Part shown: in pieces, positions 1 to 45,445 of the stretch
Layout: every line of letters starts with the position of its first letter
How positions within the stretch are numbered: the stretch's first letter is position 1
Source of the DNA: Haloferula sp.
GTDB taxonomy: Bacteria > Verrucomicrobiota > Verrucomicrobiia > Verrucomicrobiales > Akkermansiaceae
Reading direction: 5' to 3'
DNA: 45,445 nucleotides
Assembly: GCA_007126655.1 (NCBI GenBank)
Contig: SLAV01000181.1
Span: 1 to 45,445 of the forward strand
Made by a program: the position numbers and the translations under genes
The notes under the pieces: generated by a model
The model's input: only the letters and a program-made list of their open reading frames with translations
Databases searched by the model: none
Told to the model about the DNA's origin: nothing

Positions 1-1040
1 CGGGGGCCGTGCCCGCCAACACCGGGCTGCCCATGGAGATCGCCGAACGCATGACCGCCGCCACCGGCGCCGGCCCGCTGCGCATGGGCCGCGTCGATGT
101 GCTGCCGCAGCACCCGGTCGAGTTCGCCGCCATCGGCGACGCCCTGATCCGTGCGGAGAAAAACCTCACCCCGTTCCTCCACACCGAAATCACCGCCATC
201 CACCGCGAATCCGGCGACTCGTGGCGCGTCGGCCTCGCCGGGCGCGGCGGCATGCGGAGCGTCGCCGCCCGCGTCATCATCGATGCCTCGGGCGACGCCG
301 TCGCCGCCTCGCTGGCCGGCGCCGGCTCCGCCATCGCGGAGCCGCCCCGCCTCCAGCGCCCCGCATACGTCTTCGGCCTCCAGAGCGTCGCGGACGGCGG
401 CGGCGAGGAGGGCCTCCGCATCGCCGGCCTCATCGTCGAGGGCATCCGCGCCGGGCGGCTCGACACATCCGCGCTCGGCATCGCCTTCCGCCCGTCCGGC
501 CGAGCGGGCGAGGTCTTCGGCACCATCGATCTCGCCGGCGAGGAGGCCGGCTCCCCGTACGACCCCTGCGACACCCGCACCCTCACCGCCATCGAACTCC
601 GCGGGCGCGACACCGCCACCCGCGCCACCGCCTGGCTCCGCGAGCGCCACCCCGGCTGGAAAAACGCCTTCATCAGCCACTGGCCCGCCCGCGCCGGCAT
701 CCGCGAAAGCCGCAGGTGGATCGGCGAACAAATCCTCACCGGCGACGACGTCCGCCAGGGCAGGCGCTTCGACGGCGAGGCCTGCCTCGCCACCTGGCCG
801 ATGGAGTTCCGCGAAAACACCCGCGGCCCAAAACTCATTTACCCCGAGGGCGACCGCCCCACCGGCATCCCCCTCGCCTGCCTGCGCCCGCGCGGCATCG
901 ACCGCATCTGGGTCGCCGGCCGCTGCATCTCCACCGACCACGACGCCCAGGCGTCCATCCGCGTGATGGGCACCTGCTTCGCCACCGGCGAGGCCGCCGG
1001 AATCGCCGCCGCGGATGAAGCCGGCACCACCACGGGATGA
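1..1040 (+). CDS. FAD-dependent oxidoreductase, C-terminal part (5' end outside window)
   Basis: The reading frame is open from the window edge to a TGA at 1038-1040, so about 345 C-terminal residues are seen and the FAD-binding GxGxxG N-terminus is missing. The end carries the conserved block of the FAD_oxidored family (Pfam PF12831): WVAGRCIS, then ASIRVMGTCFATGEAAG, which closes the flavin site. An ESRRWIGE segment typical of the family lies near residue 235. Members are often predicted secreted or cytosolic oxidoreductases of unknown substrate in Verrucomicrobiota and Planctomycetota. The substrate cannot be told. The GTG at 9 is probably not the true start. Confidence 0.85.
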   Translation, partial: GAVPANTGLPMEIAERMTAATGAGPLRMGRVDVLPQHPVEFAAIGDALIRAEKNLTPFLHTEITAIHRESGDSWRVGLAGRGGMRSVAARVIIDASGDAVAASLAGAGSAIAEPPRLQRPAYVFGLQSVADGGGEEGLRIAGLIVEGIRAGRLDTSALGIAFRPSGRAGEVFGTIDLAGEEAGSPYDPCDTRTLTAIELRGRDTATRATAWLRERHPGWKNAFISHWPARAGIRESRRWIGEQILTGDDVRQGRRFDGEACLATWPMEFRENTRGPKLIYPEGDRPTGIPLACLRPRGIDRIWVAGRCISTDHDAQASIRVMGTCFATGEAAGIAAADEAGTTTG

Positions 1041-1096
1041 TCAGGCGGATGCCGACGGATCACGGCTTGCGGATTCCGCCGGATCATGGGATAAAC

Positions 1097-1336
1097 ATGA
1101 CAATCATGAACGCCCCGACCGGCATCACCGAACCACCGCCCGTCCCCGCCCCGCCCGAACTGGCGGCGCGGGCCGAGGCATTGGTCCGTAAATACGGTTC
1201 CCGGTGCTTCTGGTTCTGGGGGCCGCACGCGCGGATCCATTCAAACGAGGATGTGGAAATGGTCATCAGGCAGCTTCGGCATTACGGGAACCACGCCGCC
1301 TGGAAAGACGCACAGGAATTACGCAAATGCCTCTAA
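1097..1336 (+). CDS. Small protein upstream of AbiEii-type nucleotidyltransferase; possible antitoxin partner
   Basis: This is a small protein of 79 residues from the ATG at 1097; an in-frame ATG at 1037 overlaps the preceding stop and would add 20 residues. The C-terminal half is rich in aromatic and charged residues (CFWFWGPHARI, then EDVEMVIRQLRHYGNHAAWKDAQEL) and looks like a compact helical domain. Its stop lies 10 bases inside the next gene, so the two are probably co-transcribed and translationally coupled. No winged-helix AbiEi antitoxin domain is visible. By position it could be the antitoxin or a regulator of the nucleotidyltransferase. Function is inferred from position only. Confidence 0.7.
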   Translation: MTIMNAPTGITEPPPVPAPPELAARAEALVRKYGSRCFWFWGPHARIHSNEDVEMVIRQLRHYGNHAAWKDAQELRKCL

Positions 1337-2124
1337 CGGAATTCCAGGAGGATGTCTTGTCCGTCATCCGGGACAACCGGTCCGAATCAAGCCACTTCGC
1401 GGGCGGACTCGTGCTGCATGCGGCTCGGCAATCGGCACGCTTTTCAAATGACTTCGATTTTTTTCATGACTCGGCCGATGCGCTTGTGAAATCCAGCGAA
1501 AGAGACGTTTCCATGCTCAGGACCGCGGGATACGAAGTGATTCCGGATGAAAAACACGGGCCATGGGAATCGCAGACCTCATTCCGGCGCGCCGTCGTCC
1601 GGCGTGGCGCGGACGAAGTCGTCCTCGACTGGGCTCATGATGCTCCATGGCGTTTCTTTCCCGTCATTCATGATCCCGTGCTGGGCTGGCGGCTGCATCT
1701 GTTCGACATGGCGGTGAACAAGGCGCTCGCCCTGTCCGGCCGCACCGAAACGCGCGACTACGTCGATATCCTCGAACTCGGAAACACCTATCCCCTCGAG
1801 GCGATCATCTGGGCCGCGTGCGGAAAGGACGAGGGATTCAGCCCGCTGTTTCTGCTGACGATGATGCGGCGCTTCGCCCGGACCGAGCGCGGGGAACTCG
1901 ACAAAATCAAAGCCCGCCACCTCGACCCCGTCCAAATGAAGATGCGCTGGATCGAAATGTGCGACCAGGCCGAGGCCGAAATCACCCGTCTCGCGGACAC
2001 CCGGCCGGACACGCCCGTCGGCGTCGCCTTCGTCGATGCCGGCAACGAACCGGGCTGGATCGGGCGCGATCCGTCCCTCCGCATCCACCGCCCGAGCCTC
2101 CGTGGCTCTTGGCCGGATTCATGA
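1327..2124 (+). CDS. Nucleotidyltransferase, AbiEii/AbiGii (DUF1814) toxin family
   Basis: This is a 265-residue protein. The N-terminal GG motif (FAGGLVLH) is followed by NDFDFF around residues 40-45, which supplies the DxD metal-binding pair of DNA-polymerase-beta-type nucleotidyltransferases. Further on, NKALALSGRTETRDYVDI (about residues 131-150) matches the conserved Lys and R-D-Y-x-D motif of the DUF1814/AbiEii family. Characterised relatives (AbiEii, MenT) transfer nucleotides to RNA, for example tRNA ends, and arrest growth. The start at 1327 is preferred because it overlaps the small upstream gene; the frame is open further up but lacks family sequence there. The stop overlaps the next start as ATGA. 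Confidence 0.85.
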   Translation: MPLTEFQEDVLSVIRDNRSESSHFAGGLVLHAARQSARFSNDFDFFHDSADALVKSSERDVSMLRTAGYEVIPDEKHGPWESQTSFRRAVVRRGADEVVLDWAHDAPWRFFPVIHDPVLGWRLHLFDMAVNKALALSGRTETRDYVDILELGNTYPLEAIIWAACGKDEGFSPLFLLTMMRRFARTERGELDKIKARHLDPVQMKMRWIEMCDQAEAEITRLADTRPDTPVGVAFVDAGNEPGWIGRDPSLRIHRPSLRGSWPDS

Positions 2125-2672
2125 GCACGCCCCGCCCGCCCTCCGGGCAGGACTCACCCTTTTCCACCTCCGACACCATGTCCACCGCCGAAGTCCGCCA
2201 CCACCACACCACCTGGCGCGGCATCCCCATGCGCATCGCCGGTGACGCGGCGGGCATCCGTGCTCTGCTGTTAGGCGATGGGCCGTCCACCTTCGCCGAC
2301 TTGCGCCCGCGCCTCCCCGGCAGCCGCCTCGTCCCCGGGAATCATCCCGCGTTCGACGCGGCGCTGGCGCATTTGGATAATCCGCGCGACTCCCCGCCCC
2401 CGCGGCTCGCCCCCATTGGCACACCGTTCCAACAATCCGTCTGGAACGCCCTGCGCGCCATCCCGCGCGGGCAAACCACCACCTACTCCGGACTTGCCGC
2501 GAACCTGGGCAACCCGCGCGCCGCCCGCGCCGTCGCCGCCGCCTGTGCCGCCAATCCCATCGCCATTCTCATTCCCTGCCACCGCGTCATCCGCCGCGAC
2601 GGCTCCCCCGCCGGCTACCGCTGGGGCATCGACATCAAGCTGCGCCTGCTCACACTCGAACGCGCGTCCTGA
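2121..2672 (+). CDS. ogt: Methylated-DNA-[protein]-cysteine S-methyltransferase
   Basis: This protein removes O6-alkyl groups from guanine by transferring them irreversibly to its own cysteine. The C-terminal domain has the winged-helix segment FQQSVWNALRAIPRGQTTTY, the arginine-finger helix (NPRAARAVAAA) and the active-site motif PCHRV followed by GYRWG. From the ATG at 2121 it is 183 residues; an ATG at 2178 giving 164 residues is an alternative and removes a proline-rich leader. The 2121 start overlaps the nucleotidyltransferase stop as ATGA, suggesting translational coupling. No Ada-type AraC domain is present. Confidence 0.93.
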   Translation: MSTPRPPSGQDSPFSTSDTMSTAEVRHHHTTWRGIPMRIAGDAAGIRALLLGDGPSTFADLRPRLPGSRLVPGNHPAFDAALAHLDNPRDSPPPRLAPIGTPFQQSVWNALRAIPRGQTTTYSGLAANLGNPRAARAVAAACAANPIAILIPCHRVIRRDGSPAGYRWGIDIKLRLLTLERAS

Positions 2673-2690
2673 TTGCACGGCGCCCGCATC

Positions 2691-4067
2691 ATGCCCCCGC
2701 CAAACCATCCGCCTCCCCTCCCAGCAGCCGCTCCACCCGCTCCGCCGCCACCGGCGGCGCGGAAACCCGTTGGCATCCGGAACTGGCTTCCCGCCATTTT
2801 TGCCACGGGATTCCTCGTGTTTCTCGGCTTCTCGATCTTCCGCGACGTCCTCGACCTGCCATTCCGGCTCGCCCTGCCGGCGGGCGCGGTCGCCGCCATC
2901 CTCGTTATCGCCGCGCTCATGGGCCTGTCCCGCGATGGCAGGCGGGCACTCCGCACCATGCCCGCATGGCTGCCCGTTCTGATGGTCCTGTGGCGCCGGA
3001 AATCCGACCCGCGCGATATCCGGGCCGCCCGCCACGCCTCCGGCAACCCCGGAAGGCTGGAAAAATCCGGCCCCATCACCCTTTGGACCGACCACGAGGA
3101 AACCACCCTCGCCGCGTGCCTCGAAACCATGGGGCGCACCCGCAACATCATGCACCTCATGCTCGGGCGCGACATCGGCCACGACGCCCGCCTCCGCCTG
3201 TGGATCTTCTCCCGGACCGGCTCAATGCTGCGATACAGCCCGGAATGCCTCAAGCGGCGCTTCCCGGTCAGCTTCGCCGGATACTACACCTCCGCCTGGC
3301 ATCCCCGGATTGTGCTGACGCGTGAATTCGGCGGCTTGTTCCCGCTCGATTCACGCGACCACATCGCCCACGAATACACCCATCACCTGCACCTGTATGG
3401 ATACAGGCACCTGCCGCCCGTTTTCCTCATCGAAGGCGTCGCCATCGCGGTCGCCGCCGCCGTCGCACCACCCGCCCCGGCCATCCTCCACGCCAGGCAG
3501 CGCTGCCTGGACTACCTCGAAGCGCGCGGCGCCTTGCTCGGCGGCGACGAACTGATCGGCCTGAACCAGACCATGGATTGCTTCACCCCTGCGAATCCAT
3601 CCGTCCCGCACGCGAAAGAACTCCGCGCCATGGCGATCTACATGCAGAGCCGGTATCTCTTCGACTGGTTGTGCGCCCGCCACCGCGAGCCGCTCGTCGA
3701 GGCGCTCACCAACCCCGCGAAAGCACCGGTCGATACCCCCGGGAAATTCCTCGCCCGTTTCGGCGTCCCGCCCGGAAAAGCCATGGCCGCAGCCCTCGAA
3801 GCCGCCCGGCTGGTCGGCCGGTCACTCGACGCCGAACCCGCCGGCGACCGCGCCGCCCGCCGGAAATCCGTCGAAACACTCTTCTCCACCCTGCTCGACC
3901 CCGCCGACGGCGAGTCCGCCTCCAAAACCATGGCCCTGCGCCTGCTGCCATCACTCGCCCACGGCCTCGACATCACGCCGCTCCGCGAGTTCCACAAGAC
4001 AAGCGAAGGCCCGCTCCGGGATGCCGCGGCGCTCGCCATCGACATGCTCGACCACGATCCCGGCTGA
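2691..4067 (+). CDS. Membrane-anchored zinc-metalloprotease-like protein (HEXXH)
   Basis: This 458-residue protein has a proline/alanine-rich N-terminus, then two hydrophobic segments at about residues 30-50 and 55-75 that should anchor it. The C-terminal domain has HEYTHH near residue 227 (a zinc-binding HEXXH) and FLIEGVA about 20 residues later, where the Glu is the expected third ligand of gluzincins, as in peptidase-MA-like proteins. The substrate is unknown. An upstream TTG at 2673 directly follows the previous stop and is the alternative start; the ATG at 2691 is preferred. It may share a transcript with ogt. Confidence 0.7.
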   Translation: MPPPNHPPPLPAAAPPAPPPPAARKPVGIRNWLPAIFATGFLVFLGFSIFRDVLDLPFRLALPAGAVAAILVIAALMGLSRDGRRALRTMPAWLPVLMVLWRRKSDPRDIRAARHASGNPGRLEKSGPITLWTDHEETTLAACLETMGRTRNIMHLMLGRDIGHDARLRLWIFSRTGSMLRYSPECLKRRFPVSFAGYYTSAWHPRIVLTREFGGLFPLDSRDHIAHEYTHHLHLYGYRHLPPVFLIEGVAIAVAAAVAPPAPAILHARQRCLDYLEARGALLGGDELIGLNQTMDCFTPANPSVPHAKELRAMAIYMQSRYLFDWLCARHREPLVEALTNPAKAPVDTPGKFLARFGVPPGKAMAAALEAARLVGRSLDAEPAGDRAARRKSVETLFSTLLDPADGESASKTMALRLLPSLAHGLDITPLREFHKTSEGPLRDAAALAIDMLDHDPG

Positions 4068-4137
4068 ACCGCCGGTCATTTGCACTTCCCATCCACCTCC
4101 CGCCCCGTTACCACTTCCCGGTGCCGGCGACACCTCG

Positions 4138-4214
<77 letters not shown>

Positions 4215-4254
4215 TCTGGATCGCAATGGAGGTCAGACCGGTGTGCTTGCCTGT

Positions 4255-7200
4255 CTATGGTCCGGCACTCACCCGCAGACGCAGGAAACGGCGCTCGCCG
4301 GCATGGTCCGGAGGGTTGTCGCGGACGATGAGCCGGTCCGGGGCGTCCTCGATGACGACGGTTTCTCCGGTGGTCCACTCGACGAGGTCGGCGCTGGACT
4401 CCACCGCGAATTCAAGGTGGGTCGCGGCCGGGTTCCGCGGAATGACCAATTGAAAGTGTTCCCGACCGCCAACTGTCACGGACTCGAACGTGATTGGCGA
4501 GGGGTTGGCGACCAGGGGATGGGTGCCGAGCGCGTATTCGAGCAGGTTGGGGATTCCGTCGCCGTCCGGGTCGCCATCGGCCGGGTTTTGACCGGGGTCG
4601 GCGTTTCCGAAATGGAGGATTTCCCAATCGTCGGGGATGCCGTTCTGGTTTTCATCGGCTCCGGGAGGCACGTAGGCGATGGAAAGATCGTCGTTGGAAA
4701 GCACGGGGATCCAGGTGCCTTCCGCGTGTGGCAGCGCCGAGGTGTCGAGTTCGATGTGTTTCCGGTCGAATCCGGTGGTGCCGGTGCCGGTTCGGATCAC
4801 CGGAAAGGTGCGTGAACTTTCGGAAAATCCGGCGAAGTCGCTTAATGTCACGCGGACGACGAGGGGGTCGGATTCGCTTGCTTCGAGGACGAGGCTTTCG
4901 GCATCGATCCCATCGAATCCGGTGCCGTCCGGGCCGTTCCAGTCGTGAAGTTGCCACTCGATGGCGGCCCCGGAGCGGAGGTTGAGGGTTTCCCCGATGG
5001 TGAGATTGCCGATGTCTTGACCGCCGGGGGCGAGCGTGCCTTCACAGGTGAGCGACCCGCCGAGCGTGCCGTGGCCGCCGAGGGTGGCGGATGCGGCAAC
5101 CATGGCATCCGCCGCATCGAGGGTGTCATTCATGATCAGCGTGCCTTCGGAGACGCGGATGGTTCCGGAAAGCGGGGATGGTTTCGCGAGAATCAGGGTG
5201 CCCGCGCCGGTTTTGTCAAAACCCGCGCTGCCATCCAGCGGGGTGTCGATGGTGGCGGAGCGGTTTTTCACATCGATGAGTGGCGTGCCGTCGGAGGACA
5301 AGAGGGTCAGAACCCCGCCCTGCCCGGAATCGAGAGTCCAATCGTGGCTCGGCACGACATCGCCGAAGCGCAGCCCGGCGACGGTGCGCAAGCCGTTGAG
5401 TTGAACCGTGGTATCGGCGGCAAGATCCATGGAGGAGAAATCCGCGATCGCATCCGGACCATTGGCAATGACCGAGGCCAGCCAGTTGGTGCGCTTGCTC
5501 CAGGATCCACCGTCAGGATTGCCCCATGCAGGGGTGGATGCGGCATGGTCGAGGATAACGAGCGTGAGGGTGGTCGATGACACATCACCGAGTGGATCGC
5601 CGGCGAGCACGGTGGCGGTGTGCGTGCCGATGCTGCCGGGCGGTGGAGTGCCCGTGATTGCGCCGGAGGAGGAAATTCCGAGCCACGGAGGTCCGCCGGA
5701 TTTGGCAAAGCCGATGGCGGAGTGGACCGAATCGGGATCGCTGGCGGAGATGCTGCCACCGAGCGCCCCGCCCTGCCTGCAGATCACGGGCGGAGGCGGA
5801 TCGGGGGTGAACGCCGGCGGGCGGTTCACCGGAATGAGGTGCCAGCGCTGGTTCTCACCACCGGTCCACTGCCATTGGTGGATGGCCGCGCCATCGGCGG
5901 TGGAAGCCTCGCTCACATCGAGCACCCGGCCGCTGTGCTTGGCAACGAACCGGAACGAGTCGTCGCCATTGTGAATGATGTTCCATACCTGGTTGTCGGC
6001 CCCGGTCCAGGGCGACTGGACGACGAGGGCGCCGTTCCCGGGTGAAGTGTCCTCAACTCCAAGTGCCAGCCCGCTGTGGAGTGCCGCGATCCGGTATCCA
6101 CCATCGCCGAGGTTGGTGACGACGAAGCGCTGGTGGTTTGCTCCGGTCCACGTCCGCTGGCGGGCCGAGGTGCCCGCGGAAGTGGATCTGCGCGGGATTT
6201 CCAGCGCCTTGCCGCTGTGAACCGCCTGGATCCGGTGGATCCCGTCGATCACCGGCCCTTGCGCCGGAAAGTTGGTGTCCAGGATCAGCCGCGCTCGCTC
6301 CGGGTTGGCGAAGTCCATGATCACGCAGCCGTGATTTCCGGCGGGGCGGCCGGTGAAATGACTCTCGAGCCGCGGGTTGATGTGATTCGAAACCGTGGGG
6401 ATCGAGGGAATGCCGAACAACCCGGACCGGTAGCCGCTGGTGTGCGTGAGATGCAGGATGTCGGCATCGGCCTGCGCGAGGGCACCGTCGAACGCGGTCA
6501 GGATGCGGTTCCATTTCACATCGTTGTCCGGCACCACGTATTGGTCCTCGACAGCGAGATTGTTGACGAGAAACGATGTGTTGTCCGGCCAGTTGGTGGC
6601 GTTGATGCCGCCTGGATAGCCGCCGAAACGGCGGATCAGGACGATTTTCCCGCGCGCCTCCTCAAGGGTTGGCACGGATGTTCCCAGCCACCAGCGCGAC
6701 GGGTCGGCATTGACATAGGATTGGAACGTTTCGGCGAACGTCCGGCTGTTGCCGCTGCTGGTATGCTCTTCCTTTACCACCATCATGACGCATTCACCCG
6801 GATTGGCGTCGAGAAATTGATCAATCTGCGCGAGCACTTCCCCGAAATACAGGTTTTGGAAGACGACGCCGTGGTGAATCGCGAAGATGTCACTGATGTG
6901 GCGGCAACGGATGTCCAGGTAGCGGATACCGGCTTCGAGTTGTTCGGCAATGGTGAGATCCTGGCATTTCGCGGTGCCGCCGAATGTCTCGAACCGGGCG
7001 GCGGCATTGTGAGTTCCGGGGATCGAGAGCTGCGACAAGCGGGTCGAGCCGGGCAGCACGCTCAGCCAGCGGTCGGCGCTGACGTCGAAACGGGCGAGAT
7101 CCCGGGGGGTGGCGGGGCGCACGTGGAGCGGGCCGAACGAAACACCGGACGCGCCGCCGATGAAGAGGTGCGCGGAGTCCGCGGTGAAGCCGGTGAGGTC

Positions 7201-7791
7201 GCCGAATCTCATGATTCCGCCATCGCGGACGAATGCGCGGCCGGCGTGATGGTGGTCGATTTCCGCCTGGAGACGCATGGCGTCCGCATCCCAGGTCAGC
7301 CGGATGCGGTGGGTGCCGTCGCCGGGTGTGCCATCCGCGGTGATGACTTCGTCATTTTCGCGCAGGATGACGCCTCCTCCGAAATCAGTCGGGGCAAGAC
7401 GCAGGTACAGGCACGGCTCGGCGGCCGGCTCGAGGAAAAAGCCCGGATCCGGCAGGCCCTTGCCCATGCCGATGAAAGCGGAGCCCGGTCCGCCGCCGCC
7501 GTTCACGGTGACGGTGATTTCGGCAACAAACGAGCTTTTGTGGAAATCCGCCTTGTGGGTCCGCAGATAGGCGCGGCCGGCGTTGCCAACGCCATCGAAG
7601 CTGACGCCGCCGGAGGGATCGGACACGACGGGATGACCCGCGGCAGACTCCAAATTCCACGAGGCGTTGATCGGCACGGCGGCCGCCGTGGCGGCCATGA
7701 AAATGCCGACTGAAGCGTGCAGCAACCCCCGGCCCCGCAGGCGGCATAATGGCGCGAATGATTTGCGGCTCACTGTGGCTGTCTGCTGCAT
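4255..7791 (-). CDS. Secreted multidomain protein: PI-PLC X domain, ricin-type lectin, Ig-like, autotransporter-type beta repeats, calcium-type repeat tail
   Basis: This is an 1178-residue exported protein; the start at 7791 precedes a basic then hydrophobic signal peptide (about residues 1-38). Residues about 45-225 resemble a concanavalin/laminin-G-like fold. Residues 240-510 form a PI-specific phospholipase C-type domain with SIPGTHNA (His 261) and IHHG (His 306/307), the spacing of the two catalytic histidines. Residues 515-655 are three QxW-type ricin beta-trefoil repeats. A putative Ig domain follows (about 658-745), then an autotransporter-associated beta-strand repeat (TGAGTLILAKPSPLSG). 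The tail has DENQNGIPDDWE and DGDPDGDGIPNLLEYALG, typical of calcium-binding secreted Verrucomicrobial proteins. The role is probably extracellular lipid or glycolipid cleavage. Confidence 0.85.
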   Translation of the reverse strand: MQQTATVSRKSFAPLCRLRGRGLLHASVGIFMAATAAAVPINASWNLESAAGHPVVSDPSGGVSFDGVGNAGRAYLRTHKADFHKSSFVAEITVTVNGGGGPGSAFIGMGKGLPDPGFFLEPAAEPCLYLRLAPTDFGGGVILRENDEVITADGTPGDGTHRIRLTWDADAMRLQAEIDHHHAGRAFVRDGGIMRFGDLTGFTADSAHLFIGGASGVSFGPLHVRPATPRDLARFDVSADRWLSVLPGSTRLSQLSIPGTHNAAARFETFGGTAKCQDLTIAEQLEAGIRYLDIRCRHISDIFAIHHGVVFQNLYFGEVLAQIDQFLDANPGECVMMVVKEEHTSSGNSRTFAETFQSYVNADPSRWWLGTSVPTLEEARGKIVLIRRFGGYPGGINATNWPDNTSFLVNNLAVEDQYVVPDNDVKWNRILTAFDGALAQADADILHLTHTSGYRSGLFGIPSIPTVSNHINPRLESHFTGRPAGNHGCVIMDFANPERARLILDTNFPAQGPVIDGIHRIQAVHSGKALEIPRRSTSAGTSARQRTWTGANHQRFVVTNLGDGGYRIAALHSGLALGVEDTSPGNGALVVQSPWTGADNQVWNIIHNGDDSFRFVAKHSGRVLDVSEASTADGAAIHQWQWTGGENQRWHLIPVNRPPAFTPDPPPPVICRQGGALGGSISASDPDSVHSAIGFAKSGGPPWLGISSSGAITGTPPPGSIGTHTATVLAGDPLGDVSSTTLTLVILDHAASTPAWGNPDGGSWSKRTNWLASVIANGPDAIADFSSMDLAADTTVQLNGLRTVAGLRFGDVVPSHDWTLDSGQGGVLTLLSSDGTPLIDVKNRSATIDTPLDGSAGFDKTGAGTLILAKPSPLSGTIRVSEGTLIMNDTLDAADAMVAASATLGGHGTLGGSLTCEGTLAPGGQDIGNLTIGETLNLRSGAAIEWQLHDWNGPDGTGFDGIDAESLVLEASESDPLVVRVTLSDFAGFSESSRTFPVIRTGTGTTGFDRKHIELDTSALPHAEGTWIPVLSNDDLSIAYVPPGADENQNGIPDDWEILHFGNADPGQNPADGDPDGDGIPNLLEYALGTHPLVANPSPITFESVTVGGREHFQLVIPRNPAATHLEFAVESSADLVEWTTGETVVIEDAPDRLIVRDNPPDHAGERRFLRLRVSAGP

Positions 7792-7948
7792 GACCGTCAG
7801 TCTAATGGCAAATACGTTGAATTCATCGACGATTCTTCCACCCCGTCGTTTTCCAGCCGCATCAATCCGCGCTCTCGCCGCGCCAACTGCCTGTTGCCTC
7901 TTGCTCCGTCCTTGACGCGCCCCCCATCCACCATGCAGTGTTTGGAAC

Positions 7949-9061
7949 ATGATGAAACGGAATAAAGAATCCGTGTGGTTTCCCCCGCTCGTCCTCCTCC
8001 TCGCGCTTTGGTTTCTCCTTTTCAACACGTCTCTTGCGGAAGACGACTTCCAGATTTGGACGGCACCCGACGGACGCCAGATCCAAGCCACGCTGGAAGC
8101 GCACGACCTCGACCAAGGCGTCGTCAAACTCCACACTGACCAGGGACGCGAGGTCGAGTTGTCGTACAGCCAACTCAGCCAGGCGGATGTCGAGCGCCTC
8201 ACCGCCCAGGTCCATGAACTTGGCGAGGACATCATGCGCGAATGGACATCCAGCGACGGCACCAAAATCATGGCACGCCTGGTCGCCTATCACGAGGACA
8301 CCGGCCAAATCACCTTGCGCCGGCAGGACGGCCGGGAATTCACGGTGGCGCCGGACCGCTTCGCAAACCACGACCGCGAGCACATCGCAAACCATGCCGC
8401 CATCCTGCGCGAGGCGCGCGAAAAAGCACTCGCCGAGATCGAGCCGCTTTTGGACAAAACCATCCGCTACCAGGTCGAGGCGGAGGAAACCCGCACGTTT
8501 CATGTCTATTACCCGCCCGCGTATTCGCCCGACGCGCGGCTTCCCATCCTCCTCTTGTTCAGCCCCGGCGGCGGTGGCGGCGGGATGATCCGCAACTTCC
8601 GCGAACCCGCGAAAGAACTCGGATGGATCCTCGTCGGCGTGGATGGTCCGCGCAACAACCAGGCGCTCGAAATCGGCGACCGCATGGTCGCGGACATGAT
8701 GCCGGAAATCCAAAAGACCGTCGCATACCACGATCCCGAACATTGGTATGCCAGCGGCCTTTCCGGCGGTGCAATCCGCGCGTTCCAAACCGTCACCCAA
8801 CACGACCTGCCATGGAAAGGCGTGATCTCGCTCGGCGGATGGATGGGCAGGAACCCCGACAGCATCACCCTGCCAAAAGGCATCGCCGTGGCATGGGTGA
8901 ATGGGGACGAGGACCGCAATGCAAACGCATACGTCCCGCGCGATTCGGGTCTCGTGCCCGGAGAAACCAAGCTCTTCCCCTTCCCCGGCGGCCACGTCAT
9001 CGGCCCGGCCGACGTGCTCGGGGAAGCCATGGCCTGGGTGCGCGCGCAACACGACGAGTGA
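7949..9061 (+). CDS. Secreted SHD1-domain alpha/beta-hydrolase (esterase/depolymerase-like)
   Basis: This is a 370-residue protein with a signal anchor or signal peptide (WFPPLVLLLALWFLLF, about residues 10-25). Two tandem SHD1-like small beta domains follow: WTAPDGRQIQATL...SYSQLSQADVERL (about 36-88) and WTSSDGTKIMARL...VAPDRFANHDREHI (about 98-150). The C-terminal half is an alpha/beta hydrolase with GLSGGA, nucleophile Ser 272, and a late His in FPGGHVI. It resembles polyhydroxybutyrate-depolymerase/feruloyl-esterase-type proteins. It is divergent from the PI-PLC gene across a 157-base gap. The substrate is unknown. Confidence 0.75.
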   Translation: MMKRNKESVWFPPLVLLLALWFLLFNTSLAEDDFQIWTAPDGRQIQATLEAHDLDQGVVKLHTDQGREVELSYSQLSQADVERLTAQVHELGEDIMREWTSSDGTKIMARLVAYHEDTGQITLRRQDGREFTVAPDRFANHDREHIANHAAILREAREKALAEIEPLLDKTIRYQVEAEETRTFHVYYPPAYSPDARLPILLLFSPGGGGGGMIRNFREPAKELGWILVGVDGPRNNQALEIGDRMVADMMPEIQKTVAYHDPEHWYASGLSGGAIRAFQTVTQHDLPWKGVISLGGWMGRNPDSITLPKGIAVAWVNGDEDRNANAYVPRDSGLVPGETKLFPFPGGHVIGPADVLGEAMAWVRAQHDE

Positions 9062-9222
9062 TCCGCCATCCGGCACTCGCCAGGATCACGGGCGACGGCC
9101 CCGAAAAGCGGGAGCACCCACGGCGGCATCGACAAGGCGTGCGCATCATGCGAACCTGCCTGCCCGACGCGGCGACCGCCCGCCTTCGCAGCAAGCCAAT
9201 ACCAACCCCGACACGACCTTCC

Positions 9223-11637
9223 ATGACGCCACACTGCCCGCACGACGTGATCCTGCCCGATGAAGACGCCCGCCGTTTCCTCTACGCGTTTTTCAAGCGC
9301 GTCCGCGAGGCCGGCAAGACGTTCCTGATGCAGTCCGACATCTCGACGCTCCTGGAACAGACCGAGGAGGGCATCGGCACCCGGCTTGCGGATGATTCCG
9401 ATATCCGAAAGATCCTCGCCACCACCATGAACGCCTCGTTCCACGATCCGTGGCTCGTCGTGGAAACGCGGCCGTCCATAGGGCGCTGGTGCTCCGGGCG
9501 CTTCCACCTCGACCAGCTCAGCTACGAGAGCATCACCACCGCCGAGCTGATGCGCTTCCGCGAGCATCTCATCGACGGGCACGACGACCACGCCGACCTG
9601 CGGATCGAATACGACGCCTCCGCCTTCCTCAACGACATCCCGCTGATGAAGGACCGCAAGCACATCGGCCGCGGGGTGGAATACCTCAACCGCACGCTCT
9701 CCAGCCGCCTGTTTTCCGACCCGCGCAAGCGCACCCGCACCCTGCTCGATTTCCTGCGCCTGCACCAGCACCACGGCGTGCAGCTCATGCTCTCCGACCA
9801 CATCACCGAACCCGACGCCCTGCGCGCCGCGCTCGACGAGGCGGAGGCCCTCCTCGCCGACATGGAACCCGAAACGCCGTGGGCCGAAATCCGCGCCTCG
9901 CTCGCCACCATCGGCCTCGAACCCGGCTGGGGCGACACCGCCGGCCGCGTCCGCGAAACCATCGGCCTGCTCACCGAAGTGCTCGACGCGCCCGACGCCG
10001 CGGGCGTCGAGGCCTTCCTCAGCCGCGTGCCGATGATCTTCAGCGTCGTCATCTTCAGCCCGCACGGATACTTCGGCCAGTCGAAGGTGCTCGGCCTGCC
10101 CGACACCGGCGGCCAGGTCGTCTATATCCTCGACCAGGTGCGCGCGCTGGAACAGGAAATGCGCGGCCGCCTCGCCGCCCAGGGACTCGAAATCGAGCCG
10201 GAGATCCTCGTCATCACCCGCCTGATCCCGGACGCGGGCAACGTCGGCTGCGACCTGCCCGAGGAGAACATCCAGGGCACCCGCAACGCCCGCATCCTGC
10301 GCGTGCCCTTCCGCCACAGGGACGGCGGCGTGGTGCGCGAGTGGATCTCCCGCTTCCGCATCTGGCCCTACCTCGAGCGCTTCGCCGACGACGCCGAGAC
10401 GGCCATCCTCGCCGACCTCCGCGACCGGCCCGACCTGCTCATCGGCAATTATTCGGACGGCAACCTCGTCGCCACCATCCTTTCCGAGCGCCTCGGCGTC
10501 ACCCAGTGCAACATCGCCCACGCGCTGGAAAAAACGAAATACCTGCTCTCCGACCTCCACTGGAGGGAACTCGACGCCGAATACCACTTTTCCGCCCACT
10601 TCACCGCCGACCTGCTCGCGATGAACTCCGCGGATTTCATCATCACCTCGACCTACCAGGAAATCGCCGGCAACAAGAGCGGCGTCGGCCAGTATGAGAG
10701 CTACGGCGCGTACACCATGCCCGGCCTCTACCGCGTGATCAAGGGCATCGACGTTTATGATCCCAAGTTCAACATCGTCTCGCCCGGTGCCGACGAGGAT
10801 GTCTATTTCCCCCACAGTGAGGAGGACCGCCGCATCCGCGACCTCGCCGGCGACATCGACCGCCTGCTTCATGGCGAATTTCCCGGCGCGGTCTCCAAAT
10901 TCGACGACCCCGACAAACCCGTCATCTTCCTCATGTCGCGCCTCGACGAGGTCAAGAACGTCAGTGGTTTCGTCGAATGGTATGCCGCGAACCCGCGCCT
11001 GCGCGAGCTGGCCAATGTCTTCATCATCGGCGGCAACACCCGCCTCGAGGACTCCGATGACGACGAGGAGCGCCGCGAGATCCGGAAAATGCACAACCTC
11101 ATCGAAGGCAGCGGTCTGCACGGCCACCTGCGCTGGGTGCCCAAGCAGTCCGACAAGGTCTTCAACGGCGAACTCTACCGCGTCCTGGCCGACTGCGGCG
11201 GCGTGTTCGTGCAGCCCGCGCTCTTCGAGGCCTTCGGCCTCACCGTGATCGAGGCGATGACGTCCGGCCTGCCCACCTTCGCCACGGTTTACGGCGGACC
11301 GCTCGAGATCATCGAGGACGGCAAAAGCGGATTCCACATCGACCCCAACCACGGCGACAAGGCCGCGCAAAAACTCGTCACATTCTTCGAGCAATGCCGG
11401 GACGACCCCGGGCATTGGCAAGCCATCTCAAAAGGCGGCATCGAGCGCGTCGAAGCCCGCTACACCTGGCGGCTCTACGCCGACCGGCTGATGACGCTCT
11501 CGCGCGTCTATGGATTCTGGAAATTCGTGAGCCACCTCGAACGCTCCGGCGCCCGCGCCTACAACCGCCTCTTCTACGCCAGCGTTTACCGCCCCATCGT
11601 CGGGCGGATCGAGCGGAACGGCGACGCCAAGCCCTGA
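9223..11637 (+). CDS. Sucrose synthase
   Basis: This is a 804-residue protein, the usual length of sucrose synthase. It reversibly converts sucrose plus NDP to NDP-glucose and fructose. The N-terminal regulatory region (about 1-270) is followed by a GT-B core: GLPDTGGQVVYILDQVRALE in the donor-site Rossmann half, then the retaining-GT4 motif EAFGLTVIEAMTSGLPTFAT with the E-x7-E pair. The family-typical motif VSPGADEDVYFPHSEEDRR is also present. The start at 9223 fits family alignments; an in-frame ATG at 9148 would add a low-complexity leader. No sucrose-phosphatase or fructokinase gene lies beside it, so the direction of use is open. Confidence 0.92.
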   Translation: MTPHCPHDVILPDEDARRFLYAFFKRVREAGKTFLMQSDISTLLEQTEEGIGTRLADDSDIRKILATTMNASFHDPWLVVETRPSIGRWCSGRFHLDQLSYESITTAELMRFREHLIDGHDDHADLRIEYDASAFLNDIPLMKDRKHIGRGVEYLNRTLSSRLFSDPRKRTRTLLDFLRLHQHHGVQLMLSDHITEPDALRAALDEAEALLADMEPETPWAEIRASLATIGLEPGWGDTAGRVRETIGLLTEVLDAPDAAGVEAFLSRVPMIFSVVIFSPHGYFGQSKVLGLPDTGGQVVYILDQVRALEQEMRGRLAAQGLEIEPEILVITRLIPDAGNVGCDLPEENIQGTRNARILRVPFRHRDGGVVREWISRFRIWPYLERFADDAETAILADLRDRPDLLIGNYSDGNLVATILSERLGVTQCNIAHALEKTKYLLSDLHWRELDAEYHFSAHFTADLLAMNSADFIITSTYQEIAGNKSGVGQYESYGAYTMPGLYRVIKGIDVYDPKFNIVSPGADEDVYFPHSEEDRRIRDLAGDIDRLLHGEFPGAVSKFDDPDKPVIFLMSRLDEVKNVSGFVEWYAANPRLRELANVFIIGGNTRLEDSDDDEERREIRKMHNLIEGSGLHGHLRWVPKQSDKVFNGELYRVLADCGGVFVQPALFEAFGLTVIEAMTSGLPTFATVYGGPLEIIEDGKSGFHIDPNHGDKAAQKLVTFFEQCRDDPGHWQAISKGGIERVEARYTWRLYADRLMTLSRVYGFWKFVSHLERSGARAYNRLFYASVYRPIVGRIERNGDAKP

Positions 11638-11658
11638 GAAACCGGCCCTGAGAAACCG
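11631..11658 (+). repeat. 14-base tandem duplication at the sucrose synthase stop
   Basis: The unit GCCCTGAGAAACCG occurs twice back to back. The first copy holds the sucrose synthase TGA stop. It looks like a recent slippage duplication with no obvious function. Confidence 0.8.
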
Positions 11659-11721
11659 GCGTCCGTGCCCGACACCCCATCCGGGTTTGACATCCGGCGG
11701 ACCGGGCGGAATGCTCGCCGC

Positions 11722-12114
11722 ATGTACGAGGCGAGCGGCACCATCAAGGTCATCTTCGACGAGCAGGTCTTCCCCAGCGGGTTCAACAAACGCGAATTCG
11801 TCGTCACCACCGAAAACGACCGTTACCCGCAGGACCTCAAGTTCGAGCTGGTGAAGGACAAAACCAAGCTCATTGAGCCGTTCGAGGCCGGACAGAAGGT
11901 CGTCGTGAACTTCGACATCCGCGGCAATGAATACAAGGACCGTTACTACGTGAACCTCTCGGCCTGGAAAATCCAGCCCGCGGATGATTCCAGTCCCTCC
12001 GGCGGCGGTGCCGCCGCGGCCGGGACCGCCGGAGCGGCCGCCACCGGCGGCGAACCGGCAGCCTCCGACATGCGCGACGAGGACGATTTCGACGACGACG
12101 ACGTCCCGTTCTGA
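11722..12114 (+). CDS. DUF3127 protein with SSB-like acidic C-terminal tail
   Basis: This protein is 130 residues from the ATG at 11722, which begins the family's conserved MYE(A/V)xGxIKVIFDxQxFPSGFxKREFVV block; an in-frame GTG at 11665 would add 19 unrelated residues. Residues 1-90 are the DUF3127 domain, probably OB-fold-like, with YPQDLKFE and [13 protein letters not shown] Gly/Ala/Ser linker follows. The last residues, [12 protein letters not shown], closely resemble the acidic tip of single-stranded DNA-binding protein, usually DDDIPF, which recruits repair and replication partners. A DNA-binding role is inferred from this tail and not shown. Confidence 0.85.
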
Positions 12115-12154
12115 CGCCCTCCCCTCCCGGCGATCGCACGAGCGGCCGCCCGAT

Positions 12155-12290
12155 GGAGGCACGGCACTCCTGCCGTGTACCGGAGGCACCACACTCTTGT
12201 GGTGCATGCGAATGGATCGTGAATGAGCAAGCTGCGAAGCATCGATTCATTCTCATCTCATTCTCATGCCGACAGGAGTGTCGGCGCTCC
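12155..12290. repeat. Three 23-bp hairpin repeats with compensatory arm changes
   Basis: Copies lie at 12155-12177 (+), 12182-12204 (+) and 12268-12290 (-). All read GGAG then a 7-base arm, a CTCC/CTCT loop and the complementary arm. The arms are CACGGCA/TGCCGTG, CACCACA/TGTGGTG and GCCGACA/TGTCGGC. Differences in one arm are matched in the other. Confidence 0.85.
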
Positions 12291-12305
12291 GGTACATCAC
12301 AAGAG

Positions 12306-12388
12306 CATCAACCGCCGACGGGCGGACAACGACGGGACGAATTTTTTCCCCGTGAGAACAGGAGCCGGAGGCACCTGCCACTTCTTAC
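12306..12388 (-). repeat. Copy of the dispersed ~92-bp intergenic repeat
   Basis: Read on the minus strand this matches the units at 24201-24280 and 43017-43290: a GGTGCCTCCGGCTCC hairpin, then TTCTCACGGGGAAAAAA, then CGTTGTCCGCCCGTCGGCGG. The adjoining bases 12389-12425 resemble the start of the next tandem unit (ACTTCCCCGTAG plus a CCGGAG/CTCCGG hairpin). Confidence 0.8.
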
Positions 12389-12504
12389 CGGAGCCGGAGG
12401 CTCCGGCTACGGGGAAGTTCGTAAGGAGTGCCGTGCCTCCATTGGGCGGCCGCTCGTGCGAAAATCCGCCATGGCGCACCGCCATGCGGGAGCATCGGCA
12501 TTGA

Positions 12505-14751
<2,247 letters not shown>

Positions 14752-14781
14752 CCGCGGGGACCGCCCGGCGGAGCGGGCTTT

Positions 14782-15147
14782 TCACCTGCCCCTTGCCAGG
14801 TGGACGGCCACGCACTCCGTGTCCGGCAGGATATGCTTCTCGATCGTCACCTCCACCCGGCCGACCGGATGGTTTCCGAGCACATGCCCGGCGATGTCGC
14901 GCGCGAGCGTCTCGATCAGGTTGCGCGGACGCGCGGCGGCGAGCGCCCGGAGTTCCAGCGCCACCGCGTGATAATCCACCGTGTTGCGGATTTCGTCGTG
15001 CAGGCCCTCGAATCCCCCGCACGGCGTCATCCTCACCGTGGCCAGCAGGATTTGGGGTTCGGCCCGTTCCTCGTCCGGCACACCAATGTGCGTCTCCAGC
15101 TTCAGTCGGCGGATCTCGACGGTGTCTTCAGGCGGATGCTCCGGCAT
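14782..15147 (-). CDS. folB: Dihydroneopterin aldolase (FolB)
   Basis: This 121-residue enzyme of folate synthesis cleaves 7,8-dihydroneopterin to 6-hydroxymethyl-dihydropterin and glycolaldehyde. Family motifs are THIGVPDEERAEPQ at the N-terminus, a TVDYHAVALELRALA segment, IETLARDIAGHVL and the catalytic-lysine strand VTIEKHILPDTECVAV. The length is normal for the family. The start at 15147 lies 20 bases inside the upstream HAD-Nudix gene, so both are probably one transcript. No other folate gene is nearby. Confidence 0.88.
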   Translation of the reverse strand: MPEHPPEDTVEIRRLKLETHIGVPDEERAEPQILLATVRMTPCGGFEGLHDEIRNTVDYHAVALELRALAAARPRNLIETLARDIAGHVLGNHPVGRVEVTIEKHILPDTECVAVHLARGR

Positions 15148-16192
15148 GGGAAAACAGGTTGTGGGTGATGCAATGTTCCAGCAGCACGCGGGTCGGCGTG
15201 TTGAGGTCCAGTTCCAGCGCCTCGCCCGGCGGCAGCCAGCGGAACTCCTCGGCCTCGTCGTTGAGAACCACCTGTGGCGAGTGCCCCGCCGCACACGCCG
15301 TGTAGTTCAGCAGCAGGAAATGCTCGGGCCGCATGAACTCCGGGGAATCGACGCAGTCCTGCACCATCGCGAACCGGATGTCCCGGATCTCCAGGCCGCT
15401 CTCCTCGAGGATTTCCCGCCGCAGCGCGTCCTCACTCGCTTCGCCGGTGCGGATCTTGCCGCCGGGAATGCCCCATTTCCCCCTCCACTTGTGCGTGCGC
15501 ACCACCAGCACCCGGTCGCCCGCGTCGCAGACGAGCGCGCCGACGGTGGCCACCGGCCCGCGCCGCTCCGCCCGACGCTCCATCAGGTTTTTCAACACGC
15601 CGAGGTCGGGCACGGTCACGTCCGGCCGCACCCCGGCCAGCACGTCGGCGTCCTGGTAGCCCGTGAGCACCGCGATCGAGGCCACCCCGCCATGGCGCGC
15701 GGTCTCGATGTCGTGCGTCATGTCACCCACAAACGCCGTCTCCGCCGGATCCAGCGCGTGGTTTTCGAGAATCCGGTGGATCATTTCACGCTTGTCGAGC
15801 ACGCCGGCGTAGGTCGCCTCGAAATGGCCCTCCAATCCGAATTCCGCCAACTGCCTGGCAAACGCGGTGGCGTCCATCGACGTGCAAACGAACGTGCGGA
15901 TGCCGAACGCCCGGCACCAGTCGAGCTTCTCCCTTGCGAACGGCAGCACCGTCACGGGGGCGACCGCCGCGTCGAAAGCCGGGCGGAACCTCGCCTCCAG
16001 CTCCTCCAGCGGCACATCCGGCAGCAACTCGCTGTAAAACTCGCGGTATGGCAGGCGGAACGCGCGGCGGAAGCCCTCGCGGTCGAAAACCGGAATCCCG
16101 TATGGCGTCAGCACCGAGTTGGTCGCCTCGATCACCGGCCCCAGATCGTCCACCAGCGTGCCGGACCAGTCGAATATCAGGTTGCGGAACAT
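15128..16192 (-). CDS. HAD-family hydrolase fused to a Nudix hydrolase
   Basis: This is a 354-residue two-domain protein. Residues 1-215 are a HAD phosphatase of the phosphoglycolate-phosphatase type: motif I FDWSGTLVDD (nucleophile Asp 7; the usual second Asp is Ser), motif II VCTSMD, and motif IV VGDMTHDIETA. Residues about 225-350 are a Nudix domain with a complete box, GKIRTGE-x7-REILEESGL. The HAD part resembles phosphatases acting on small phosphorylated metabolites; the Nudix part should cleave a nucleoside diphosphate derivative. The start at 16192 begins directly with the HAD motif; in-frame starts further up lack conserved sequence. It overlaps folB by 20 bases. Confidence 0.85.
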   Translation of the reverse strand: MFRNLIFDWSGTLVDDLGPVIEATNSVLTPYGIPVFDREGFRRAFRLPYREFYSELLPDVPLEELEARFRPAFDAAVAPVTVLPFAREKLDWCRAFGIRTFVCTSMDATAFARQLAEFGLEGHFEATYAGVLDKREMIHRILENHALDPAETAFVGDMTHDIETARHGGVASIAVLTGYQDADVLAGVRPDVTVPDLGVLKNLMERRAERRGPVATVGALVCDAGDRVLVVRTHKWRGKWGIPGGKIRTGEASEDALRREILEESGLEIRDIRFAMVQDCVDSPEFMRPEHFLLLNYTACAAGHSPQVVLNDEAEEFRWLPPGEALELDLNTPTRVLLEHCITHNLFSHAGASA

Positions 16193-16261
16193 GGATTGTG
16201 GCACCGCACCTCGCGGACGCCGCGCCAACATCCACATCCGCACGGACAATGCAAGCGACCC

Positions 16262-16302
16262 TTGAGCAAAATAAAGCGCCGCCGCGGAATCCCGCGGCGG
16301 CG
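16262..16302 (-). terminator. Rho-independent terminator after the SHD1-like gene
   Basis: A perfect 11-bp stem (16277-16287 with 16292-16302, CGCCGCCGCGG) has a four-base loop. Read on the minus strand it is followed by CTTTATTTTG. It lies 30 bases past the stop at 16332 and separates that gene from the HAD-Nudix/folB unit. Confidence 0.8.
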
Positions 16303-16331
16303 AAAATTTCGGGCGCTATTGCCGCAGGGCC

Positions 16332-17084
16332 TCAGTAATCGCGAGCGGCGGTGCGTCCTCCAAGCTGCTCTTCGTAGTTGCGCATGATGTTCGGCGCTGT
16401 GGCGGCCGTCTCAACGACCACGCCGTTGATTTTCACTTGCGCGATGCAGCCGACGAGGAAGTCCCGGCTGCGCTGGGTGCGCGTGGCCGTCGCCGAAGCT
16501 CCGCAAGAACCGCCCCGGCAGCCGCCGCCGGATACGCTCACACCACCACGGCTGACGAAGCTGACGAGCTGCACGGTATTGGTGTCGATCTCGACGCTGG
16601 CGTTCGGTTCGACACTGATGGACTCGCTGCCGGATACCGTGATGTTCTCGCCCGAGCTGTCCGTGTCGTCCTTGCGGTAGATCAGGAGGTATTCCACCTC
16701 GGCATTCTTGATGCCCTGTCCGCTGAAATCGCTGATGGTGATGCTGTAGCCGGCGTCATACGTGTTGCGGCGGGAGCGTCCATCGCGCTCCGCACTCTGC
16801 CGCTCGCGGATCTGATCGAACCGAACCTCAAGGGACACATTGGCAGGCAATGCCGGAGCGATTTTACGCACCCACTCCTGGTCCTTCTCGGAAATCAGAT
16901 CGATGTTGAAATGCATCGAACGTCCGTCCTCGGAAATGACCGAAACGGTTTCCGTGTCACTGTTGAAGGCGGTAAGGCGTCCGTTGAACGTGCGCTCGCC
17001 ATCCGGGCAGGTGAACGTGCGCATTTCCGCTCCCGCGTGGAGCGCGATCAAAAGGGAACTGAGAATAATGACCGGAATTTTCAT
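16332..17084 (-). CDS. Exported SHD1-like protein of unknown function
   Basis: This is a 250-residue protein with signal peptide MKIPVIILSSLLIALHAGA. Residues about 22-72 are an SHD1-like domain: RTFTCPDGERTFNGRLTAFN, then NIDLISEKDQEWV. The remainder (about 80-230) is beta-rich and includes a Cys/Gly cluster GGGCRGGSCG, possibly a disulfide. The same N-terminal domain type occurs in the hydrolase at 7949-9061. No enzyme motif is seen. It is single, divergent from trpF, and closed by its own terminator. Confidence 0.7.
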   Translation of the reverse strand: MKIPVIILSSLLIALHAGAEMRTFTCPDGERTFNGRLTAFNSDTETVSVISEDGRSMHFNIDLISEKDQEWVRKIAPALPANVSLEVRFDQIRERQSAERDGRSRRNTYDAGYSITISDFSGQGIKNAEVEYLLIYRKDDTDSSGENITVSGSESISVEPNASVEIDTNTVQLVSFVSRGGVSVSGGGCRGGSCGASATATRTQRSRDFLVGCIAQVKINGVVVETAATAPNIMRNYEEQLGGRTAARDY

Positions 17085-17388
17085 GTGTATGGGCTTGATT
17101 TATTCCAATCCTGCCAATTCGCATCCTCGTTACAAGCACGTTTTTTTGCGCCCTGAGAACGGCGAGGCCGCAAGAAGATGATTTCTGAAAATCAACATGC
17201 GCATCTCAGGCCTTCAGCAGAAACCGGTGGACTTGCGCCTATTCTTTGGTCGGGATGCCGAAAAATCGGATCATCAGGCCCCATTGAAGTTTTGGCAATA
17301 CCTCGGAAAAACGGTGTGCTTTTGTTAGAAAAGAGGGCTTTTCAGGCTTTTGGGTTCCTTTGGGAGAAATCCCGGGTAACATCCCCAC
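17085..17388. other. Divergent intergenic region between SHD1-like gene and trpF
   Basis: These 304 bases separate two divergently transcribed genes and should hold both promoters. No clear -35/-10 pair, repeat, RNA gene or leader-peptide attenuator could be recognised by eye. Confidence 0.5.
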
Positions 17389-18045
17389 ATGCATCCGATG
17401 GAACGATTTTTCGCCTCCGGTTCCGTGGCCCTCAAGGTCTGCGGTATCACCCGTCGGGACGACGCGCTCGGGTTGGTCCGACTCGGCGTTGGGGCTATCG
17501 GTGCGAATTTCTGGCCGGGATCAAAACGGCACATTACCCCGCGCGACGCCGCTTGGCTCGGCGAAATTTCCGGGCGCATCCTGCGCGTCGGCGTCTTCGT
17601 CAACCAACCCGCGGGCGACGCCCTCGCCTTGTGGCGCGGCGGGCTCATTGATGTGATCCAACTCCACGGCGACGAGGGTGAGGCCCACCACGAGACGCTC
17701 GCCGCCGCAGGCGCTCCTTTTTTCAAGGCCATTGCCATTACCGCCGATGGCAGGCCATCCACAACCATTCCCGCCAGTGCGGCCGCCATCCTGCTGGACG
17801 CCCACGCCCCCGGCATCTACGGCGGCACCGGCGAGGTGATCGACTGGCACGCCGCCCGCGCGCTGCGCGACGCCCACCCGGCGGTTCCGATCATTCTCGC
17901 CGGAGGCATCACCGCGGAAAACGCGGCCGATGCCGCGGCCGCCGTCCGCCCCGCCGCGCTCGACACAGCCTCCGGCGTGGAATCCGCGCCCGGCGTCAAG
18001 GATCTCGAAAAAACCGCCCGCCTGCTCGCCGCCATCCGCTGCTAG
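17389..18045 (+). CDS. trpF: Phosphoribosylanthranilate isomerase
   Basis: This is a 218-residue TIM barrel that isomerises N-(5-phosphoribosyl)anthranilate to the CdRP step of tryptophan synthesis. The first strand carries KVCGIT with the catalytic Cys. ILLDAHAPGIYGGTGEVIDW holds the catalytic Asp and the phosphate-binding GGTG. ILAGGIT and LDTASGVESAPGVKD complete the signature. ATG at 17398 is an alternative start three codons in. It stands apart from other trp genes and sits three bases before tatD. Confidence 0.95.
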   Translation: MHPMERFFASGSVALKVCGITRRDDALGLVRLGVGAIGANFWPGSKRHITPRDAAWLGEISGRILRVGVFVNQPAGDALALWRGGLIDVIQLHGDEGEAHHETLAAAGAPFFKAIAITADGRPSTTIPASAAAILLDAHAPGIYGGTGEVIDWHAARALRDAHPAVPIILAGGITAENAADAAAAVRPAALDTASGVESAPGVKDLEKTARLLAAIRC

Positions 18046-18048
18046 AAA

Positions 18049-18864
18049 ATGCCCGTCACCGACAGCCACTGCCACCTCGCCTCCCACCGGTTCGATGTCG
18101 CCGAGATCCCCGGCCTGCTCGATCGCGCCACCGCCGCCGGAGTCCACCGCGTCGTCACCCTCGCCACCTGCCTTGGCGACCTCCCGCGCAACCTCGAACT
18201 TGCCCGCGATCCGCGCGTCCACGCCTGCATCGGCATCCACCCGTGCGACGTGACGAACTCGCCCGACGACGCCTTCGCCCGCCTCGCCACCCACACCGGC
18301 GACCCGCGTGTCTGCGCCATCGGCGAAACCGGCCTCGACTACTATCACCCGGCGCCCGACGGCTGGTCCGATGATCACTACCACGCGCGCCAGCGCGACT
18401 TCCTCCGCCGCCACTTCGAACTCGCCGTCTCCAGCGGCCTCAACGTCGTTGTCCACACCCGCGACCGCAGGGGCCACGCGTCGTTCGAGGACGCGCTCGC
18501 CATATATCACGAGTTCGCCGCCACAACCCGTGCCGTCTTCCACTGTTTCGCCGGTCCGTGGGAAAACGCCGGGCGCGTCATCGCGCTCGGCGGCCTCGTC
18601 TCGTTCGGCGGCACCTCCACCTTCAAAAGCGCCGATGCCATCCGCGAAACGCTGGCCCGCTGCCCCGCCGGATCCTTCATGCTCGAGACCGACGCCCCAT
18701 ATCTCGCCCCCGAACCATACCGAGGCTCCCGCAACGAGCCCGCCTACACCGCCGCCACCGCGGCTCGCGCCGCCACTGTCCGCGGGGAAAGTCCGGAAAA
18801 AACCGCTGCCCACACCGAATCCGCTTGCGATGGCTTTTTCCGTTTAGAAAATCGAGGCGCATGA
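18049..18864 (+). CDS. tatD: TatD-family metal-dependent hydrolase / DNase
   Basis: This 271-residue member of the TatD amidohydrolase-like family, whose members are 3'-5' exonucleases, is cytosolic. The metal-binding motifs are in order: DSHCHL (HxH) at residues 5-10, IGETGLDYY with the bridging Glu, VVHTRD, FHCFAG, and LETDAPYLAPEPYRG with the final Asp. It follows trpF by three bases, so the two are likely one operon. Confidence 0.92.
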   Translation: MPVTDSHCHLASHRFDVAEIPGLLDRATAAGVHRVVTLATCLGDLPRNLELARDPRVHACIGIHPCDVTNSPDDAFARLATHTGDPRVCAIGETGLDYYHPAPDGWSDDHYHARQRDFLRRHFELAVSSGLNVVVHTRDRRGHASFEDALAIYHEFAATTRAVFHCFAGPWENAGRVIALGGLVSFGGTSTFKSADAIRETLARCPAGSFMLETDAPYLAPEPYRGSRNEPAYTAATAARAATVRGESPEKTAAHTESACDGFFRLENRGA

Positions 18865-18952
18865 ACAATCCATCCGCCCGGCCTCGGTCCGTATCGGGCG
18901 GCCAGTTGAAAACCCGATACACAAACCACCACCAAACCACACAACGAAAACC

Positions 18953-19327
18953 ATGAAAATCACCTCCGCACTCATCCCGGTCGCCGCCCTGCTCATCGCC
19001 GCCTGCGCGAACCAGCGGGGCGACCAATTCGACACCTATGGATACGATTTCGATGACTATGGCACGCCCGATGGGGAACCGTTTGAGGCAGTGAACCCCG
19101 TTTACGACTCCGCTCCGGCATACGAGGAGCCGGGCCCGTCCCCTGCGACGGCTTCGACCCCACCCACACCTCAACGCCAGAGCACCAGCCACACCGTCGT
19201 CCGCGGCGACACGCTTTGGGGGCTTAGCCGGAAATATGGCGTCTCCATCGATGCCATCAAACAGGCCAACAACATGCGCAACGACACCGTGGTCCTCGGC
19301 TCCACCCTCGTCATCCCCGCAAACTGA
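18953..19327 (+). CDS. LysM-domain lipoprotein
   Basis: This is a 124-residue protein. A signal peptide ends in the lipobox LIAAC with lipidated Cys 18. An acidic, proline-rich linker (about 20-80) precedes one C-terminal LysM domain, HTVVRGDTLWGLSRKYGVSI...NTLVIP-type (about 80-124), which binds peptidoglycan N-acetylglucosamine. It is probably an envelope tethering protein. No catalytic domain is attached. Confidence 0.88.
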   Translation: MKITSALIPVAALLIAACANQRGDQFDTYGYDFDDYGTPDGEPFEAVNPVYDSAPAYEEPGPSPATASTPPTPQRQSTSHTVVRGDTLWGLSRKYGVSIDAIKQANNMRNDTVVLGSTLVIPAN

Positions 19328-19404
19328 AAACCGGGGGAAACACACAACCTCACAGGCCCGTCCGCCACCGGAGCGGCGGGCCGATACCCGGTCACAATTC
19401 ACGC

Positions 19405-20349
19405 ATGCGAAAGATCCTCGCCATCCATTTGATCGCCGCCAGCGTATGCATGGCGGATATGCCCGGCGAAGTACCCAGGGAAAGCGCAGTCGAACAACTG
19501 CTCGCGCCCCACGAGTCACCGGCGGCACTAGACGCGGCAATCGCCATCGCCCGCCGCGCCGGTGTCGGCGAGCAGGGCATCCTTGAGGCCCGCTTCCTCT
19601 TCCATGTGGACAGGAACGATGACGACGCGATCGCCGCCCTGGCACCCGAATTCATGGAGCGCCGGGAAACCTTCCGCATCGATGAGTCCGAGATCTTTGC
19701 CACCGTCGAGGATTGGCTTGCCGTCACCGAATACGCGAGGGCTCTCGAAGCCCTGCGCAACGAGGACACCGCCGCATTCAAAAAACACATCACCGAGGCG
19801 TTCTGGCTCAGCCCCGGCCAAGGCGCCGCATTCGCCCCCCATATCGAACGCCTCCACCTCGAACAGGCAATGCGGAACGTGCGTGTCGATTTCCAGACGC
19901 GTCTCACCATGCTTCACGGTGGCGACGAAGCACCCCTCGCATCTCTCAATGAAGACGCACCCGCCACGCTCCTGCACTTCTGGTCCCCATGGAGCCGCGA
20001 ATGCGAAGTCACCATGCCGGAGTTCGCGCTCACAGCTGCCGAACTCGCATCACACGAAATCGCCGTCATTTCCATCCTCCCCGAGTCATCCGACGAGGTC
20101 CGTGCAGACGCGCTCGAACTGGTTCGCTCGCTCGGCGATGAACATCCCGGTGCGTGGCTCGTCGATCACGAGAATGATCCGCTCGCGCGCGCGCTCCGCA
20201 TCCGCAATCTCCCGACCATGGTGTTGCTGGATACGGACGGCAGCGTCCTCTTCAACGGCCATCCGGCGGGACGGGGCTTCTGGGACGCCGTCACCGCCGT
20301 CGCCCCCGGCGCGTCCAGACCCGCCGCGCCCGACCCGGCGGACGAATGA
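19405..20349 (+). CDS. Exported thioredoxin-fold protein lacking the CXXC pair
   Basis: This is a 314-residue protein with a short signal peptide (MRKILAIHLIAASVCMA). Residues about 25-165 are helical and unassigned. Residues about 175-300 are TlpA/thioredoxin-like: ATLLHFWSPWSRECEVTMPEF, later IRNLPTMVLLDTDGSVL with the cis-Pro. In the active-site position the sequence is W-S-R-E-C, so the first Cys is replaced by Ser. It should not be a normal dithiol oxidoreductase and may bind a partner instead. It follows the LysM lipoprotein by about 80 bases. Confidence 0.75.
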   Translation: MRKILAIHLIAASVCMADMPGEVPRESAVEQLLAPHESPAALDAAIAIARRAGVGEQGILEARFLFHVDRNDDDAIAALAPEFMERRETFRIDESEIFATVEDWLAVTEYARALEALRNEDTAAFKKHITEAFWLSPGQGAAFAPHIERLHLEQAMRNVRVDFQTRLTMLHGGDEAPLASLNEDAPATLLHFWSPWSRECEVTMPEFALTAAELASHEIAVISILPESSDEVRADALELVRSLGDEHPGAWLVDHENDPLARALRIRNLPTMVLLDTDGSVLFNGHPAGRGFWDAVTAVAPGASRPAAPDPADE

Positions 20350-20724
20350 TTTTCTAACATCCATGCGGCGGCCGCTTTTCTAACTTAACAGTCGCGCGGA
20401 AGATTATTAAAGAAATCCGAATTTTCATCTTGACCTCGCAACAAGTGCCGGATTTGAATTCGTCAATCCCACGGGATTGATCTTCTTCATGGCCAGACAG
20501 GCGAACTTCCCTCACATGAAGCTCCCGGCGTGCGAAGCGCCGTGGGGATCGGGATTCGCCGCCACCGGTCCCGGCATTCAGCCATGTGCTTGCGGCAACC
20601 GCCCGGCCGCGGTACGAATTTCGGAGGACGCGCCGGTGAGGCGCTCCCCGCAACCATCTCCCCGGCAACAGGTAGCCGGATGAGAAACCAAACAGCGAAA
20701 GCGAACTCCAACCATACAAGCACC
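20350..20724. other. Intergenic region before histone-like gene
   Basis: These 375 bases are AT-richer than the flanks up to about 20460. They include a TTGACC hexamer at 20430 without a convincing -10 partner. The second half has short open frames without family resemblance. No repeat or RNA gene was recognised. Confidence 0.4.
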
Positions 20725-20997
20725 ATGGCTGCAAAAAAAACTGCGAGGAAAACCGCCAAAAAACCGGCGAAAAAAACAACAGCGAAAAAGACTGCAAAAA
20801 AAACGGTGAAGAAAACCGCGAAAAAATCCGCCGTGAAGAAGCCGGCGAAAAAAACCGCGAAGAAGACGACTAAAAAGACCGGCAGTAAAACGGTGAAGAA
20901 AACCGCGAAAAAGGCGGCGAAAAAAACCGCAAGGAAGACCTCGAAGAAAACCGCGAAAAAAACCACGAAAAAAGCGGCCCGCAAACGCTCGCGTTGA
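20725..20997 (+). CDS. Histone H1-like lysine-rich DNA-binding protein
   Basis: This is a 90-residue protein made almost wholly of Lys, Ala and Thr in KKTAKK/KKPAKK-type repeats, ending RKRSR. It matches bacterial histone H1 C-terminal-domain-like proteins such as HctB-type nucleoid compactors. It is expected to bind DNA by charge and be disordered. The start at MAAKKTARK (20725) is preferred; an in-frame ATG at 20680 would add 15 residues. The nearly pure A/G coding strand is a consequence of the repeats. A terminator lies about 75 bases after the stop. Confidence 0.88.
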   Translation: MAAKKTARKTAKKPAKKTTAKKTAKKTVKKTAKKSAVKKPAKKTAKKTTKKTGSKTVKKTAKKAAKKTARKTSKKTAKKTTKKAARKRSR

Positions 20998-21073
20998 GTC
21001 GCGCGACATTCCGCGGACATCCCAATCCGGCATCAACCTATCGTCGTCACTGCCGGGAGGGAGTCCACAGCGA

Positions 21074-21105
21074 AGCCGGGTGGTTCGGCAGCCACCCGGC
21101 TGTTT
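21074..21105 (+). terminator. Rho-independent terminator after histone-like gene
   Basis: A 10-bp stem, AGCCGGGTGG (21074-21083) with CCACCCGGCT (21092-21101), has an eight-base loop and is followed by GTTTT. It closes the histone-like gene. No minus-strand gene ends here. Confidence 0.8.
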
Positions 21106-21223
21106 TCATGCACGAAAACCATTTGTTTCGGATAAATTGACAATTAAATATTTTTGAATTTTTTGAGTGGCACATCCGTCGCAAATGCGCGAATATCCGC
21201 GCAAAATCATCAGACCAGTTGCC

Positions 21224-22006
21224 ATGAAACATCCAACCAATTCCCTGCTCACGGTCCTTGGCATTCTCATGTTGCCGACCGCTGCATCCGCCAGTTACAC
21301 CTACAAGACAACTTCCGGCCACTATGAATACAGCGGCTCGGCCGCGTTCGGCAGCACCAGTCACAAACAAGGATGGACCGCATACGCCGCCGCCGAATGG
21401 GTCTCGCGCTACATCAGGCGGGGCTACCAGCAATTCGGCAACGCCGGCGCATTCGGCATCATGCTTGGCGGCGGCTATGGTCCTGTCGGCGTCGATCTCG
21501 AGCAGCGGTTCGCCGATACCTCCGCGGACCGCGAGTTCCGCGGCACCATGCGTGCCTCCCGGACCATCGACCAATTTGATTTCGGAGTCCGAGCCACCTA
21601 CATGAGCGACCTGCGCGGCGGGCCGTCCAACTGGGATCTTGGATTCGGCGTCGGCAGCCAACTGTTCTACGGAATCCAGTGGAATTCCGAAATCTACTAC
21701 GGGACCGAACCTTCCAATTTCTATCTCGATGCCGGTCTCTCGCGCGAATGGGAGTTCGGTCCGGAATGGAGCCTGACAGCCTCCGCCGCAATGGGCTTCA
21801 ACCTCGGCTACCAGCGCGAAGCCCGCAAGGGGGCGGATCACATTGCGCTTGGGCTCGACGTCGCACACGCCATCAACCACCAGTCCGTCATCTACGGCGG
21901 CATCGGGCATCACTCGACGGTAAACCGCGACGCCAGCCGCTATTCAGACCATACCGAACTATACGAGGGATTCATTTTCCGCGTCGGCGCACGGTGGGAA
22001 TACTGA
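21224..22006 (+). CDS. Outer-membrane beta-barrel protein
   Basis: This is a 260-residue protein with signal peptide MKHPTNSLLTVLGILMLPTAASA. Alternating aromatic/glycine strands follow throughout (YKTTSGHYEYSGSAAFGS, NWDLGFGVGSQLFYGIQW, EWSLTASAAMGFNLGY). It ends in FRVGARWEY, a terminal aromatic as expected for BAM-inserted barrels. Start at 21224; upstream 21137-21165 is very AT-rich with a TTGACA hexamer that may be a promoter. Substrate or role is unknown. Confidence 0.75.
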   Translation: MKHPTNSLLTVLGILMLPTAASASYTYKTTSGHYEYSGSAAFGSTSHKQGWTAYAAAEWVSRYIRRGYQQFGNAGAFGIMLGGGYGPVGVDLEQRFADTSADREFRGTMRASRTIDQFDFGVRATYMSDLRGGPSNWDLGFGVGSQLFYGIQWNSEIYYGTEPSNFYLDAGLSREWEFGPEWSLTASAAMGFNLGYQREARKGADHIALGLDVAHAINHQSVIYGGIGHHSTVNRDASRYSDHTELYEGFIFRVGARWEY

Positions 22007-22065
22007 GGCACTCGTGCTTTTGCCTTCTCATCCCCAGCCGGAAAAGGCAACGTCGAGGCCGCCGA

Positions 22066-23589
22066 ATGTGCAAGACCACTCCAACGATACTGATCCCGGC
22101 GCTCGCGCTGCTCGCCTGCCCGATTTCCCAAGGGCGCGAGGAAGTCGTGCCCCGCGCCATTCCGGTTGGCGAAGCCGAAACCGCGGCCGAGGCCGCCCAC
22201 GCAGCGGAAGCGCCGGTCGAAGCCCGCCACGTGCAAGCCGGGCGGACGTTCGGTGAGGTCGCCACCAGCGAGTCCGGTCAGTTCCGGGTACGCGGAGGCG
22301 ATGGCGCGCTGCGCGGATCCGTCGCCCAGCTCGCGGATCACGTCCGCCGCGATTTCCTGCGCCTTATCGGTGAACTCGACGCCGAGCCTGACTATGATGT
22401 GCCCGTCCACATCCGCCTCGTGGGTGCTCCCGGCGACGAACTTCCGCCGCGCACCATCTCCAAGTCAATCACCCACCACGCTGGCGAATTCGATTTACGC
22501 GTCAACGTCCACATTGGTCGCGGACTCGACGTCCCGCGCTTTGAAAACGCCATCACCGCCGCACTCGTCCACGAGCGTGGCATCGCCAGCCAGCCCGACG
22601 CCGACGCAGACACACCATTGTTCGTCCCGCCCTGGCTCGTCGAAGGCCTCCGCGAGGCGATCCGCTGGCGGTCCGGCAACGCGAACCGCCGGCTCTACGA
22701 ATCCCTCTTCCAAAGTGGCGGACTGTTCGGAGCCGACGAACTCTTCCGCATGTCCGTGGCCGACCACGAGGCGCTCGACGCAGCCACCCGCGCGGCGTTC
22801 CAAGCCTCAAGCGGCGCGCTGGTCATGGCGCTGCTCGAACAACCCGACGGTCGCGCTGCATTCCGCGGGTTTCTCGGCGAGGTCGCGCGCTTCGAAGGCG
22901 AAATGCCCGCCCTGCTGCGCAGCCGCTTCCCGGACCTCAATCTCTCGGAAAACAGCCTCGAAAAATGGTGGGCCCTCCAGCTCGCCAGCCGGGGGGCCGC
23001 GCGCCTCACCGAAAGCCTGGATATCTTCGAATCCGAAAAACACCTCGAGGATGCCCTGCGCCTCCGCTTCCGCGACGGACAGGGTGAGATGCGCGAAGTC
23101 CCCATCACCGACTGGGAGGAGCTCGCCGATCTCGATCGGACCGACCGCATCCAGGCCGTGCGCGTGTCAGAGGACGCCCTCGTCCACCTCAGCTACCGGT
23201 GTTTCCCAACCTACCGCCCGCTCCTGGTTTCCTATCAGGACGCGCTCAACCGCATCGCCCGCGGGGACGCCGGCGCGGAGGAACTCGCCACCCGCCTCGA
23301 CGAACTCGCCGAAACACGCGCCAACATGATCGACAAGGCCGACCGCGGACGCGATTACATGGACTGGTTCGAGATCACCCGCGCCCGGCAGACCAGCGGT
23401 GCGTTCGACGACTACCTGCGCCTCAAACAACAACTCCGCGAAGCCCCACGCGCCACCCGCAACGATCCCGCCAGCGATTTGCTCGACCGCTTCGACGCCA
23501 TTTTCCACCGCGACACCGGCGGCCGCCGGGAGCACGATTCACACGGCTGGGCCGGCCACAACCCGCCAATCCTCCGCATCAACCGATGA
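22066..23589 (+). CDS. Exported protein with degenerate zinc-metalloprotease domain
   Basis: This is a 507-residue protein with an N-terminal export signal (ILIPALALLACPISQG). The central region has ALVHERGIAS where a gluzincin would have HEXXH, followed by PPWLVEGLREAIRW, the usual position of the third-ligand Glu. The second zinc His is replaced (H-E-R-G-I), so zinc catalysis is probably lost or changed. The gene at 2691-4067 has the intact version of the arrangement. The C-terminal 150 residues are helical and charged. The stop overlaps the next start as ATGA. Confidence 0.65.
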   Translation: MCKTTPTILIPALALLACPISQGREEVVPRAIPVGEAETAAEAAHAAEAPVEARHVQAGRTFGEVATSESGQFRVRGGDGALRGSVAQLADHVRRDFLRLIGELDAEPDYDVPVHIRLVGAPGDELPPRTISKSITHHAGEFDLRVNVHIGRGLDVPRFENAITAALVHERGIASQPDADADTPLFVPPWLVEGLREAIRWRSGNANRRLYESLFQSGGLFGADELFRMSVADHEALDAATRAAFQASSGALVMALLEQPDGRAAFRGFLGEVARFEGEMPALLRSRFPDLNLSENSLEKWWALQLASRGAARLTESLDIFESEKHLEDALRLRFRDGQGEMREVPITDWEELADLDRTDRIQAVRVSEDALVHLSYRCFPTYRPLLVSYQDALNRIARGDAGAEELATRLDELAETRANMIDKADRGRDYMDWFEITRARQTSGAFDDYLRLKQQLREAPRATRNDPASDLLDRFDAIFHRDTGGRREHDSHGWAGHNPPILRINR

Positions 23590-24176
23590 CGCTGCTCGAA
23601 CAACTCGGCACCGCCCTCGGTCTCGCCTCACTCGCGGGGGTGAACCTCTACCTCACCGTCCTCGTCGCCGGCCTCGCCGTGCGTTTCAACTGGATCGAGT
23701 GGGCCGCCGCACACGAATCGCTCGCCGTCCTCGGCGACCCCTGGGTCATCTCGGTCGCCGCGGTTTTCTTCCTCATCGAGTTTTTCGCCGACAAAGTGCC
23801 ATGGCTTGATTCGATTTGGGATCTCGCCCACACCGCGATCCGCCCGGCCGGCGGCATCTACCTCGGCCTCGCCGCGCTCGGCGAACTGGATCCCGCGCTC
23901 ACCGTCATCGCCGTGATGGCCACCGGCGGTGCCGCGCTCTCCACACACGGCACCAAGGCCAGCGTCCGCGCCGCGCTCAACACCTCGCCCGAGCCTGTCA
24001 GCAACTCCGTCGCTAGTGTCACCGAGGACGGCCTCGTCCTTGGCGGGCTCGGCCTCATCGCCGCCGCCCCCGCCGTCGCCTTCTTCATCTTTCTCACAGT
24101 CGTCATCCTCTGCACTGCCTTCACCATCTGGCTCTGGCGCAAAATTTTCCCTAAACGTCGACCCGCCACCCCGTAG
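23586..24176 (+). CDS. DUF4126 integral membrane protein
   Basis: This is a 196-residue protein with about five hydrophobic segments: LGLASLAGVNLYLTVLVAGLA, then VISVAAVFFLIEFFADKVPW, a glycine-rich middle, and a C-terminal segment before a basic tail. The block FFADKVPWLDSIWDLAHTAI and the GAALSTHGTKASVRAALNTS motif are typical of DUF4126. The biochemical role of the family is not known. ATG at 23586 overlaps the preceding TGA. Confidence 0.85.
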   Translation: MTLLEQLGTALGLASLAGVNLYLTVLVAGLAVRFNWIEWAAAHESLAVLGDPWVISVAAVFFLIEFFADKVPWLDSIWDLAHTAIRPAGGIYLGLAALGELDPALTVIAVMATGGAALSTHGTKASVRAALNTSPEPVSNSVASVTEDGLVLGGLGLIAAAPAVAFFIFLTVVILCTAFTIWLWRKIFPKRRPATP

Positions 24177-24200
24177 CCTGAGCCCCCCGCACCGGCAAAA

Positions 24201-24280
24201 GTAGCAGCCTCCGGCTCCTGTTCTCACGGAGAAAAAAGTTCGGCCCACCGTTGTCCGCCCATCGGCGGTGGATGTTCCTG
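24201..24280 (+). repeat. Copy of the dispersed ~92-bp intergenic repeat
   Basis: It matches the minus-strand copy at 12306-12388 and the tandem array at 43017-43290: a GCCTCCGGCTCC hairpin, TTCTCACGGAGAAAAAAG, then CGTTGTCCGCCCATCGGCGG. It lies between DUF4126 and the metal ABC operon, so operon transcription must start in or after it. Confidence 0.8.
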
Positions 24281-24408
24281 TAGTGGATGCCAATGGAACG
24301 CGAATGAAACAGACGCCATGCCGCTCCACCATTCACTGCTCGTTCTCAAGCACACGCCCCCGTTTTGCGGCTTCCGCCGCCGCGACTCCGGCGCTATCAA
24401 TCCCCCGG

Positions 24409-25182
24409 ATGAACGCGCCCGCACTCGAGACCCACAACCTCTCGGTTTCCTACCGCGGGAAACCCGTGCTCCAGGGCGTGGATCTCGCCATCCCCGCCGG
24501 CTCGCTCACCGGCCTCATGGGGCCGAACGGCGCGGGCAAATCCACCCTGCTCAAAACCCTCATCGGCGAAATCCGCCCCGACAGCGGATGGGCCAGACTC
24601 CTCGGCGAACCACTGGCCCGCGTGCTCGGGCGCGTCGGTTACGTCCCCCAGCGCGAATCCATCGACTGGGACTTCCCCGTCAGCGTGCTCGATGTCGCCC
24701 TCATGGGCACCGCGCGCGACCTCGGCTGGTTCGGCCGCCCCGGCCGCGGACACCGCCGCCGCGCCATGGACGCCCTCGAACAAACCGGCATGGCGGACTT
24801 CGCCGGCCGCCGCATCGGCGAACTCAGCGGCGGCCAGCAGCAGCGCGCATTCCTCGCCCGCGCCCTCGCCCAGGACGCCGACATCTATCTGATGGACGAG
24901 CCGCTCGCCGGCGTGGACGCCGCCACCGAGCGCGCCATCATCGCCCTGCTCGGCACCATGCGAGACGCCGGAAAAACCGTCGTCGTCGTCCACCACGACC
25001 TGCGCACCGCCGGGCGCTACTTCGACCGCCTCGTCCTCCTCAACCTGCGCGTCGTCGCCCACGGCCCGGCGGACGATGTGATGCGGCGCGAACTTCTCGA
25101 AAAAGCCTACGGCGGCAAACTCACGCTGCTCAGTGAAGTGGCCGCCCGCGAGGTCCGCGGCGGGGAGGGCCGCGAACCGTGA
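24409..25182 (+). CDS. Metal (Mn/Zn/Fe) ABC transporter ATP-binding protein
   Basis: This is a 257-residue ABC ATPase: Walker A GPNGAGKST, Q-loop VPQRESIDWDFPVSV (characteristic of the Mn/Zn/Fe importer group, like MntA/TroB/ZnuC), signature LSGGQQQR, Walker B IYLMDEP and H-loop VVVHHD. It energises uptake together with the two following permeases. ATG at 24409 is the family start; in-frame codons upstream run into repeat sequence. The stop overlaps the next gene's GTG start. Confidence 0.93.
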   Translation: MNAPALETHNLSVSYRGKPVLQGVDLAIPAGSLTGLMGPNGAGKSTLLKTLIGEIRPDSGWARLLGEPLARVLGRVGYVPQRESIDWDFPVSVLDVALMGTARDLGWFGRPGRGHRRRAMDALEQTGMADFAGRRIGELSGGQQQRAFLARALAQDADIYLMDEPLAGVDAATERAIIALLGTMRDAGKTVVVVHHDLRTAGRYFDRLVLLNLRVVAHGPADDVMRRELLEKAYGGKLTLLSEVAAREVRGGEGREP

Positions 25183-26408
25183 GCGCCATCGCCACCGCTG
25201 CCGTCGCCGCCGTGCTCACCGGCCTGCTTTGCGGGTTCTATGGCACTTTCGTCGTCGTCCGCCGCATGGCGCTCACCGGCGACATGATCTCGCACGCCGT
25301 GCTACCCGGCGTCGTCGCCGCACTGGTCTGGGGCGGCACCCGCAACCCGATTATTGTGCTCGCCTGCGCCGGAGCCGCCGGGCTGCTCGGCAGCTTCGCC
25401 ATGCGCGGCATCCTCGCGCACACCCGCCTCAAGCCGGATGCCGCGCTCGCCCTGGTTCTCTCGGTCTTTTTCGCCATCGGCGTTGCGCTCGTCTCGATGT
25501 TCCAACCCTCCGGGGCCATTGCCTTCCTCTATGGCCAGATCGCCGCGCTCGACGGGCGCGACCTCGCGTTCCTCGCCACCGCCACCGCCGCCACTTTCGC
25601 GCTCGCCCCGTTCATCTTCCGCAGCCTCACCCTGGTCTCATTCGACCCCGCCTTCGCCCGCGTCCTCGGCCTGCCCGTGCGCGCCATCGATACAGCCTTC
25701 TATGCCGCGCTCACCGTGGCCATTGTCATCGCCATGCAGGCGGTCGGCGTCGTGCTCGTCACCGCCATGCTCGTCACCCCCGCGGCCGCCGCCAGGTTCT
25801 GCACGCCCACGCTCGTCCGCACCTGCGCGATCGCCTGCGTCACCGGAGCCGTCGGCGCGCTCGCGGGCGTCGCCATTTCCGACCTCCGCACCGGCACCCC
25901 CACCGGGCCGCTCATCGCCCTGTGCCTCGCCGCGCTCTTCGCACTGGCCGCCCTGTTCGGGCCACACCACGGCCGCCTCCCGACCCGGGCGCGTCGCGCC
26001 CGGAACCGCCGCCGCATCGCCGGCGAGGACTTCCTCAAGGCCCTCTGGCATTACGAACACGGAAAGCCGGAACCCACCGCCCCCGCCACCCCGTCCCGCG
26101 CCGTCGTCCGCCAACTCGCCGCCCGCGGCATGATCGACACGTCCGCCCCCGCCCCCGCCCTCACCCCCGCCGGGCGCGAGGCCGCCGCCGGCCTGGTCCG
26201 CGCGCACCGGCTGTGGGAAACCTACCTCGCCGACGTCGCCGAATACCCGCCCGACCACGTCCACGAGGAGGCCGAACGCGCCGAACACTGGATCGACGCC
26301 GCGCGCATGCGTGAAATCGCCGACCGCATCGGCACCCCGAGCCTCGATCCCCACGGCAGCCCGATCCCGCCCGCCGCCGGGCAACCCGGAAAGGAGGACG
26401 AAACGTGA
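25179..26408 (+). CDS. Metal ABC transporter permease fused to DtxR/MntR-type domain
   Basis: This is a 409-residue protein. Residues 1-270 are an ABC-3 family permease: VVVRRMALTGDMISHAVLPG and multiple membrane helices. Residues about 283-405 form a cytosolic extension: a short winged-helix-like part (EDFLKALWHYEHG...SRAVVRQLAARGMI) and a DtxR-type metal-binding/dimerisation domain, AHRLWETYLADVAEYPPDHVHEEAERAEHW, ending in DPHGSPIP. These hold the His/Glu ligands of MntR/IdeR-type sensors. The fusion could let the pore sense cytosolic metal. The GTG start overlaps the ATPase stop. Confidence 0.9.
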   Translation: MSAIATAAVAAVLTGLLCGFYGTFVVVRRMALTGDMISHAVLPGVVAALVWGGTRNPIIVLACAGAAGLLGSFAMRGILAHTRLKPDAALALVLSVFFAIGVALVSMFQPSGAIAFLYGQIAALDGRDLAFLATATAATFALAPFIFRSLTLVSFDPAFARVLGLPVRAIDTAFYAALTVAIVIAMQAVGVVLVTAMLVTPAAAARFCTPTLVRTCAIACVTGAVGALAGVAISDLRTGTPTGPLIALCLAALFALAALFGPHHGRLPTRARRARNRRRIAGEDFLKALWHYEHGKPEPTAPATPSRAVVRQLAARGMIDTSAPAPALTPAGREAAAGLVRAHRLWETYLADVAEYPPDHVHEEAERAEHWIDAARMREIADRIGTPSLDPHGSPIPPAAGQPGKEDET

Positions 26409-27271
26409 CCCCCGCCGCCTTCCTTTCCCTCACCGCCAACGACGGCTGGCTGCTCGCCGCCGCGTTCCTCACCGCCCTCGCCTGCGGACTGCCCGGCGCA
26501 TGGCTCGTCCTGCGGCGGATGTCGCTCACCGGCGACGCCATCAGCCACAGCGTGCTGCCCGGCATCGTCATCGGCTTCCTCATCTCCGGCTCGCTCGATT
26601 CACCCTGGCTCGTGATCGGCGCGGCAACCTGCGGCTGGCTCGCCGTGATGCTCATCGACCGCCTGCACCACGTCGGCGGCGTCCGCGAGGACGCCGCCAC
26701 CGGCATCGTCTTCACCACCATGTTCTCGCTCGGCGTGCTGCTCATGCGGCGCTACGCCGGTCGCGTCGATCTCGATCCCGATTGCGTCCTCTTCGGCCAG
26801 ATCGACACCGCCATCCACGGCGCGCGCGTCACCATCGGCAGCCTCGAAATACCGGGCATCGTCGCCTCCTCCGCGTTTTCCGCGCTGCTCGCGATCACCT
26901 TCGCCGCCATCCTCCACCACCGCCTGCTGGCCTCCGCCTTCGACACGCCGCACTCCCGCATGCTCGGCCACGCCCCGGCGCTCACCCGTTCGCTGTTGCT
27001 CGCCGTCACCGCCGCCGTCGTTGTCGCCGCGTTCCAGGCCGTCGGTGCCATCATGTCGGTCGCGCTGCTGGTGCTGCCGGGAGCCACCGGCCTGCTGATC
27101 GCCCGCCGCATGCCCGCGCTGTTCGCCGTCATCACCGTCCATGCCGCACTCTCGGCATTCCTCGGCTTCCAGCTCGCCGGCCTCGCCAACTGCAACTACG
27201 GTGCCGCCGTGGTCATCGCCGGCGCGGGCCTCTTCGTCCTCACCGCCGTGTTCGCCAAAATCCGCGCGTGA
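26405..27271 (+). CDS. Metal ABC transporter permease, second subunit
   Basis: This is a 288-residue ABC-3 family permease with about eight hydrophobic segments, including WLVLRRMSLTGDAISHSVLPG and FQAVGAIMSVALLVLPGATG. It probably forms a heterodimer with the preceding permease. The GTG at 26405 overlaps the upstream TGA, giving a tightly coupled three-gene operon. Unlike its partner it carries no DtxR extension. No substrate-binding lipoprotein gene is found on either side. Confidence 0.92.
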   Translation: MTPAAFLSLTANDGWLLAAAFLTALACGLPGAWLVLRRMSLTGDAISHSVLPGIVIGFLISGSLDSPWLVIGAATCGWLAVMLIDRLHHVGGVREDAATGIVFTTMFSLGVLLMRRYAGRVDLDPDCVLFGQIDTAIHGARVTIGSLEIPGIVASSAFSALLAITFAAILHHRLLASAFDTPHSRMLGHAPALTRSLLLAVTAAVVVAAFQAVGAIMSVALLVLPGATGLLIARRMPALFAVITVHAALSAFLGFQLAGLANCNYGAAVVIAGAGLFVLTAVFAKIRA

Positions 27272-27358
27272 CCCAGCCCGACCCTTCACAAAATAAGCCG
27301 GACAAACCGCAGCAACCGCGTGGCCGTCATCCGCGTCTTGCCGCATCGTTCACTCCGC

Positions 27359-28654
27359 ATGAATCACTCCACATTGTTACGGACCCTCATCATCTCCGCC
27401 ATGATGCCCGCGGGCATCGCCACCGCCGGCCCCGCGTCCACCGCCGTCGCCCCGGAGGCCGCCGCGCCACCGCCTGCCTCATTCTCCATTTGCGACTGGC
27501 TCGGCTCGAAACCCGGCAAAATCCACTCCGATCCCGACAACCCCTGGATCCAGGACATCACCATCGACACCCGCTTCCACTGGCAATACGCGTGGGTGGA
27601 CGGCCACACCGACACCGCCGCCGGGCGCGAGCACTTCTCCTACCGCAACCGCGGCGAGGTCCGCCGCTTCTACTTCGGCCCCACCATCCGCTTCCTCAAC
27701 GCCTTCACCCTCGTCGCCCAAACCAACATGGTGAAGGACGACAAACCCCGCGGCGGCTCGCGCGACTTCGGCTACGACTCGATGTTCCAGCTCTACCTCA
27801 CCGCCGACCTCAAGCAGCTCATCGATCCCCCGTTCCTCGACGGACTCACTCTCAGCTACGGCAAATACGAACAAAAATACACCGAGGAGCACATGACCTC
27901 CTCGCGCGACATCTTCACCGCCGAGCGCACCATGCTCGACACCTGGATCCTCCCCGGCGTCCCCGTCCCCTCCAATCCCACCGGCATCTGGTTCGATGCC
28001 AAACAAGGCCCCCACAGCCTCTCCGCCGGCATCTTCAGCACCGACCACAGCACCGAACTCTCGAACTGGGACGACGGACGCGGATACTGGATCACCTACC
28101 GCCACGATCTCACCCGCCACACCGGCCTCGAAATGACCGAGGTCTCCGCCAACTACGTCTGGAACGACACCGATGAAACCGACCAGCAGGCCCTCAACTA
28201 CGACTGGGTGTCCACCCTCTGGGGCCGCATCGGCGAAGGCCGCTGGGCGCTGCGTGGCAGCCTCATCTACGGAGCCAACCGGCTCAACACCCCGGACCGC
28301 GGCGGCTACTTCGCGGGCATCGACATCCTGCCGACGTATTGGATCATCAAGGACCGGCTGATGCTCGCCCTCCGCGCCGAACACGCTCGCGCGACCCAGG
28401 CGCAGGGGTTGCGCCAAGCCTCCCGCTACGCCCGCATCGCCGGCCTGCCCGCCAACGAGAACCTGCCGGAACTCGCCGCCGGACGAGGCGACCGCCACTA
28501 CTCGCTCTACGCCGGCCTCAACTACCACTACTGCGGCAACCTCGCCAACAAGATCATGCTCGGCGTCGAATGGGAGCGCATGGAAAACTCACGCACCAAC
28601 CTCACCACCTACGACGGCACCACCCTGTGGCTCGCCTACCGCACATCGTTCTGA
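27359..28654 (+). CDS. Outer-membrane porin-like beta-barrel protein
   Basis: This is a 431-residue protein with a signal peptide (LLRTLIISAMMPAGIATA). Many aromatic-alternating beta strands follow, such as TIDTRFHWQYAWVDG, RFYFGPTIRF, YWITYRHDL and YSLYAGLNYHYCG. It ends in LWLAYRTSF, a C-terminal Phe typical of BAM substrates. It resembles the phosphate-selective porin O/P class by layout only. It starts 88 bases after the metal permease and may supply metal passage across the outer membrane for that importer; this is inferred from position. Confidence 0.7.
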   Translation: MNHSTLLRTLIISAMMPAGIATAGPASTAVAPEAAAPPPASFSICDWLGSKPGKIHSDPDNPWIQDITIDTRFHWQYAWVDGHTDTAAGREHFSYRNRGEVRRFYFGPTIRFLNAFTLVAQTNMVKDDKPRGGSRDFGYDSMFQLYLTADLKQLIDPPFLDGLTLSYGKYEQKYTEEHMTSSRDIFTAERTMLDTWILPGVPVPSNPTGIWFDAKQGPHSLSAGIFSTDHSTELSNWDDGRGYWITYRHDLTRHTGLEMTEVSANYVWNDTDETDQQALNYDWVSTLWGRIGEGRWALRGSLIYGANRLNTPDRGGYFAGIDILPTYWIIKDRLMLALRAEHARATQAQGLRQASRYARIAGLPANENLPELAAGRGDRHYSLYAGLNYHYCGNLANKIMLGVEWERMENSRTNLTTYDGTTLWLAYRTSF

Positions 28655-28704
28655 GGTCCCGGAGGCTGCTCCCCTGATCCTTATACCGGAAGTTCCCCCC
28701 ATTC

Positions 28705-28740
28705 AAAATGGACTGAATAGTCCATTTTCCCTTATTTTTT
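28705..28740. terminator. Bidirectional terminator or IS-end hairpin
   Basis: A perfect 10-bp stem, AAAATGGACT with AGTCCATTTT, has a GAAT loop (28705-28728) and is followed on the plus strand by CCCTTATTTTTT. It lies downstream of both the porin gene (+) and the transposase fragment (-). Bases 28679-28697 (CTTATACCGGAAGTTCCCC) may be the IS end. Confidence 0.65.
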
Positions 28741-29280
28741 GCGGCTTGGGCGGCTTTTTGGCAAAGTCTTTTTTGTGGCTACACGGGCAGCTTTGCCCGG
28801 TAAAATACTCGGCAACTGTAGCTTCGCGGCGGTGAGCAGTTCTTGCACATCTTGGCGCGGTTCGAGCAGCATTTGCAGAACGCCGCCAACCTTCACCGCA
28901 CAATAGGTGTTGAGCCGGTCCAGCCCCTCGGAGACGGTCAGGTCCAATCCGGCCCATCGTTTACCGAGTTCTTGCATCAGCAAGTAAGCAAGCATAACGA
29001 CCAGAATGTGACCGCGCGTGCTGCTTTCACCGCGAACATGCACCAGACGCATTTCCAATTCTACGGTTTTGCTCCGACGGAAGGCTTGCTCGACTTCTGC
29101 CAGGCTTTTGTAGCGCGCATGAACCTGTTGCTTGTCTGCCACGGCAACGGGCAGGTCGGTCCGAATGACGTAGCAGCCGTCGAGTTTGGAAAGTTCGGCC
29201 AGGGCTTCGTCGTCCTGCTCCAGTCGAATGTGCCGGTCGGCCACTTCAATCCGCAACCAACCGTCGAGCTTCAGTTGCAC
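28732..29280 (-). pseudogene. IS1634-family (IS4 superfamily) transposase, C-terminal fragment
   Basis: This is 182 residues of the C-terminal DDE region: DGCYVIRTDLPVAVADKQQ, YKSLAEVEQAFRRSKTVELE (with the catalytic Glu) and VHVRGESSTRGHILVVMLAY, all typical of IS1634-group enzymes, which are normally about 500-600 residues. The N-terminal two-thirds is missing. The 5' cut falls at about 29285, where a different gene remnant begins in the opposite direction. The basic tail ends at the hairpin at 28705-28728. Confidence 0.88.
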
Positions 29281-29288
29281 CAGACGGA

Positions 29289-29981
29289 TGGCCGGTGTAT
29301 GACGACGGCGTAACGGTTTACGAATCGATTCCCTCGGCGGGCGAAACGACCACGCTCACCGCCGTACCCTCGGCGGACCCGCGCCGCTTTTTCGCCATGC
29401 GGGAGACCGACGCGCCGCCGCCGCCACCCCTGTTGGATGTGGACTTCGAGGAGGACGATGGCGGCTTCACCGCCAGCACCGACGAAGGCACCGCCTGGGA
29501 ATGGGGCACGCCGGATTCCAATGGCCCGGGAGGCACCGTGGATGCCGGCAACGACGCCGATCCCGGAACGGGCGGGGCCTGGGACACCAATCTGGGTGCC
29601 TGGGATGATGGCGCGGGCGACGAGGGTTTTTACGCCAATCCCACCGACAACAGCCGGCTGATTTCGCCCGACATCGATCTTACGGAAGTGGTCGCCGCCG
29701 AACTGACCTTCGCTCAAGCCATCGATGTCGATCCGGACGACTCGGCGGTGGTGCGCATCTACGACGCCACCACCGGTGATGAAATCGTCGGCGGCGATTT
29801 CCCGCTCACCGTCACCGACCCCAATCTCACCGAGGCACCATGGGAAGCCAGCGGCCCGCACGCGCTGCCGGTCGGCTCGACGATCCGCATCGAGTGGATC
29901 CTGAACGGCACCGGTGGTGCCCTCCAGGACTACACCGGCTGGTACATCGACGATGTGGTCGTCACCGAAACCACGCCATGA
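29289..29981 (+). pseudogene. 5'-truncated secreted protein, paralogue of the remnant at 43.8-45.1 kb
   Basis: About 229 residues remain, starting abruptly at the transposase junction with WPVYDDGVTVYES, a C-terminal motif usual in Verrucomicrobial secreted proteins. After a PPPPPLLDVDFEEDDGGF linker it has one beta-sandwich domain: GTAWEWGTPDSNGPGGT near the start, SRLISPDIDLTEVVAAELTF in the middle, and the end YTGWYIDDVVVTETTP. The minus-strand remnant at 43836-45109 is closely similar at protein and DNA level. No signal peptide or start remains. Confidence 0.8.
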
Positions 29982-30440
29982 TACCCAGCCCGGCTGCTTG
30001 AACCCCCGCACGTAGGCCCATTCGTGCATGGGCCGTTGAGTGAGGAAAGCAGGAAGACAGGAAAAAGTGCTCCGCGTGAAACCCTTCCTGCCTTCCTTGT
30101 TCGCTAAATCCTGCTAGCCCGCATTTCTCATCCCCAAGGAGGGGCGAAACAGCCTGCCCGTCGTAGCTTTAGCGAAGTCGGGCGTTCGCCCACGACCATG
30201 GTGGGCCTATGAGATGAGCGGATGCGCTTTGCCATTGGCTTGCCATGGACATCGGCGGACACGTTCCGCCGCTCCTTGAGCCGCCCGTTGGCCGGCTTTT
30301 TGAGCAACCAATTCTTTTCCGAAAACAGTTTGCGGTAAAAATTTCGCATTTGTGGTGAGAGATTTTCGCTGCCGCGTAGTAAGTTGCCACAGCGAAACTG
30401 CCGACACCCGGTTGAGACGCGAACCCGGCATCCAAATTCC
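29982..30440. other. Intergenic region with short palindromes
   Basis: These 459 bases hold several short hairpin-type sequences, e.g. GCCCAT/ATGGGC at about 30017-30033 and a GTAGC-led palindrome (CGTAGCTTTAGCGAAG) near 30162. No convincing gene was seen on either strand. The last 80 bases probably contain the promoter of the DUF6288 gene. Confidence 0.5.
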
Positions 30441-33400
30441 ATGCGCATCCTATCTTATCCGATTCTTCTGGCACTTGGCAGTGTGACTGCCTTGGCCAAT
30501 CCCGCCGACTCTTTCTACAAGGAGCCCTCTCTTTTCTCCATGCGACCAACAGGGACAAAGACGGTCGAAGTGATCGAACGCTTCGGACCTGTGGGCATGA
30601 AGTTGCACCTGGTGCAGCCGATGTTCACCATGGAAATCGCCGAAATCGAGGAAGGCTCCCCAGCGGACCAGACCGGCAAGTTCGAAGTGGGCCAGATCAT
30701 CGAAAGCATCAACGGCGAGAAACTCGCCGACATCGACCCGCGCATCCAGCTCGGCAACATGATCACCGCCGCCGAAGCGGGCGATGGCATCCTCAAGTTC
30801 GCCATCCGCGGCGAGGCGGAACCCGTGGTGGTCCAACTCCCCGTGCTCGGCGAATACAGCGAAACCTGGCCACTCGATTGTCCGAAGTCCGACAAAATCA
30901 TCGAAAATTTCGCCAACTACATCTCCCAGCCGGGCATCATCCAAAGCTGGAACAACAGCCGCAGCCGTGCCTTTGGCCTGGGCATGTTGTTTTTGCTCTC
31001 CACAGGTGACGACCAATATTTGCCGGTCGTAAGAGAGTGGGCACTAAACTATGAAGACACGTCACATCCTTGGCAAATTGGCTACGCCGGTCTGGCCATG
31101 TGTGAATACTACCTGCGCACGGGCGACAAGGAGGTGCTGGAAAAAATCCAGAGTTGGGTCGATACGGCCGAGCGCACCCAAGTGAACGACTCCTGGGTCG
31201 GGCGCGGCGGCATCACCAACAACATCCACTACGGCGGCGGCCACCTCAATGCCGCCGCAACGGGCATGCTTACATTCCTCCTGCTCGCCAAAGAAAGCGG
31301 CGCGGATGTGCCCGATCACACGCTTTACCCCGCACTCAGGCACTTCTTCCGCTACTCCGGCCGCGGCGGCAACCCATACGGCGACAGCGTTCCCGAAGCC
31401 GGCTACGCGTGCAATGGCAAGAACGGCCTGCTCGCCTTTGCCATGGCCGCCGCCGCCGCGCTCGACCCGAATGGCGAGGATTCCATCTACGCTGCCGCGC
31501 GCGATTACAGCGCGATGGACTCGTTCTACTCCACCACCTTCATGCTCCACGGCCACACCGGTGGCGGCATCGGCGAAATCTGGCGGAGCGCGGCGATGGG
31601 ATTGGTGCACGAGAAATTCCCCAACCAATACCGCGACTTCATGGACAGCCGCCGCTGGCACTACGAAATGTCACGCCGCTGGGACGGATCATTTGCCATC
31701 ACTGGCGGAGGCCAGCGCTACGACAATGTGAACTGGGGGTCCGGCTACACCCTGGCCTACACCATGCCGCGCAAAGCACTCCGCCTCAATGGTGCGCCAC
31801 CGACCGAATTTTCCAAGCCATACTCACTCCCTGAGCGCCCATGGGGCAATGCGGCGGATGAGGAATTCGTCACCATCGAGCCGGTCCCATTCCCCGATGG
31901 CACCGTGCAGGATCTCTCCGGCGAAACGTTATTGACCGACGGTGCCCTCCAGAATTTCCGCCGCTTGCACAGTGAAACTCCCATCAGCGATGAAGACCTC
32001 TGGAAAATTCTCCATCATCGCAACTACATCTACCGCCACAATGCCGCAAAGACGATCCTCGGCGTGCATGCCAACCACATCGGCTGGCGGGTGGGCAGTG
32101 GCGAGGTGCGCCCCGAGCTTTTCCGCAAGGCCCTCGCATCCGATCAAGCACGCATCCGCCGCAGTATCCTGCACGGGCTCTCCGATGTATTTCGAAGAGG
32201 CACCCCCGAGGAAGTCGAGCAACTCCTCACCAAGGATGTCTTCAAAACTCTCGTTGCATACCTGGAAAATCCCGATGAATCCTGGTATGTGAAGCAAGGT
32301 GCCATGAACGTGATGGTCTATGCACCCGAAGCATGGCTGGTGCCACACACGGACCTCTTGCTTTCCTTCCTCAACCATGAGGAAGCATGGCTCCAGCGCA
32401 GCGCGCTCGATGCCTTGGCCCCGATTGCCGGCCAGCCATCCACATACGAGAGAATCATCCCGGCGGTGGCCGAACTCATCCGCACCAACCCGCGCCCGTA
32501 CGTCACCGTCGGCATGCACTCCAGGATGCGGGATCGTATCAATGCCGCGGCACCCGAGGTGCAGGAACTCGCCGTAAAACATCTCGGCAAGAGCTACGCC
32601 GAATTTGCACCCACTTCCCCGGAACCCGGCGGGCAGGACACCACTCGCCTCATCAACAACCACCTGCGCTTCATCGCGGAATCCATTGCCGACATCTCCG
32701 GTGGCCATGATGTCCTCTATCAGATCGCCCGCGAGCGAAATCCAAACGAGATTTTACCTCACAAAGAAATCTTTCTGGAAGCAGATCCCGCAAACCTCAG
32801 CGCCGAATTGCGAGCACACATCAGCCCGATCATTCGCAATGAGTTGATTCCAGCCTTCGTCGGCCAAAACCGTGGAGATCTCGACAATCTGGCGCAACAG
32901 CAAAGCCAATCGCAATTCCCCGGCAATGATATCATCACCGAACTTGCGATGCTCCATGCCCGCGCCGGCAACGACGCCTACCACTGGCAGATGTTCTCCA
33001 ACTTGATCAACGCCGAGTGGCATTACCACAGCTTCGATCCCATCCCCGAGGAGCAAGTCGCCTTCGACCGCCTCAACGTCCGCTACCGCGAGCTGACCAT
33101 GCCGGAAAACACCATCAACTGGCAGCAGCCGGGCTTCGATCCCGCCGCAAATGGCTGGAAAGTCGGCAAGAGTCCGTTCGCGAACTACCTGGGCGAACTC
33201 CCGACCAAACCCTTCTCCAAATGCGGCCCTCAATGTGTTGGCCCCGGCTGCCACGGCGCCATCCAGCCCAACACCCTCTGGGAAAAGGAAGTCCTGTTAC
33301 TGCGTGGCACGTTCGACATCCCGGAATTGAAGCCCGGCCACCGCTACCGCATCCGCCTCAACATGGGAGAACACGTCGGCAACGGCAACGGATATGGAAT

Positions 33401-34091
33401 TTGGATCAACGGCAAACAACTCACCGAAATCACCCGTGCCATCCCCAGTGGCGGGGCTGACAAAGCGATGGGCGCGTTCATCACTGCACCGTTCCACGAG
33501 CACTTCCAAGGCCAGCCGGTGACCATCGCCGTCAAGACCTTCATCCGCTATGCGGACATCCGCAGTGGTTTACCCCGGACAGAAGTGATGCAGGGTCGCA
33601 TCAGCCTGCAGATCGAAGAACAAAAAATTCCACCAATCAACGACGAGCTGGTGCGCCAGACCGCCACCAGCGTCGGCATGAAAGGCGATGCCTGGCTGGC
33701 AGCCTACATCGGAGATGACGCGGACGTCGATCCGGACGACCACCTGTTCCGCTGGGATGGCAAATTCGTTGCCAACAACCACATCACCGGCACCTGGAAG
33801 CTGTTGGGTGAAACCACCGACCCGGATGACATGGATCCCGGCAACGGCCTCCCATCCGTCCGCCGCCCCGACTTCAGAACCATTACCTTCAAAGACGATG
33901 GCGACACCAACCTGGCCACCCGCATGTGGAGTTTCGACACGCTGATGAACCTCGACCAATACGTTGCGCAGCGCATGCTGGTAAAATCGGTCGATGGAAA
34001 CGAGTATCTCCTCATCCAAAGCCCGGGCAACTTCCACCGACCCAACAAGAACCAGGAGCCGATCATAAGCTGGCAGGTGTTCGGCCGCTAA
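30441..34091 (+). CDS. Secreted DUF6288 protein with N-terminal PDZ-like domain
   Basis: This is a 1216-residue protein with signal peptide MRILSYPILLALGSVTALA. Residues about 48-135 are PDZ-like (EIEEGSPADQTGKFEVGQII). Residues about 160-460 look like an alpha/alpha-toroid, with GGHLNAAATGMLTFLLLAKE and HGHTGGGIGEIWRSAAMG, as in DUF6288. A helical HEAT-like region follows (about 500-700), then a beta-sandwich with a Cys cluster KCGPQCVGPGCHG near residue 930. It heads the glycan-processing cluster. A catalytic or binding role on polysaccharide is plausible but not shown. An in-frame ATG at 30384 is less likely. Confidence 0.75.
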   Translation: MRILSYPILLALGSVTALANPADSFYKEPSLFSMRPTGTKTVEVIERFGPVGMKLHLVQPMFTMEIAEIEEGSPADQTGKFEVGQIIESINGEKLADIDPRIQLGNMITAAEAGDGILKFAIRGEAEPVVVQLPVLGEYSETWPLDCPKSDKIIENFANYISQPGIIQSWNNSRSRAFGLGMLFLLSTGDDQYLPVVREWALNYEDTSHPWQIGYAGLAMCEYYLRTGDKEVLEKIQSWVDTAERTQVNDSWVGRGGITNNIHYGGGHLNAAATGMLTFLLLAKESGADVPDHTLYPALRHFFRYSGRGGNPYGDSVPEAGYACNGKNGLLAFAMAAAAALDPNGEDSIYAAARDYSAMDSFYSTTFMLHGHTGGGIGEIWRSAAMGLVHEKFPNQYRDFMDSRRWHYEMSRRWDGSFAITGGGQRYDNVNWGSGYTLAYTMPRKALRLNGAPPTEFSKPYSLPERPWGNAADEEFVTIEPVPFPDGTVQDLSGETLLTDGALQNFRRLHSETPISDEDLWKILHHRNYIYRHNAAKTILGVHANHIGWRVGSGEVRPELFRKALASDQARIRRSILHGLSDVFRRGTPEEVEQLLTKDVFKTLVAYLENPDESWYVKQGAMNVMVYAPEAWLVPHTDLLLSFLNHEEAWLQRSALDALAPIAGQPSTYERIIPAVAELIRTNPRPYVTVGMHSRMRDRINAAAPEVQELAVKHLGKSYAEFAPTSPEPGGQDTTRLINNHLRFIAESIADISGGHDVLYQIARERNPNEILPHKEIFLEADPANLSAELRAHISPIIRNELIPAFVGQNRGDLDNLAQQQSQSQFPGNDIITELAMLHARAGNDAYHWQMFSNLINAEWHYHSFDPIPEEQVAFDRLNVRYRELTMPENTINWQQPGFDPAANGWKVGKSPFANYLGELPTKPFSKCGPQCVGPGCHGAIQPNTLWEKEVLLLRGTFDIPELKPGHRYRIRLNMGEHVGNGNGYGIWINGKQLTEITRAIPSGGADKAMGAFITAPFHEHFQGQPVTIAVKTFIRYADIRSGLPRTEVMQGRISLQIEEQKIPPINDELVRQTATSVGMKGDAWLAAYIGDDADVDPDDHLFRWDGKFVANNHITGTWKLLGETTDPDDMDPGNGLPSVRRPDFRTITFKDDGDTNLATRMWSFDTLMNLDQYVAQRMLVKSVDGNEYLLIQSPGNFHRPNKNQEPIISWQVFGR

Positions 34092-34128
34092 ACCAACCCG
34101 GCAATCCCGTCTTCACAGTTTACGACGC

Positions 34129-34237
34129 GAATGAGAAAGCTTGTAGCGGCGCTCTGTGAGCGTCGATGCCAATGCCAAGCCAATGCCCAATGCCAAGCCA
34201 ATGCCTGCTCCGCGCTTCCCCAATCGCATCGGCGGTC
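34129..34237 (+). repeat. Long direct repeat, copy 1 (109 bp)
   Basis: It is near-identical to 34489-34579. It opens GAATGAGAAAGCTTGTAGC, then a CGGCGCTC/GAGCGTCG hairpin, a CCAATGCCAAG block and a GCATCGGCGGTC end. It differs mainly by an 18-base internal duplication of AATGCCAAGCCAATGCCC. Confidence 0.85.
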
Positions 34238-34280
34238 CCTGCTCCCGACAAACCACATCGTTTCCGACGCGCATGCAGGC

Positions 34281-34434
34281 GCGGTTTCGCTGAAACCGCA
34301 AAGGTAGCGCGGTTTCGCTGAAACCGCATGAGCAAGAGATGAGAAAGATGAAGCGCAAGGTGAGCCTGTGGGTCAACTCTTGCGCGGATCTTTCTCGTTC
34401 CTTGCGCATGCGGCCTGAGCCAGGCCGCGCTACC
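34281..34434. repeat. GTAGC-type hairpins with compensatory arms
   Basis: Two copies share arms GCGGTTTC/GAAACCGC with loop GCT (34281-34299 and 34303-34327). A third, at 34410-34434 on the minus strand, keeps the GGTAGCGCGG lead and the GCT loop but has arms GCGGCCTG/CAGGCCGC. Three base pairs differ, all compensated. Confidence 0.85.
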
Positions 34435-34488
34435 TGACGCCAAGATTCGTCAACCCAACGGCGGTGTGAACTCCCCACGAACCAGTGC

Positions 34489-34579
34489 GAATGACAAAGC
34501 TTGTAGCGGCGCTCTGTGAGCGTCGAAGCCAATGCCAAGCCAATGCCTGCTCCGTGCTTCCCCATTCGCATCGGCGGTC
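34489..34579 (+). repeat. Long direct repeat, copy 2 (91 bp)
   Basis: Second copy of the 34129-34237 repeat, without the internal 18-base duplication. Confidence 0.85.
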
Positions 34580-34835
34580 AGAGACACGCCGCTACTACAA
34601 GGCCTTTCCTGCCTTCCTGATGCGATTCGATCTTTTCCAATCAATTTAGCGATAGAGGAATTACCAGCTCCCGAAACTGTTTCACAAATAAACACGGTCA
34701 CATTGAAAAAATCTGCATTTAAGGTGAGAGATCAGGCGCAATTAGCAGTAAGTATGAATGTGTCAGCGCCGCCACCCCCGATTCGGGTGAGGCTCTGAAC
34801 CGTCATCAAAAACCAATCCAGCCAGTTACAAATTC

Positions 34836-36686
34836 ATGAGATTTATGTCCATCCTTCCCGTTGCCACTCTCCTTGCGTTGGCCAGCACGGGCATCACCGC
34901 CGCCGCGCAGTTCAAGCTCCACGCCATCTTCACCGACCACATGGTCATCCAGCGCGACCAGCCGATCAAAGTCTGGGGTTGGGGACAGCCCGGCCAAACG
35001 ATTCATGTGAAATTGGGCGAAGAGACGGCCCAGGCACAAGTTGGCGACGCCGCGCACATCGAGGTCTATGGCATGGCCGAGGAATATGCCGGCAAAGGCA
35101 CATGGGAGGTCACATTTCCTGCGCGCGAAGCCAGCGTTGATCCCATCACCCTCCAAGTCACCGACAGGAACGAGATGCTCGAAGTCGATGACATCCTCAT
35201 CGGCGACGTCTGGATCCTCTACGGCCAGAGCAACATGGCCTGGCCATTGAAAAACACCACCAGCCGCGGGGACATGGCCCGGGCTCAAGGGGACTTGCCG
35301 CTCCTGCGTGAATTCAAGATCCAGGGCAACGAGCAAGCCACCCCGCAAGACGACATCCGCCCCGATAAGTTGCCACACGGCGGCTGGCTGGTATCCACAC
35401 GCGAAACCGCGGGCGACTTTTCCGGCATCGGCTGGCACTTCGGAGACGCCGTGCAGCGCGCGACTGGCGTCCCGATCGGCCTGATCAATGCCGCACGCGG
35501 TGGTGCCGCCATCGAAAGCATGGTGCCCATGCACAAATTTGCCGAAGACCCACTCGCAAAACGCTATGCGGAACATGTCGAGCAGCGCATGGCTGAATTC
35601 GATCCCCGCGCCGAAGCTCTCGCAACCTGGGAGCGGCAAGTCGCCCGGGCAAAACAACGGAACCGCCCCGAGCCAACAAAACCGGAAGGCTACGAAAACC
35701 TCCGCTCCTGGGACATCCCGGGCAAGAGCCCGAGCGACCGCTCCAGCATCTACAATGGCATGCTCGGCGTGCTCAAAGGCTATCACGTAAAGGGTGGACT
35801 CTTCCACCAAGGCTACAACAATGCCGTGCGCGGCAATTGCCGCCCGAAGCTATACCGCGTGCTCACCCGGTTAATGGTCGAAGGCATCCGCGAGGACTTC
35901 AACAACCCCGACATGCCCTTCTGCATCATTGGATTCTGCGCTGGCGGGGAGCCCCAGAATATCCACAATTTCGAAGCCCATTCCAACGCGCGCGGCGCCT
36001 ACATCCGTGAAGCGCAGCGCCTCGGCTTGGGCGACGTTGAAAACCAGGAAAACCTCCAGTTCATCCCGGCCTACGACGTCATCGTCCCCGGCCTGCATCC
36101 AAGCAAAAAACGCGAGCATGGCGAGCGCGCCGCCCGCTGGGCAGTTTCGCAAATCTACGAAGAACGTAGTGTCCAATGGCGCGATACGGAATTGATCTCG
36201 GCGGAACCAAATGGTGACCACTTCGTAGTCAAGTTCAACAGCGCCATCAGATGCGACACCCGCAACAACATTCCAGAAGGCTTCTCAATCGCCGGTGCGG
36301 ACGGGAAATTCTACATGGGCCACGCCCGTTTTTCCGACCAGGGAGGCCATCCGTCCGGCTTTCCCAGAGAAGTCCGCGTCTGGAGTCCCTTGGTCCCGGA
36401 GCCGGTTGCGATCCGCTACGCCTGGGCCACTTCGCCCATGGGCAACCTCAAGATGGGTGGCCACCCCGACCGCCCGTTCCCAAGCTTCCGCACCGACGAC
36501 TGGGACTACCCCGGCGATAGCGATGATCCCGCAGACGGTGGTATGAGCCGGGCAGACTCCAATGCGTGGGGTCAAGAAGCCGGAGAGCGCCTCCAGCATC
36601 GCCTCATGGAGGAAGCCAAACGCGGCGTCGAAATCCTCGAACGCGTCAAGACCCTCGGGATCTTCGAGGAGCAGGATGAGGATTGA
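34836..36686 (+). CDS. Secreted sialate O-acetylesterase-like SGNH hydrolase
   Basis: This is a 616-residue protein with a signal peptide (ILPVATLLALASTGITAAA). An N-terminal beta domain (LHAIFTDHMVIQRDQPIKVWG) precedes the SGNH core: block I YGQSNMAW with nucleophile Ser 132, INAARGGAAIE, and LHPSKK with the probable catalytic His near 421. A C-terminal beta domain and an acidic tail follow. Family members remove O-acetyl groups from sialic acids or other acetylated glycans. It precedes the transglutaminase-like gene with almost no gap, so the two are probably co-transcribed. Confidence 0.87.
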   Translation: MRFMSILPVATLLALASTGITAAAQFKLHAIFTDHMVIQRDQPIKVWGWGQPGQTIHVKLGEETAQAQVGDAAHIEVYGMAEEYAGKGTWEVTFPAREASVDPITLQVTDRNEMLEVDDILIGDVWILYGQSNMAWPLKNTTSRGDMARAQGDLPLLREFKIQGNEQATPQDDIRPDKLPHGGWLVSTRETAGDFSGIGWHFGDAVQRATGVPIGLINAARGGAAIESMVPMHKFAEDPLAKRYAEHVEQRMAEFDPRAEALATWERQVARAKQRNRPEPTKPEGYENLRSWDIPGKSPSDRSSIYNGMLGVLKGYHVKGGLFHQGYNNAVRGNCRPKLYRVLTRLMVEGIREDFNNPDMPFCIIGFCAGGEPQNIHNFEAHSNARGAYIREAQRLGLGDVENQENLQFIPAYDVIVPGLHPSKKREHGERAARWAVSQIYEERSVQWRDTELISAEPNGDHFVVKFNSAIRCDTRNNIPEGFSIAGADGKFYMGHARFSDQGGHPSGFPREVRVWSPLVPEPVAIRYAWATSPMGNLKMGGHPDRPFPSFRTDDWDYPGDSDDPADGGMSRADSNAWGQEAGERLQHRLMEEAKRGVEILERVKTLGIFEEQDED

Positions 36687-36716
36687 ATGATTTTCTGCAT
36701 CCGCAAATCAAACATC

Positions 36717-39086
36717 ATGAAAAACAGACAGAGAAACACCACCAGACCCAAGCAGCACCACCTCATCAGCAGGATGAATGTGGCCGCCGCTCTCGGCACC
36801 ACAATCCTATTCGGCTCGTTGACGCTGCCGGAAACAGCCGAAGCAAGACCCACAATCGAAGGCTCCAATGCCACACTCAATCAAGAACGCGGCAGAATGC
36901 CAGACGTTTGGGTCGATCTGACGGAGACAGGCAAGCGCCTGGAAGCGAAATACGCGGAAATAATGCGGAGCCTCCAGGCGGAAATCCGCAATACGGTTCC
37001 AACCATCACCGATGCACAACTTGAATCCTTCCTCGCCAATCTGTCCGCCTTGGATAAAGCCCATGAGTCTTTGTTGACCGGTAAAAACCAGTTGCGCAAT
37101 TTCGTGGATTACGAAGAGGCCGTGGCGAACTTCCAGCGCGCCGAGCAGAACTTGGTAAAGGCCGAAAAAACCGTCGCAACGAGGCAGCAGTTCCTGGAAT
37201 ACGCCCGCGCCCTTCCCGATGATCATGCGGACAAGGCATTCATCATTGAATATGGGGAGGGACAACTCAGAAACCGTAAAAGAGATCTGGAACGCGCACC
37301 CAAGCAGTTGGAGGACGCGAGAAAATCCATGGAAACAGCCGGCGAACAGAGAGATCAATTGGCTGCCGATAAGCAAAAAAGAGAAAACTCCATCGAGGAG
37401 ACCAAAGCGAAAATCGCACAACTCGCCGAAGCAGGCATGCGCCTATTGACCGATGCCGGCTTGAGTGACGTGCTTTCCAACCAGGCACTCGACGCAAAGC
37501 TCGTCACCTTCATGGTCATGAGAGAAGCCGACCCCTATTGGCTCGCAGTCTATGCCCAACAAGGCTCGGAATACGAGCAACGCATCGAACGCTTGTTCGG
37601 CAACACCGAACTCATGACCCGCATGCTCATCGCCGATGGCGCAAGCGGCGGAAAATACGGCAAGGCCATGGAGATCTACGAAAACATCCTGCAAGCAAGC
37701 CCGGATGCCAGAGAAGGATTTCTCGAAAAGCTCGCTCTTGCCATCAGCCTGGAGCACGCCCATCCGATCGCCGCGAGCACGCCGGAGCAGGAAGGATTCG
37801 GCAATCCCCCGGCGGAAAACCGCATCTTCATCGATCCGGTCGTGCGCTTCACGGAATACAAGAAATGGTGGCAGGACGGCGAATTGGATCCCGACTTCGA
37901 CAAACACGATGTTTGGAGCCTTCGCATGGTCGTGGACAGCCACCAAACCGGTGAATACCTCACCTGGGGACGCGAGATGCTGCGCAACTACCGCCCCGAT
38001 CTGGTGGACTACCCGGTGGACTCCCTGCGGTATTCGAAAGCCGTTGACGAGGAGATCCAATACACCTCCATGTTCCTGAACTGGGGCGATAACCTGAGCT
38101 ATGACCGCGACGATCTGGAGCGAATGCAGAACATCCTCGCCGTTGGCGGCATCTGCGGTCGACGGGCCCATTTCGGCCATTTCATTCTCAAGGCTTTCGG
38201 TGTGCCCGTCGAGCGTCGTTCGCAGCGGGGGCATGCCTCCATCGCGCGCTACACGCCCAACGGCTGGGTGACATACCTTGGAGGGACCTGGAATCGGAAC
38301 AACCGGAATGTAAGGGGCTACCGCTCATGCGCGGATTTCCGCGCCAGCACAGAGGCCCGCCGTGCACCCGATGCGTTCCTCATGGTCAAACGGGCACAAT
38401 GGATCGGCAAGGCGTTGGATGAAAACCACCGCATGGGAAGAGGAAACGGCGGCTGGGGCTACCGGGATGGCAGAAGATGGAATAGAAATCCAAACCAGGC
38501 GCCGCCGGTCGAACCCTGGAACGCGGTCGCCTCGATCGTGCAGGAGGAAATCATCCGGCGCGTGGACCCTCAGATCCTCATTGCGGTTGCCGAAGATCTG
38601 GGAGAATCCGATGAACCCTATGACAGGCATGCTCCAAGCGCGGTGCAAATCCCCGCATCCGAGCGGCAGATCACGGTCAATGACACGGGCGTGATCCACA
38701 TCCCCGCCGCCGCCGCCACACGTCCCGCCAACAATACGGAAAACATCCGCTACATGCCGAGCAATCTCGGCGGCTACCAGCTGCATTTCCGGCGCTACGG
38801 CAAGGGCGAGGGTTTCGGATACACCGTGGAAGCTTCCAAAGCGGGAACATACGAACTCGGAGCCAGGCTCGTCACTCCGGCGTGGAACCAGCATATGGAC
38901 CTGACGGTGAACGGGGCGAACGAGCCAATCCACATCGAGCTGCCTTTCACCAAGGGGATGTGGGGTGAACTCGAACCGGTCAGGCTTCAGTTGCAGGAAG
39001 GCACGAATGTGCTGACGTTCTCCCGCCTGCATTTCTTCTTCAATGGAGTCAGCTTCAGGGACTTCACGCTCACGCAGGTGGACTGA
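36717..39086 (+). CDS. Secreted transglutaminase-like protein with coiled coil and C-terminal carbohydrate-binding-like domain
   Basis: This is a 789-residue protein with an export signal (LGTTILFGSLTLPETAEA). Residues about 60-250 are a long charged helical/coiled-coil region. The centre is transglutaminase-like: VGGICGRRAHFGHFILKAFG with Cys 480 and QRGHASIARY with His 506, giving a Cys-His pair. The last 140 residues form a beta-sandwich (GYTVEASKAGTYELGARLV...GVSFRDFTLTQVD) like family 6/35 carbohydrate-binding modules. An alternative ATG at 36687 directly follows the esterase stop. It is probably a peptidase or amidase-like enzyme on glycan or cell-wall material. Confidence 0.75.
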   Translation: MKNRQRNTTRPKQHHLISRMNVAAALGTTILFGSLTLPETAEARPTIEGSNATLNQERGRMPDVWVDLTETGKRLEAKYAEIMRSLQAEIRNTVPTITDAQLESFLANLSALDKAHESLLTGKNQLRNFVDYEEAVANFQRAEQNLVKAEKTVATRQQFLEYARALPDDHADKAFIIEYGEGQLRNRKRDLERAPKQLEDARKSMETAGEQRDQLAADKQKRENSIEETKAKIAQLAEAGMRLLTDAGLSDVLSNQALDAKLVTFMVMREADPYWLAVYAQQGSEYEQRIERLFGNTELMTRMLIADGASGGKYGKAMEIYENILQASPDAREGFLEKLALAISLEHAHPIAASTPEQEGFGNPPAENRIFIDPVVRFTEYKKWWQDGELDPDFDKHDVWSLRMVVDSHQTGEYLTWGREMLRNYRPDLVDYPVDSLRYSKAVDEEIQYTSMFLNWGDNLSYDRDDLERMQNILAVGGICGRRAHFGHFILKAFGVPVERRSQRGHASIARYTPNGWVTYLGGTWNRNNRNVRGYRSCADFRASTEARRAPDAFLMVKRAQWIGKALDENHRMGRGNGGWGYRDGRRWNRNPNQAPPVEPWNAVASIVQEEIIRRVDPQILIAVAEDLGESDEPYDRHAPSAVQIPASERQITVNDTGVIHIPAAAATRPANNTENIRYMPSNLGGYQLHFRRYGKGEGFGYTVEASKAGTYELGARLVTPAWNQHMDLTVNGANEPIHIELPFTKGMWGELEPVRLQLQEGTNVLTFSRLHFFFNGVSFRDFTLTQVD

Positions 39087-39089
39087 ACG

Positions 39090-39290
39090 GGCCATACGAT
39101 CTTGGAAAGTGGCAACCATACCTCTGAGCACATCCAAATGTTCCCCGACACCGCCAAGGGGTTTGCCGCCCTGATCGATGAGGACGGCAACCCCGTAAGG
39201 AATGAGAAACCAAGCGAGGAAGACTATCGCACATACGTCCTCCAGCGCGTTCAATCCGACCAGGGTCACCATTACTTCGGCTCCGCCTAG
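39090..39290 (+). pseudogene. Gene remnant, family unknown
   Basis: The frame is open for about 67 codons after the preceding stop, with good coding character (HIQMFPDTAKGFAALIDEDG, ending QSDQGHHYFGSA). It has no plausible start with a signal and no complete domain. It looks like the end of a lost secreted enzyme, perhaps an esterase. The following 250 bases to 39544 hold no recognisable gene. Confidence 0.45.
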
Positions 39291-39544
39291 ATCATGTGCG
39301 GCATTTGCAATGGCTTTGACGAGGCAATGCTGAAGTTGCAGGATGATGCGCCCTCAAGACGGAATCGAGTCGATTCATCGCCCGACTGAGCGGAGGCGCA
39401 CACCCAGTCTTTCCCGCCACTCGACAGGGCGCCATGCAGAAAAAACCCCAGCCCGAACAAAGCTTGACGTTCTCGAGCAGATGCACTACGTCATTACATG
39501 ACACATGCAAATGTGTGCGGTCTCAAGCAGCTCCCTTTCACAAT

Positions 39545-40555
39545 ATGATTCGACTATTTATCAACTGCCTGCCCGTAGGTCTTTTCCTGATGTTTTCACA
39601 GGAAACGGCGCTCTCGCAAAATAACTTCGCGTCGAGAATCCAAGCCCCGACGAAGGAGCAGGTATTCAAGGATGACGACTGGATCAACTGGTGCTTTTCC
39701 GTGGTGAAAGGCGAAGATGGGTTGTATCACGCATACACCTCCCGCTGGCAGCCAAACAACCTCATGCTGTGGCGGGATGATTCACGGATTCACCATGCCG
39801 TCTCTGAAAACCCCGAGGGACCGTTCACGGTCAAAGCGGAGCTATCCCAACTGCTGGAAGAACCCTGGGCTTCCCAATCGGTCCACAATCCCATGGTAAA
39901 AAAGCTCAAGGGCAGATATTACCTCTATTATGCCAGCTTCGACGAGAATCGCACCCATACAATCAGCGTCGCGGTATCCGATCGCGCCGGTGGCCCATGG
40001 CGTCCGGGCAAAAACAACCCACTCGTTGCCGAGCGCGCGGCCAATGCCTGGGATGCGCTTCCCACAAATCCCACCGCTGTCGAAACCGAGGATGGCCGCA
40101 TCGTGATGGTATACCGGGCTTGGGATGGAGACGGCGAGGAAAAAACCAAGCGCAAGCTCGGGATCGCCATTGCGGACGACCCCGAAGGGCCGTTTGTCCG
40201 CCCGGAAAACAACATTATCTCCGATTACCATCTCGAAGACCCGGATATCTGGAAAGAGAACGGGAAATACTGGATCATCGCCAAAGACATGGTGGGAGAG
40301 GTCACCGGCAAAAATGGGGCGGGCATCATCCTCGAATCAGAGGACGCCATCACGTGGAAGCTGTCCGATCCCGTGCTTGCTTATGAGCGGAAGATCAATT
40401 GGGCGGATGGATCATCGACACCGTATGCAAGGGTTGAGCGCCCCAACGTGCTGGTTGTCGATGGAAAGGCAATTTGTCTGTACAATGCGGTTGCCATCCA
40501 CTATCGCAGGGACTGTTACAGCGTGGCCAGGTTGCTTTCGCCTGCCGATGAGTAA
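39545..40555 (+). CDS. Secreted GH43-like five-bladed beta-propeller glycosidase
   Basis: This is a 336-residue protein with a signal peptide (MIRLFINCLPVGLFLMFSQE). Repeated propeller blades are visible: INWCFSVVKGEDGLYHAYTS, QSVHNPMVKKLKGRYYLYYASF, NPTAVETEDGRIVMVYRAW and HLEDPDIWKENGKYWIIAKD. These match GH43/GH117-type folds, with acidic residues at blade starts as candidate catalysts. The start at 39545 is chosen because the signal peptide begins there; the frame is open upstream. Likely exo-acting on side-chain sugars of the target glycan. Confidence 0.75.
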   Translation: MIRLFINCLPVGLFLMFSQETALSQNNFASRIQAPTKEQVFKDDDWINWCFSVVKGEDGLYHAYTSRWQPNNLMLWRDDSRIHHAVSENPEGPFTVKAELSQLLEEPWASQSVHNPMVKKLKGRYYLYYASFDENRTHTISVAVSDRAGGPWRPGKNNPLVAERAANAWDALPTNPTAVETEDGRIVMVYRAWDGDGEEKTKRKLGIAIADDPEGPFVRPENNIISDYHLEDPDIWKENGKYWIIAKDMVGEVTGKNGAGIILESEDAITWKLSDPVLAYERKINWADGSSTPYARVERPNVLVVDGKAICLYNAVAIHYRRDCYSVARLLSPADE

Positions 40556-40870
40556 GATCTTGTCCTCGTGACACGGAAAACCCAGCGCATTCAATCCTGA
40601 GTCAGACTTTTTGGCTGAAAAAAAACAGGAGCCAGAGGCTCCCGCCACGTAGCGGGTGCCTCCGGCTCCCCGAATTGAATCAAGGCAGCCCAGCCCACGC
40701 GACCGCACATGGGCGGGCTACATTCCTCATGGAATCCAAATCCGTGCCCATTAGTGAAACAGCTGGAGATCAAAAAAATATTTTTTCTAATGATTTCATG
40801 ATCCGCGTGTCTATCGTATGCGGTGCAACCGTTTCCGCATCATCAAAAAACCACCAACCCACAACCACCG
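40556..40870. repeat. Intergenic region with head-to-head hairpin repeats
   Basis: Bases 40622-40675 hold GGAGCC/GGCTCC-type hairpins in opposite orientation (GGAGCCAGAGGCTCC and GGTGCCTCCGGCTCC) around GTAGCGG, related to the hairpin part of the 92-bp repeat. The remainder to 40870 has no clear gene. Confidence 0.6.
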
Positions 40871-41440
40871 ATGAAAAAGCAACCGTTCCGCAAACTGATT
40901 CCTTTCGCCATGCTCACCGCCCTCATGTGCCCGGTGATGGCTGACGAAGCTCCCGCCGCCGATGCCAATGCCCAAGCCGCGCCCGCTCGCGCGCTCGATA
41001 CCGAGGGTGCGCGCATGTTCGAAGTGCAAAATTACCGTATGGGCCCCGGAAGAACCCAGATGTTCCTGGTCATGGCGGAGCAGGATGCGGTGGTGAGGCT
41101 GGTGATCGACAACACCACCACCGACTTCGCCACAGCAGGCACTGTCGTTCTTTTCGCCCCGGGGACCGGGGCTGAGGCGATCAACAAATGGATCAACAAC
41201 CAATATTCCTGCGCGCTCCACAGGGACGTGCCCGAACCGGTGTTTACCAGCGGGCTGCCGGACGACGGTTTCACCATCACCAAGGCCAGGAAGGTCGGCG
41301 AACGCACAGGTCCTCTGGACAACGCCACCTTTCACGACTACCGGATGAATCTCGCCGTGAAGGCACACGAGGAAGCGGGGAAATACACTCTCAAAGCCTT
41401 CGATGTCGAGGCCAAGGTTTTCCTGAAAACCGACGATTAG
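40871..41440 (+). CDS. Small exported protein of unknown function
   Basis: This is a 189-residue protein with signal peptide MKKQPFRKLIPFAMLTALMCPVMA. An Ala/Pro-rich spacer precedes a mixed alpha/beta domain (MFLVMAEQDAVVRLVIDNTT, EAINKWINNQYSCALHRDVP, a single Cys). No enzyme motif was recognised. It lies between the GH43-like gene and the convergent sulfatase, so it may assist that cluster. Confidence 0.65.
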   Translation: MKKQPFRKLIPFAMLTALMCPVMADEAPAADANAQAAPARALDTEGARMFEVQNYRMGPGRTQMFLVMAEQDAVVRLVIDNTTTDFATAGTVVLFAPGTGAEAINKWINNQYSCALHRDVPEPVFTSGLPDDGFTITKARKVGERTGPLDNATFHDYRMNLAVKAHEEAGKYTLKAFDVEAKVFLKTDD

Positions 41441-41524
41441 ATAACCGGCGGAATTGAATTCGATGGTGTGGGTGGCGGCCGATTCAAATCCTGATTCCCA
41501 TCTTTTTGTCAGGAAATTCTTCGG

Positions 41525-42952
41525 TCAGTTCCCACCCCCGGCCAATCTGGCAAACACCTCCGTCAGATCCAAGGGATCACTTTTCTCTTTCTGCAACTCC
41601 AACAGCCTCGCGAACAACCGCTTCGCCATTGCCAGGCCTTCCGGCGTTTCCGCGAGGTCGTTTTGCTCGTGCGGATCCGCATTCAGGTCGAAAACACGGA
41701 ACACACCGGCTTTGGGATAGAGGATCAATTTTTCCCCGTCCACCTGCACCATGCGCTGGTGCATCCGGTATGCGCCATAGATCGCATCCCGCCCGCCGCC
41801 GTCGCCATGCAGCACCGGCAGGAACGACTCGAAATACACGTCATCCGTCACCTCCGCTCCGGCGAGTTCCAGCGTGGTGGGCATGATGTCCTGCAGGTAA
41901 ATCGGCGCGTTAGTCCGTTCGCCCCGCGGGATGTCCGGCCCGGCGATCAGGAAGGGCACCCGCACCGAATGATCATACATGTTCTGTTTGCCCATGAGCC
42001 CGTGCTCCCCCACGGCCAGCCCGTGGTCCGCGGTAAAGACGATCACCGTGTTCTCCCCGTCCGGCATGGCGTCCACGGCATCGAGGATGCGGCCGACCTG
42101 CGTGTCGAGGTGGGAAATGATGGCGTAAAACTCGCGGCGGTGCGTCTGCACGGCGAATTCCGTGCGCGGCATAGGCGCGAGATTCTCATCGCGCAAACTG
42201 TGCGGCGCGCCCATCGGATCGCGATGCGGGTAGGCGGGCAGGAAATTTTCCGGCGTTTGCATGCGGTCGAGCGGATACCGGTCGAGATACTCCTGCGGCG
42301 ACTGCCGCGGATCGTGCGGCGCGTTGAAGGCCACGTAGAGGAACCACGGGCGCGGATCCTCGATCGCCAGGAGTTCCAGGAAATCCGTGGTGATCACCTC
42401 GCTCCAATGCGTGCCCCCCTCCCAGAATCCGCCTTCCTCCGGGTCCGCCGCGTCCCATGTGTCCGGCTGGCCTTCGATCGGGCGGTTGTATGCATTGCGG
42501 CCGTCGCGGGGCATGCCCGGCCGCTGGTTGCGCACTTCGTCGAAGAGATCACCGGTCGGCATGCGGACGTGCCACTTGCCCGTCATCCCGGTGCGATAGC
42601 CCGCCGCCGACATCCGCTGGGACCACGACTTGCCGTCATCCCGGATTTCCTCCCTGAGGTTCCGGATATTCTCCGAAACCCACCACAAATGGCGGCCGGT
42701 ATTGAGCATCGTGCGGCTCGGCACGCACACCGCGCCCTGGTCCGATCCCGGATTGAAGGCCTGGTCGAAACTCGTGCTTCGCGCGGCCAGGCGGTCGAGG
42801 TTCGGCGTGTCGATGTCCTCGCCCGAGAGCGCCGCCACGGCTTTCCACGGCATGTCGTCGGCGAAAATGAACAGGATGTTCGGCGGGCGCTCCGCCGCAT
42901 CCAGCGGGGCACAAAACAATAAAACGGAGGCGGCAATGCGTGCGGTCATCAT
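41525..42952 (-). CDS. Secreted sulfatase (type I, formylglycine-dependent)
   Basis: This is a 475-residue protein with a signal peptide (ARIAASVLLFCAPLDAA). Calcium-binding aspartates lie in FIFADDM (residues 32-33). The active-site motif is CVPSR with Cys 76, which an FGE-type enzyme converts to formylglycine. GKWHVRMP and the later TADHGLAVGEHGLMGKQNMY complete the family pattern. It removes sulfate esters, probably from the polysaccharide handled by this cluster. The start at 42952 (MMTAR) is preferred. No formylglycine-generating enzyme gene is in the window. Confidence 0.93.
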   Translation of the reverse strand: MMTARIAASVLLFCAPLDAAERPPNILFIFADDMPWKAVAALSGEDIDTPNLDRLAARSTSFDQAFNPGSDQGAVCVPSRTMLNTGRHLWWVSENIRNLREEIRDDGKSWSQRMSAAGYRTGMTGKWHVRMPTGDLFDEVRNQRPGMPRDGRNAYNRPIEGQPDTWDAADPEEGGFWEGGTHWSEVITTDFLELLAIEDPRPWFLYVAFNAPHDPRQSPQEYLDRYPLDRMQTPENFLPAYPHRDPMGAPHSLRDENLAPMPRTEFAVQTHRREFYAIISHLDTQVGRILDAVDAMPDGENTVIVFTADHGLAVGEHGLMGKQNMYDHSVRVPFLIAGPDIPRGERTNAPIYLQDIMPTTLELAGAEVTDDVYFESFLPVLHGDGGGRDAIYGAYRMHQRMVQVDGEKLILYPKAGVFRVFDLNADPHEQNDLAETPEGLAMAKRLFARLLELQKEKSDPLDLTEVFARLAGGGN

Positions 42953-43016
42953 CCGTGTAGGCTCACACAACTCACCACTCCCGTCAACCGCCCGGTGGTG
43001 GCACACCTGCATTTAA

Positions 43017-43290
43017 CCTCCCGTAGAAGGTGCCTCCGGCTCCTTTCTTTTCGGGGAAAAGTTGGTCCCGCCGTTGTCAGACCATCGGCGGTGCAAGCTC
43101 CTGACTAACTTCCCGTAAAAGGAGTCTCTGACTCCTCCATTCTCGGAAAAAAGTTAGTCCCGCCGTTGTCCGCCCATCGGCGTTGCAAGCTCCTGACTAA
43201 CTTCCCCGTAAAAGGAGTCTCTGACTCCTTCGTTTTCAGGGAAAAGTTTGTGCCGTCGTTGTCCGCCCATCGGAGGTGCGAGCTCCCAAC
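43017..43290 (+). repeat. Three tandem copies of the ~92-bp repeat
   Basis: Units lie at 43017-43108, 43109-43200 and 43201-about 43290. Each has CTTCCCGTA, a hairpin, an A-rich GGGAAAAAG stretch, CCGTTGTCCGCCCATCGGCG and GCAAGCTCCTGACTAA. The hairpin is GGTGCC/GGCTCC in unit 1 but GGAGTC/GACTCC in units 2 and 3. Single copies occur at 12306-12388 and 24201-24280. Confidence 0.9.
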
Positions 43291-43331
43291 TATGTCATTT
43301 GTAAGACTCTGATAGCCAATGGATGTTTTTT

Positions 43332-43400
43332 AACCACTGAAGCACTGAGAACCACTGAAAAACTGAATTTTACTTACTTTTCCTCAGTGCTTCAGTGGTT
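43332..43400. repeat. 18-bp perfect inverted repeat with adjoining direct unit
   Basis: AACCACTGAAGCACTGAG (43332-43349) is perfectly complementary to 43383-43400. A diverged direct unit, AACCACTGAAAAACTGAA, follows the left arm. On RNA the arms would form a long stem. Confidence 0.85.
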
Positions 43401-43471
43401 TCGAAAGCCGGTATCATGACTTACTCCCGAATCCACACCCGGCGCGGGTTCTGGTGTTAAACAGGAAAATG

Positions 43472-43591
43472 AACCACAGATTACTCAGAATACCCGGATT
43501 TTCATTCTCATTGAATGCCTGCGATTCAGATAATTCCGGGAAACCAGATCCTGATCAAAATACAATCTGTGAAATCCGTGTAATCTGAGGT
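43472..43591. repeat. Imperfect inverted repeat of ACCACAGATTAC type
   Basis: The left arm GAACCACAGATTACTCAGAA and right arm AATCCGTGTAATCTGAGGT face each other about 80 bases apart. Both resemble the CACAGATTxCAC-type intergenic repeats seen in many bacteria. Confidence 0.6.
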
Positions 43592-43835
43592 GCCCTGGCC
43601 AGCTTTCCCTTGGACCATTTCCCCCAATGTTGGTGTCCATGGGTGGATTCGCCGTCACAAGTGTTAGAAAAAAAGAGCCGCAATGGGAGCGAAGCGGACA
43701 TGGACGAATTGACCCATCAGAAATACTTCGTCAAATGGACGTGAATGGACGAAGATTTTCAAGAAGATGAATCGATCCGACGGCTCGCCTTTTGGATGAG
43801 TCGTGGATTTGCAGCAAGCCTCTGAAAATCAACGT

Positions 43836-45109
43836 TCATCCGCGGTTCATTTTGCATTTCGCAATGGCTCGCTTTTCCGGTGTCGGGCCGGCGGTGGGAT
43901 GGGCGGAACGCGCCGGGTTCGCAGCCGCACACCCCGTCAATGCGCTGCGGCTGGCTGAAGCCGCAGCGCGTCGTGTGGGGACCATGCGCGGTAATAGCGG
44001 GCATTCCCGCCGCGCGTCTCGATCCCACCAGGCGGCTGGAAAGCCGCCTCTGCGATCCATGGCGGCTGCAAGCCGCCACTCCGGGACGCTTCGCGCCGGT
44101 GGATGTGGCAGCTTCCTCGCCGACCCTTCAAGGGATCGGGCTTGTCGCCGGGCCGGGCGTAAGGGTGTGGTTTCGGTGACGACCACATCGTCGATGTACC
44201 AGCCCATGAAATCCGCATCGGCACCGCCGCTGCCGTCGAGAATCCACTCGATGCGGATCGTCGCGCCGACCGGCAGTTCGTGCGGGCCGCTGTCTTCCCA
44301 TGGCGCCTCGGTGATGTCGGGGTCGGTGACGGTGAGCGGGAAATCCCCGCCAACGATTTCATCGCCGGTGGCGGTGTCGTAGATCCGGACCAATGCGGAG
44401 TCGTCTCCATGAAGATCGATGGCTTGGGCGAACGTCAGTTCGGCGGCGACCACTTCGGTGAGGTCGATTACAGGCGAGATCAGCCGGCTGTTGACGGTGG
44501 GATTGGCGTAAAAGCCCGCATCGCCCGTGCCCTCATCATAAGCGCCGAGGTTGGTGCCCCAGGCCCCGCCCGTTCCGGGGTCGGCGTCATTGCCGGCGTC
44601 CACAGTGCCACCCAGGCCATTGGAATCCGGAGTGCCCCATTCCCAGGCGGTGCCTTCGTCGGCGCTGCTGGTGAAGCCGCCGTCGTCTTCCTCGAAGTCC
44701 ACATCCAACAAGGGCGGTGGCGGCGGGGCGTCGAATTCCTCGACGGCGTAAAAGCGGCGCGGGCCATCCTCGGGCACGTTCATCACGTTGGCTGGTGGGT
44801 TGGCCGCGATATCGCCCTCGATCAAGTCCCATTCGGCGATGGGATCGGCGAGGTCGGTGCTCGTGAGCAGGTTGTAAAGCTTGCCCGCCTGGCTATCCCA
44901 TTCGAGGTCGAATCCGGTGGCCGGTGGCGTGGCGGGGCTGATGACGAGACGCAGCGAGGATACAGGCTCGGAGACGATGCTGATCCGGGCATCCTCGAAG
45001 CCAAACGCATTTTGACCTGAACCGGAGACGACCTGCGTTCCATAAAAAACCAGACCGAGGTTGTCGGAAGTGCCATTGACCCAGCCTTGCACAATGTTTG
45101 TAATAGTTT
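43836..45109 (-). pseudogene. Broken secreted protein, 5' end replaced by an IS4-type element
   Basis: The conserved part runs from about 45109 to 44163: TITNIVQGWVNGTSDNLGLV (end of a DNRLRE-like domain), a segment LYNLLTSTDLADPIAEWDL typical of secreted Verrucomicrobial proteins, the PPPPPLLDVDFEEDDGGF linker and a beta-sandwich ending WYIDDVVVTETTP. The paralogue at 29289-29981 stops exactly there; here the frame reads about 108 codons further through hairpin repeats. The start and signal peptide are missing at the transposase side, so it is probably not functional. Confidence 0.75.
43942..44077. repeat. Cluster of short hairpin repeats
   Basis: Perfect stems in order: GCGCTGCGGCT/AGCCGCAGCGC (43942-43969), GCGGG/CCCGC (43997-44010), GGCGGCT/AGCCGCC with loop GGAA (44031-44048) and the same arms with loop GCA (44061-44077). 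The stretch lies in the read-through tail of the minus-strand remnant. Confidence 0.8.
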
Positions 45110-45111
45110 CA

Positions 45112-45133
45112 CAGCCGTCCCACAGGACGGCTG
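45112..45133. repeat. Hairpin at gene/IS junction
   Basis: A perfect 9-bp stem, CAGCCGTCC/GGACGGCTG, has loop CACA. It sits at the border between the broken gene and the IS4-type element and may be part of the IS end or another hairpin repeat. Confidence 0.75.
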
Positions 45134-45194
45134 CGGTTTGAGCAAAAATGCGGGCTGGTGTTGAGCTGAAAATCCTGCCACTCGGTAGGGTGTT

Positions 45195-45445
45195 ATGAAC
45201 AACAAAACACCAACCCGCGCCAATGTGGTCGTCCTCAAACAAATTCTCAACCTCATTCCTCGTGGAATAATCAATCGACACGCTCTTGAAACGGGTGTGG
45301 AAGCCAAAGCCCGATCCTTCACAGTGCTCAGCCACCTTTCCGCGATGCTCTTTGCCCAACTCTCTCACGCCATGGGTCTCAACGATGTTTGCGACTGGCT
45401 TCGGCTCAAGGCGGGTGTGTTGGCGCGATTCGGTGTGGCCCCTCC
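45195..45445 (+). CDS. IS4-family transposase with DUF4372 domain, N-terminal part (3' end outside window)
   Basis: An open frame from the ATG at 45195 to the window edge gives about 83 residues. KQILNLIPRGIINRHALETG followed by AKARSFTVLSHLSAMLFAQL matches the DUF4372 N-terminus of IS4-group transposases. The DDE core is beyond the window, so completeness cannot be judged. Its insertion removed the 5' end of the neighbouring minus-strand gene. Confidence 0.85.
   Translation, partial: MNNKTPTRANVVVLKQILNLIPRGIINRHALETGVEAKARSFTVLSHLSAMLFAQLSHAMGLNDVCDWLRLKAGVLARFGVAP

Follow-up and report, generated by a model that had tools for sequence, protein, structure and literature searches.

What is the hairpin-rich block of 328 bp that lies between a DUF3127 gene and icd, the gene of monomeric isocitrate dehydrogenase, in the window (the whole stretch of 45,445 nucleotides analysed here, contig C349 of a 4.14-Mb assembly of 390 contigs, 95% complete)? 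We propose, with a probability of about 0.9, that it is a nested cluster of REPs around a REPIN core, presumably moved as a single strand by a RAYT (REP-associated tyrosine transposase). The parts of the block and its neighbours are these:

11665..12114, forward strand: DUF3127 gene (PF11325, 7.5e-24), its stop 19 bp before the block
12134..12461: whole block, 328 bp, inverted ends and GGAG hairpins
12134..12154, forward: outer left flank, inverted partner of 12441-12461 (repeat search)
12155..12178, forward: GGAG REP 1, GGAG-GCACGGCA-CTCC-TGCCGTGT
12182..12290, forward: REPIN of 109 bp, two unlike outward GGAG REPs with a hairpin-forming spacer between them
12182..12205, forward: GGAG REP 2, left end of the REPIN, GGAG-GCACCACA-CTCT-TGTGGTGC
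12267..12290, reverse: GGAG REP 3, right end of the REPIN, GGAG-CGCCGACA-CTCC-TGTCGGCA
12291..12440, reverse: split GGAG REP 4, 5' half GGAGGCACGGCACTCC at 12440-12425, 3' half TGTGATGTACC at about 12303-12291
12300..12424 (boundaries approximate), reverse: structured module, probably inserted, with CTC(C/T) at both sides
12359..12381, reverse: GTGG REP within the module, GTGG-CAGGTGCC-TCC-GGCTCCTG
12388..12410, reverse: GTAG REP within the module, GTAG-CCGGAGCC-TCC-GGCTCCGG
12441..12461, reverse: outer right flank, inverted partner of 12134-12154 (repeat search)
12501..12528, forward: TTGACC-16-CATACT, probable core promoter of icd, beyond the downstream end of the block
12544..14754, forward: icd, monomeric isocitrate dehydrogenase (PF03971, 1243.8 bits)

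The inverted ends, first described as 37 bp with 36 matches, are 38 nt long in our repeat search (12134-12171 and 12424-12461), 97% complementary with 37 matches. The three GGAG-footed hairpins noticed by the sequence-only reading are indeed there, but their loop, said to be kept, is only nearly so (CTCC or CTCT). It had overlooked a further REP, the fourth, which is split and lies at the right end, as well as the GTAG and GTGG REPs at 12359-12410. REP 1 has the same register as the REPs that flank RAYT genes in sister genomes. The arms of REP 4 are imperfect and its loop is occupied by the module; we recognised it by alignment with an empty-loop locus (L039 of G048) and by the matching layout of L002, L007 and L019. 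Flanks resembling 12134..12154 precede other GGAG REP halves in the window's genome, on the foot side, and partial copies of this flank are present on contigs C108 and C216. In a search of the window for known RNA families nothing was found except a tRNA elsewhere in it.

Folded as DNA, the block reaches –124.9 kcal/mol versus a mean of –61.1 for shuffled sequences (z –15.8), and folded as RNA it has a z of –15.1; no shuffle came near in either case. The earlier observation that both arms change jointly holds well beyond the three copies on which it was made. Across 65 distinct hairpins 96.3% of cells are paired, and the differences between arms are compensated: 133 cells are doubly changed versus 46.4 in shuffles, the paired structure being kept while the sequence varies. 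The signal is lost when the partner is shifted by 1–3 columns. It should be noted that our search pattern anchored the foot, the loop and the inner three pairs, which leaves the five outer pairs as the free test. Kinship among the sequences is still contained both in the covariation score (0.487 versus 0.174, reached by 0 of 500 shuffles) and in the permutation result for the outer pairs (87% Watson-Crick versus 42% when permuted, with a maximum of 51% in 1000 permutations).

Neighbouring hairpins are arranged in a regular way, with GGAG outside in 31 of 43 pairs, in tandem in 12 and inside in none. The lengths of these doublets cluster at 55–80 bp, mostly beside RAYT genes, and at 106–110 bp, a class of 12 units from six genomes (the window's and five sister genomes). 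The unit at 12182-12290 has what is expected of a REPIN: its two REPs are inverted and stand at a set distance, and the doublet can fold into a hairpin. As single-stranded DNA it adopts a cloverleaf fold (z –4.3) with GGAG/CTCC at its closure, and its copies in sister genomes (positions 49-157 of the block as query) are bounded at GGAG/CTCC. The stems usually differ between the two REPs of one doublet, and it is these unlike stems that had appeared as arms changing together. A spacer resembling that of the window's REPIN lies at L042, L049 and L055 of G018 between REPs with GTAG-type feet (GGTAGCGCGGCACC); judging from these loci, spacers may be common to different REP classes. At L045, L047, L051 and L053 the left border of the REPIN is TAAGGAGG, Shine-Dalgarno-like and often at a stop codon, and a repeat, TGGCCACAAAAAGCACAA, recurs together with its complement next to the clusters at L006, L009, L195, L206 and L212.

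The pattern GGAGNNNNNRCAYTCYTGY was found in 52 of the 61 genomes of the genus, with as many as 246 matches in one genome, while its reversed control gives 0–1 per genome. The high copy number of a REP is found in the relatives, and the window's genome has only 10 pattern matches. A conserved 5' tetranucleotide stands at the foot of the palindrome. For the 65 distinct hairpins GGAG was part of the search pattern; a foot-free scan gave it as the commonest foot. The GT(A/G)G foot of canonical REPs is confined to the module, and since the foot of the main family is GGAG, we treat it as a GGAG variant and not as a canonical GTAG REP.

Transposases matching these hairpins were found in sister genomes. 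A complete doublet-RAYT-doublet is present at L085 of G031, from the same GTDB genus, with identical GGAG doublets on both sides of a 199-aa gene, one directly after its stop codon and the other before the gene. The protein carries HUH and Y motifs, is above the Pfam cut-off for Y1_Tnp, and matches NCBIfam NF047646 (REP-associated tyrosine transposase) with E 1.8e-18 and 66.8 bits, below the cut-off of 80. Matching relatives of this protein are present in 43 of the 46 genomes of the genus, and the association that defines a REPtron, a RAYT flanked by the same REPs, is seen at L085 and at other sister-genome loci. When GGAG is fixed in the scan, most close RAYT loci are flanked by hairpins, at one side or at both, whose stems vary, whose loop is mostly YTCY and which have an inner ACA/TGT. 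When the foot is left free, 13 of the 22 RAYT loci have perfect hairpins of at least 7 bp on both sides and 15 have them on one side or both, the commonest foot being GGAG or GGAG shifted by one base. Hairpins of this type are missing at L087, L088, L090 and L091, which have 6-bp stems, 6-nt loops and GGAG. Pairing between guide and loop was considered as a general rule and rejected, since no covariation of feet with loops is seen when RAYT clades are compared.

The genome of the window (95% complete, in 390 contigs) yielded no close RAYT of the 199-aa family, and its eight Y1_Tnp genes have no convincing REPs nearby in scans for GGAG and for GTAG/GTGG/GTAA. The cognate RAYT may have been lost or may be unassembled; since strict copies number only 10 and the searches gave no RAYT, the REPs of this genome may also be relics.

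How the block could have arisen can be modelled on the known RAYT/IS200 pathway (PMC6006769, PMC3116915), with the enzyme taken from sister genomes only. The two outward GGAG hairpins of the REPIN core would leave as single-stranded DNA, and the RAYT, a Y1 HUH transposase, would cut and rejoin the REPIN, reading a hairpin plus its 5' tetranucleotide. If recognition by the enzyme depends on stem and foot more than on the sequence of the stem, the arms would be free to drift in compensated steps, which would give the observed covariation. In a plausible order of events, an extra REP would come to lie at each side of the REPIN, and the right-hand one would take the GTAG/GTGG module into its loop.

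This module (about 12300-12424) has many copies in its own genome, mostly partial. At L002, L007 and L019 the two arms of a GGAG REP enclose it, and the arm bases pairing across it (7/8, 7/8 and 8/8 respectively) form three different stems; at L003, at L009 and in the window copy the arms around it appear degraded by eye. The same neighbourhood with an empty REP loop exists at L039 of G048. From this copy we conclude that the module was probably inserted into a REP loop; G048 is from a different family, and one of the two assemblies could be contaminated. Further copies lie outside REPs. Within the window, a tandem array of about three module copies, with a unit of about 92 bp and CTCCTG at the joints, occupies 43023-43277, and a further truncated copy, followed by a decayed REPIN half, is at 24169-24281; tandem arrays also occur at L029. 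One could suppose that CTCC, the complement of GGAG, is the cut and insertion site of the RAYT, which would make REP loops landing sites and let hairpins nest from inside. The borders of the module, CTC(C/T), its position within REP loops and the mostly YTCY loops of the main family agree with such a rule. However, GGAG-REP loops at L108, L114 and L087-L091 are not complementary to the foot and some GTGG-footed REPs keep a TCC loop, so we hold it to be improbable.

A REP cluster might also have acquired a function where it landed. It is possible, if doubtful, that these REPs were co-opted as the 3' transcript end of the DUF3127 gene or as a stabiliser of its mRNA, insulating icd. The block begins just behind the stop codon of this gene, termination of transcription and stabilisation of mRNA are known effects of REPs (PMC6006769), and a search of the region gave no intrinsic terminator. 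On the other hand, the DUF3127 gene adjoins icd in none of 80 icd loci. Such a role is compatible with a REP origin and hence not exclusive of it.

Much less can be said for a 328-bp MITE whose 37-bp ends would be recognised by a DDE transposase that moves it whole, a reading we consider very unlikely. Near-perfect inverted ends do close the block, but no second full-length copy exists in its own genome or in 58 relatives: the own-genome search gave 54 matches, of which only the block itself covers its whole length. The remaining matches are partial, and the pieces (query 162-307, 22-170, 49-157 and 1-38) recur separately. Thus, 49-157 occurs alone in G001 and G025, starting exactly at GGAG and ending exactly at CTCC; 22-170 matches G048, of another family, at 88%; and 162-307 with shorter parts has many matches in the own genome. 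Copies of the inner REPIN and of the module are independent of each other, the ends are found singly on C108 and C216, each end contains half a REP, and no target-site duplication was seen by eye at 12134/12461. The block is a mosaic of REP elements and not a 328-bp MITE. What survives of the earlier proposal is a repeated non-coding element, probably mobile; neither of the outcomes it had named as fatal, an absence of further copies in the genome or arm differences without compensation, was observed.

The suggested connection with icd fares no better. Upstream of icd lie the DUF3127 gene and a sucrose synthase gene, and the closest named relatives of icd come from Akkermansiaceae/Verrucomicrobiaceae MAGs. 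The only sigma-70-like promoter predicted in 12080-12600 is that at 12501-12528, 40 bp after the end of the block, and 43 of 79 relatives have a TTGAC motif no more than 110 nt ahead of the icd start. The position upstream of this gene and the strong RNA fold would suit a structured 5' leader or a regulatory RNA of icd, but such a role is hardly credible, as the predicted promoter falls between block and icd, no GGAG hairpin was found upstream of icd in 79 relatives (up to 500 nt searched), and homologous units adjoin many unrelated genes. The block is thus probably not a control element of icd, and its case advises caution: a large hairpin before a metabolic gene may be the scar of a parasite and not a regulator.

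More striking than the REP block itself are RAYT domains that we noticed in frame within leucyl-tRNA synthetase and other enzymes. In eleven sister-genome loci of the same GTDB genus (L107, L109, L111, L235-L239, L242, L244 and L245) a RAYT domain sits in frame at the same editing-region site of leucyl-tRNA synthetase (LeuRS), in most cases with REP hairpins at its borders. Many other genus genomes, the window's own included (865-aa frame), have an uninterrupted LeuRS. LeuRS frames of about 911-975 aa, with the match split at the site where the RAYT domain lies in the eleven loci, were found at G001:C2, G005:C87, G015:C138, G023:C83, G026:C259, G032:C61 and G066:C30, which suggests short inserts, perhaps REP-only remnants. 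RAYT domains also lie in frame within other long proteins, of housekeeping or restriction: CarB (L243 by Pfam; L246 and L247 alike by appearance), MetH (L248 by Pfam; L251 and L252 alike by appearance), IspG/GcpE (L253 and L254, Pfam), HsdR (L240, Pfam) and a DUF5107/TPR protein (L250, Pfam); the HsdR-like L249 has a tblastn RAYT match and no Pfam Y1_Tnp match. A narrow literature search returned no report of a RAYT within leucyl-tRNA synthetase.

Known best from Proteobacteria, the RAYT/REPIN system is here extended to a lineage of Verrucomicrobiota in which the guide tetranucleotide differs. The GGAG guide can be regarded as a natural change-of-specificity experiment for guide recognition, and the way in which RAYTs read hairpins could be tested on the dozens of compensated stems and their matching transposases. 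The transposases share with TnpA-REP subclasses 2.4/2.7 (Quentin 2018, PMC6006769) a length of about 200 aa and the motifs N-H-hydrophobic-H, WQ and YIR(R/K)NP, and may belong to one of these subclasses; the guide here is GGAG, whereas that survey searched GTAG/GTGG. REP-targeting insertion sequences such as ISPpu9 (PMC8450116) are likewise elements inserted in a REP, but the module described here is about 110–125 bp long and has no coding gene. Its hairpins share GTAG/GTGG feet and the TCC loop with the GTAG REP superfamily (Di Nocera 2013, PMC3733652), in which GTAG-20 of Opitutus terrae is listed with GTGG; in our case they belong to a composite module that occupies a GGAG REP loop.

The block had not been recognised as a described element, while its anatomy is that of REPs and REPINs tied to RAYTs (PMC3116915, PMC3686654, PMC3733652). 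REPINs and RAYT-associated REPs (Bertels and Rainey 2011, PMC3116915; Nunvar 2013, PMC3686654) have the same short palindrome with a 5' tetranucleotide, and likewise outward doublets, compensatory changes and flanking RAYT genes. Doublets are 71 and 110 bp long in P. fluorescens and 106–110 and 55–80 bp here. In contrast to those REPINs, the foot is GGAG and not GTAG/GTGG, the stems within a doublet are usually unlike, and the host is an uncultured bacterium of the Verrucomicrobiota. REP feet are given in the papers we found as GTAG/GTGG (PMC3686654, PMC6006769), as CGTC (PMC3733652) and, for class 3, as CnGA (PMC6006769). GGAG as a REP foot appeared in no paper found by our literature search, which mostly did not reach subscription papers, and we therefore file the block as a new variety of a known repeat. 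The kind of element, a REP, is known; it is by the GGAG foot and the module nested in a REP loop that this variety stands apart.
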